Shown here piece by piece: positions 1 through 42,286 of a DNA stretch of 42,286 nucleotides. Below the pieces are notes generated by a model. That model ran no database searches. It saw only the letters and a program-made list of their open reading frames with translations, and had not been told where the DNA came from. This DNA comes from Candidatus Crickella caballi (GTDB lineage Bacteria; Bacillota; Clostridia; Peptostreptococcales; Anaerovoracaceae), in NCBI GenBank assembly GCA_018064665.1, contig JAGHUV010000007.1, forward strand, positions 1 to 42,286, given 5' to 3'. The stretch's first letter is position 1; every line of letters begins with the position of its first letter. The position numbers and the translations under genes are program-made.

Positions 1-52
1 TCGTTCTACATAAACCGTCGTGCGGTATCTAACTGATTAACAAATTAACAAA

Positions 53-145
53 GAGACTGTGGTTGGAGCCTTTCTAAAACCATCAAGTGGTAGGAAGTAT
101 AGACCGATCCACAGTATCTCTAACAGTATAGCATTATGCGTACTG
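53..145 (+). other. structured leader ahead of prfB (two predicted hairpins, unknown RNA)
   Basis: No coding region is visible in the first 186 bases. Two good hairpins can be drawn by eye. The larger pairs 53-66 with 104-120 (14 bp with a TA bulge and a single T bulge) and encloses an inner stem 70-75/92-97 and 79-82/88-91. The smaller pairs 124-132 with 138-145 (one bulge). Neither is followed by a T-run, so neither is a simple terminator. It could be the 5' leader of prfB, the end of a non-coding RNA starting before the window, or a palindromic repeat. I could not match it to a named RNA family. Confidence 0.4.
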
Positions 146-186
146 GATATACGTTAACACTATGATTTAATAATACGAGGATAAAT

Positions 187-1294
187 ATGCTGATATTGGA
201 TGACCTTAGAGGTCAACTTCCTGAGGTGGTAAGAAAGCTCGAGGAAGTGGGAGGCTATCTTTGACCCGGAAGGTCTTAAGAAGAAAATAGAAGAACTCGA
301 AAGAAGGAGCCTGAAGGAAGGCTTCTGGGATGACCAGCGTGAGGCTCAGAAGGTGCTCAAGAGCAAGAAGTCCCTGGAAGACAGGCTTTCAAGGTACGAG
401 AGACTTAAAAGTGATATCTCTGCTATCCCTGAGCTCATGGAGATTGCAGAGGAGCTTGAGGACGAGGCGGAGGCGAAGAAGATTATTTCCGAATTTGGAC
501 GTCTTGCTGATGAGCTTGAGGACTTCAATACGGAAATGCTGCTTAGCGGTAAATATGATGCCAATGATGCTGTTATCAGCATTCATTCGGGCACCGGCGG
601 TGTCGACGCCAACGACTGGGCGGAGATGCTGGAGAGAATGTATCTTCGCTGGTGTGAAAAGAGAGGCTTTAAGACAAAGCTTCTCGACAGGCAGGATGAT
701 GTTGATTACGGAATCAAAAGCTCAACGATACTGGTGCAGGGCGAGAATGCTTTTGGCCTGCTCAAGAGCGAGAACGGTGTGCACAGACTCGTAAGAATTT
801 CACCGTTCAATGCGATGGGCAAGAGGCAGACCTCCTTTGCGGCGGTCGAGGTGATACCGGATATGAGTGACAGTATAGAGGTCACGATAGATCCTAACGA
901 TCTTAAGATAGATACCTACAGAAGCAGCGGAGCAGGCGGACAGTCGGTCAACACTACAGATTCCGCTGTACGAATTACGCATCTGCCTACCAATATTGTC
1001 GTTACCTGTCAGAATGAAAGATCGCAGATCATGAACAAGGAAGTTGCGCTCAAGATACTGACTTCCAAGCTCATGGCTATTGCAGAGGCTGAGCACAAGG
1101 AGAACCTCAACGAGATCAAGGGCGACCAGTCGATGGCCACCTGGGGTTCGCAGATAAGGAACTATGTATTCCAGCCATACACTCTGGTCAAGGATACGAG
1201 AACCGGGGCGGAGACCGGTAATGTAGATGCTGTGATGAATGGGGATATCGATATATTTATCAGGGCGAAGCTGCAGAAGGATGCGGCAATATAG
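187..1294 (+). CDS. prfB: peptide chain release factor 2 with programmed +1 frameshift
   Basis: Release factor 2 reads UAA and UGA stop codons and triggers peptide release on the ribosome. The gene starts at ATG 187 behind a GAGG site and reads 25 codons to an in-frame TGA at 262-264. A +1 slip on CTT TGA C then continues in the frame 263-1294, giving about 368 residues, normal for the family. The anticodon tripeptide SPF falls at residues 205-207 and the catalytic GGQ at 250-252, the same numbers as in E. coli RF2. The real product is join(187-261, 263-1294). A start-codon caller would find only the 3' part from GTG 353. It is followed 12 bp later by a HAD phosphatase gene. Very secure. Confidence 0.97.
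249..265 (+). promoter_or_regulatory. prfB: prfB programmed frameshift signal
   Basis: An internal Shine-Dalgarno-like GGGAGG (249-254) is followed closely by TAT CTT TGA C (256-265). This is the classic RF2 autoregulatory site: when RF2 is scarce the ribosome pauses at UGA, and the tRNA on CUU slips to UUU in the +1 frame. The layout matches the E. coli and Bacillus sites, with slightly different spacing from the GG-rich element. Feedback control of RF2 level is established for the family; here it is inferred from the intact signal. Confidence 0.95.
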
Positions 1295-1306
1295 GGGCGA
1301 TAAATA

Positions 1307-1945
1307 ATGAAGAAATATATAATCTTTGATTTTGACGGAACAGTTATCAATACCAATGATGTCATTATCGCTTCGTGGCAGGAGGTATTCAGAACGTATC
1401 TTGGGCACGAACTGCCTGTCGAGGAGATAATAAAGACGTTTGGTGAAACTCTGTGGACAACTTTGGACAGGCTGATGCCGGGCTGTGACCAGGACGAAGT
1501 CGTAAAGTGCTATAGAGCTTATCAGGATCTGCATGCGAATGAGATGGTCACCGAATGCGAGGGTGTCAAAGACCTGATGGAAGAGCTTCACAATCGCGGC
1601 TACAAACTGGGAATTGCGACCTCGAGAACAAGGGCCAGCTATGAGGGGTATGCAGACAGATTTGGTATTAGTAAATACATTGATGCTGTCGTGACCATGG
1701 AGGATGTGACGCATCACAAACCGCATCCCGAGACGGCTACAGCCACGCTGAAGAAGCTCGGTGCGAAGCCTGAAGAGGCGTTAATGCTCGGCGATACCAA
1801 GTTCGATATCGCATGCTCAAACAGTGCCGGAATAGACAGTGTTTTCGTAGCGTGGAGCATGGCAAGACTTGAGGACATTACAGAATCGGGTTATGACCCG
1901 ACTTATGTAATAGAAAAGCCAATGGATTTTCTGGAGCTATTATAA
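1307..1945 (+). CDS. HAD-superfamily phosphatase, PpaX/phosphoglycolate-phosphatase-like
   Basis: This 212-aa protein is a haloacid dehalogenase-type phosphatase. Motif I is DFDGT at residues 8-12 (nucleophile Asp8, acid Asp10). A TSRTR segment fits motif II, HHKPHPE carries the motif III lysine, and LGDTKFD is motif IV. The stretch INTNDVIIASW just after motif I resembles Bacillus PpaX, a pyrophosphatase acting on PPi from HPr-Ser-P dephosphorylation, but related phosphoglycolate phosphatases (Gph) are similar, so the substrate is uncertain. The ATG is preceded by AGGGG. It lies between prfB and nfnA on the same strand with short gaps, so is probably co-transcribed. Confidence 0.82.
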   Translation: MKKYIIFDFDGTVINTNDVIIASWQEVFRTYLGHELPVEEIIKTFGETLWTTLDRLMPGCDQDEVVKCYRAYQDLHANEMVTECEGVKDLMEELHNRGYKLGIATSRTRASYEGYADRFGISKYIDAVVTMEDVTHHKPHPETATATLKKLGAKPEEALMLGDTKFDIACSNSAGIDSVFVAWSMARLEDITESGYDPTYVIEKPMDFLELL

Positions 1946-1960
1946 CCATAGGAGGACAGT

Positions 1961-2809
1961 ATGCATAAAATAGTCTACAAGAAACAGCTTTCAAACGATA
2001 TGTTCTGGATGGAGTTTGAAGCACCTTATGTTGCTGCTAAGGCAAAGCCGGGTCAATTCATTATTTTCAGAGTTGATGAATTCGGAGAAAGAATACCTAT
2101 CACAATGGCGGATTCAAACAAGGAGACAGGAACCGTAACACTTATCTTCCAGGCTGTAGGAAGAAGCACAATGCTGCTGTCACAGTTTGAAGTTGGCGAA
2201 AGCATTGCAGACATCGCAGGACCTCTCGGCAATCCTACTGAGGTTGAGGGTCGAAAGAAGGTTTGCGTTGTAGGAGGCGGAACAGGTAATGCTCTGGCAT
2301 ACCCTGTTGCATGCGGCTTCAAGGCTGCAGGTGCCGAGGTCGACATGGTAGCAGGCTTCAAGAACAAGGATCTTGTCGTACTTGAAGACGAGTTCAAAGC
2401 AGCAGTAGACAATTTCTATCTCGTAACTGATGACGGCTCGGCAGGTGAGAAGGGCTTTACTACAGATAAGCTCAAGGCCCTCATCGAGGAAGGCAACCAG
2501 TATGATGAAGTTATTACAGTAGGACCTCCTGTTATGATGAAATTCGTAGCAGCTGTTACAGCACCGTTCAATATTCCGACTGTTGCTTCGCTCTCGGCTC
2601 TGATGATTGACGGAACCGGAATGTGCGGAGGCTGCAGAATCAGCTTTGACGGTGAAACTAAGTACGTATGTGTTGACGGACCTGAGTTTGATGCACAGAA
2701 GGTAGACTGGGATGTGCTCATCGCCCGTAATGCATATTATGCTGAAGAAGAGCAGGCTGAAAGAGATCACGTATGCAGAATTACAGGAGGTGTAAGACAC
2801 TATGAATAA
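1961..2809 (+). CDS. nfnA: NfnA, small subunit of electron-bifurcating ferredoxin:NADP+ oxidoreductase
   Basis: The 282-aa protein has a ferredoxin-NADP reductase fold: an FAD-binding barrel (about 1-95, with RIPITMADS as flavin contact), an NAD-binding half starting at VCVVGGGTGNA (102-112), and a C-terminal [2Fe-2S] loop with Cys222, Cys225 and Cys237 near Asp217. One Asp plus three Cys is the ligand set described for this family. With NfnB it couples NADH and reduced ferredoxin to make NADPH by flavin-based electron bifurcation in the cytoplasm. A strong AGGAGG precedes ATG 1961. It overlaps nfnB by 8 bp, which implies translational coupling. Older annotations call it sulfide dehydrogenase subunit beta or a dihydroorotate dehydrogenase electron-transfer subunit. 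Confidence 0.92.
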   Translation: MHKIVYKKQLSNDMFWMEFEAPYVAAKAKPGQFIIFRVDEFGERIPITMADSNKETGTVTLIFQAVGRSTMLLSQFEVGESIADIAGPLGNPTEVEGRKKVCVVGGGTGNALAYPVACGFKAAGAEVDMVAGFKNKDLVVLEDEFKAAVDNFYLVTDDGSAGEKGFTTDKLKALIEEGNQYDEVITVGPPVMMKFVAAVTAPFNIPTVASLSALMIDGTGMCGGCRISFDGETKYVCVDGPEFDAQKVDWDVLIARNAYYAEEEQAERDHVCRITGGVRHYE

Positions 2810-4196
2810 TCAGATGAACAAAACACCAATGCCGTCGCAGGAACCTGATGTTAGAAATAAGAACTTCGATGAAGTAGCACTCGGATACACAGAAGAAGAC
2901 GCTCTTAATGAGGCAGCAAGATGTCTTAACTGCAAGAACCATCCTTGTGTAGACGGATGCCCTGTAAATGGCAGGATCCCTGAGTTTATTGCTAAGGTAG
3001 CGGAAGGCAAATTCGAGGAAGCATATGAAATTCTTACATCTACAAACTCGCTTCCTGCTATCTGTGGAAGAGTATGCCCACAGGAAAACCAGTGCGAGGG
3101 CAATTGCGTTCGCGGCATCAAAGGCGAGCCTGTAGGCGTGGGAAGACTGGAAAGATTTGTTGCCGACCGTCATAAGGCAGATGTGGGTAACGATAGCGTT
3201 GAGGCAGTTACAGAAGGTCCCGGAAGAGGAATTCGAGTTGCCATCGTTGGTTCAGGCCCTGCAGGACTTACATGTGCAGGAGACCTTATCAACCTCGGAT
3301 ATGATGTTACAGTTTTCGAAGGCCTTCACAAACCGGGTGGAGTTCTGGTATACGGAATACCTGAATTCAGACTTCCTAAGGATGAAATCGTTGCTTACGA
3401 GGTTGAAACACTCAGAAAGAAGGGTGTGAAGTTCGTATGTGACGTTCTTATCGGCAAGTCACTCTATGTCCAGGATCTGCTGGACGATGGATATAAGGCA
3501 GTATTCATCGGAACAGGCGCAGGACTTCCTATGTTCATGAATATCGAAGGCGAGAATCTGGTAGGCGTATACTCGGCTAACGAATATCTTACAAGAATCA
3601 ATCTGATGAAGGCTTATCTTGATGAGTATGACACTCCTATCAAGAAGCATGACAAGGTCGTTATTGTAGGCGCAGGAAATGTTGCAATGGACGCTGCAAG
3701 ATGCGCAAAGAGAATGGGTGCTGAAGTACACGTTGTATACCGCCGCGGTCGTGAAGAGATGCCTGCAAGAGCAGAGGAAATCGAACACGCTGAAGAGGAA
3801 GGAATCGAATTCCACCTGCTGAACAACCCTGTAAGAATTCTCGGAGACGAGAAGAACAGAGTAAGCAAGATCGAATGCATCAAGATGGAGCTCGGTGAGC
3901 CTGATGCAAGCGGAAGACGCAGACCGGTTGAAATTCCGGGTTCTGAATACACGATCGATACAGATGCAGTTATCATGGCTCTGGGAACTAAGCTCAACAG
4001 CCTGATTTGCAACACTACCGAGGGTCTTGAGCAGACTCAGAAGGGCGGAATTCAGGTAGACGAAGAGACCGGCGCAACATCAATTCCGGGCGTATATGCC
4101 GGCGGAGATGCAGTAACAGGCGCTGCAACAGTAATTAAAGCAATGGGAGCAGGTAAGAAGGCTGCAGCGGCAATGCACGAATATCTGCAGAAATAA
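2802..4196 (+). CDS. nfnB: NfnB, large subunit of electron-bifurcating ferredoxin:NADP+ oxidoreductase (GltA/GltD-like)
   Basis: The 464-aa protein resembles the small subunit of glutamate synthase. Its N-terminal part carries two cysteine clusters for [4Fe-4S] centres (AARCLNCKNHPCVDGCP and CGRVCPQENQCEGNC). An FAD-binding VAIVGSGPAGL follows, then an NADPH-binding VVIVGAGNVAMDAARC with the RRGREEMPAR segment, and a C-terminal GVYAGGDAVTGAATV flavin motif. The neighbouring nfnA, rather than a glutamate synthase large subunit, makes NfnB the better name than GltD. It begins inside the end of nfnA, with an AGGAGG site there. selB starts 3 bp after its stop codon. Confidence 0.93.
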   Translation: MNNQMNKTPMPSQEPDVRNKNFDEVALGYTEEDALNEAARCLNCKNHPCVDGCPVNGRIPEFIAKVAEGKFEEAYEILTSTNSLPAICGRVCPQENQCEGNCVRGIKGEPVGVGRLERFVADRHKADVGNDSVEAVTEGPGRGIRVAIVGSGPAGLTCAGDLINLGYDVTVFEGLHKPGGVLVYGIPEFRLPKDEIVAYEVETLRKKGVKFVCDVLIGKSLYVQDLLDDGYKAVFIGTGAGLPMFMNIEGENLVGVYSANEYLTRINLMKAYLDEYDTPIKKHDKVVIVGAGNVAMDAARCAKRMGAEVHVVYRRGREEMPARAEEIEHAEEEGIEFHLLNNPVRILGDEKNRVSKIECIKMELGEPDASGRRRPVEIPGSEYTIDTDAVIMALGTKLNSLICNTTEGLEQTQKGGIQVDEETGATSIPGVYAGGDAVTGAATVIKAMGAGKKAAAAMHEYLQK

Positions 4197-4199
4197 AAT

Positions 4200-6095
4200 A
4201 TGAAGAACATTATTATCGGTACGGCCGGTCATGTTGACCACGGCAAAACACAATTGATCAAGGCGCTGTCGGGAATTGACACCGACAGACTCGAAGAAGA
4301 GAAGAAGCGCGGTATTACAATCGAGCTAGGTTTTGCGCACATTCCTAATGATGCCGGATATAATATCGGCGTTATTGACGTACCGGGACATGAAAAATTT
4401 ATTAAAAACATGCTTGCAGGAATCGGTGGTATCGACTTCGTAGTGTTTGTCGTTGCCGCTGATGAAGGCATTATGCCTCAGACCCGCGAGCACTTTGAGA
4501 TACTTCAGTCTCTGGGAATCGACGACGGAATCATAGCTGTCACCAAGACGGATATGGTAGATGAGGAATGGCTTGAGATGCTGCTTGAAGAGGTCGAGGA
4601 TTACTTCAAAGGCTCCTTCCTCGAGGGCAAGCCTGTCGTTCCTGTATCGGCGAGAACCGGGGACAATATTGAGGTACTCAAAGAAGAAATCATAAAGAAG
4701 TGTGATCGCGAGAATAAGCGTCGCGAGGAGAGGGAACTCTTCAGACTGCCTATAGACAGAGTATTCACCATGTCGGGCTTTGGAACTGTAGTAACAGGAA
4801 CCCTGCTTGACGGAATTGTTTCGGTCGGTGATGAGCTGCAGGTACAGCCTAAGGGGCTCAAGGTCAAAGTAAGAGGCATTCAGACCTACGGCAAGGATAC
4901 GGATTCTGCAATCGCAGGACAGAGAACCGCTATCAACCTTTCCGGAGTGAAAAAGGAAGATATAGACAGAGGAGATGTTCTCTCGGCAGACAAAGCGGTC
5001 AGCGTTACAAACATGCTGGACGTGAAGCTCAAGGTGTTCTCCTCAACAGATCGCATAATACTGAACAACAGCAGAGTGCATGTATATGCCGGTGCCAAGG
5101 AGGCTTTGGCCAAAGTAATCATTCTGGACCGCGAGAGTCTTGCGGCAGGAGAAGAGGCGTATGTTCAGCTCAGGCTTGAGGAGCCGATGGCTGTAAGACG
5201 GGGAGACAGATTCATAGTCAGATTCTATTCACCTATTATTACAGTCGGCGGAGGAGTTGTTCTCGACGCACTTCCTGACAAGCACAAGAGAAACAAGGAA
5301 GCTGTTCTGAACGGGCTTTCCGTCATGGAAAGCGGAAGCCTTGAGGATCTGGCGGAGCTGAAGGCAGGAGGAAGACAGTTTGTGAAGCAGGATGAGCTGA
5401 CTTCAGAGCTTGGTCTTCTCGACTCAGAGATGGATGCAGTCGTTAAGAAACTTCTTGCAGACAACAGGCTTATAAAGCTCAGAGACGGTTCGCTCTTAAG
5501 TGGGGTGAAATTCGGACGACTCAGAACAGACCTTGAGTTTATGATAAACACATATCACGAGGCTAACCCGCTGGCTGACGGAATTCCTAAACAGGAGCTT
5601 CTGTCCAGGCTTCGCGGAAACTGGCATATCGAGGACGAGAAGCTTCTTCAGGCGCTGGTTGCATATCTGATGGAGCAGGGTGTTCTGGAGGACAGAGGAA
5701 AATCACTTGCGCTTGCGGGCTTTAAGGTTGAATACTCAGAAGAACAGCTCGCGATAAAAGATAAAATCAAGGCTGAATATGAAGCGGTGGGAATCGAACT
5801 GAGCAAGTCCGATGAGGTGCTTGCAAAACTCGACTGCGATAAGGCTTTGTTCAATAATATGCTTGCTGAACTCGTTGAAGAGGGAAGTGTTGTCAAACTG
5901 GATGCGGGAATATATGCAGCGTCAGAAGCCTTTGCACAGGCGGTTGCTGCGGCCCGATCCTTCGGAGCGCCGTTTACTTTGGCGGAGTTCAGAGACAAGC
6001 TTGGTACCTCAAGAAAATACGCAGAGCTGTGGCTTGCGGCACTTGACAGAAACAGGGTGACACAGTTTAACGGGGGAACACGTACTGTATTATGA
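4200..6095 (+). CDS. selB: selenocysteine-specific translation elongation factor SelB
   Basis: This 631-aa GTPase delivers selenocysteinyl-tRNA to UGA codons marked by a SECIS hairpin. The N-terminus has the G1 loop [11 protein letters not shown], then switch segment [19 protein letters not shown] (G3) and TKTD (G4), followed by EF-Tu-like domains 2 and 3. The C-terminal ~270 residues are the winged-helix array that binds SECIS, and the length fits bacterial SelB. The start is 3 bp behind nfnB with no clear ribosome site, so it probably relies on coupling. It ends in an ATGA overlap with addB. selA, selD and tRNA-Sec are not in the window. The yedF/yedE cluster at 38-41 kb supports selenium use in this organism. 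Confidence 0.95.
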
Positions 6096-9000
6096 TCAGA
6101 ATTTACACAGCAAGGGAAAACATCAATAAAGAGCGTTTCATCTACGAGCACATCGAAGGTGAGACGCTTGTTATTGTTCCTAACCAGTACACTCTGGTAG
6201 CAGAGGAGCAGGCACTTAAGTATCTTGACAGTGAGTGTCTCTTTAACATCGAAATCATTACGATGAACAGACTCGGTCTCAGAATACTGACAGAGCAGGG
6301 ACTTGAATCGACAAGAATGCTGGACAAGTACGGAAGATTCATGCTGCTGAATAGAATCATTAAGGCCAACAGGGACAGGCTCGATGTCTTTGCCGGTGCG
6401 GCGGGCAGGATATCCTTCATCGACATGTTGAATGATTTTATTTCCGATTTCAAACAGCAGAACTGCAGCATGGACGAGATAAGAGACATGCTTTCGGGTG
6501 AGACGGATGAGCTTCTTGGTGCCAAGCTCAGTGAGCTGGAGCTGATAATTGATGAATATGAGAAGGCAATAGAGGGCAAATACACAGACTCGGAGGACTA
6601 CATAGCAATGTATGTCGGAGAGATCGCACACTCCTCTGCTGTCAAGGGTAAGAATATCTGGGTATACGGATATGACAGCATCACGCCTAAATTCATGAAG
6701 GCGATGTTTGAGCTCTCAAGGAGAGCGGATTCGCTGAACTTCATAGTAAACAGAACGGATTTTGAGCTGGATGAAGATCTGCTCAGAAATATATATGCCA
6801 AAGCTGCCGAGGAAGATGTGGAGATCATCGAGGCGGCAATAGGAAACGAATATGCGCTCAGCAAGAGTGACACAATTACGCGCATCGAAAGGGGTCTGTG
6901 GAGCAACGATTTGTCGGAGGAGGAACGAAGCAGCAACGCCGGTTTTGTGCCTGAGGATCTGACCATGGTATGTGCAGCCAATCCGTATTACGAAGCGGAG
7001 ACTGCAGCTGCTTACATCTGGCATCTTGTCAGGGACCTCGGATACAGGATGCAGGACATACAGATAATTGCGAATAACGAAGATAGACTTCAGCCTATCA
7101 TCAGGAGAACTCTGGTTGAATACGGACTTCCGGTATATCTGGACGGAGCAAGGAGCATAACAGATGCGGCTTCGGTGAGCTTTGTTGTCAATATGCTGAG
7201 CTTTCTTAAATATAAGGAAGGAACGACATTCCTTCTCAGCATGCTCAAATCAGGACTGACTGATATCGATCACGACGAGGTTGAGCAGCTCGAGAATTAT
7301 GTCAGAAAATACAAAATCAAGGGCTCAATGTGGAGGCGTCCGTTTAAGTACGGAGCTGAGGAATACGGCGAGGAGAAGTTTGCGGAGCTTGAGCAGCTGA
7401 GACAGCGAGTAATGTCACCTATGCTGAAGCTTGAAGAGCTTACTTCGTCCGAAACAGTAGCTGACTTTATTACAGCCTACAGAGAGTACCTTAACAGTGA
7501 ATGGGAGCTCGAACGCAAGGTGGAGGAAGCCGCGAAGAAGCAGGCTGACAAGGGGCTTGTGGATGAAGCACTTAAGGATGCATCAAGCTACAGCAAGGCT
7601 ATGGAGCTTCTGGAGCAGGTCGCAGAGATCATGGGTGATGAAGCTCTCGATATTGCGGAATTCATAGATATATATACGGCGGGGCTGATGGCCGTTGATG
7701 TAGGAGTAATACCTGCAGCGGCTGACGGCCTTTCGCTTGGAACGATGATAAGAACAAGACCAAGACCTGTTCGCGCCGTTGTTGTGCTCGGTGCCAATGA
7801 AGGAATTCTTCCGCTTCAGCCATCGACGGAAGGTCTGTTCTCGGTAGATGAGAAGAAGTATTTCAAGGATGTCGGTTTTGCAATCGGCAGACTTGACGAC
7901 ATTAAAATGGAAGAAGAAAATGCGGCAATGTATCGTGTCATGTCCAAGGCTTCCGACAAGCTGTACATCAGCTATGCGATGGCGGATGCCGACGGTGCTG
8001 AGGCGAATCCGTCACAGATTATCGATGCTTTGTACGAGCTCTTCCCGATGATAAAGGAAAAGGGTCTTGTTGCCAGAGATGCGATAAGCGCCGGATGGGG
8101 TGAGCAGCTCGTAAACTCATCTCAGCAGACAATGAGACACTTTATCAATCACCTCAAGGACAGAAACGGTCCTGAGCGCATGGATGACCTTAGTGCGGCT
8201 CTTATGAACTGGTACGAACTAAACGAGCCTGAGAAGCTCGGTGAAATGCTTGCTGCAGCACAGGATGAAAACGCACCTGCGCCTATAGGCGGCGCTCTCG
8301 CCAAGGAGCTTTATTCACGCAGAGACGGCAACATAGTTCTGAGTGCATCATCTATAGATAACTACTTCAGATGCCCTTTCAAATACTTTGTGGATAAGGG
8401 CTTAAGACCGCAGGAGGAGAGGGAGTTCTCAAGTGACCCGCGCTCGATCGGTGATGTTTATCATGAGTGCCTTATGTCTGTTGCGCGCAGAATACTTGCC
8501 GACAGGTCGTACGGACTGAAAATCGTAGAGCTGGATGATGAGGCGCTGGAGAAGCTTGTATCAGATGAGCTTGACAGAATCGCAAAGGACTACGAGGGCG
8601 GACTCTTCATATCGAGCGGAAATGAGGAATACAGACTCGGTCGAATCAAGGAAATTTGTGCGCATGCAGTACGCGCACTGGCAGAGCAGCTTGCATCGGA
8701 GAGCGTTGTAGCTGCGAATTTCGAAGAGAACTTTGGCCGCGGCAAGAAGTTCAAGCCTCTCGAGTTTGAAATAGACGGAACCAAGGTATATGTCGAGGGA
8801 AAAATCGACAGAGCGGATATTCTGGGCGAGGAGGTCGGATCGGATCGAGTTAGAATAATAGATTACAAGACCGGCAATGACAGCCTTGACACATGGAAGA
8901 TGAAGCACGGTTACAAGATGCAGCTTATGATATATATGATGTCTGCAGAGGCTGACTATCAGCCGGCCGGAATGTTCTATTTCAACATTAAGGACGATAT

Positions 9001-9409
9001 GCTGAGCTTCGATGACAAGGACGAGTTTAATCAGAAGAAGGGCGGCGTTCCATACAGCGAAATCAGGCCGGAGGATCAGTTCAAGCTTGCGGGAGTATAT
9101 GTGGACGAAGCGGGTGTACTGGATTCAATGCCGGAAACTGTACTTGCCAGCACAAAGCATAAGCTGAGTATTGAGGAGTACAGAGAGCTCAGGGACGCAG
9201 TCAGCGACAATATCAGGGGCATTGCTGAAGGAATCGTCAAGGGTAATATAGACATCCATCCTTTCAGGGAAGGAAAGAAGCTCGTATGCAATTACTGTCG
9301 GTATAAGGCAATCTGCAAGAGGGATGGAGAAAATCTCAAGAACCAGGGCTGGGAATTACCGCCTAAGCCAAAGAAGGATAAAGAACAGGAGAACAAACAG
9401 CAGCAATAA
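6092..9409 (+). CDS. addB: AddB-like subunit of helicase-nuclease AddAB (PD-(D/E)XK, Fe-S)
   Basis: The 1105-aa protein fits AddB, the Chi-recognising partner of AddA in double-strand break repair. The C-terminal nuclease has an EGKIDRADI segment, IIDYKTG and QLMIYM motifs of the RecB nuclease family. The iron-sulfur ligands are Cys761 (FRCPF) plus Cys1066, Cys1069 and Cys1075 (CNYCRYKAIC). The usual N-terminal Walker A loop is not recognisable: residues 5-13 read YTARENINK where Bacillus-type AddB has a GxxGSGK loop. addA, usually next door, is absent; walJ follows with a 1-bp overlap. The gene overlaps selB by 4 bp. Identity as AddB is fairly secure; loss of ATP binding is inference. Confidence 0.85.
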   Translation: MIRIYTARENINKERFIYEHIEGETLVIVPNQYTLVAEEQALKYLDSECLFNIEIITMNRLGLRILTEQGLESTRMLDKYGRFMLLNRIIKANRDRLDVFAGAAGRISFIDMLNDFISDFKQQNCSMDEIRDMLSGETDELLGAKLSELELIIDEYEKAIEGKYTDSEDYIAMYVGEIAHSSAVKGKNIWVYGYDSITPKFMKAMFELSRRADSLNFIVNRTDFELDEDLLRNIYAKAAEEDVEIIEAAIGNEYALSKSDTITRIERGLWSNDLSEEERSSNAGFVPEDLTMVCAANPYYEAETAAAYIWHLVRDLGYRMQDIQIIANNEDRLQPIIRRTLVEYGLPVYLDGARSITDAASVSFVVNMLSFLKYKEGTTFLLSMLKSGLTDIDHDEVEQLENYVRKYKIKGSMWRRPFKYGAEEYGEEKFAELEQLRQRVMSPMLKLEELTSSETVADFITAYREYLNSEWELERKVEEAAKKQADKGLVDEALKDASSYSKAMELLEQVAEIMGDEALDIAEFIDIYTAGLMAVDVGVIPAAADGLSLGTMIRTRPRPVRAVVVLGANEGILPLQPSTEGLFSVDEKKYFKDVGFAIGRLDDIKMEEENAAMYRVMSKASDKLYISYAMADADGAEANPSQIIDALYELFPMIKEKGLVARDAISAGWGEQLVNSSQQTMRHFINHLKDRNGPERMDDLSAALMNWYELNEPEKLGEMLAAAQDENAPAPIGGALAKELYSRRDGNIVLSASSIDNYFRCPFKYFVDKGLRPQEEREFSSDPRSIGDVYHECLMSVARRILADRSYGLKIVELDDEALEKLVSDELDRIAKDYEGGLFISSGNEEYRLGRIKEICAHAVRALAEQLASESVVAANFEENFGRGKKFKPLEFEIDGTKVYVEGKIDRADILGEEVGSDRVRIIDYKTGNDSLDTWKMKHGYKMQLMIYMMSAEADYQPAGMFYFNIKDDMLSFDDKDEFNQKKGGVPYSEIRPEDQFKLAGVYVDEAGVLDSMPETVLASTKHKLSIEEYRELRDAVSDNIRGIAEGIVKGNIDIHPFREGKKLVCNYCRYKAICKRDGENLKNQGWELPPKPKKDKEQENKQQQ

Positions 9410-10203
9410 TGGAAGTAATTTCTATCGGAAGCAGCAGTTCGGGCAATTCATATATAATCAAAGCGGGTTCGACGAACCTGCTTCTTGATGTAGGGCTTTC
9501 TGCTACCAAGATTATGAAGGCTCTGTCCGAATGCAATATAGAAGCTGAGGATGTGGATGCTGTTCTTATCACTCATGAGCATATCGATCATGTAAGAAGC
9601 GTTCGTGCCGTAGCAAGAAAATGCGGGAATGCAAGATTCTATGCAAGTCGCGGAACTCAGTGCTCAACCGAAGCTTTCTCCTATGTTGACGAAAGCCGCA
9701 TAGTGACGGTCAGTCGGGGAGACAGCGCGAGATACGGAGATGTCGAGATAAGATGCTTTGGCCTTTCGCATGACGCAAATGAGCCTGTAGGATACTCGGT
9801 AATCGCAGATGGAGAGCAGCTTACTGTTGTGACCGATACCGGAATTGTTACAGAAGAGATATTTGATGAGATGTGCAAAGCGGACATTCTTGTTTTCGAG
9901 GCCAATCATGAGGAGGACATGCTTATGTTCGGACCTTATCCGTACAGCGTCAAGATGAGGATAAAAAGCGATCATGGACATCTGTCCAACGTGACCTCCG
10001 GAGAGCTGCTCGCAAGGCTGCTCGGGGAGAGAGAAAGTAATGCAGGCAGGCTCGACATACTGCTTGCGCACCTGTCGGAGAAGAATAACACTCCTTATCA
10101 TGCAAGGATGACAATTGAGGAGATACTGAGGAATAACGGCTTTGTTCGTGATGAGCATTATACGATGACGGTAGCCGCCAAGGAAGGGCTGACAGCAATA
10201 TGA
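9409..10203 (+). CDS. walJ: MBL-fold metallo-hydrolase, WalJ/YycJ type
   Basis: The 264-aa protein begins with ISIGSSSSGNSY and has the metallo-beta-lactamase motif THEHIDH, followed by downstream His/Asp ligands (GLSHDANEP, VTDTGIV, EANHE, DHGHLSN). This is the WalJ/YycJ family, a probable two-metal nuclease implicated in DNA mismatch repair or in coordinating cell-wall and replication events in Firmicutes. Here it lacks the usual walRK neighbours and is fused into a repair and translation run, starting on the last base of the addB stop codon. It overlaps rlmH by 4 bp. walJ followed by rlmH is a familiar pairing in Firmicutes. Confidence 0.88.
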   Translation: MEVISIGSSSSGNSYIIKAGSTNLLLDVGLSATKIMKALSECNIEAEDVDAVLITHEHIDHVRSVRAVARKCGNARFYASRGTQCSTEAFSYVDESRIVTVSRGDSARYGDVEIRCFGLSHDANEPVGYSVIADGEQLTVVTDTGIVTEEIFDEMCKADILVFEANHEEDMLMFGPYPYSVKMRIKSDHGHLSNVTSGELLARLLGERESNAGRLDILLAHLSEKNNTPYHARMTIEEILRNNGFVRDEHYTMTVAAKEGLTAI

Positions 10204-10676
10204 ATATAAATGTAATCTGTATCGGAAAACTTAAAGAAAAATACTGGACTGCAGCGATCGACGAGTATTCCAAGAGACTCGGGCGCTTCTGCACGCTCAG
10301 GATACACGAGCTGCCGGAGGCCAAGCTGCCGAAAAATGCTTCTGCAGCAGATGAGGCCAAAGTAATCGAGAAGGAAGGCGAAGAAATTCTCGCCAGGATC
10401 GGTGACGGCGACTACGTTGTCGCTCTCGAGGTAGAAGGGAAGCTGCTGAGCTCAGAGGAACTGGCAAAGCAGATCAATAAAGTATCCTTTGGCCATTCCA
10501 GCATCGATTTTATAATAGGCGGAAGCCTGGGGTTGAGCAACAAGGTGAAGTCCAGAGCCGACATAGGGATCTCCTTCGGCAAAATCACACTCCCACATCA
10601 GCTCGCACGTGTGGTATTATTAGAGCAGATATACAGAGCATATAAAATCAACAACAACGAAACATATCATAAATAA
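10200..10676 (+). CDS. rlmH: 23S rRNA (pseudouridine1915-N3)-methyltransferase RlmH
   Basis: The 158-aa SPOUT methyltransferase acts on pseudouridine 1915 in helix 69 of 23S rRNA in assembled 70S ribosomes. Family features are clear: N-terminal INVICIGKLKEKYW, central DYVVALEVEGK, the knot region DFIIGGSLGLS and the C-terminal LPHQLARVVLLEQIYRAYKI. The length equals the family norm. It starts in an ATGA overlap with walJ and is followed 13 bp later by a small membrane protein gene. Confidence 0.96.
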   Translation: MNINVICIGKLKEKYWTAAIDEYSKRLGRFCTLRIHELPEAKLPKNASAADEAKVIEKEGEEILARIGDGDYVVALEVEGKLLSSEELAKQINKVSFGHSSIDFIIGGSLGLSNKVKSRADIGISFGKITLPHQLARVVLLEQIYRAYKINNNETYHK

Positions 10677-10689
10677 AAGGAAGAGAATA

Positions 10690-10866
10690 ATGGCTAACAA
10701 ATACAGCAAGACCAACAGCTCGTCAAAGGCTAGGGAACAGAAATACATGGAGGACTATGAGAAGTCCCGCAATCGTCTCAACAAGGGAGCAAGAATTATG
10801 GCTCTGGTTATGGCAGGCGTAATGATCATATTTGCCTTCGTTGGAGCGATCGCATTCATGTTCTAA
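10690..10866 (+). CDS. 58-aa single-pass membrane protein, unknown function
   Basis: A short open frame from ATG 10690 to TAA 10866 has a good ribosome site (AAAGGAAGAG, about 5 bp away). The protein has a charged N-terminal half (KYSKTNSSSKAREQKYMEDYEKSRNR is split across residues 4-29) and one hydrophobic segment of about 20 residues (about 37-57) ending in MF. It lies between rlmH and a strong terminator, so it is the last gene of the prfB-rlmH run. I do not recognise a family. Its coding look (no rare gaps, clean ribosome site, TM segment right at the end) supports a real gene. Confidence 0.7.
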   Translation: MANKYSKTNSSSKAREQKYMEDYEKSRNRLNKGARIMALVMAGVMIIFAFVGAIAFMF

Positions 10867-10884
10867 ACAGTAAGAGAATGAAGG

Positions 10885-10914
10885 ACTGCGGATGAGATAT
10901 CCGCAGTTTTTTGT
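10885..10914 (+). terminator. Rho-independent terminator after rlmH and the 58-aa gene
   Basis: A perfect 9-bp stem (10885-10893 with 10899-10907, sequence ACTGCGGAT/ATCCGCAGT) with a 5-base loop is followed by a T-rich tail. It closes the long run of genes beginning at prfB and separates it from the V-ATPase promoter. Confidence 0.92.
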
Positions 10915-11007
10915 ATTTTTTGAAGAATTCAACAAAAAAATAACAAAGAAAACCTGTTGATATTACTGCATTCTGGACGATAAAAAAACCACGCAATATT
11001 GTTTTAA

Positions 11008-11036
11008 TTGTCGTACAAGAGGCGGGAGGTTATAAT
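11008..11036 (+). promoter_or_regulatory. sigma-A-type promoter of the V-ATPase operon
   Basis: A -35 box TTGTCG (11008-11013) and a perfect -10 box TATAAT (11031-11036) are separated by exactly 17 bp. Transcription would start near 11043, leaving a leader of about 80 bases before the first gene. No other promoter-like sequence of this quality lies between the terminator at 10.9 kb and the operon. Confidence 0.85.
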
Positions 11037-11053
11037 ATAAGTGCGAAATATTT

Positions 11054-11104
11054 GCAGACGCGAAAGATGTATATATGAGCACTCATGCAATGAGAGCGTT
11101 CTGC
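11054..11104 (+). promoter_or_regulatory. structured 5' leader of the V-ATPase operon
   Basis: The outer stem pairs 11054-11061 (GCAGACGC) with 11096-11104 (GCGTTCTGC, one bulged T). Inside it, CTCAT at 11082-11086 can pair either with ATGAG at 11075-11079 or with ATGAG at 11090-11094, so two alternative inner hairpins are possible. The leader has no T-run and ends just before the ribosome site of the first gene. It could affect mRNA stability or translation. No known riboswitch was recognised. Confidence 0.4.
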
Positions 11105-11123
11105 GAAGGAAAGGAAGTAGCTT

Positions 11124-11438
11124 ATGTCGATAGCAGATATTGAAAAAGTTAGAGCTGCTGAGTCTGCTGCCGAAGCATTGCGCAAGAAGGCGGAAGACGA
11201 AAAGGCTCAGATCATCGCTGCAGGCAGGAAAGAAGCCAAGGACCTGATCGAGAAAGCCGGCAAGGATGCTGAGGACGCATACAGGAAGGCAATCGAGATG
11301 GCTGAGGTCAAAGCAAGCAAGGCTTACGAGAATACAATCGAAGCCCAGAAGGAAGCCTGTGAGAAGATCAAAGCTGAAGGCCGTGCTAAGATAGATGGCG
11401 TGATAGATGATATCGTCGGAAAGGTAGTGGGTATCTAA
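11124..11438 (+). CDS. V-type ATPase peripheral-stalk subunit H/G-like
   Basis: The 104-aa protein is almost entirely a charged, Ala/Lys/Glu-rich helix (for example AAESAAEALRKKAEDEKAQ), typical of the AhaH/NtpF peripheral stalk subunit that pairs with subunit E in a coiled coil. The position as first gene of the operon also matches clostridial and archaeal operons. The ATG follows GGAAAGGAAG. The stop codon overlaps the start of the subunit I gene by 1 bp. Family call rests on composition, length and context more than on specific residues. Confidence 0.85.
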   Translation: MSIADIEKVRAAESAAEALRKKAEDEKAQIIAAGRKEAKDLIEKAGKDAEDAYRKAIEMAEVKASKAYENTIEAQKEACEKIKAEGRAKIDGVIDDIVGKVVGI

Positions 11439-13420
11439 TGGCAATAGTAAAAATGAACAAACTATCTGTCATAGGTATGATTTCTGAGAAGGAAGACCTG
11501 ATCAAAACGCTCATGGACCTCGGAGTTGTTGAGATTAGCAGCAATGCAGGCAAACTCCAGGACGAAGAATGGGCAAAGCTGGTTGAGAAAGACGGTGACG
11601 AAGAGCGCGTATCCTTAATGGAAAAGGAGCTGTCAAGAGTAGACAATGCTCTGGGCGTACTTCAGAAGCACGGCGGACTCAAAGCTCCTCTCTTCACTTC
11701 AAGAAGACCGATGACTCGCAAAGAGTTCAACAGTCTTTCAAGAAAAGAGAAGACCTATGCTAAGCAGACTCAGGAGCTTCTGGACCTGAACGACAAGTTC
11801 AATGCGGCGACGGTTGATATCAACCAGGCGACAGCACAGATATCGGCACTTGAACCATGGCTGACATACGATGTTCCGCTGGAGATCGTTTCGACAGACG
11901 AACTGCGTGTCAGACTCGCGGAATTCCCGCCGGTGGTCGATCTCGAGGCTTTGTCGGATGCTTTGGAAGAAGCAGGCTGCACAAGTCTGGTGAACGAGGT
12001 CAGCAGAGATAAGCTGATGTGCTACGCGAGCATTGCATACTTCAAGGCTGATGAGGAAAAGGCTCTTGAGATACTCAAAGAGTCAGGCTTCACCGTACCG
12101 GGCATTGTTGATACCAAGGGCACCCCGGCGGAATGCACTGAGAAGTATAAGACTATGCTTGTAGATCTCGCTGCTAAGAAGGAAGATATCCTATCACAGA
12201 TAAAGGAAAGAACCTCTTACAAGGAGGACCTTGAGTTCTATCACGATCTGCTCACTATAAGGAGAGACGAATACAAGATAAGAGGTAACATGATGAATAC
12301 AGAGAAGACATTCACCTTCGATGGATGGTTCCCTGTAGCAACACTGGATCTGGTAAGAAAAGCACTCAAGAAATTCACTTGCGTGTATGAGTATTCCGAA
12401 CCGTCGGAGGATGACGAGATTCCGGTAATTCTGAACGACAGAAGGTTCTTTGAGCCTATGCAGTTCATCACCGGACTGTACTCTCTGCCTAATGCAAGAG
12501 AGGTGGATCCGACAGCAATATTCACGATGTTCTACATCGTATTCTTCGGAATGATGTTTGCGGACGTAGGCTACGGACTGATATTGTTCGCGGCAACACT
12601 GTTTGCAATAAAGCATTACAAGCTGTACGAAGGAGCAACCTATCAGCTGATGCGTGTTCTCAACTACTGCGGAATCAGCTCTGCGGTGTTCGGAGTCCTC
12701 TTTGGCTCCTACTTCGGAGACCTGATAACGGTAGTGGGAAAGCAATTCTTCGACGCTGATATTGTGATCAAGCCACTGTGGCTCAATCCTACAGAGTCGT
12801 CGATGACGCTCCTGATCGTATCATGTGCGCTCGGTGTTCTCCACCTGTTCGTAGGTATGGGGATCAAAGCCTATGAGCAGATCAAAGCGGGAGATGTTCT
12901 CGGTGCTGTCAATGACAACTTCGTATGGTATGTGATCGTGCTTGGCCTCGTGCTGTGGCTCTTCGGTGCAAAGGTGGTACCTTGGGGTCCTGTCGCAGGT
13001 AAGTGGATGACAATTGTCGGCTTTGCAGCCGCAATAATCATACCGATATTCATGAACAAAGGAGTCGGAAAGGCTATCGGTCTGTGGAACATCTACAGCG
13101 GAGTAACCGGAAACCTGTCGGATATACTGTCCTACTCAAGACTTCTCGGTCTGGGTCTGGCATCGGCATCCATCGCACAGGTAGTAAATTTCCTGGCTTC
13201 ACTTGTTGGACATGGCGGAGCAGGAATCATACTGTTCATACTGGTTGAGCTTCTCGGACATGCCCTGAACTTTGCAATCAATGCACTGGGCTCGTTCGTA
13301 CATTCAGCAAGACTGCAGTATGTAGAATTCTTTGGAAGATTCTTTGAAGGCGGCGGCGAAGCATTCAAGCCGTTTGGCAAAGATACTAAATACGTAAGAA
13401 TAATTGAGGAGGGAAAATAA
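11438..13420 (+). CDS. ntpI: V-type ATP synthase subunit I (membrane stator, a-subunit equivalent)
   Basis: The 660-aa protein has a soluble N-terminal half (about 1-345) that contacts the peripheral stalks and a membrane half with about seven or eight hydrophobic segments starting near FTMFYIVFFGMMFADVGYG. Two arginine-bearing helices, ILSYSRLLGLGLASASIAQ and SFVHSARLQYVEFFGRFF, correspond to the conserved ion half-channel region. The length matches the family. The gene starts on the last base of the previous stop codon and is followed immediately by the c-ring gene (no gap). Confidence 0.94.
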   Translation: MAIVKMNKLSVIGMISEKEDLIKTLMDLGVVEISSNAGKLQDEEWAKLVEKDGDEERVSLMEKELSRVDNALGVLQKHGGLKAPLFTSRRPMTRKEFNSLSRKEKTYAKQTQELLDLNDKFNAATVDINQATAQISALEPWLTYDVPLEIVSTDELRVRLAEFPPVVDLEALSDALEEAGCTSLVNEVSRDKLMCYASIAYFKADEEKALEILKESGFTVPGIVDTKGTPAECTEKYKTMLVDLAAKKEDILSQIKERTSYKEDLEFYHDLLTIRRDEYKIRGNMMNTEKTFTFDGWFPVATLDLVRKALKKFTCVYEYSEPSEDDEIPVILNDRRFFEPMQFITGLYSLPNAREVDPTAIFTMFYIVFFGMMFADVGYGLILFAATLFAIKHYKLYEGATYQLMRVLNYCGISSAVFGVLFGSYFGDLITVVGKQFFDADIVIKPLWLNPTESSMTLLIVSCALGVLHLFVGMGIKAYEQIKAGDVLGAVNDNFVWYVIVLGLVLWLFGAKVVPWGPVAGKWMTIVGFAAAIIIPIFMNKGVGKAIGLWNIYSGVTGNLSDILSYSRLLGLGLASASIAQVVNFLASLVGHGGAGIILFILVELLGHALNFAINALGSFVHSARLQYVEFFGRFFEGGGEAFKPFGKDTKYVRIIEEGK

Positions 13421-13891
13421 ATGACTATTGGAGTAGCATTAGCTGTATTTGGCGCTGCTATCGCAGCATGTGCAGGCGTAGGCTCCGGACTTGGAGTTGG
13501 TATCGCCGGTGAAGCAGCAGACGGTGTTATGGCAGGAGAAGGAACAAGCTTTGGTTCAACACTGGTACTGCAGGCACTTCCTGGAACACAGGGAATTTAC
13601 GGAATGGTAATTGCAATCATGATTATGACTAAGATCGGCGTTCTCGGTGGCGGAGCAATCGATCTGTCAGTAGCTCAGGGACTTGCTCTTCTGGGTGCAG
13701 GACTCCCAATCGGAATCGTAGGCGTATGGTCAGGTATTGCACAGGGTAAAGCAGCGGCAGCCGGCATCCAGCTGGTATCAAAGAAGGACGGAAAGCTCGG
13801 ACAGGCTATCATCTACGCAGTAATGGTAGAGACATATGCTATCCTCGCATTCATCATCTCCTTCCTGCTGTACAACGGAATTACAGTTTAA
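13421..13891 (+). CDS. ntpK: V-type ATPase rotor (c-ring) subunit K, Na+-type ligand set
   Basis: The 156-aa proteolipid contains two fused helical hairpins (four TM helices), as in E. hirae NtpK. The second hairpin has the ion-carrying glutamate at Glu137 (MVETYAILAF). The residues aligned with the E. hirae Na+ ligands are all there: Leu53, Thr56, Gln57 (with Tyr60) in LPGTQGIY, and Gln108 in SGIAQGK. The first hairpin lacks a carboxylate, as in other V-type rings. This predicts Na+ rather than H+ coupling. The ribosome site GAGGGAAAATAA overlaps the end of the subunit I gene. Confidence 0.95.
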   Translation: MTIGVALAVFGAAIAACAGVGSGLGVGIAGEAADGVMAGEGTSFGSTLVLQALPGTQGIYGMVIAIMIMTKIGVLGGGAIDLSVAQGLALLGAGLPIGIVGVWSGIAQGKAAAAGIQLVSKKDGKLGQAIIYAVMVETYAILAFIISFLLYNGITV

Positions 13892-13910
13892 TTGGAAAGG
13901 GGCGCTGGAT

Positions 13911-14483
13911 ATGAGTATAGAGTCCATTACAAAGAGGATCGAGGACGAGGCCAAAGCGTACGCCGGTGAGCGTAAGGCAGAGGCTGAAGGCCTTAAGAAG
14001 GAAATCCTTGCGGACGCTCAGACCAAAGCCGACAAGATAATGGCAGACGCTAAAGAACGCGCCGACAAGGAAAGTAAGCTTCTTGCAGAAAGAAGAGAAT
14101 CTGTTGCCGGACTCGAATCAAGAAAGATGGTTCTCGAAGCCAAACAGGAAATCATCAGAGAGAGCTTTGACAAGGCTCTGGATAAGCTGGTGAATCTTGA
14201 GGAGGCAGACTATATCAAGTTCATCGGGAATCAGCTGAATGCTTTCGGGAAGGAAGGCGGAGAGGTTCTTCTCAATGCGGAGGACAAGAAGAAATACGGA
14301 GACAAGCTGGCTAAGCTGCTCTCGGGCGGACTCAAACTGAGTGAGGAAGCTGCAAACATCAAGGGCGGATTCATCCTCAAACAGGGAGATATTTCCATCA
14401 ACTGCTCGCTCGAGAAGCTCCTCGAAGACAAGAAGGAAGAAATGGTTGGCGAAATCGCAGCCAAGCTCTTCCCTGAGAAATAA
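13911..14483 (+). CDS. ntpE: V-type ATPase subunit E (peripheral stalk)
   Basis: The product has 190 residues: an N-terminal coiled-coil half rich in Lys/Glu/Ala and a compact C-terminal half (LNAFGKEGGEVLLNAEDKKKYGDKL, split in two parts; then NIKGGFILKQGDISINCSLE). The GGF(I/V)L ... SLE pattern is typical for subunit E. The chosen ATG at 13911 has a GGAAAGGGG site; a longer frame upstream would run back into the ntpK gene and is not supported. Subunit E pairs with the first-gene product to form the stalks holding the A3B3 head. Confidence 0.9.
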   Translation: MSIESITKRIEDEAKAYAGERKAEAEGLKKEILADAQTKADKIMADAKERADKESKLLAERRESVAGLESRKMVLEAKQEIIRESFDKALDKLVNLEEADYIKFIGNQLNAFGKEGGEVLLNAEDKKKYGDKLAKLLSGGLKLSEEAANIKGGFILKQGDISINCSLEKLLEDKKEEMVGEIAAKLFPEK

Positions 14484-14513
14484 TCGGCAGAAGCACAAGA
14501 AGGAGGATTAATC

Positions 14514-15506
14514 ATGGCAAATTGCGTATTTGCAACAGCAATGATCAGAAGCCTGGAGAAACGTCTCCTGACAACTGAACAGTTCTACAATATGATTGAT
14601 TCCGGAAGCATTGAAGACGTATGCAGAACAGTGCAGGAAGCCGGTTACGGCAGTGATGCTGAGCCATTCAGACCGGACACATATATGAAAATTCTCGCCG
14701 ACAGAGAGAACAATCTCTTCGATGAGACACTCAAGCTCGGTAAGGATTTCGAGGTTCTGGATGTACTGAATCTGGTTAATGACTATCACAACATCAAGGT
14801 CCTGCTCAAGGCAGAGGCTCTGGGAATTGACAGAAGCGACATTCTGCTCAATACAGGAACAATACCTGCAGAGAAGATGGCGGAGCTGGTAAGAGACCGT
14901 GACAGATCTCAGCTGACGGAGAACATGCTCAAGGCAGTTCTCGAAGCAAGCGATACTCAGGCAAGAACCAACGACCCTCAGTGGATAGACATTATCTGCG
15001 ACAGGTACTGGTTCGCTGACATGCAGAGAGTTGCAGAGAAGAGCGGAAATGAATTCGTCAAGGGCTATGTCAGGGCGAAGATTGACGCATCCAATCTCAA
15101 GACCTATGTCAGAGTAAGAACGATGGGAGAGGCGTGGCCGTTCTTCAGCGACATGTTTATCCCGGGCGGTACAATTGAGCCTGCCACATATCAGAGAGCT
15201 TATACCGAAGATCTGAACCAGTTCGGTGCACATTTCAAGGGAACTCTGATATATGAAGCAGCACTCGACGGAAGAATCGACCTCGAGAAGACGGGAAAGT
15301 TCACACTGTTTGAGAAGCTTTGCGATGATGCGGTGATGCATTATGCCAAGGAAGGTAAGTATGTAACATTCGGCATCGAGGTGGTATTTGCTTACTTCGT
15401 AGCTAAGCAGGCTGAGATGACTAACATCAGAATCATGATGGCAGGCAAGCTTGCAGGTACGGATCCGGAACTCGTGAAAGAAAGGATGAGGGAGACTTAT
15501 GAATAG
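14514..15506 (+). CDS. ntpC: V-type ATPase subunit C (central-stalk adaptor to the c-ring)
   Basis: The 330-aa protein belongs to the V0D/AC39 family, the funnel-shaped adaptor linking central stalk subunits D and F to the membrane ring. The N-terminus (CVFATAMIRSLEKRLL) and the helical, repeat-like composition with DYHNIKVLLKAEALG fit the family. A strong AAGGAGG site precedes ATG 14514. It overlaps the subunit F gene by 8 bp. Confidence 0.9.
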   Translation: MANCVFATAMIRSLEKRLLTTEQFYNMIDSGSIEDVCRTVQEAGYGSDAEPFRPDTYMKILADRENNLFDETLKLGKDFEVLDVLNLVNDYHNIKVLLKAEALGIDRSDILLNTGTIPAEKMAELVRDRDRSQLTENMLKAVLEASDTQARTNDPQWIDIICDRYWFADMQRVAEKSGNEFVKGYVRAKIDASNLKTYVRVRTMGEAWPFFSDMFIPGGTIEPATYQRAYTEDLNQFGAHFKGTLIYEAALDGRIDLEKTGKFTLFEKLCDDAVMHYAKEGKYVTFGIEVVFAYFVAKQAEMTNIRIMMAGKLAGTDPELVKERMRETYE

Positions 15507-15819
15507 AATAGGCATAATCGGCGATGCTGACAGTGTCCTGGGATTCAAAGCCTTCGGACTGGATGCGTACGCATGCCTCAACAAGGACGAGGCGGCAGAG
15601 ACACTGCACAAAATTGTCAAAGATGATTACGGAATTATCTTTATCACAGAAAGATATTATATGGAAATAGAAGATGAAATCGCCAAATACGCTGAACTCA
15701 GGATTCCGGCTATTGTAGCCATCCCGGGAAGCGACGGAGGTTACGGCATAGGACTTTCGAACGTTAAGAGAGCGGTCGAAAAGGCAGTCGGAGCAGACAT
15801 ACTGTTTGGTGATAAATAG
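15499..15819 (+). CDS. ntpG: V-type ATPase subunit F (central stalk)
   Basis: The 106-aa protein has the NtpG/AtpF look: an N-terminal strand RIGIIGDADSVLGFKAFGLDA, a helix, YGIIFITERYY, and the strand AIVAIPGSDGGYG. It forms the central shaft with subunit D and activates ATP hydrolysis. The start codon lies inside the end of ntpC. It is followed 12 bp later by ntpA with an AGGAGG site. Confidence 0.92.
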   Translation: MNRIGIIGDADSVLGFKAFGLDAYACLNKDEAAETLHKIVKDDYGIIFITERYYMEIEDEIAKYAELRIPAIVAIPGSDGGYGIGLSNVKRAVEKAVGADILFGDK

Positions 15820-15831
15820 GAGGAGCAGAGC

Positions 15832-17613
15832 ATGATTCAAGGTAAAATCGTTAAGATAGCCGGACCTCTTGTAGTTGCATCAGGCATGGGCGACGCTGAC
15901 ATGTTCGATATCGCCAAGGTCGGTAATGCGGGCCTTATCGGTGAGATTATCGAGATGCGTGACGGTAATGCCTCAATTCAGGTATACGAGGAAACAGCCG
16001 GACTGCAGCCCGGTGAGCCGGTAGTGAGCACAGGAAAGCCTCTTTCGGTAGAGCTTGGACCCGGACTCATAGAGACTATTTACGACGGTATTCAGAGACC
16101 ACTGAAAGCTCTCCTCGAGAAGTCAGGCGCTAACATCGCAAGAGGTGTAAGTGAGCCGGCTCTTGACCACAGCAAGGAGTGGGACTTCGAAGTAGTTGCC
16201 AGACAGGGTGACACTGTTGAAGCCGGAGATGTGCTCGGAACAGTTCAGGAAACTGTAGCCGTACAGCAGAAAATAATGGTGCCTTACGGCGTTGAAGGTA
16301 AGATCAAATCAATCACTAAGAGCGGCAGGTACACCATCGATGAGGTTATTGCTGTAATCACAGACGATAAGGGCGTTGACCACGAGGTCAAGATGTATCA
16401 GGAGTGGCCTGTAAGACTTGAGAGACCTTACAAGTCCAAGCTGGCACCTAATGATCCGCTTATTACAGGACAGAGAGTAGTTGATACCATGTTCCCTATC
16501 GCAAAGGGCGGTGTGGCAGCTGTACCGGGACCTTTCGGTTCAGGCAAAACAGTTATTCAGCACCAGCTTGCAAAGTGGGCGGATGCAGACATCGTTATCT
16601 ACATCGGCTGCGGCGAGCGTGGTAATGAGATGACAGAAGTACTTATGGAGTTCCCTGAACTGCAGGACCCTAAGACAGGCGATTCTCTGATGAAGAGAAC
16701 AGTGCTTATCGCTAATACTTCTGACATGCCGGTAGCTGCTCGAGAGGCTTCAGTATATACAGGAATCACAATCGCTGAGTACTTCAGAGATATGGGATAC
16801 TCGGTAGCGCTGATGGCAGACTCCACTTCAAGATGGGCAGAGGCTCTTCGTGAGATGTCCGGACGTCTTGAAGAAATGCCTGGTGAAGAAGGATATCCTG
16901 CTTACCTGGCAACAAGACTGGCTCAGTTCTACGAGAGAGCAGGTAAGGTTGTATGTCTCGGTAAGGATGAGAGAGTCGGAGCACTTTCCGCTATCGGAGC
17001 AGTATCGCCTCCGGGAGGAGATATTTCCGAACCTGTATCACAGGCAACTCTTCGTATCGTAAAGGTATATTGGGGACTTGATGCAGCGCTTGCACATGCA
17101 AGACACTTCCCTGCTATCAACTGGCTGAACAGCTACTCGCTGTATCAGGACAGACTGGATAAATGGTTTGCAGAGAACATCGACAAAGACTTCCCTGCTA
17201 ACAGACAGATGGCAATGAACCTCCTGCAGGAGGAAGCAGAGCTGAACGAAATCGTACAGCTGGTCGGAGTTGACGGACTGTCCAAGGAAGACAGACTTAA
17301 GCTCGAAGCCTGCAAGATGATCCGTGAGGACTTCCTGCATCAGAACTCCTTCCATGAGGTAGATACTTATTCATCAACCAACAAGCAGTTCAAGCTGATG
17401 AAGCTCATCCTTGACTTCTTCAAGGGCGGACAGAGAGCACTTGAAGGCAATGCAAGCTTCGGAGCTGTTGCCAACGGCGAACTCAGAGAAGAAATCGGAC
17501 GTTTCAAATATGTTGTTGAGGAAAATGTTGATGCTGAATTCCAGAAGCTTGAAGAAAAAATCGACTTAACATTCGATAATCTGATTAAGGAGGCAGGTGA
17601 GGCTGATGATTAA
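15832..17613 (+). CDS. ntpA: V-type ATPase catalytic subunit A
   Basis: The 593-aa catalytic subunit carries the P-loop GPFGSGKT at residues 233-240, the GERGNEM segment with the catalytic glutamate, and the Walker B strand [16 protein letters not shown]. The non-homologous insertion after the first domain (about 110-200) is present, which separates it from F-type beta. It forms the A3B3 head with subunit B. An AGGAGG site precedes the ATG. The gene's last codons overlap the start of ntpB by 8 bp. Confidence 0.97.
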
Positions 17614-18988
17614 GGAATATAAGACAATATCAGAAGTAGCCGGCCCGCTGATGCTGGTCAAAGGCGTTGAAGGAGTAGGCTACGACGAGCTCGGAGAAAT
17701 CGAGCTCTCCAATGGACAGATCAGACACTGCAAGGTTCTGGAAATCAACGGAACCGACGTACTTGTACAGCTCTTCGAGGGCGCAATGGGAATGAATATC
17801 AAGGACTCTAAAGTAAGATTCCTCGGACATTCCAATGAGCTTGGAGTTTCAATGGATATGCTGGGACGTATCTTCGATGGAATGGGACGTCCTATCGACG
17901 GCGGAGCAGATATTATTCCTGAGAAGAAGATGGATATCAACGGCCTGGCAATGAACCCGGCTGCAAGAGAGTACCCGTCGGAATTCATTCAGACAGGTGT
18001 ATCCGGAATCGACGGACTGAACACTCTCGTTAGAGGTCAGAAGCTGCCTATTTTCTCCGGATCAGGACTTCCGCATGCCAATCTCGCTGCACAGATTGCA
18101 AGACAGGCTAAGGTTAGAGGAACAGATTCCAAGTTTGCGGTAGTATTCGCTGCAGTAGGTATCACATATGAAGAGGCTGACTTCTTCATGACAGACTTCA
18201 AGGAGACAGGAGCTATTGACAGAACAGTAATGTTCCTGAATCTCGCTAACGACCCTGCGGTAGAGCGTATCGCAACTCCTCGTATGGCTTTGACAGCCGC
18301 TGAGTATCTCGCTTTTGAGAAGGAAATGCATGTACTGGTTATTATCACAGACATTACCAACTACTGCGAATCCCTGCGTGAAGTATCCGCAGCTCGTAAA
18401 GAGGTTCCGGGTCGTCGCGGATATCCGGGATATCTGTATACTGACCTTGCTACAATGTATGAAAGAGCAGGCAAGAAGAGAGGTATCGACGGATCAATCA
18501 CAATGATTCCTATCGTATCAATGCCTGAGGATGACATCACTCATCCGATTCCTGACCTGACAGGATATATCACAGAGGGACAGATCATTCTGTCCAGAGA
18601 ACTGTATCGTAAGGGAGTTACACCACCTATTGATGTACTGCCTTCACTGTCAAGACTTAAGGATAAGGGTATCGGCGAAGGCAAGACCCGTAAGGACCAT
18701 GCCGATACAATGAACCAGCTCTTCGCTATTTACTCAAGAGGTAAAGAGTGCAAGGAACTGATGGCTATCCTCGGTGAGGCTGCTCTGTCGGACATCGACA
18801 AGCTTTATGCAAGATTTGCCGATGAATTCGAAGACAAGTATGTAAATCAGGGATATACAACAGACCGTACTATCGAGGAGACTCTTGAAATCGGTTGGTC
18901 ACTGCTTAGAACTATGCCTCGTGCAGAGCTGAAGCGTATCCACGATGAGTACCTCGATGAGTGGTATGAGATCAAGGAAGAAAAGTAG
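17606..18988 (+). CDS. ntpB: V-type ATPase non-catalytic subunit B
   Basis: The 460-aa subunit B alternates with A in the head. It lacks a functional P-loop; the corresponding segment reads [20 protein letters not shown]. Family segments include [11 protein letters not shown] at the N-terminus and [21 protein letters not shown] chose ATG 17606, which gives the typical [10 protein letters not shown] start; a GTG at 17597 in the same frame is possible but lies only 3 bp after the AAGGAGG site (17587-17593). The start overlaps the end of ntpA, so the two are translationally coupled, as expected for equal stoichiometry. Confidence 0.95.
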
Positions 18989-19012
18989 CTGAACAGACGA
19001 AAGGGATAGAGT

Positions 19013-19705
19013 ATGGCTAGATTAAATGTTAAACCGACTCGTATGGTCCTTTCTAAGCTCAAGGGTCAGCTCAAGGTAGCGGTCAAGGGACATAAGCTTC
19101 TGAAGGATAAGAGAGATGAGCTTATGAGAATCTTCATTGAACAGGCCAAAGAGATCAAGACCTTCCGTGAAGAAGTAGATCCGAAGCTGGAGGAGGTATA
19201 TCAGAGCTTCGCAGTAGCAAGAGCGGTAGTATCACCGGAAATGCTCGAGGAAGCACTGATGTTCCCTAAGACGAGTGTATCGCTTGTTGCGACTACCAAG
19301 AACGTAATGAGTGTAGATGTACCGTCTTTCGACTTTAAGCAGTCGTCAAACGATACGGACAGCGTATATCCGTACGGCTTTGCGACTACATCCGGCGCAC
19401 TGGATCAGGCTATTGAGAAGCTGACTGCACTTTTCCCGCAGCTGATGAAGCTGGCTGAGATGGAGAAGGAAGCAATGCTGCTGGCCGACGAGATCGAGAA
19501 GACAAGAAGACGTGTTAACGCCCTTGAGTATGTCAAGATTCCGGCTTATCAGGAGACCATAAAGTACATCAAGATGAAGCTCTCGGAAGACGAGCGTGGT
19601 AATCAGACCCGTCTTATGAAGGTCAAGGATATGATGCTTGAGGAAGAAAGACAGAAACAGCTGGCGAGAGACGCGGAAATGCTGGCTAAAGCCGACGCAA
19701 GCTAA
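19013..19705 (+). CDS. ntpD: V-type ATPase subunit D (central rotor shaft)
   Basis: The 230-aa protein begins ARLNVKPTRMVLSKLKGQL, the diagnostic start of subunit D, and has long helices at both ends that make the antiparallel coiled-coil shaft inside A3B3, with RRRVNALEYVKIPAYQETIKYI in two parts near the C-terminus. The ribosome site AAAGGGA precedes the ATG. It is the last gene before the operon terminator; no ntpJ-like K+ transporter gene follows, unlike E. hirae. Confidence 0.94.
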   Translation: MARLNVKPTRMVLSKLKGQLKVAVKGHKLLKDKRDELMRIFIEQAKEIKTFREEVDPKLEEVYQSFAVARAVVSPEMLEEALMFPKTSVSLVATTKNVMSVDVPSFDFKQSSNDTDSVYPYGFATTSGALDQAIEKLTALFPQLMKLAEMEKEAMLLADEIEKTRRRVNALEYVKIPAYQETIKYIKMKLSEDERGNQTRLMKVKDMMLEEERQKQLARDAEMLAKADAS

Positions 19706-19752
19706 TAATCTGTGTGAGTCGGACGAATGCCGGACGAGTATAATGCGGAGAA

Positions 19753-19778
19753 AGGGGCGATGCAAATCGCCTCTTTTT
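19753..19778 (+). terminator. terminator of the V-ATPase operon
   Basis: A 9-bp stem (19753-19761 with 19766-19774; AGGGGCGAT/ATCGCCTCT with one G-T pair) around the stable loop GCAA is followed by five T residues. It lies 48 bp after the ntpD stop codon. Confidence 0.9.
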
Positions 19779-19810
19779 AGGTTAATAAAATGCAGATTGA
19801 GTCGTAATAT

Positions 19811-19839
19811 TTGTTAGTTTGAGTGCGATATACTATAAT
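19811..19839 (+). promoter_or_regulatory. promoter of the phosphohexomutase gene
   Basis: TTGTTA (19811-19816) and a perfect TATAAT (19834-19839) are spaced by 17 bp. The start point would be near 19846, about 25 bases upstream of ATG 19871 and before its GGAGG ribosome site. Confidence 0.8.
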
Positions 19840-19870
19840 AAATAAAAAGAAACACATCGGAGGAAAGAAA

Positions 19871-21361
19871 ATGAGTATAGCGAAGTTGCAGAACGGCAGT
19901 GACATCAGGGGAATTGCTCTTGAGGGCGTTGCGGGTGAGGAAGTCAATCTCACAGAAATAAGAGCGGGAGCTATTGCTTCGTCTTATGTTGAGTGGCTGG
20001 CTCACAAAGTGAACAAGAATCCTTTTGAGCTGAAGATCTGTATAGGACATGACCCGAGACTGAGCGCTGATCCGCTGATGAGAGGCCTTAAGAAGGGCAT
20101 TTGTATTATGGGCTCCCGCGTATGGGATGCGGGACTTGCAAGTACACCGGGAATGTTCATGGCTAACGTAATGCCGTTCTTTGATTTCGATGGATCGATA
20201 ATGGTTACGGCAAGCCATCTGCCTTGGAACAGAAACGGCTTGAAATTCTTCACTGCTCAGGGCGGACTCGAGAAGGAGGACATAGAACTCATCCTTAAGA
20301 AAGCGGCCAAAATCGCATTTGTGGGAGAATGGTATGAATCAGAGAATGCCAATGTTATGGAAATGTATGCCGCTCAGCTGAGACAGATGATCAGCAGCGG
20401 TCTGGCCGATATGGGCGGTAACCTGAACGGAATGCATATCGTTGTAGACGCCGGAAACGGTTCGGGAGGCTTCTTTGTTAAACAGGTACTCGAACCTCTC
20501 GGTGCGGACTGCAGCGGAAGCCAGTTCCTCGAGCCGGACGGAAACTTCCCTAACCACCAGCCTAATCCGGAGGATCCTGAAGCAATGGCATCCGTATGCA
20601 AGGCTGTTACAGACAATAATGCGGATCTCGGAATCATTTTTGATACCGATGTTGACAGAAGCGCTGCAGTAGGTCCTGACGGAAAGCCTATCGCAAGAAA
20701 TGAGATCGTCGCTTTGGCAGCGGCACTCGGCGCAGACGACTATCCGGGCGGAACAGTTGTAACCGACAGCATTACATCAAACGAACTTCATGACTTCCTT
20801 GAGAACAAGCTGGGGCTCAGGCATTACAGATACAAGAGAGGCTACAGGAACGTTATCAACAAAGCAATGGAGCTGAGCGAAGCAGGAGAGAAGGCTTTTC
20901 TGGCTATAGAAACCTCCGGACATGCTGCTTTCTCGGACAACTATTATCTGGATGACGGAGCTTTCCTGGCAGTGCAGATCATTGTCGCTGCAGCAAGACT
21001 GAAGAAGGAAGGCAAGACAATCAATTCTCTGATGGAGGGTCTCGGAGCACCGCTTGAGGCACGCGAAATCAGAATTAAGATCACTGCAGAGGACTTTGCG
21101 GGACTTGGCACGGAGATACTTGAGGGTATGAGCGAGTGGGTAGCAAAGACGGATGGTCTTGAGCTTGAAGAGCCTAACTATGAAGGCGTCAGAGTGAATT
21201 ATGAAATCGAAGGAGCTAAGGGCTGGTTCCTCCTGAGAAAATCACTGCATGATCCGGTAATGCCTCTCAATATCGAATCAGACACAGAAGGCGGGGTTGA
21301 GAAGACTTATAAGTTGATCAAAGCCTTCCTCTCTGAATACGAGGGTATTGTGTTGCCGTAG
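19871..21361 (+). CDS. phosphohexomutase (phosphoglucomutase/phosphomannomutase family)
   Basis: The 496-aa enzyme interconverts hexose 1- and 6-phosphates. The phosphoserine loop is TASHLPWN with Ser115, the Mg2+ loop is DTDVDR at 258-263, and the sugar-recognition loop is ETSGHA from Glu347. Domain 4 with the phosphate-binding site is at the C-terminus. The ATG at 19871 follows GGAGGAAAG; an in-frame upstream ATG at 19823 would lie before the predicted transcription start, so is rejected. The substrate (glucose, mannose or glucosamine phosphate) cannot be fixed from sequence. The active-site serine motif has HLPWN rather than the commoner HNP. Confidence 0.88.
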   Translation: MSIAKLQNGSDIRGIALEGVAGEEVNLTEIRAGAIASSYVEWLAHKVNKNPFELKICIGHDPRLSADPLMRGLKKGICIMGSRVWDAGLASTPGMFMANVMPFFDFDGSIMVTASHLPWNRNGLKFFTAQGGLEKEDIELILKKAAKIAFVGEWYESENANVMEMYAAQLRQMISSGLADMGGNLNGMHIVVDAGNGSGGFFVKQVLEPLGADCSGSQFLEPDGNFPNHQPNPEDPEAMASVCKAVTDNNADLGIIFDTDVDRSAAVGPDGKPIARNEIVALAAALGADDYPGGTVVTDSITSNELHDFLENKLGLRHYRYKRGYRNVINKAMELSEAGEKAFLAIETSGHAAFSDNYYLDDGAFLAVQIIVAAARLKKEGKTINSLMEGLGAPLEAREIRIKITAEDFAGLGTEILEGMSEWVAKTDGLELEEPNYEGVRVNYEIEGAKGWFLLRKSLHDPVMPLNIESDTEGGVEKTYKLIKAFLSEYEGIVLP

Positions 21362-21402
21362 CAGTAACTGAGAAATACGACCAATCATAATGGAGATAAA
21401 GC

Positions 21403-22146
21403 ATGAGTAAAGGCAGGAAGAAAACAAACAGCAGAGTAAGAAAAATTGCTGCAGATGTTATAATCATCTGCCTTCTTGGCATTATTGCTGTTTGCGGATA
21501 TAACCTGTACACGATCTTCCGCGATTATAAGGCGGATCAGAACTCCTATACCAGGATTCAGGAGAGTGCGGTAGCGGAAGAGTTTGACGGCAATGTGGAT
21601 TTTGATGCACTGAAAGCTATCAATCCCGATGTTATAGCATGGCTTTACCTTAAAGATACGAAGATCAATTATCCTGTTGTCAAGGCTCCGGATAATTCCA
21701 AATATCTGAGCACGCTTTTTGACGGAAGCGCGGGCGGCGCGGGAACTCTGTTTACAGACTGCTATACAGAGAATCCGTTCGGACAGTTCAGCACTATCGT
21801 CTACGGCCATCATATGAAGGACAAGTCCATGTTCTGTTCTCTGGACTACTTCAGGGATTCATCCTTCACTGATGAACACCCTCAATTTGAGCTGGTAACC
21901 CCGGAGGGGGAATACCATCTCGAGGTATGGGCATATGTCAACGTGCCTTCCGACAGTAAGCTCTATACCGTAAACGTGAGCGGAAATGACAGAGAGCCGT
22001 ATCTCAATATGATAAGAGAAAACGCCGACTACTTAACTGATGTCAGCGTCGGCGTTGATGATAATATTGTTCTGCTCAGTACCTGCGGGTATGAGTATGA
22101 AAATGCAAGACACGTAGTTGTGTGCAAGATGGTTCCCCGGGATTAA
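21403..22146 (+). CDS. srtB: class B sortase
   Basis: The 247-aa protein has a basic N-terminus, one membrane anchor (about 16-36) and a sortase barrel. Catalytic residues are His136 (YGHHMKD), Cys228 (LLSTCGYE) and Arg236 (ENARHVV). The region DTKINYPVVKAPDN and the TLFTDCYTENPF segment are typical of class B. Sortases of this type cleave a C-terminal sorting signal and attach surface proteins to peptidoglycan or pilin. No protein with a recognisable sorting signal is encoded in the window, so the substrates lie elsewhere. The gene ends in a 4-bp convergent overlap with the CDF transporter gene. Confidence 0.92.
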   Translation: MSKGRKKTNSRVRKIAADVIIICLLGIIAVCGYNLYTIFRDYKADQNSYTRIQESAVAEEFDGNVDFDALKAINPDVIAWLYLKDTKINYPVVKAPDNSKYLSTLFDGSAGGAGTLFTDCYTENPFGQFSTIVYGHHMKDKSMFCSLDYFRDSSFTDEHPQFELVTPEGEYHLEVWAYVNVPSDSKLYTVNVSGNDREPYLNMIRENADYLTDVSVGVDDNIVLLSTCGYEYENARHVVVCKMVPRD

Positions 22147-23291
22147 TCACTCATATCCACATCGAGGTTGACCCTTACGATGTATTCAGGATACAGAGCT
22201 TCGACTTCCTTCCTGATTTCCTCGCAGATTGCGTTCATGTCGGGAGCTTCGAATCTGACAACTACATCGAAAGATATGAGTTTACGCTCATCGCTGATGT
22301 AGAATCCGTGGAATCCTTTAACAAATTCATGAGCAAGAGCTATGCCGCTGAGCTTAGAACGAGCAGCGGCTTTTTCTTTGTCATCTGTATTGGAAGCATA
22401 GATGCTTACTGCTGTAAGTATTACGTTGAATTCCGCAAATACGGCATCCATGATTCTTCTGGTCAGGTCATCAAGCTTTTCGATGCTGTAATCATCAGGG
22501 ATCTCAATGTGAACTGATCCAAGATAGATGTCCGGGCCGTAATTGTGAAGAGTAAGGTCATACGCACCATGAACATCCTCAAAGGTGGCGATAAATCTCT
22601 TGATACTTACGGAAAGTTCTTTATCAACACGTTCGCCCAGCAGCTGACTGATGGTTTCGCGCATTACATCGATGCCTGCTTTGATGATTACGAGCGCAAT
22701 AACTGCACCAAGATATGCTTCGAGGCTGATACCGAAAATCAGGAAAATGCCGGCAGCAACAAGAGTGGATGCTGAAATAACTGAGTCCATAAGAGCGTCT
22801 TTACCGGAGGCTTCAAGTGAACCGGAGTTAACCTTCCTGCCGACGGACTGTACGTAGCGGCCGAGAAGAATTTTGGTAACAACGGCAACCGCAACTATGA
22901 TGAGCGATATTGTGTTATAGTCCGGAACTGCCGGGTCGATAATTTTCTTAACTGATTCTATGAAAGCTGTAACACCTGCGTACATGATGATGACGGAGAT
23001 GATCATAGCACTCAGATACTCTATTCTGCCGTATCCGTAAGGATGCTTATAATCGGGAGCCTTGGCAGCGAGCTTGGTTCCTGCTACCGTAATGATTGAA
23101 CTGAGTGCATCACTCAGATTGTTTACGGCGTCAAGTGTGATTGCGATAGAGTGAGTCAACATTCCTACGAATGCCTTGAAGCCGGCCAGACATATATTGA
23201 CAATAATGCCGATGATGCTGGTCTTTATTATCTGTTTCTCACGATCGGCAACGATAGCCTTGCCGTCGACTACTTTGTTTTCATTGTCCAT
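22143..23291 (-). CDS. cation diffusion facilitator (CDF) transporter, manganese-type site A
   Basis: The 382-aa transporter has about six TM helices in the N-terminal 200 residues and a cytoplasmic C-terminal domain longer than in basic CDF proteins. Transport site A reads N57-x3-D61 in TM2 (DAVNNLSDA) and D165-x3-D169 in TM5 (KDALMDS). This Asn-Asp-Asp-Asp set is that of MntE-type manganese exporters; zinc transporters have His or Asp-Asp-His-Asp instead. The motif HPYGYGRIEYLSA is a general CDF feature. An AGGAGGG site precedes the ATG on the minus strand. It runs opposite to the sortase gene, and the two stop codons overlap. Confidence 0.88.
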   Translation of the reverse strand: MDNENKVVDGKAIVADREKQIIKTSIIGIIVNICLAGFKAFVGMLTHSIAITLDAVNNLSDALSSIITVAGTKLAAKAPDYKHPYGYGRIEYLSAMIISVIIMYAGVTAFIESVKKIIDPAVPDYNTISLIIVAVAVVTKILLGRYVQSVGRKVNSGSLEASGKDALMDSVISASTLVAAGIFLIFGISLEAYLGAVIALVIIKAGIDVMRETISQLLGERVDKELSVSIKRFIATFEDVHGAYDLTLHNYGPDIYLGSVHIEIPDDYSIEKLDDLTRRIMDAVFAEFNVILTAVSIYASNTDDKEKAAARSKLSGIALAHEFVKGFHGFYISDERKLISFDVVVRFEAPDMNAICEEIRKEVEALYPEYIVRVNLDVDMSD

Positions 23292-23443
23292 TTTACCCTC
23301 CTAAAACACTTCATATATGTTAACACATCAATGATGCAGGGGATACATAATTATTTCGGATAGGGTAAGTATTAAAAACGATACAATAATTTAGTAAAAC
23401 AAACAATTTTTTTATAAAAATTTAATAAATTTCACAAAAAGTG

Positions 23444-23472
23444 TTGACAGCTTTACAGACGAATGTTATTCT
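23444..23472 (+). promoter_or_regulatory. promoter of the NSS symporter gene
   Basis: A perfect -35 TTGACA (23444-23449) and TATTCT (23467-23472) are separated by 17 bp, downstream of an A/T-rich stretch that could act as an UP element. The leader would be about 70 bases. Confidence 0.85.
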
Positions 23473-23481
23473 ACTGGTGTA

Positions 23482-23531
23482 GTATTTTGACTAAATACCA
23501 ATTGACCTGCTTCCGCGGGTTTTATTTATTA
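23482..23531 (+). promoter_or_regulatory. two leader hairpins, the second attenuator-like, before the NSS gene
   Basis: Between promoter and gene, GTATTT/AAATAC (23482-23487 with 23493-23498) and ACCTGC/GCGGGT (23505-23510 with 23515-23520) can form two hairpins. The second is followed by TTTTATTTATT, like a weak terminator, and then the AAGGAG ribosome site. This could be a small attenuator or just mRNA structure. No named riboswitch fits in this short space. Confidence 0.35.
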
Positions 23532-23550
23532 CTAAAGGAGAATAATAAAA

Positions 23551-25023
23551 ATGGAAAAAAAGAAAAAGGTTGGATTTGCGAGCTCGTTCGGCTTCATAAT
23601 GGCAGCTGCGGGCTCAGCGGTAGGTCTCGGTAATCTGTGGGGATTCCCTTATAAGACAGCAAAGGGCGGCGGTGCTACATTCGTATTTATTTACATTCTT
23701 TGCGTATTATTCCTTGGATTCATTGCAATGCTTACTGAGATGCATATCGGTAAGAGAGCGCAGGCCAACCCTATCACTGCATATAAGAGCATCAACAAGA
23801 AGTTCGGATGGGTAGGACTTTTCGCTGTAGTCGTTCCATTCTTCATCACTTGCTATTACAGTGTACTGGGTGGCTGGACAGTAAAGTATGCTGTCAACTC
23901 ATTCAAGGGTAACTCCGGTATCATCGGAACATTCTCCGTTGATACAGCACAGGTAGTACTCTTTACTGCTGTATTCATTGGACTCGCACTGCTCATCATC
24001 GCAGGCGGTGTTGAAGGCGGAATCGAGAAGCTGTCAAAGGCACTCATGCCTACACTGTTCGTTATCCTTGTTGGAATCGTAGTTTACTCACTCTGCCTTG
24101 GTGATGGAGTTGAAGAGGGTCTGAAGTTCTATCTGAGCCCAGATTTCTCAGCTATCACATTCAGTACAGTACTGATGGCAATGGGACAGGCATTCTTCTC
24201 ACTCTCCATCGGCATGGGTATCCTGGTAACATACGGATCATATTGCGGTGAGGACATCAACCTTGTTAAGTCAACAGGCATGATCTGCCTCTTCGATACA
24301 CTGGTTGCATTCCTTGCAGGACTGGCTATCTTCCCTGCAGTTGCACACTTCGATGCATCACTGCTCGACGGATCAAAGGGCGTTGCACTGATGTACGTAA
24401 TTCTTCCGGAAGTATTCGATTCAATGGGATTTGCAGGAAAGATCGTTTCATTCTTCTTCTTCGCAATGGTAGCAATCGCTGCAATAACATCCATCATCTC
24501 ACTGTACGAAGTATGCACACAGTTCGTAATTCAGAAGTTCCATGTTAAGAGAGTTAAAGCTATCGCAGCTGTAAGTGTTGTGTCATTTGCAATCTCGATC
24601 CCTGTTGGAATTTCTCTGGGACACGTAGGAATCCTCGAAGAATCAGGACCTGCACTGTTCGGACTTGACTGGCTGACATTCTTCGATGAGGTAACCAACA
24701 CTCTGGCTATGCCGTTCTGCGCTCTGATGAGTTGCGTCCTTGTAGGATGGGCACTCAAGCCTGGTAAGGCAGTTGAAGAGATGAAGGCTCAGGGCAGTTC
24801 ATTTGCTCCATGGCTGGAAAAAGCATACAAGGTATTTGTAAAGTACATCACACCTATCCTGATCCTCGTAGTAGAGGTTGGCGGAATCAAAAACGAGATC
24901 GCTGCAGGAAACGCTGCAGTAGTAATCGGAGCTGTTATCCTGGTTGTACTCAGTATCGCAGTATACTTTGTTGCATTCGTTAACAGCGAAACAGGTACTA
25001 ACGAAGACGAAAAGGTTGCGTAA
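23551..25023 (+). CDS. neurotransmitter:sodium symporter (NSS/SNF) family transporter
   Basis: The 490-aa membrane protein has 11 or 12 hydrophobic helices. TM1 holds the unwound Na+/substrate site GSAVGLGNLWGFPYKTAKGGGATF, seen here as AAAGSAVGLGNLWGFPY then KTAKGGG, which is diagnostic for the family (LeuT, MhsT, Tyt1). These bacterial members import amino acids with Na+, often aromatic or branched ones; the substrate cannot be predicted. The Na+-type V-ATPase in the same window could supply the Na+ gradient, which is an inference. The gene is monocistronic, with promoter and terminator on either side. Ribosome site AAAGGAG. Confidence 0.93.
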   Translation: MEKKKKVGFASSFGFIMAAAGSAVGLGNLWGFPYKTAKGGGATFVFIYILCVLFLGFIAMLTEMHIGKRAQANPITAYKSINKKFGWVGLFAVVVPFFITCYYSVLGGWTVKYAVNSFKGNSGIIGTFSVDTAQVVLFTAVFIGLALLIIAGGVEGGIEKLSKALMPTLFVILVGIVVYSLCLGDGVEEGLKFYLSPDFSAITFSTVLMAMGQAFFSLSIGMGILVTYGSYCGEDINLVKSTGMICLFDTLVAFLAGLAIFPAVAHFDASLLDGSKGVALMYVILPEVFDSMGFAGKIVSFFFFAMVAIAAITSIISLYEVCTQFVIQKFHVKRVKAIAAVSVVSFAISIPVGISLGHVGILEESGPALFGLDWLTFFDEVTNTLAMPFCALMSCVLVGWALKPGKAVEEMKAQGSSFAPWLEKAYKVFVKYITPILILVVEVGGIKNEIAAGNAAVVIGAVILVVLSIAVYFVAFVNSETGTNEDEKVA

Positions 25024-25091
25024 TAATTACATAGCTATGTGAACAGACTCGGCTGATGCTGTACCAGTCTGAGGAAGCGTAATACCTTCAT

Positions 25092-25125
25092 GAAAACAAG
25101 CGGAAATCCGCTTGTTTTCTTTTTT
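25092..25125 (+). terminator. terminator of the NSS symporter gene
   Basis: A perfect inverted repeat of 13 bp (25092-25104 with 25107-25119; core AACAAGCGGA/TCCGCTTGTT) with a very short loop is followed by six T residues. The A-run on its left side could make it work in both directions. Confidence 0.93.
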
Positions 25126-25164
25126 GAAAAAAGCATTTATGGTGCATGGATTTTGCAATCAATA

Positions 25165-25173
25165 TGGTATAAT
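25165..25173 (+). promoter_or_regulatory. extended -10 promoter of the xpaC-telA run
   Basis: TGGTATAAT (25165-25173) is an extended -10 element (TGn plus perfect TATAAT). No good -35 box lies at 16-18 bp, as often seen with extended -10 promoters. It sits 40 bp upstream of ATG 25213. Confidence 0.6.
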
Positions 25174-25212
25174 GTAAACGTAATTATAGCCATTTTAAGA
25201 AAGGAAAATACT

Positions 25213-26751
25213 ATGGCAACACAAACAGCTACAGCCGGTGGACGTCAGATGATCGTCGATTGGTTTGAAAACAATTTCAAGGAAGCTGCATCAAAGACTA
25301 CCAAGACTGCAAGGCTGGAGGATGGACGCGTAAGCTACAGCTTCTCCGTTATAAATGATTCGGGAATGGATTTCAGCAGATTCTCGTTCAAGGTCAAGGT
25401 ACTGAATAAGGCAGATAAAAAAGAAATCGGAACTGCAACTATCAATGCGGGCGAATGGTCAGCCGGTGAGAAGAAGACGTTCAAGTCGAATATCAATATT
25501 CCTGAGGGTGTTTCGGGTATATGCTTCGTAATGTTCTCCGAGTCTTTAAGCTACGACGGACAGCCGGCAGAGACAGATGGCGGACTCAAGGATATCGGAG
25601 ACTTTATCAGTGGAGACGGCGGTATGCTTGGTGAACTTTTCGGAACAGGCGGTATGCCGGAGACCGGCCATACAACAACTAAAACAAGAAGCACAACAAC
25701 TACTGTTGGAGGAACTACGACCAAGACAACCAAAACTACCACTACCAATGGCAAGAGAACGACTACCACTACCACCACAGTAACTAGCGGAAATACAGGA
25801 AAATCCAGGAGCTATGCTCAGCGTAAGAGCGACAAGAAACTAAATAAGATGAGGACGGGCAAATCCTCAGTTGTAGTATGGACTCTTGTTCTCGGTATCA
25901 TGTTCCTGTTCGCTTCCTTTGCGGATACCAACACGATGGAGCAGACTGTCGAGTATCTTGGATTCGGAGGCTTCTTCCTTCTGGGCAGCCTGATTTACAA
26001 GCTTATCGTCAACAAGAAGGGCAAGAGGATCAGATTTTACGAGGCTAATGTTAAGAAAAGAGGCAATACACCGATCGATGAGCTTGCTATCAAGAGAGGC
26101 GCAAAGCCGGACAAGGTAGCGGATGAACTTCAGCAGATGATCGCAGACGGATTTTTCCCTGAGGCATATATCGACATTAACAACGGACTGTTTGTAATGA
26201 CAGAGAATGGCGAGCCGATCGAGTCGATTGAGGATTCTGTGGCAGCAGGAAAGAAGGCAAGAAGAAAGGCTGCAAGAGAAAAGGGTCAGGTTCCGGATAC
26301 CATCGAGGATCTGATGATCATGACCGATGATGCAGAGATCAAGGCTAAGCTCAAGAGCCTCAAGGCAATACAGGATAAGGTTGCGGCACGTATCGTGGAG
26401 GTACCTAATCTTGAAAAACAGGTTAAGGACTACGAGGAGAAGTACTATCCTGAGGTGGTGCGTCTAACAGACGAGTACAACGAGAAGATCGCAAATCTCG
26501 ATGCTGCGGATAATGATTCCAATAAGTCAGGCCTTGAGATCAATGCAAGCCAGAAATCACTGGCAGAGCAGGCAAAGGAGATCAAGGAACAGCTTATCAA
26601 GATGATCGATCTTGTTATCGAAGCGAGTGAGAACCTTCTTGAGAGACTGCATGAGGATGATATCAACGACATTTCAACAGATATCAAATCTCTGCAGGCC
26701 ACACTGGCAAGCAAAGGACTTCTCGATTCGGATTTCGATGTAAAGTTATAA
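25213..26751 (+). CDS. XpaC-like membrane protein with N-terminal beta domain and poly-Thr linker
   Basis: The 512-aa protein has four parts. Residues about 10-125 look like a beta-sandwich (alternating strands, SYSFSVINDSGMDFSRFSFKV in pieces). Residues 154-190 are a linker almost wholly of Thr with Lys, Gly and Arg. Two TM segments lie at about 218-236 and 246-266. The rest resembles the XpaC family (5-bromo-4-chloroindolyl phosphate hydrolysis), with a helical module (ELAIKRGAKPDKVADELQQM, then GFFPEAYIDI) and a long acidic coiled coil. XpaC is usually paired with TelA, as here. I chose ATG 25213 behind AGAAAGGAAA; the frame is open further upstream only through the terminator. Function of the family is unknown. 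Confidence 0.72.
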   Translation: MATQTATAGGRQMIVDWFENNFKEAASKTTKTARLEDGRVSYSFSVINDSGMDFSRFSFKVKVLNKADKKEIGTATINAGEWSAGEKKTFKSNINIPEGVSGICFVMFSESLSYDGQPAETDGGLKDIGDFISGDGGMLGELFGTGGMPETGHTTTKTRSTTTTVGGTTTKTTKTTTTNGKRTTTTTTTVTSGNTGKSRSYAQRKSDKKLNKMRTGKSSVVVWTLVLGIMFLFASFADTNTMEQTVEYLGFGGFFLLGSLIYKLIVNKKGKRIRFYEANVKKRGNTPIDELAIKRGAKPDKVADELQQMIADGFFPEAYIDINNGLFVMTENGEPIESIEDSVAAGKKARRKAAREKGQVPDTIEDLMIMTDDAEIKAKLKSLKAIQDKVAARIVEVPNLEKQVKDYEEKYYPEVVRLTDEYNEKIANLDAADNDSNKSGLEINASQKSLAEQAKEIKEQLIKMIDLVIEASENLLERLHEDDINDISTDIKSLQATLASKGLLDSDFDVKL

Positions 26752-26825
26752 ACAGCTCTGAGAGCTGATACCTATAAGAACGGATACACTTTAGAGCTCA
26801 GATGAGCTGAAACAAGGAGGATAAA

Positions 26826-28070
26826 ATGGCAGAATTTGAAATGAACCCTAATGTTGCAGAAGAAATGACTAGCACACTGACTGAAAATGTAGCAGAAGAG
26901 ATCAAGGCTGTTTCCGAGCAGGCTGCAGCAATCGATCCAATGCCTGTACTTGATGTAGATACTAAGGTTGACGAGGCAGCACTTCAGAGCGCAACTAATT
27001 TCTCAGCAGATGAAATGGCACAGATCAAGGCTGTTGCAGAGAAGATCGACATTTCAGATACAACTACTGTAATGAGCTTCGGTGCAAGTGCACAGAAGAA
27101 GGTTGCAGATTTCGCTGACGGTGCACTTGAGAGCGTACGCGGCAAGGATATGGGAGAAACAGGACAGGTGCTTTCCGCACTGCTTGTTGAGCTCAGAACT
27201 AATGATGAAGATAAGAAGGGCTTCCTTGGCAAGATTTTCTCAAAGGGATCAAGAAAGTTTGAGGAGCTGAAGGCTCAGTACAGCTCAACAGAGGCTAATA
27301 TCGACAGACTCGTAGGCGTTCTCGAAGGTCATGAGACTCAGCTGCAGAAGGACATCGCTCAGCTGGATAAGCTCTATGATAAGAACAAGCTTTACTTCAA
27401 GGAAGTATCAATGTACATCGAAGCCGGAAAGCTTGCTATCGAGAAAGCTAAGACAGGTAAGCTGGTTGAGCTCCAGGAGAAGGCAAAGCAGACTAATGAT
27501 GCTGCAGATGCCCAGGAAGCTCAGGACTATGCAGATATGATCACAAGATTCGAGAAGAAGCTCTATGATCTCGAACTCAGCAGAACAGTATGCCTGCAGT
27601 CCGCACCTGAGATCAGAATGATCCAGAACAATGACACTATCATGTATGAGAAGATTCAGTCCACTATCATCAACGTAATTCCTATGTGGAAGACTCAGAT
27701 GGTTCTGGCTCTGAACAACTATCACACAGAGCAGGCTATCAAGGCAGAGAATGCTGTTACAGATGCTACTAACGATATGCTCAGAAAGAATGCAGAAATG
27801 CTCCACCAGAGCTCAGTTGCTGCTGCTGAGGCAAGCGAGAGAGGTATCGTAGATATCGAAACTCTTCAGGAGACTAACAATCAGCTCATCAGCGCTCTCG
27901 ATGAGATCCAGCAGATTCAGGAAAACGGCAAGGTTGCAAGAGCAACAGCTGAGAAGGAACTCGGAAGAATCGAGCAGGAGCTCAAGGAGAAGATGCTGGC
28001 AACAGCAAGCAATGCAGGCAAGAGCGTAGAGGAGATTCTCGAAGAAAGAGAGCTCCAGACACAGAACTAA
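26826..28070 (+). CDS. telA: TelA/YaaN-type toxic anion resistance protein
   Basis: The 414-aa, strongly helical cytoplasmic protein fits the TelA family (KlaA/YaaN/YceH), linked to tellurite and membrane-active stress resistance. Recognisable parts are GFLGKIFSKGSRKFEELKAQY in pieces, LQKDIAQLDKLYDKN, and the long SAPEIRMIQNNDTIMYEKIQ and VIPMWKTQMVLALNNY region, which is well conserved in the family. A strong AAGGAGG site precedes the ATG. It follows the XpaC-like gene by 74 bp; that gap contains two small AGCTC/GAGCT hairpins. The xpaC-telA pairing is known from Bacillus. The biochemical role is not established. Confidence 0.9.
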   Translation: MAEFEMNPNVAEEMTSTLTENVAEEIKAVSEQAAAIDPMPVLDVDTKVDEAALQSATNFSADEMAQIKAVAEKIDISDTTTVMSFGASAQKKVADFADGALESVRGKDMGETGQVLSALLVELRTNDEDKKGFLGKIFSKGSRKFEELKAQYSSTEANIDRLVGVLEGHETQLQKDIAQLDKLYDKNKLYFKEVSMYIEAGKLAIEKAKTGKLVELQEKAKQTNDAADAQEAQDYADMITRFEKKLYDLELSRTVCLQSAPEIRMIQNNDTIMYEKIQSTIINVIPMWKTQMVLALNNYHTEQAIKAENAVTDATNDMLRKNAEMLHQSSVAAAEASERGIVDIETLQETNNQLISALDEIQQIQENGKVARATAEKELGRIEQELKEKMLATASNAGKSVEEILEERELQTQN

Positions 28071-28085
28071 GAATATATAAGCACT

Positions 28086-29096
28086 ATGGAGAGATTCAGA
28101 AAGAGCCAGCTGTTGCTGGCTCTAACTGTATTATTAATACTATTACTGACGTCCTGTTCTTTTATAGATGAGAACGGGAATTTCAGCCTGCACAAATCTA
28201 CCGAGCAATCAAGCGAGGTCACGGCCGGTAACAGCAGTGACAACAGCAGCATAACGAATTATGATGAGCTTGACAGGGCGAATCCACCTGTGTATGACGG
28301 CAATAATTATGTAACGATTAACGGTAATATCCCTGAATTCAGTAAGGACATGTTGAGCGAGGCGGGGCTGATTGTGTCAGAGAAAGGGAAATGGCGCACG
28401 TCTCAGGAGGGTGGAATCTTCTCGGCAGTAGATGGCAAGGCAGTCAAAGCCTACGAAGTATACGAAGAGCTCGACTCGCTCGGAAGATGCACGAAAGCCT
28501 ACGGTTGCTTTGGAAGAGAGACGATGCCTGAGGACGGTGAGGAGCGTGGCGATATATCGAGAATCAGGCCGAGTGGCTGGAAGTCCGGACAGAACTGGGA
28601 GCGATGCCATCTTGTTGCCTGGGCGATAAGCGCTGAGAATGCCAATGAGAGGAACCTGATTACAGGAACTCACTATCTTAATTATGACGGCATGAGGCCT
28701 TTTGAAGAGGCGGCAGAGTCGTATATGTACGGCAAGAATCATCATGTTTTGTACGAGGTGGAGCCTGTCTATATAGGGAAGAATCTCGTGGCAAGCGGCG
28801 TGCATATGCAGGCTGCATCGGTGGAGGACTGCGGCAAAAGCGTTTCGTGGAATGTCTATATGTTCAATGTCACCCCGAATGCAACTATTGACTACATGAC
28901 CGGCATCGTTACTACTGAGGAGCAGGCGACACAGGAAGCAAGACTCTACGTTCTGAACAAGAGAAGCGAAGTTTTTCACTACCCAAGCTGCGAAGGAGCA
29001 GCAAGCATTTCCTCAAAGAATCGCAAAGAAATAACTGCGACCAGAACCGAGCTGACAGGTAAGGGTTATACACCTTGCGGATATTGCCAGCCGTAA
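28086..29096 (+). CDS. surface lipoprotein DNA/RNA non-specific endonuclease with C-terminal Cys/His domain
   Basis: The 336-aa protein starts with a lipoprotein signal (hydrophobic 8-21, lipobox LTSC, Cys24) and a Ser/Asn-rich spacer. Residues about 75-285 form a nuclease of the DNA/RNA non-specific type, with WERCHLVAWAI (His175 as general base) and ERNLITGTHYLN (Asn190 as likely metal ligand). The C-terminal ~45 residues (VFHYPSCE ... GYTPCGYCQP; His298, Cys302, Cys331, Cys334) look like the small Ada-type metal-binding domain found on several secreted nucleases. Likely role: degrade extracellular DNA at the cell surface. No clear ribosome site is seen 15 bp after telA, so translation may be coupled. 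Confidence 0.85.
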   Translation: MERFRKSQLLLALTVLLILLLTSCSFIDENGNFSLHKSTEQSSEVTAGNSSDNSSITNYDELDRANPPVYDGNNYVTINGNIPEFSKDMLSEAGLIVSEKGKWRTSQEGGIFSAVDGKAVKAYEVYEELDSLGRCTKAYGCFGRETMPEDGEERGDISRIRPSGWKSGQNWERCHLVAWAISAENANERNLITGTHYLNYDGMRPFEEAAESYMYGKNHHVLYEVEPVYIGKNLVASGVHMQAASVEDCGKSVSWNVYMFNVTPNATIDYMTGIVTTEEQATQEARLYVLNKRSEVFHYPSCEGAASISSKNRKEITATRTELTGKGYTPCGYCQP

Positions 29097-29108
29097 ACGG
29101 AGAGAACT

Positions 29109-30281
29109 ATGATTTTAATTGATTTTCTGGATAATAATGTTAAGGATACACTGATACTCGTTAAGTCACTTCGTCCGAGCAAGTTCATTCTTGTTGCTGA
29201 CAGGGACGAAGACCGGATAAGAGTAGAGGGAATGACAGACGCATGCAGGATAATTGCAAGAGAAGACGGCTTTAGTATAGACACTAAAGTTATTGAGGTT
29301 GATCCAAGAGATGCACACGGAATTCTGGAAGCTGTGAAGCAAGAGGCAACAAAGAGCGGCGGAGAAATATACATCAACCTCTCCTGTGAGAACGATCTCA
29401 TGACTGCATGTGCATACAATATCTGCACTAAGACACCTGCAGATTCAAGCGACTGCTCGACACCGGTTTGCGTGGATACAAGAGCGGGCGTTGTAAGAAA
29501 TGTGGATACACTTGAAGCAATAACCGAGGTTAAGCATCTTAAAATTGATGACTATCTGGTGGCTGTCGGCGGCAAGGAGCTCGAAGGATCAAGAGATTTG
29601 CCTGACGAGTCGGAGTATGCTGCAGTATGCATGGTAGCAGAAGAGCTTTTCAAGAATGTATATGTGTGGAATATGATATGCACTTATATAGGAAAGCACT
29701 ATTCGCACGACCATATGGGGATTCGGATTCCGAGAGATCTGGAAAGCGAGGAAGGAAAAGAAAAGACCAGGACTATCGAGAATCAGCTCAAAGCCTTCTG
29801 CGATGGCGGAATTCTCGAACATGTGGAGGATGACAGGTACAGATTTACAAGCGAGAAGCACAAGGGCTGGATGGTTGTCTTTGGAGTATGGCTCGAGATG
29901 TATATTTACATCAAGCTCAAGCCGTATGTTGACGAGGTTCGACTCGGTCTGGTTGTAGACTGGGATGCAGGCGACGATTACGATACCAAGGACAATGAGC
30001 TTGATGTTGTTGCAATCAAGAACTCAAGACCTATTGTGATCAGCTGCAAGATGAGAATGCCGACCAAGGAGGACATCTATGAAGTCGGATATATCACAGA
30101 CCGCATATGCGGAAATGCAGGAAAGCCGGCAATAGCAACCACAGCAATCGTTAATCACAAGGAAACCTACAAGCCGGGTCTCTTCCCAAGATTCAAGAAG
30201 ATGGAAATAGGTCTTCTTGAAACTATCGACCTCAGGAAAAGTGACGATATATGCAAAGCGGCGTTCGAGGAATTGTTTTAG
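29109..30281 (+). CDS. orphan Card1-like protein: CARF-type N-domain plus DUF1887 nuclease
   Basis: The 390-aa protein resembles the DUF1887/Card1 group. Residues about 1-130 look like a Rossmann-type CARF domain (LDNNVKDTLILVKSLRPSKFILVAD). The ligand loop usually written NxTGGTKxM is YINLSCENDLMTA here, so the Gly-Gly is gone. A linking winged-helix region (about 165-250) leads to a PD-(D/E)XK nuclease: GVWLE at 259-263, NELDV at 296-300 and ISCK at 311-314 (likely catalytic Glu263/Asp299/Lys314). In type III CRISPR systems such enzymes are triggered by cyclic oligoadenylate. No cas gene or array lies in this window, so activator and target are unknown. Ribosome site GGAGAGAA. Confidence 0.75.
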   Translation: MILIDFLDNNVKDTLILVKSLRPSKFILVADRDEDRIRVEGMTDACRIIAREDGFSIDTKVIEVDPRDAHGILEAVKQEATKSGGEIYINLSCENDLMTACAYNICTKTPADSSDCSTPVCVDTRAGVVRNVDTLEAITEVKHLKIDDYLVAVGGKELEGSRDLPDESEYAAVCMVAEELFKNVYVWNMICTYIGKHYSHDHMGIRIPRDLESEEGKEKTRTIENQLKAFCDGGILEHVEDDRYRFTSEKHKGWMVVFGVWLEMYIYIKLKPYVDEVRLGLVVDWDAGDDYDTKDNELDVVAIKNSRPIVISCKMRMPTKEDIYEVGYITDRICGNAGKPAIATTAIVNHKETYKPGLFPRFKKMEIGLLETIDLRKSDDICKAAFEELF

Positions 30282-30293
30282 GCGGTGAATATA

Positions 30294-31145
30294 ATGAGAA
30301 TGATTTTGGAAAACGAGTTTACCTGGGACGGCACCTATGCGATCGTTGATGACCATGGTAACGAGAGATATACTATCGAAGCGGAGATGAGTGAGGATGT
30401 CCGTCGTGTCAAGCTTTATGCTTGTACATTAGACGAACTGAATGCACATTATGAAATAATCGACAGCGAGCCGGTGACTGATGAGGAGAAATTCGCAGTC
30501 GCTTCAGCACGTATCGACAAGAAATATGCATACATAGCAAGGGCTTGGGAAAACAGACGCATGAGTAAGTCAAGATATACCATTGAGATCGGTGGCAAGA
30601 TCATTGGTACGATGGACAGAAGCTATCTTGCTGAGGACGATGTGTATGATATTGAGCTTAAAGGCATGATGGTCAGCGGAAATGTTTATGACTGGAACTT
30701 CATTATAGTAAATAAGAAAGAGGAGATGGCTCATTCCATAGTCAGCGGAAACAGACTCTCTCTCGAATATGCTAATGATGAGTATGAAGAGACACTGGCC
30801 ATTCTCCTTGCAATTCTTTCCGGGCTTGCATATGACCTTAGAGTGACAAGTCTGCAGATCGCTTCGGGCAAGAGACTGAGCGAGCGAGAACCGATAAGTG
30901 TTCCTAAGTTTATGCGTGGCAGTGCACAAGGCTCGGGGCTTGAGGAAGCAATCGGAATGATAAGAGACGGAGTTGAAGCTGCCGGAAACTTTGGCCGCAA
31001 GGCTGTAAAGAGCGGTAACAAGGCTGTGATGAAGGGCAAGAAGGCTGTAAAAATAGGCAAGAAGGGGCTTGCTGCTGGAGAGAAAATAATCGAAAAGATA
31101 TTTCTGACTGAAGAAGATCGCAACCGACAAACTCAGAATGAATAA
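30294..31145 (+). CDS. LURP-one-related/scramblase-like (LOR) protein with basic heptad tail
   Basis: The 283-aa protein has the LOR/tubby-like pattern: KLxNEFTWDGTYAIVDDHGNERYTIEAE-type strand at the start (seen as NEFTWDGTYAIVDDHGNER), then repeated strand pairs (KSRYTIEIGGKIIGTMDR; VYDWNFIIVNKKEEMAHSI) and one hydrophobic helix near ETLAILLAILSGLAYDL. After a Pro-rich hinge, residues 236-263 hold four 7-residue repeats (KAVKSGN, KAVMKGK, KAVKIGK, KGLAAGE), a basic amphipathic segment that may bind membrane or nucleic acid. Start ATG 30294 is preferred over GTG 30285, with AGGCGGTG as a weak ribosome site. Function unknown; LOR proteins are linked to membrane lipids. Confidence 0.68.
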   Translation: MRMILENEFTWDGTYAIVDDHGNERYTIEAEMSEDVRRVKLYACTLDELNAHYEIIDSEPVTDEEKFAVASARIDKKYAYIARAWENRRMSKSRYTIEIGGKIIGTMDRSYLAEDDVYDIELKGMMVSGNVYDWNFIIVNKKEEMAHSIVSGNRLSLEYANDEYEETLAILLAILSGLAYDLRVTSLQIASGKRLSEREPISVPKFMRGSAQGSGLEEAIGMIRDGVEAAGNFGRKAVKSGNKAVMKGKKAVKIGKKGLAAGEKIIEKIFLTEEDRNRQTQNE

Positions 31146-31147
31146 GT

Positions 31148-31222
31148 CGAGGGCGAATGCCTGCGAATCGTAGCCGATAATGGCTTGACGAGGGCGAGCG
31201 TCTGCGAATTGCAGCCGATAAT
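31148..31222 (+). repeat. two 34-bp imperfect direct repeats between LOR and ansA
   Basis: Copies at 31148-31181 and 31189-31222 (period 41) share CGAGGGCGA, TGCGAAT and AGCCGATAAT. Each copy can form a small hairpin, CTGCG-aat-CGTAG in the first and CTGC-gaatt-GCAG in the second, so the differences keep the pairing. The first copy begins 3 bp after the LOR stop codon. Confidence 0.75.
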
Positions 31223-31268
31223 TTTTGTTGGAAATGGGCGTCTGCATGTAAGGTATAGGAAAGAAAGT

Positions 31269-32279
31269 ATGAACAGCAAGAGAATACTGATTATATATAC
31301 GGGCGGCACCATAGGAATGGTGGCAACTGAAAAGGGCTATGCTCCTGAGAAGGAGCGTTTTCATAAACTGCTTGGTGAGATCCCGGAGCTTAAGGCTGAA
31401 TCAATGCCGGAATGGGATATAGTGGACATGGATCCTCTGCTGGATTCTACTAATGTTGCCGTGGAAGAATGGAACGACATCGCTGAGGTGATTGCGGACA
31501 GCTATGATAAATATGACGGCTTTGTGGTTCTTCATGGAACGGATACCATGGCATATACCGCGAGTGCGCTTTCTTTCATGCTTGAAGGAAACAGTAAGCC
31601 GGTGGTTCTGACCGGAAGTCAGATCCCGCTTTGTGAGATAAGAAATGATGCAAGAGATAATCTGATCACAGCAATCATGGTAGCGGCACAGGGTGTGGTA
31701 AAGGAGGTCTGTCTGTATTTTGGCGGCAGCCTGCTGAGAGGCAATCGCTCGATGAAGAAATCGGCGGATGGACTTATTGCCTTTGATTCGCCTAATTATC
31801 CGCATCTGATGGATGCTGCGATTACCATCAAATACAATTACAATAATCTGCTCAAGCCTGAAGAGGGAAGGTTCAGACTTAGAAAGCTTCAAAATATTCC
31901 TATCGCTGTTCTCAAGGTGTTCCCGGGGATTCATTTTGAGTTGTTCGAGGGAATTATGACTGAGAAGCTGAAGGGGATGGTTATAGAGACCTTTGGCTCA
32001 GGAAATATGCCGGAGAGGGGCGGAAAGCTGCTTCCTTTGATCAGGAAAGCCGCTGACCACGGCACTGTGCTGACTATCTGTACACAGTGCCCGCAAGGGA
32101 CGGTGTCCCTTGGCGCCTACGAGGTATCCAACAGCCTGAAGCTCGCAGGCGCAGTCAGCGGCCTGAATATGACAACCGAAGCAGCAGTTGCCAAGCTGTA
32201 CTACCTGTTCAGCTGCGGATATACAGAAAGTGAAATCAAAGAGCTGATGGAGACAAACCTCAGAGGTGAGATGGGATAG
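31269..32279 (+). CDS. ansA: type I L-asparaginase
   Basis: The 336-aa enzyme hydrolyses L-asparagine to aspartate and ammonia in the cytoplasm. The two active-site threonines are Thr14 (TGGTIG) and Thr91 followed by Asp92 (LHGTDTMAYTASAL), with the same numbering as E. coli AnsA, and the catalytic Lys lies in the YFGGSLLRGNRSMKKS region. No signal peptide is seen. Start ATG 31269 follows AGGAAAG; the frame is open upstream to 31185, but that part lies in the direct repeats. The stop codon sits inside a pentanucleotide repeat. It may or may not be in one transcript with the telA run (gap 123 bp, no terminator). Confidence 0.92.
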   Translation: MNSKRILIIYTGGTIGMVATEKGYAPEKERFHKLLGEIPELKAESMPEWDIVDMDPLLDSTNVAVEEWNDIAEVIADSYDKYDGFVVLHGTDTMAYTASALSFMLEGNSKPVVLTGSQIPLCEIRNDARDNLITAIMVAAQGVVKEVCLYFGGSLLRGNRSMKKSADGLIAFDSPNYPHLMDAAITIKYNYNNLLKPEEGRFRLRKLQNIPIAVLKVFPGIHFELFEGIMTEKLKGMVIETFGSGNMPERGGKLLPLIRKAADHGTVLTICTQCPQGTVSLGAYEVSNSLKLAGAVSGLNMTTEAAVAKLYYLFSCGYTESEIKELMETNLRGEMG

Positions 32280-32329
32280 AATAGAATAGAATAGAACACC
32301 TTATGCATATAGCATGCTGTTTTATTCTA
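32276..32329 (+). repeat. ATAGA pentanucleotide repeat across the ansA stop, with hairpin
   Basis: Four copies of ATAGA (32276-32295) begin inside the ansA stop codon TAG. The 3' part (32287-32298) pairs with 32318-32329 over 12 bp (one G-T pair). This may serve as a terminator-like or mRNA-end hairpin. Slippage here would change only sequence after the stop codon. Confidence 0.7.
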
Positions 32330-32331
32330 CA

Positions 32332-32409
32332 TGCTCATACGTAGCGTACTATTTCAGTCTGCATACGTAGAATATCATTTCAGTGTGCATACGCAGTATG
32401 CACATTTTT
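32332..32409. repeat. three tandem copies of a 26-bp repeat
   Basis: Copies at 32332-32357, 32358-32383 and 32384-32409 share the core CATACGTAG (third copy CATACGCAG) preceded by TG(C/T)G and followed by ATTTCAG. A weaker trace lies just upstream. There is no open frame through it. Origin by tandem duplication is likely; function unknown. It belongs to the 549-bp gene-free gap 32280-32828. Confidence 0.75.
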
Positions 32410-32468
32410 GATGCTGTTTCATTTCCGCATGCATTTGTATCTCTGATTTTCAACTTGAAAAATGGCAC

Positions 32469-32512
32469 TTGACACGAGCAAACCCATAAAAAGGAATGCC
32501 TGCTCGTGTCAA
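32469..32512. repeat. perfect 12-bp inverted repeat with 20-base loop
   Basis: TTGACACGAGCA (32469-32480) and TGCTCGTGTCAA (32501-32512) are exact complements. No T-run follows on either strand within a few bases, so it is not a normal terminator. It could be a protein-binding site, a DNA hairpin or a remnant end of a small mobile element; there is nothing in the 20-base loop. Confidence 0.7.
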
Positions 32513-32560
32513 AATTCAATAAAAAAACATTTCGGCTTAATCGAAGACTCATTTAATTGT

Positions 32561-32612
32561 AAAAAAAGCACCCGCAAATAGGCGTTTTACACGCTTTGCG
32601 AGTGCTTTTTTT
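32561..32612. terminator. bidirectional terminator between ansA and uvrB
   Basis: An A7 run, GCAC, CGCAAA and GCG on the left pair with CGC, TTTGCG, GTGC and T7 on the right, giving a long interrupted stem (32561-32578 with 32595-32612; loop side GGCG...CGC inside). A-run and T-run make it a terminator on both strands, which suits the convergent ansA (+) and uvrB (-). Confidence 0.85.
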
Positions 32613-32631
32613 ACGAAAAATCATTATCAGT

Positions 32632-32741
32632 TGGTCCGGAATTCGCGCTTAACGCACGATTGAGCACACGCAAAGGGCTGTTTCGGGCGTATACAGACGT
32701 AAATCGCGAATTGCACGCCTACAAAATCCCGTGAGGGACCA
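32632..32741. repeat. 110-bp nested inverted-repeat element
   Basis: TGGTCC (32632-32637) matches GGACCA (32736-32741), and inside it AATTCGCG (32640-32647) matches CGCGAATT (32705-32712). The two nested arms mark a palindromic unit of about 110 bp without an open frame. It may be a structured RNA in the uvrB 3' region, or a small MITE-like repeat. I saw no second copy in the window. Confidence 0.45.
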
Positions 32742-32747
32742 TCTTCA

Positions 32748-32833
32748 ATAGCCGGCGGTACATAGATAGCGGCGGTACATAAATAGCCGGCATTACATAG
32801 ATAGCCGGCGTTGCATAGTCAGTCGGCACTACC
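32748..32833. repeat. tandem 17-18-bp repeats reaching into the end of uvrB
   Basis: Four good copies of ATAGCCGGC(G/A)(G/T)T(A/G)CATA(G/A) lie at 32748-32765, 32766-32782 (one base shorter), 32783-32800 and 32801-32818. A degenerate fifth (32819-32833) covers the uvrB stop codon region. Each unit has a GCCGGC-type palindrome. Not a CRISPR: there are no spacers. Confidence 0.85.
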
Positions 32834-34829
32834 GCCCGTCTGTTTTGAGCTCGAACAGAAGGTCTCTGAGCTCTGCAGCTCTTTCGAAATCGAGATTCTT
32901 TGCAGCTTCCTTCATGCTCTTCTCGAGATTTTTAATAGTATCTTTAAGCTCGCCACGTGTCATTGCCTTAGGCGATTTTATATTGCCATCTTCATCGTAA
33001 AGAGTGCCGAAGCCTTCGAGACCAACTGCTTTGGTAGCTTCGATGACTGATCTTATAGGCTTAACTATGGTCTGCGGAGTTATGCCGTGTGACTCGTTAT
33101 ATTCCATCTGAATCTTACGTCTTCGCGCGGTCTCGTCAATTGTTGTACGCATTGCTTTGCTGATGTAGTCGGCATACATGATGACGTGTCCGCGTGAATT
33201 TCGAGCAGCTCTTCCGACTGTCTGTATAAGGGAAGTCTCGGTTCTGAGAAAGCCCTCTTTGTCGGCATCAAGTATAGCGATGAGTGATACCTCCGGAAGG
33301 TCCAGACCTTCTCTCAGGAGGTTGATTCCGACGAGAACATCGAATTTGCCCAGTCTTAAATCTCGTATAATCTCAAGCCTTTCGAAATTGTCTACCTCTG
33401 AATGCAGGTATCTTACCTTGATTCCCTGTCCCTGAAGATACGTGGTAAGATCCTCGGCCATACGCTTGGTAAGGGTGGTAACAAGTATACGTTCTCCTTC
33501 AGCTACGGTTTTGTTGATCTCCATAATGAGGTCGTCGATCTGGCTCTGGGTCGGACGAACTTCGATTTCAGGATCGAGCAGACCGGTCGGCCTTATCAGC
33601 TGCTCGGCCGTCACGCCGCCGCTTTGCTCCAGTTCATACTGCGCCGGCGTTGCAGACACATAAAGCGTCTGCCCGGTCAGCTCGTTGAATTCTTCAAATT
33701 TGAGCGGTCTGTTATCAAATGCACTAGGCAGTCTGAAGCCGTAATCGACAAGAGAGGTCTTCCTTGCGTGATCTCCATTGTACATCGCCCTAAGCTGAGG
33801 AAGCATAGCGTGCGACTCATCGATAATAGTCAGAAAATCTCCATCAGGGAAGTAGTCGAGTAGCGTATACGGACGCTCTCCCGGCTGAAGGAAATTGATG
33901 TGTCTAGAGTAATTCTCTATACCCTTGCAGGTGCCGACCTCCATCATCATCTCAATATCATAATTTGTTCTCTGCTCAAGTCTCTGCGCCTCAAGAAGCT
34001 TGCCGTTGTCCCTGAACCATCTCAGCCTGTCGGATAGCTCTGCTCTTATGGACTCAACGGCTTTGAGCATATTGTCTTTGGTGGTGATATAGTGCGAAGC
34101 CGGGAAAATCGAAATGTGCGATCTTATACCGGTTACCTCGCCTGTAACAGGATTGATCTCCTTGATGCTCTCGATTTCATCACCAAAAAGCTCGACTCTT
34201 ACTGCGCTTTCGCCGCCTGCAGGATAGATATCAATGATATCGCCCCTTGCTCTGAAGGAACCTCTCTGAAAATCCAGGTCGTTTCGTGTGTACTGAATGT
34301 CGACGAGCCCTCTCATCAGCTGCATTCTATCCATTTCCATGCCGGGCCTCAGACTTATCAGCTGATTGCGATAAGATGAAGGACTACCGAGACCGTATAT
34401 GCACGAAACAGACGCAACGACAATAACATCTCTGCGCTCGAGCTGGGCAGCTGTCGCCGAATGACGAAGCTTATCTATCTCATCATTGATATCAGAGTCC
34501 TTCTCGATATATGTGTCAGTCGAAGGCACATAAGCCTCAGGCTGGTAATAGTCATAGTAGCTGACAAAATATTCAACGGCGTTCTCCGGGAAGAACTCCT
34601 TGAACTCTCCGTGGAGCTGAGCCGCCAAAGTCTTGTTGTGCGAGATTATGAGCGTTGGCTTCTGTACAGCCTCGATGATTTTGGCCATAGTAAAAGTCTT
34701 GCCCGAACCGGTAACGCCCATCAGAGTCTGAGCACGATTGCCGTTCCTGATACTTTCTACTATCTTCTCGACTGCCTGCGGCTGATCGCCGGTCGCATCG
34801 AATTCACTTACTAGTTTAAATTCAGCCAA
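32829..34829 (-). CDS. uvrB: excinuclease ABC subunit UvrB
   Basis: The 666-aa nucleotide-excision-repair helicase verifies DNA damage and recruits UvrC. Seen are the Walker A TGSGKT near the N-terminus, the beta-hairpin [12 protein letters not shown], the DESH box, SAT-like [37 protein letters not shown] and a C-terminal UVR domain that binds UvrC. I chose TTG 34829, read as [17 protein letters not shown], which fits the family start and has GAGGTG 5-6 bp upstream; a TTG at 34844 in frame has a site only 2 bp away. It is divergent from uvrA and shares a LexA-like box with it. The C-terminus meets the tandem repeats. Confidence 0.96.
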
Positions 34830-34867
34830 AAGAACACCTCGCAATTCCTCTTAAAATTTACGTGAAT

Positions 34868-34876
34868 AGTATACCA
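34868..34876 (-). promoter_or_regulatory. extended -10 of uvrB
   Basis: On the minus strand TGGTATACT (34876 down to 34868) is an extended -10 box. The -35 position at 17 bp would be TGAACA, lying inside the LexA-like box. The start point would be near 34861, about 32 bases from the TTG start. Confidence 0.55.
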
Positions 34877-34883
34877 AAAAAAG

Positions 34884-34895
34884 CAACAAATGTTC
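34884..34895. promoter_or_regulatory. candidate LexA/SOS box between uvrB and uvrA
   Basis: CAACAAATGTTC (34884-34895) reads GAACATTTGTTG on the other strand. The Gram-positive LexA box is GAAC-N4-GTTC or GTTT, so this is one base off. It covers the -35 region of uvrB and sits 43 bp upstream of the uvrA -10, as expected for an SOS-controlled divergent pair. Confidence 0.6.
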
Positions 34896-34937
34896 ATTTT
34901 TTGTCGGATAAATTGAAAAAAACAAGGCCTCTTATTG

Positions 34938-34943
34938 TATAAT
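34938..34943 (+). promoter_or_regulatory. -10 box of uvrA, almost touching the start codon
   Basis: A perfect TATAAT lies only 2 bp before ATG 34946. Transcription would begin near 34950, between ATG 34946 and the in-frame ATG 34952. A TTGAAA lies 19 bp upstream as a poor -35. This suggests a leaderless or nearly leaderless uvrA mRNA beginning with the second methionine. Confidence 0.6.
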
Positions 34944-34945
34944 GT

Positions 34946-37792
34946 ATGGCAATGGAAAAGAATATTATTATCAAAGGTGCATGTGAGCACAATCTTAAGA
35001 ATATCGATGTAACAATTCCTCGTGATTGCATGGTGGTCCTGACAGGACTGAGCGGCTCGGGCAAATCTTCGCTTGCCTTCGACACGATTTACGCAGAAGG
35101 CCAGAAGAAATACGTGGAGTCGCTGTCTTCGTATGCGCGCCAGTTCCTGGGACTTATGAAGAAACCGGATGTGCAGCTCATCGAGGGACTTTCACCTGCA
35201 ATAAGCATTGATCAGAAGACAACCAACAAGAATCCGAGATCTACTGTCGGAACAGTAACGGAAATTTATGACTATCTGCGTCTTCTGTATGCTCGTATCG
35301 GAATCCCTCACTGTCCTGTCTGCGGCAGAGAGATAAGCAGTCAGTCGGTTGACAGCATAGTGGGCCAGATTCAGGCGCGGGGCGAGGGAACAAGGGTAAC
35401 CGTTCTTGCTCCGGTAATTCGCGGACGCAAGGGCGAGCACAAAGCGGTACTCGAACGCATAGGCCGCGACGGCTTTACCAGAGTCAGAGTCGATGGCGAG
35501 ATGCTGAGGCTTGATGAGAGTGAAATTAAGCTTGAGAAAAACAACAAGCATACTATAGAAATAGTTGTAGACAGAATTGTTATCAGAGAAGACAATCGCG
35601 GACGTATTGCAGAGGCCGTTGAGCTTGCAATAACGGAAGGCGAAGGCATCTGCAACGTGATGTACGGAGAGGGCGACGAAGAGACTTTTTCAACAAAGCT
35701 TTCGTGCCCTGAACACGGCGTAAGCATCGAAGAGATGGAGCCTCGCGTGTTCTCCTTCAACAGCCCGTATGGTGCCTGCGAGAATTGCAGCGGACTCGGC
35801 TTCACACTTGGTATTGAGGATCGCTCGGTAGTGGCTGATGAGGACAAGAGCATAATTGAGGGTGCAATGGGAAATGTTTTTTCCACTCTTGATGCGATGG
35901 GCTGGTACCGTCAGATGATGCAGAGACTTGCTGAGAATCACGGTACCAATCTGGATGTGCCTTACAAGGATCTGCCGACTGATTTCCTTGACGAGCTTCT
36001 GCATGGAACAGGAGAGCGCAAGCTTAAGTACATATACAAGAGTAAGTCCGGCAAGGTTTCACACATGAATCATACCTTCGAGGGCATTATCCCGGGTCTT
36101 ATGAGAAGATGGGGAGAAACCAACTCGGACTACATCCGCGAGAAGATCGGAGACCTCATGACAGAGACGGAGTGTCCTGTCTGCAAGGGCAGGAAGCTCA
36201 AGGACACGGTTCTCGCCGTGACTGTCGGAGGCAAGAATATTATCGAAGTAACGGATATGTCGGTTAAACAGGCGGCACAGTTCTTCGATGAGCTTGAATC
36301 CCAACTCAACGACAGGGAGAAGACGATAAGCAAAATGATTCTCAAAGAGGTCAGGGCTCGACTTAAGTTCCTGCAGGATGTCGGACTTGGATATCTTACG
36401 CTTTCCCGTACAGCCGGTACTCTTTCGGGTGGAGAGTCACAGAGAATCAGGCTTGCAACCCAGATAGGCTCGGGTCTCGTCGGAGTGCTGTATATTCTCG
36501 ATGAGCCGTCGATAGGTCTTCACCAGAGAGACAACGACAAGCTGCTGGCTTCACTTCGCAATCTGGCAGACATGGGAAATACTCTCATAATAGTTGAGCA
36601 TGATGAAGACACTATGTATGCCGCAGACCATATTATAGATATAGGTCCGGGCGCCGGAGTCAACGGAGGAGAGCTCATTGCACAGGGTACCGTTGATGAT
36701 ATCAAAGCGTGTCCTGAATCGATAACGGGACAGTTCCTGTCAGGCAAGCGTTCCATTATCGTGCCTGAAGCAAGACGCGAAGGCAACGGCAAATATCTCG
36801 AGATTATAGGTGCGGCTGAACACAATCTTAAGAATATAGATGTCAGGATTCCGGCAGGAAAGCTCGTATGCGTTACGGGTGTCTCGGGCTCCGGAAAATC
36901 CTCGCTGGTTAATGAAATCATCTACAAGGGCGTTGCTCGCGAGACCAATCACCTCCAGGACAAGCCGGGAAGGTTCCGCAAAATCAAGGGAATCGAGAAT
37001 TTTGACAAGGTGATAGATATTGACCAGTCGCCTATAGGCAAAACACCGAGGTCCAATCCGGCAACATATACCGGAATGTTCACGCATATACGTGCTCTTT
37101 TTGCAGAGCTTCCTGAGGCTAAAATCAGAGGCTACAGTCAAGGCAGATTTTCCTTCAATGTGAAGGGTGGACGCTGTGAGCACTGCAACGGAGACGGGAT
37201 CATCAAGGTCGAAATGAACTTCCTTCCTGATGTTTTCGTTCCTTGCGAGGTATGCGGTGGAACCAGATTTAATCACGAGACACTCGAGGTCAAATACAAG
37301 GGCAAGAATATTTCGGAGGTCCTCAATATGACGGTTGCAGAGGCGCTGCCGTTCTTCGAGAATCATCCGAGCATACACAGATACCTCAAGACATTGGACG
37401 ATGTAGGTCTTTCATACATCAGCCTCGGACAGCCTTCAACGCAGCTGTCGGGAGGAGAGGCACAGCGAATCAAGCTTGCAACTGAGCTGTCAAAGCGAAG
37501 CACTGGCAAGACGCTCTATATCCTGGATGAGCCGACAACCGGACTTCATTTTGCGGATGTCGAGAAGCTTCTATATGTGCTTAATCGTCTCGTTGACGAG
37601 GGTAACACAGTAGTTGTGATCGAACACAATCTGGACGTCGTCAAACAGGCAGACTGGATCATTGATCTCGGTCCTGAGGGCGGCGACGACGGAGGTACGA
37701 TCGTGGCTGTCGGAACGCCGGAGGATATTGCCGGGGTGGAGGCATCCTATACGGGACAATATCTGAAGAGGCTGCTGAAAGGGACCGATTAG
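34946..37792 (+). CDS. uvrA: excinuclease ABC subunit UvrA
   Basis: The 948-aa protein is the damage-recognition ATPase of nucleotide excision repair. It has two ABC modules: the first with [21 protein letters not shown] and signature [16 protein letters not shown], the second with [15 protein letters not shown] and [16 protein letters not shown]. Three zinc modules show CPVC pairs (HCPVCG, CPVCKG, and CEHCNGDG with CEVCGG). The likely real start may be ATG 34952 ([17 protein letters not shown]) since no ribosome site precedes either ATG and the -10 box is so close. The last nine codons are part of a 29-bp duplicated segment. Divergent from uvrB. Confidence 0.97.
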
Positions 37793-37884
37793 TATGTTCT
37801 CTGAAGAGGCTGCTGAAAGGGACCGATTTCGAATAATAGGCTGCTGATTTGTACTATCACATAAGAGGATGCTGAACGGGACTT
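37762..37884 (+). repeat. duplicated uvrA 3' end with decayed further copies
   Basis: A perfect 29-bp direct repeat (37762-37790 and 37800-37828, period 38) copies the last codons of uvrA just past its stop codon. Two weaker echoes follow: GGCTGCTGATT near 37839 and AAGAGGATGCTGAACGGGAC at 37863-37882. It looks like stepwise tandem duplication and decay. No terminator is visible in this 190-bp gap. Confidence 0.8.
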
Positions 37885-37907
37885 GCCTGCGCGACTTGTT
37901 ATTGAAA

Positions 37908-37943
37908 ATATCAATAATGAAAGGCTTTGATATAGCGTATAAT
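37908..37943 (+). promoter_or_regulatory. candidate promoter and operator of the yedF-yedE cluster
   Basis: A perfect TATAAT lies at 37938-37943, without a good -35 box. Just upstream, ATATCAA (37908-37914) and TTGATAT (37927-37933) form a 7-bp dyad with a 12-base centre, in the place where a regulator would block or aid polymerase. This suggests regulated expression of the cluster; the regulator is unknown. Confidence 0.4.
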
Positions 37944-37982
37944 TTTAGCGTATGAAACAGAGATAAATGGAGGTTTACAGAC

Positions 37983-38561
37983 GTGAGAATTGATGCAAGC
38001 GGCAAGCAGTGCCCTATTCCTGTGATCATGGCTAAGAAGGAGCTCGAAGCAGGCACGCAGGATGTAGAGATTATCGTTGACGGACAGATTCAGGTTGATA
38101 ACCTGACAAGACTCGGAGACAGCCTCGGAAGAGCAGCAACGAGCGAAGCTTTCGAGAATGGATTCCTGGTTAAATTTGCAAATGGAGAGACTAAGGTCGG
38201 AGCTGCAGCAGTGATCGATAACAGCTATGCGGTATTCTTCAATACAAATGCGATTGGAGCAAACAACAGCGAGCTCGGTGGGAACCTGGCTAAAATGGCT
38301 ATCTTCACACTTTCGGAGAGTGAGCAGATTCCGTCGTATATGCTTTTTATGAACGAAGGCGTTAAGCTCGTAGCGGGCGATTGCGAACCGCAGATCGTTG
38401 AGAACTTGAGCACTCTTATCGAAAAGGGAACTAAGGTGCTTGTATGCGGAACCTGCCTCAGCTTCTACAACATCAAGGACGACCTGAAGGTTGGAACTGT
38501 GAGCAATATGTATGACATTCTCGGAGCTATGCAGGAGGTATCCAAGGTCATCAAGCTGTGA
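37983..38561 (+). CDS. yedF: YedF, sulfurtransferase-like selenium metabolism protein
   Basis: The 192-aa protein joins a TusA/SirA-like domain (about 1-70, CPIP with Cys10) and a DsrE-like domain (about 90-192, with CGTCLSFYNIKDDLKVG). This architecture is the YedF family, found almost only in genomes with selenium traits and thought to handle selenium or sulfur as a persulfide-type carrier. It starts with GTG 37983 behind ATGGAGG. It heads a five-gene co-directional cluster. Link to selenium rests on known co-occurrence plus selB in this window. Confidence 0.88.
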   Translation: MRIDASGKQCPIPVIMAKKELEAGTQDVEIIVDGQIQVDNLTRLGDSLGRAATSEAFENGFLVKFANGETKVGAAAVIDNSYAVFFNTNAIGANNSELGGNLAKMAIFTLSESEQIPSYMLFMNEGVKLVAGDCEPQIVENLSTLIEKGTKVLVCGTCLSFYNIKDDLKVGTVSNMYDILGAMQEVSKVIKL

Positions 38562-38594
38562 TCAGCCTTGAAAGCTTGCAGGGAAGGAAATTAG

Positions 38595-38879
38595 ATGGAA
38601 GAATATTATCTCCTTACATTTTCATCAACTCACTGCGCTATAGCTGCAGATAATATCCTGAAGCAATTAGGATGCACTATCATGCCGGTTCCCCGCTTCA
38701 TATCCGCAAGCTGTGGAATATCCATAAGGATAAAGCCGGAACAGCGTGAACAGGCAGAGGCCGAGTTTAAGGCAAAGTCAAAGCTTGCAGAGACCGAGTA
38801 CAGCTATTATCACATTAAGTCAGACAAGGCTAAGGGAGAAATCTTCTGCGAACCTGCGGAGATGCTGCAGGCGATATAG
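38595..38879 (+). CDS. DUF3343 protein, putative Se/S carrier
   Basis: The 94-aa protein has the DUF3343 pattern: EYYLLTFSSTHCAIAADNILK, then MPVPRFISASCGISIRI, with a Cys in the SxSCG loop. The family is short and cytoplasmic and is often next to yedE/yedF, where it is suspected to carry selenium or sulfur on the cysteine. The ribosome site is GGAAGGAAA. A second, divergent copy lies at 40580. Confidence 0.82.
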   Translation: MEEYYLLTFSSTHCAIAADNILKQLGCTIMPVPRFISASCGISIRIKPEQREQAEAEFKAKSKLAETEYSYYHIKSDKAKGEIFCEPAEMLQAI

Positions 38880-39021
38880 TGATAATCGGTACGGCAATCG
38901 TGTATTGCAGAAGCAGCAATAGCAGAGGCTTTGATCGTGTATTATAGATTACATCTATAGAAGATCAATAACAGATAGCTTCAAACTATTGGAATTTTAA
39001 GAGAAACGCGAATATATTATT

Positions 39022-39049
39022 GGGGGTGAAGATGCCCCCTTAATTTTTT
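39022..39049 (+). terminator. terminator-like hairpin just upstream of yedE
   Basis: GGGGG (39022-39026) and CCCCC (39035-39039) with an 8-base loop are followed by TTAATTTTTTA. It stands only 33 bp before yedE in a 203-bp gap with no gene and no clear promoter after it. Either it ends the yedF-DUF3343 transcript or it is an attenuator controlling yedE. Nothing else was recognised in 38880-39021. Confidence 0.45.
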
Positions 39050-39082
39050 AAGAAAAACAATATTATGAAATGAGGTAGAGAA

Positions 39083-40153
39083 ATGACTTCAACTAAAAAA
39101 GATAAGCTGATTATCATTATCGCCGGTCTCGTTATCGGTGTTATTGCAGCATCACTGGTTCTATTCGGTAACCCTAAGAATATGGGATTCTGTATTGCCT
39201 GCTTCCTTAGAGACACAGCAGGTGGTCTCGGACTCCACAGAGCGGCTCCTGTACAGTATATCAGACCTGAGATCATAGGAATCGTGCTCGGCGCTATGCT
39301 TTGCGCATTCGCTAAGAAAGAGTTCTCTCCACGCGGTGGCTCTGCACCTATGACAAGATTCGTTCTCGCATTCTTCGCAATGGTTGGATGCCTGATGTTC
39401 CTTGGCTGCCCGTTCAGAATGATTCTGAGACTTGCCGGCGGAGATCTGAATGCACTCGTTGGATTTGTAGGCTTTGTTGCAGGTATTCTTGTTGGTGTTG
39501 TGTTCCTTAAGAATGGATTCTCACTTAAGAGAACCTACAAGATGAATACAGGTGAAGGACTTGCGTTGCCTATCATCGAAGTAATTATCTTCGCACTCCT
39601 GCTTGCGGCTCCTGCATTTATCTTCTTCTCAGAAGAGGGCGCAGGCCCTGGAGCTATGCATGCTAACGTATGGATCTCTCTCTTTGCAGGACTTGTAGTA
39701 GGAGCTCTTGCTCAGAGAACAAGACTGTGCATGGTTGGCGGAATCAGAGACGTCGTACTCTTCAAAGAGTCCAGACTTCTTCTCGGATTCGCTGCAATTC
39801 TCGTAGCAGCTTTTGTTACTAATCTGGTTCTCGGATTCGTTAATTTCGGATTCACAGAGCAGCCGGTAGCATTCAATGACGGCCTGTGGAATTTCCTCGG
39901 ACTCTTCCTCGTTGGTTTTGCATGCTGCCTGCTCGGCGGATGCCCACTCAGACAGCTCGTTATGTCCGGTGAGGGAAACACTGACTCGGCTATCGTAGTT
40001 ATCGGACTTATGGTTGGCGCAGCATTCTGCCACAACTTCGGACTCGCATCAAGCGGTGAGGGCCCAACAGCTGCAGGAAAGATCGCTGTTATCATCGGAA
40101 TCGTTGTAGTTGCTGTTATTGGTGCTATCAATACCGCACGCAAGGAAGCATAA
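39083..40153 (+). CDS. yedE: YedE-type selenium metabolism membrane protein
   Basis: The 356-aa protein has about nine or ten TM segments in two YeeE/YedE-like halves. Conserved cysteine loops face the pore: MGFCIACFLRDTAGGLGLH, FLGCPFRM, RLCMVGGIRD and LLGGCPLRQLVMSGEGN. This is the YedE/FdhT family associated with selenium; relatives take up thiosulfate or sulfur through cysteine relays, so selenium or sulfur import is the probable role. A GAGGTAG site precedes ATG 39083. tusA-like follows 13 bp downstream and would receive the imported chalcogen. Confidence 0.9.
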   Translation: MTSTKKDKLIIIIAGLVIGVIAASLVLFGNPKNMGFCIACFLRDTAGGLGLHRAAPVQYIRPEIIGIVLGAMLCAFAKKEFSPRGGSAPMTRFVLAFFAMVGCLMFLGCPFRMILRLAGGDLNALVGFVGFVAGILVGVVFLKNGFSLKRTYKMNTGEGLALPIIEVIIFALLLAAPAFIFFSEEGAGPGAMHANVWISLFAGLVVGALAQRTRLCMVGGIRDVVLFKESRLLLGFAAILVAAFVTNLVLGFVNFGFTEQPVAFNDGLWNFLGLFLVGFACCLLGGCPLRQLVMSGEGNTDSAIVVIGLMVGAAFCHNFGLASSGEGPTAAGKIAVIIGIVVVAVIGAINTARKEA

Positions 40154-40166
40154 GGGGGAGAATATA

Positions 40167-40367
40167 ATGATAGACGCAAGAGGATTATCCTGTCCGCAGC
40201 CTGTGATTATGGTTGCAAATGCTCTTAAGAGCGGTGAGGCAGAGTACACTGTAATGGTAGATGCCGTTACACCTAAAGAGAATGTAACTCGTTATGCAGA
40301 AAGTCATGGATATGCAGTATCTGTTGCTGAGGCTGACGGAGAATACACACTCACACTTAAAAAGTAA
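40167..40367 (+). CDS. TusA/SirA-like sulfur (selenium) carrier protein
   Basis: The 66-aa protein is a single TusA domain with the CPQP motif (Cys9) in MIDARGLSCPQPVIM. TusA-fold proteins carry sulfur as a persulfide to tRNA or cofactor pathways. The start is ATG 40167 with a strong AAGGGGGAG; a longer frame upstream is inside yedE. Directly after yedE, which is the standard arrangement of transporter and carrier. Confidence 0.88.
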   Translation: MIDARGLSCPQPVIMVANALKSGEAEYTVMVDAVTPKENVTRYAESHGYAVSVAEADGEYTLTLKK

Positions 40368-40415
40368 TTGACATATTTAACATATTGAAAGAGGGCAACT
40401 TCGAGAGAATTGAAT

Positions 40416-40489
40416 GTTCAGCTGAACTCTTGCTGCTTTATTAAAAGTTAGAGAGTTTGATGTTCACGATCGGATTGCTCTCTTTTAAT
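40416..40489 (+). terminator. 12-bp palindrome and terminator-like hairpin after the tusA-like gene
   Basis: GTTCAGCTGAAC (40416-40427) is a perfect 12-bp palindrome, possibly an operator. It is followed by a longer hairpin: ATTAAAAG and AGAG (40440-40453) pair with CTCTCTTTTAAT (40478-40489) with a TT bulge; the 3' arm itself is T-rich. The 212-bp gap 40368-40579 holds no other gene. Confidence 0.45.
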
Positions 40490-40579
40490 CCGTCATAAAA
40501 TCAATTATTATTATATCGCTGAGACATTAGAGCTGCGAATCGGTCACGCAAAGTAGAATACGAAATTCAGGAGATAATA

Positions 40580-40828
40580 ATGAACACTTACATAGCGACA
40601 TTTTTCATGCACTTTGGTGCGATAAGATACCAGAAAATATGCAAGGCAAAAGGTATAGAAGCTGTAGCTATGCCGGTTCCTCGTAACCTTAGCAGTAGCT
40701 GCGGCACGTGTGTAAGGTATGCAGCAGCCGAGCCTGTTTATGACAACAGTCATGACGAGATAGAGCAGGTAGTAGAATGCATGGAAGATGGAAGCTATAA
40801 GCTCCTGTATAGAGCAGAGGAAAGCTAA
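40580..40828 (+). CDS. second DUF3343 protein, putative Se/S carrier
   Basis: The 82-aa protein has the same plan as the 38595 gene product: an N-terminal strand and helix, then AMPVPRNLSSSCGTCVRY with two cysteines CGTC rather than one, and an acidic C-terminal helix. The extra Cys could allow a disulfide or a persulfide relay. The ribosome site is TCAGGAGATAAT. Last gene of the selenium cluster. Confidence 0.82.
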   Translation: MNTYIATFFMHFGAIRYQKICKAKGIEAVAMPVPRNLSSSCGTCVRYAAAEPVYDNSHDEIEQVVECMEDGSYKLLYRAEES

Positions 40829-40948
40829 TAATAATGAAAATGTGCTCGCTTTTGGAACATGAAACCCTGAAACCCTTGAAAATAAAATGAAAAATTCCAA
40901 TTTCTTCCTGAACTAACGTGCTGAAGGGCTTGTATGCATACGTTATAT

Positions 40949-41000
40949 AAAAAAGGGGCTGCCGCTCACAAGGATATATTCCTTGGTGCGACAGCCTCTT
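40949..41000 (-). terminator. terminator of the lepB-smpB transcript
   Basis: On the minus strand a 9-bp stem GGCTGTCGC/GCGGCAGCC plus an inner CAAGGA/TCCTTG stem with loop ATATA is followed by a run of six T residues (40949-40954 on the plus strand as A). It lies just after the smpB stop codon. Confidence 0.88.
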
Positions 41001-41007
41001 GTCATTG

Positions 41008-41478
41008 CTACCTTGAGTTCTTAATTGCCCGGTCCATCTTGCGAGCAGCTTCTTTCTTAGCTTGAGCCTCGCGCTTGTCGTAGTTGTGCTTTCCCCGGCA
41101 TAGCCCCAGCTCAATCTTGCATCGGCCGTGCTCATCAAGATATACGGAAAGCGGAATGAGAGTAAGACCCTGCTGAGTCTTCACCGTTCCGTAGAGCTTG
41201 TTTATCTCTCTGCGATGCATGAGGAGTGTACGTACTCTGAGCGGATCCACATTCCAGCGGTTGCCCTGTTCGAAAGGAGCAATGTGCATTCCGGTAACAA
41301 CAAGCTCGCCCTTGCTTGTAACCTTAGCATAGCTCTCTTTAATGCTGACTTTACCCGCGCGCACTGACTTGATTTCAGTGCCGGTAAGGACAATGCCGGC
41401 TTCATATTTTTCTTCGATAAAGTAGTCGTGAAAAGCCTTCTTGTTGTTGGCTACGACCTTGCGTGAACGTTGTGCCAT
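41008..41478 (-). CDS. smpB: SsrA-binding protein SmpB
   Basis: The 156-aa protein binds tmRNA (SsrA) and brings it to stalled ribosomes. Typical segments are NKKAFHDYFIEEKYEAGIVLTGTEIKSVRAGK in pieces, HIAPFEQGNRWNVDPLRVRTLLMHR and the basic C-terminal tail KYDKREAQAKKEAARKMDRAIKN in parts, needed for trans-translation. ssrA itself is not seen nearby. The start overlaps the lepB stop codon by 1 bp (TAATG), so the two are coupled. Confidence 0.97.
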   Translation of the reverse strand: MAQRSRKVVANNKKAFHDYFIEEKYEAGIVLTGTEIKSVRAGKVSIKESYAKVTSKGELVVTGMHIAPFEQGNRWNVDPLRVRTLLMHRREINKLYGTVKTQQGLTLIPLSVYLDEHGRCKIELGLCRGKHNYDKREAQAKKEAARKMDRAIKNSR

Positions 41479-42062
41479 TAGAACCTCGTAATTTTGTTGA
41501 ATGGGAAAAGACGTAATACTGCTTTGCCCTTGATCTGATCTACTGTGATGCAGCCTACCTCCGCGTATCTGGAGTCTATGCTGACTGTACGGTTGTCGCC
41601 CATTACATAGTAATGATCGTCAGGAACGACATAGGTCTCGCCTTCCTCAGGAATCTCGTGAGACGGAGTTACGCCTTCACGGATATAATCCTCGTAATAT
41701 TCTTCGCCGTTGATGTAAAGCTGGCCGTCGGAAATGCGGATCTCGTCTCCCGGCAGGCCGATAACTCTCTTGATGAGGAGCTTCTTGCTGCCGTTTTCTT
41801 CGTTGGTAAGCTCGCTTTGGAATATAACGATATCTCCACGCTGTGGATCGTTATGCTTGTATGCCCTCTGGTACATGATGATGTAATCGTTCTCCTGAAG
41901 AGTATCAAGCATGGAGGTCTGCCTTACGATTGTCGGTCTGATGAAAATCAGTACAACGAATGCAAGAGCGACAGCGATGACAATATCTATAATAAGATTC
42001 TTGATAAACTCGCCCTGTGACATAGTCTCATTTGCAGTTTTGTTATTTGAATCTTCTTTCAA
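41478..42062 (-). CDS. lepB: signal peptidase I
   Basis: The 194-aa protease removes signal peptides from secreted proteins. It has a cytoplasmic start, one TM segment (about 22-42), the nucleophile Ser50 in RQTSMLDTL, the general base Lys98 in LLIKRVIGLPGD, and box E GDNRTVSIDSR. Length matches the Gram-positive single-TM type. Start ATG 42062 lies right after the previous gene (stop codon 42063-42065). smpB follows with a 1-bp overlap. Confidence 0.95.
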   Translation of the reverse strand: MKEDSNNKTANETMSQGEFIKNLIIDIVIAVALAFVVLIFIRPTIVRQTSMLDTLQENDYIIMYQRAYKHNDPQRGDIVIFQSELTNEENGSKKLLIKRVIGLPGDEIRISDGQLYINGEEYYEDYIREGVTPSHEIPEEGETYVVPDDHYYVMGDNRTVSIDSRYAEVGCITVDQIKGKAVLRLFPFNKITRF

Positions 42063-42286
42063 CTATTTCTCCTTCCGGTCTGCGCTGCCAAAATCGGTAT
42101 GCGACCCCATTTTAGCAAGAATATATGAAAATCTTTCAGGAATTTCTGCGGTAAAGCTCTGTCCTGCGAGATATGAAAGGCTGTCGATGTCTGCAAGCTC
42201 CTCGGCAAACTCCAGTCTGTATGCGTGAAGCAGCTGGGTGCTCAGCCCAAAACGGTCGAGCAGAAGCGCGTTCATGTCACGGGCTG
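42063..42286 (-). CDS. C-terminal end of an unrecognised gene, cut by the window edge
   Basis: The minus-strand frame is open from the window end to the stop codon at 42063. The visible 73 residues, ending in FGSADRKEK, include an LLLDRFGLSTQLLHAYRLEF stretch and SLSYLAGQSFTAEIPERFSYIL. It continues upstream past an internal ATG at 42275, so it is probably the tail of a longer protein. The gene touches lepB and would be in the same operon (AAGGAGAAAT at the end acts as lepB ribosome site). Family not recognised. Confidence 0.6.
   Translation of the reverse strand, partial: ARDMNALLLDRFGLSTQLLHAYRLEFAEELADIDSLSYLAGQSFTAEIPERFSYILAKMGSHTDFGSADRKEK

Follow-up and report, generated by a model that had tools for sequence, protein, structure and literature searches.

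The gene at 29109..30281 of the window (the whole 42,286-nucleotide stretch of DNA analysed, from the gut bacterium Candidatus Crickella caballi) encodes a CARF-PD-(D/E)xK nuclease which, on balance, we regard as a chromosomal protein that has left type III CRISPR, with its sensor rewired and, in the rewired form, conserved. A more far-reaching version of this proposal is put forward tentatively: that Clostridia have a CRISPR-independent, chromosomally fixed CARF pathway in which a CARF nuclease whose active site is permuted responds to a cellular second messenger not made by Cas10, and that in one genus the ligand loop of the sensor was remodelled on two occasions to suit a different ligand. 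By analogy with Can2, the protein would work as a homodimer, and binding of a small ligand by its paired CARF pockets would open a metal-dependent nuclease cleft; the pathway might be one of phage defence or of DNA stress and repair.

CARF domains have been studied mainly as receivers of cyclic oligoadenylates made by Cas10. CARF homologues are nevertheless abundant outside CRISPR-Cas (PMC12669027), and CARF genes that are unlinked to CRISPR exist in each family (PMC4012209). Orphan DUF1887 proteins are already in print, a published example with an altered pocket being VC1899 (PMC7969007), and the window protein is a variant of this known kind of protein. What it would add, if the proposed reading is correct, is a conserved lineage with a rewired and retained pocket, mostly in genomes that yielded no Cas10, and with it a route to a non-CRISPR CARF ligand and to the role of orphan DUF1887 proteins such as VC1899.

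The CARF nuclease and its active site

The window contig belongs to a 1.449 Mb assembly (94.26% complete; family Anaerovoracaceae). An initial annotation, made from the window sequence, had called the protein DUF1887/Card1-like with a CARF N-terminal domain, and that identification is borne out. Pfam PF09002 (Card1_endonuc) scores 32.8 bits against a curated cut-off of 26.4, and the PADLOC profile CARF4--CARF_PDDEXK (PDLC01895), which carries no function, matches near full-length (residues 2-376, E 9.9e-32). Structure comparison with the AF2 model (mean pLDDT 86.8) finds VC1899, Can2, 8bao, Cdn1 and Card1 as the nearest solved structures. The CARF4 profile and the alignment of CARF structures over residues ~1-134 identify the N-terminal part as a CARF Rossmann fold. 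The nearest named relatives are encoded by MAGs of Mogibacterium sp. (82% identity) and Candidatus Crickella merdequi (51%). Features of the gene are:

29109..30281, + strand: CARF-PD-(D/E)xK nuclease, 390 aa (ORF, PF09002, PADLOC profile, AF2 model)
29109..29543, + strand: CARF (sensor) part, residues 1-145; D8 and D31 are acidic at the Can2 S19 and T42 positions
29370..29414, + strand: remodelled ligand loop, residues 88-102, 15 codons, YINLSCENDLMTACA
29895..29897, + strand: E263 (of WLE), invariant in 18/18 rows of alignment A2
29997..30005, + strand: E297-x-D299, counterpart of Can2 E276/D278 (Can2 residues from PMC7969007)
30042..30050, + strand: S312-C-K314, Ser replacing the Glu of ExK
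30081..30083, + strand: E325, on the helix after the Lys strand, proposed relocated acidic residue

A scan of the window for promoters and terminators gave scores no better than those of shuffled sequences.

The motifs WLE (E263), NELD (296-299) and ISCK (311-314) are present as first described. ISCK is not, however, a Card1/Can2 motif: Can2, VC1899, 8bao, Cdn1 and Card1 all read ECK where the window protein reads SCK, so that the ExK glutamate is missing. In TsuCan2 an E302A/K304A variant is inactive (PMC7969007), and the two-residue spacing suggests that E302 and K304 are the ExK residues. The active site of the window protein is probably permuted, consisting of E263, E297, D299 and K314 with E325 in place of the ExK glutamate; in the AF2 model E325 lies on helix 320-337, which follows the Lys strand. 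Conservation is consistent with such an exchange. Among 54 aligned rows (65 less 11 duplicates), 50 of the 51 with Ser312 have Glu at 325, the exception (L030) combining Ser with Lys at 325, while none of the three with Glu312 does, position 325 being Lys or His; the pairing has a Fisher p of 0.0002, for rows that are related.

Restriction enzymes of the CCGG family are sequence-specific and are not known to carry a CARF domain, and the window protein is not a member. The likeness to these enzymes (NgoMIV, Cfr10I, AgeI; permuted PD...K...D/E), which place an acidic residue behind the Lys (PMC6344858), is one of active-site order: conservation and sequence order put an acidic residue of the window protein after the Lys, on the next helix. 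The authors of the Can2 study likened its nuclease to AgeI (PMC7969007). Among the literature matches listed, the phrase 'permuted active site' is not used with CARF, Can2 or Card1, which does not establish priority.

That this arrangement is peculiar to orphans is ruled out by its presence in Cas10-carrying genomes (L087, L089, L090, L093, L094 and L096). Judged from the aligned sequences, the Ser/Glu active site is a subfamily trait that is independent of orphan status. If real, the exchange would mark out a second catalytic class among the Card1-type nucleases, with members in Cas10-carrying genomes as well, and would lend itself to a simple mutational test. Two Ser/Glu rows lack the catalytic Lys. 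They come from Cas10 genomes (L097 in G470, L102 in G618) and have Ser or Thr in its place together with an intact-looking cA4 loop; from these substitutions, the two nucleases are possibly inactive.

Neighbourhood and distribution

The genes around the CARF nuclease are:

26826..28070, + strand: TelA-family protein, upstream; homologue upstream also in L058, L060 and L061
28086..29096, + strand: DNA/RNA non-specific endonuclease (PF13930, NS_2), lipoprotein-like by eye, ending 12 bases before the CARF gene
30285..31145, + strand: uncharacterised protein that begins with GTG, 3 bases beyond the stop codon of the CARF gene; L058 has a homologue at this position
31185..32279, + strand: type I asparaginase; downstream homologue also in L058 and in the g12 loci L064, L067 and L072
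32829..34844, - strand: uvrB (neighbourhood annotation)
34946..37792, + strand: uvrA (neighbourhood annotation)

Homologues of these genes occur in the same order in L058. Two small repeats accompany the uvr genes: four imperfect copies at a step of 17-18 bases just past the uvrB stop codon (32747-32823), and, at the uvrA 3' end (37762-37828), two identical 29-base copies with a start-to-start distance of 38 bases, the second lying beyond the stop codon. The NS_2 endonuclease is directly 5' of the CARF nuclease in three of five loci of the genus (window 28086-29096, L058:4198-5208, L059:1900-2823), and it is possible that the two form a functional pair.

In a 49-row tree, midpoint-rooted for drawing only, the window protein and 17 relatives group together (100/98) within a larger clade of 35 rows (97/93). 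The tree leaves out L089 and L101 (>480 aa), L092 (partial), and L025 and L029 (short). One relative, from a MAG (row L012, L070:1764-3083), has an insert of ~55-60 residues between its CARF and nuclease parts. Presence is patchy, with matches at E<=0.001 in 6/47 genomes of the window genus, one of them (G321) weak, and presence in 9/13 genomes of g12. With the window protein as query, no close relative was found in plasmids or phages (tblastn) or in viral contigs (pattern scan), searches that would miss distant ones; a mobile or phage origin is accordingly judged unlikely, and the gene looks chromosomal rather than like a mobile cassette, though patchy.

These surroundings bear on what the protein is for. 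The initial annotation suggested that it may act in a different defence or stress pathway; the surroundings do not demonstrate defence, the neighbours being of housekeeping kind and the two immediate ones without a PADLOC match. The protein might instead be a housekeeping nuclease of DNA repair or replication, its CARF part sensing DNA damage or a metabolic signal and its nuclease nicking DNA. Such a role would suit the dnaX-ybaB-recR-dtd homologues that lie upstream in five of nine g12 loci (L064, L066, L067, L069, L072; gene names Pfam-checked for L072), with pcrA and ligA further upstream in three of these five and a dtd homologue in 7/9. The short stretch with scpA-scpB that the CARF gene follows in L071, uvrB and uvrA two genes on in the window, and the resemblance of the Can2 nuclease to EndoMS (PMC7969007) point the same way. 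On the other hand, neighbours vary between genera, so that the association may be fortuitous: distant family members have metabolic neighbours by eye (thioesterase/AMP-ligase for L108 and L109, KUP/YitT-like for L112). Downstream in g12 lie a GNAT acetyltransferase (seven loci) and an asparaginase (three). Nor does the gene behave like a core repair gene, being absent from 4/13 g12 genomes, including two that are 99% complete and assembled into 1-2 contigs. We consider a housekeeping role in repair or replication rather unlikely.

The ligand pocket

In Can2, cA4 is held by Ser19, Thr42, Lys99 and Tyr118, with Lys99 gripping a phosphate (PMC7969007), and the CARF signature is given as [DN]x[ST]xxx[RK] (PMC4012209, section 6). 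The corresponding residues of the window protein are D8, D31, D96 and C121, three of the four thus being acidic (the match of D8 to Ser19 falls outside the local alignment with Can2 and rests on its position and on Asp9 of VC1899). With the cA4-holding residues replaced in this way, cA4 is probably not the ligand.

Two known systems frame this pocket. Can2 and Card1 (7bdv, 6wxw/6xl1) are cA4-activated type III effectors; in the window protein their Ser-Thr-Lys-Tyr contacts are replaced, the ExK Glu has become Ser with a Glu downstream, and no Cas10 was found in the genome. The orphan DUF1887 protein VC1899 of Vibrio cholerae (1XMX; 16% identity) is closer in kind. It has Asp9, Asp34, Arg96 and Val115 at the four cA4 positions and, according to PMC7969007, is not activated by cA4, being nearly inactive in vitro with a weak residual RNase activity that cA4 does not regulate. 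The window protein shares with it an Asp9/Asp34-like pocket (D8, D31) in a genome where no type III system was found; VC1899 differs in keeping ECK and Arg96, where the window protein has S312 and D96.

The altered loop, NLSCENDLMTA (residues 90-100), reads as first described. Its peculiarity to the window genus holds for the Gly-Gly and fails for the Lys, which is missing throughout the clade. Close relatives mostly have DxTGG(T/S) followed, in alignment to Can2, by E or D at the Lys99 position, and Lys or Arg is absent there from every row of alignment A2, so that sister genera already lack the basic residue that the CARF signature calls for. From the alignments, the alteration is one of two layers, with Lys absent clade-wide and the loss of Gly-Gly specific, within the clade, to the window genus. 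The second Gly is retained in 45 of 51 non-duplicate rows that cover the loop, the losses being five window-genus rows and L087. (L087, a member from the Cas10 genome G451, reads TCSK at the compared positions: Gly-Gly is gone and Lys is present.) The five rows with an altered loop group together as a clade (100/99) and fall into two Gly-Gly-less forms, NLSCEND in the window and L050/L058, and NIDA(D/E)HG in L002/L060, L051/L059 and L052/L061, each conserved in its own subclade. The strand-4 loop would thus have taken two new forms in this genus, each then kept, and this genus probably differs from its sister genera in the ligand or in how the ligand is handled.

Could the protein be the degenerate remnant of what was once a type III effector, now adrift and unused, with a decaying sensor, as has been suggested in print for VC1899? 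The lost loop motif, the faster divergence of the CARF part than of the nuclease (75% vs 91% identity when the two closest relatives are compared) and the patchy distribution in the genus would all fit. The loop codons tell against decay. Between the window protein and L050 (82% identical), codons 88-102 have 10 silent and no amino-acid differences, against 45 silent and 36 amino-acid differences across the remaining codons for residues 1-145 (Fisher p 0.005), which implies that the new loop is under constraint; codon counts stand in for dN/dS here, dS between the two closest relatives being saturated. Each loop type is conserved within its subclade, D31, D123, E263, E297, D299, S312, K314 and E325 are invariant in the 18 rows of alignment A2, and all five clade members from the genus have intact frames. 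Decay to a remnant is, on this evidence, improbable.

Cas10, CRISPR and other cyclases

The initial annotation saw no CRISPR array near the gene and called for a genome-wide search for cas10 and cyclic-nucleotide synthetases; neither array nor enzymes were found. None of the 13 families of direct repeats in the window shows array-like spacing, and the 94.26% complete genome yielded no Cas10 by PF22335 or by the PADLOC Cas10 model, and no RAMP, Cas1, SMODS or mCpol. Given the incomplete assembly, a type III locus may have escaped these searches. Fifteen close-clade carriers of the gene were tested in the same way. Cas10 (PADLOC model) with RAMPs was found in one, the Clostridia MAG G175, and Cas1 in four, two of them in the altered-loop genus, so that other CRISPR types are probably present in the Cas1-positive genomes. 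A CBASS cyclase as the source of the signal was rejected, SMODS being found in 0/15 carriers, as was a minimal-CRISPR-polymerase cyclase, mCpol also being found in 0/15, by a weak test whose control was positive in one of 14 genomes, below the cut-off.

Complete absence of Cas10 among carriers is ruled out by the Cas10d of G175, whose type III-D system is on a different contig from its relative of the window protein; that relative has an intact TGG loop. The locus (L084; contig C12, 50000-69999) comprises an RT-Cas1 fusion, Cas6, fused Cas7s, Cas5, Cas10d and a Csx1-type CARF-HEPN effector. In a family sample of 296 genomes a relative was found in 30 and Cas10 above cut-off (PF22335) in 20, with no genome on both lists; zero overlap is not unusual by chance (hypergeometric P 0.11), and the overlap is in fact at least one because the PF22335 search missed the Cas10d of G175. 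This model also matches in the E. coli control, and we infer that short matches at profile positions ~58-132 are GGDEF-like cyclases. Within the 35-row clade, Cas10 occurs in 2/32 searched genomes, those of G175 and of L100, the latter weakly placed (85/50); 16 of the 32 were searched by the less sensitive PF22335 only, as were all carriers beyond the 15, with L062, L073 and L074 left out.

The relation of the basic loop residue to Cas10 was followed in a phylum sample, in which PF09002 was found in 20/398 genomes and 18 rows were aligned (L092 without loop coverage; L104 and L105, the latter the same protein as L099, were left out of the loop and active-site alignment). Nine rows have Lys at the Can2 K99 position, and all nine genomes carry a near full-length Cas10; of the eight rows without it, two have Cas10 (L100 and L103), or four if the short partial matches in G534 and G607 are counted. 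The association (Fisher p 0.002 by the strict count) is descriptive, the rows being related. With exceptions on both sides, L085 having Arg and no Cas10 match and L100 having Glu yet adjoining a Cas10/RAMP locus, the tracking of Cas10 by the basic residue is a tendency. G175 and L100 also mean that a missing Lys is not enough to exclude a Cas10 product.

These same two cases are what would favour the window protein being a trans effector for a type III system that comes and goes, reading cyclic oligoadenylate from a Cas10 that is plasmid-borne, present in other strains or encoded in the 6% of the genome that the assembly lacks. Such a role is very improbable given Cas10 with RAMPs in only one of 15 close carriers, three acidic residues among the four that should hold cA4, and replacement of the Gly-Gly loop in 5/5 members of the genus clade. 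A signal other than a type III product, as first proposed, is the most economical reading.

The surroundings of L100 are those of L107:3807-11386, where a DxTGGE-type CARF nuclease directly adjoins the Cas10/RAMP locus, followed by leuS; in this context a pocket without Lys may read some Cas10 products.
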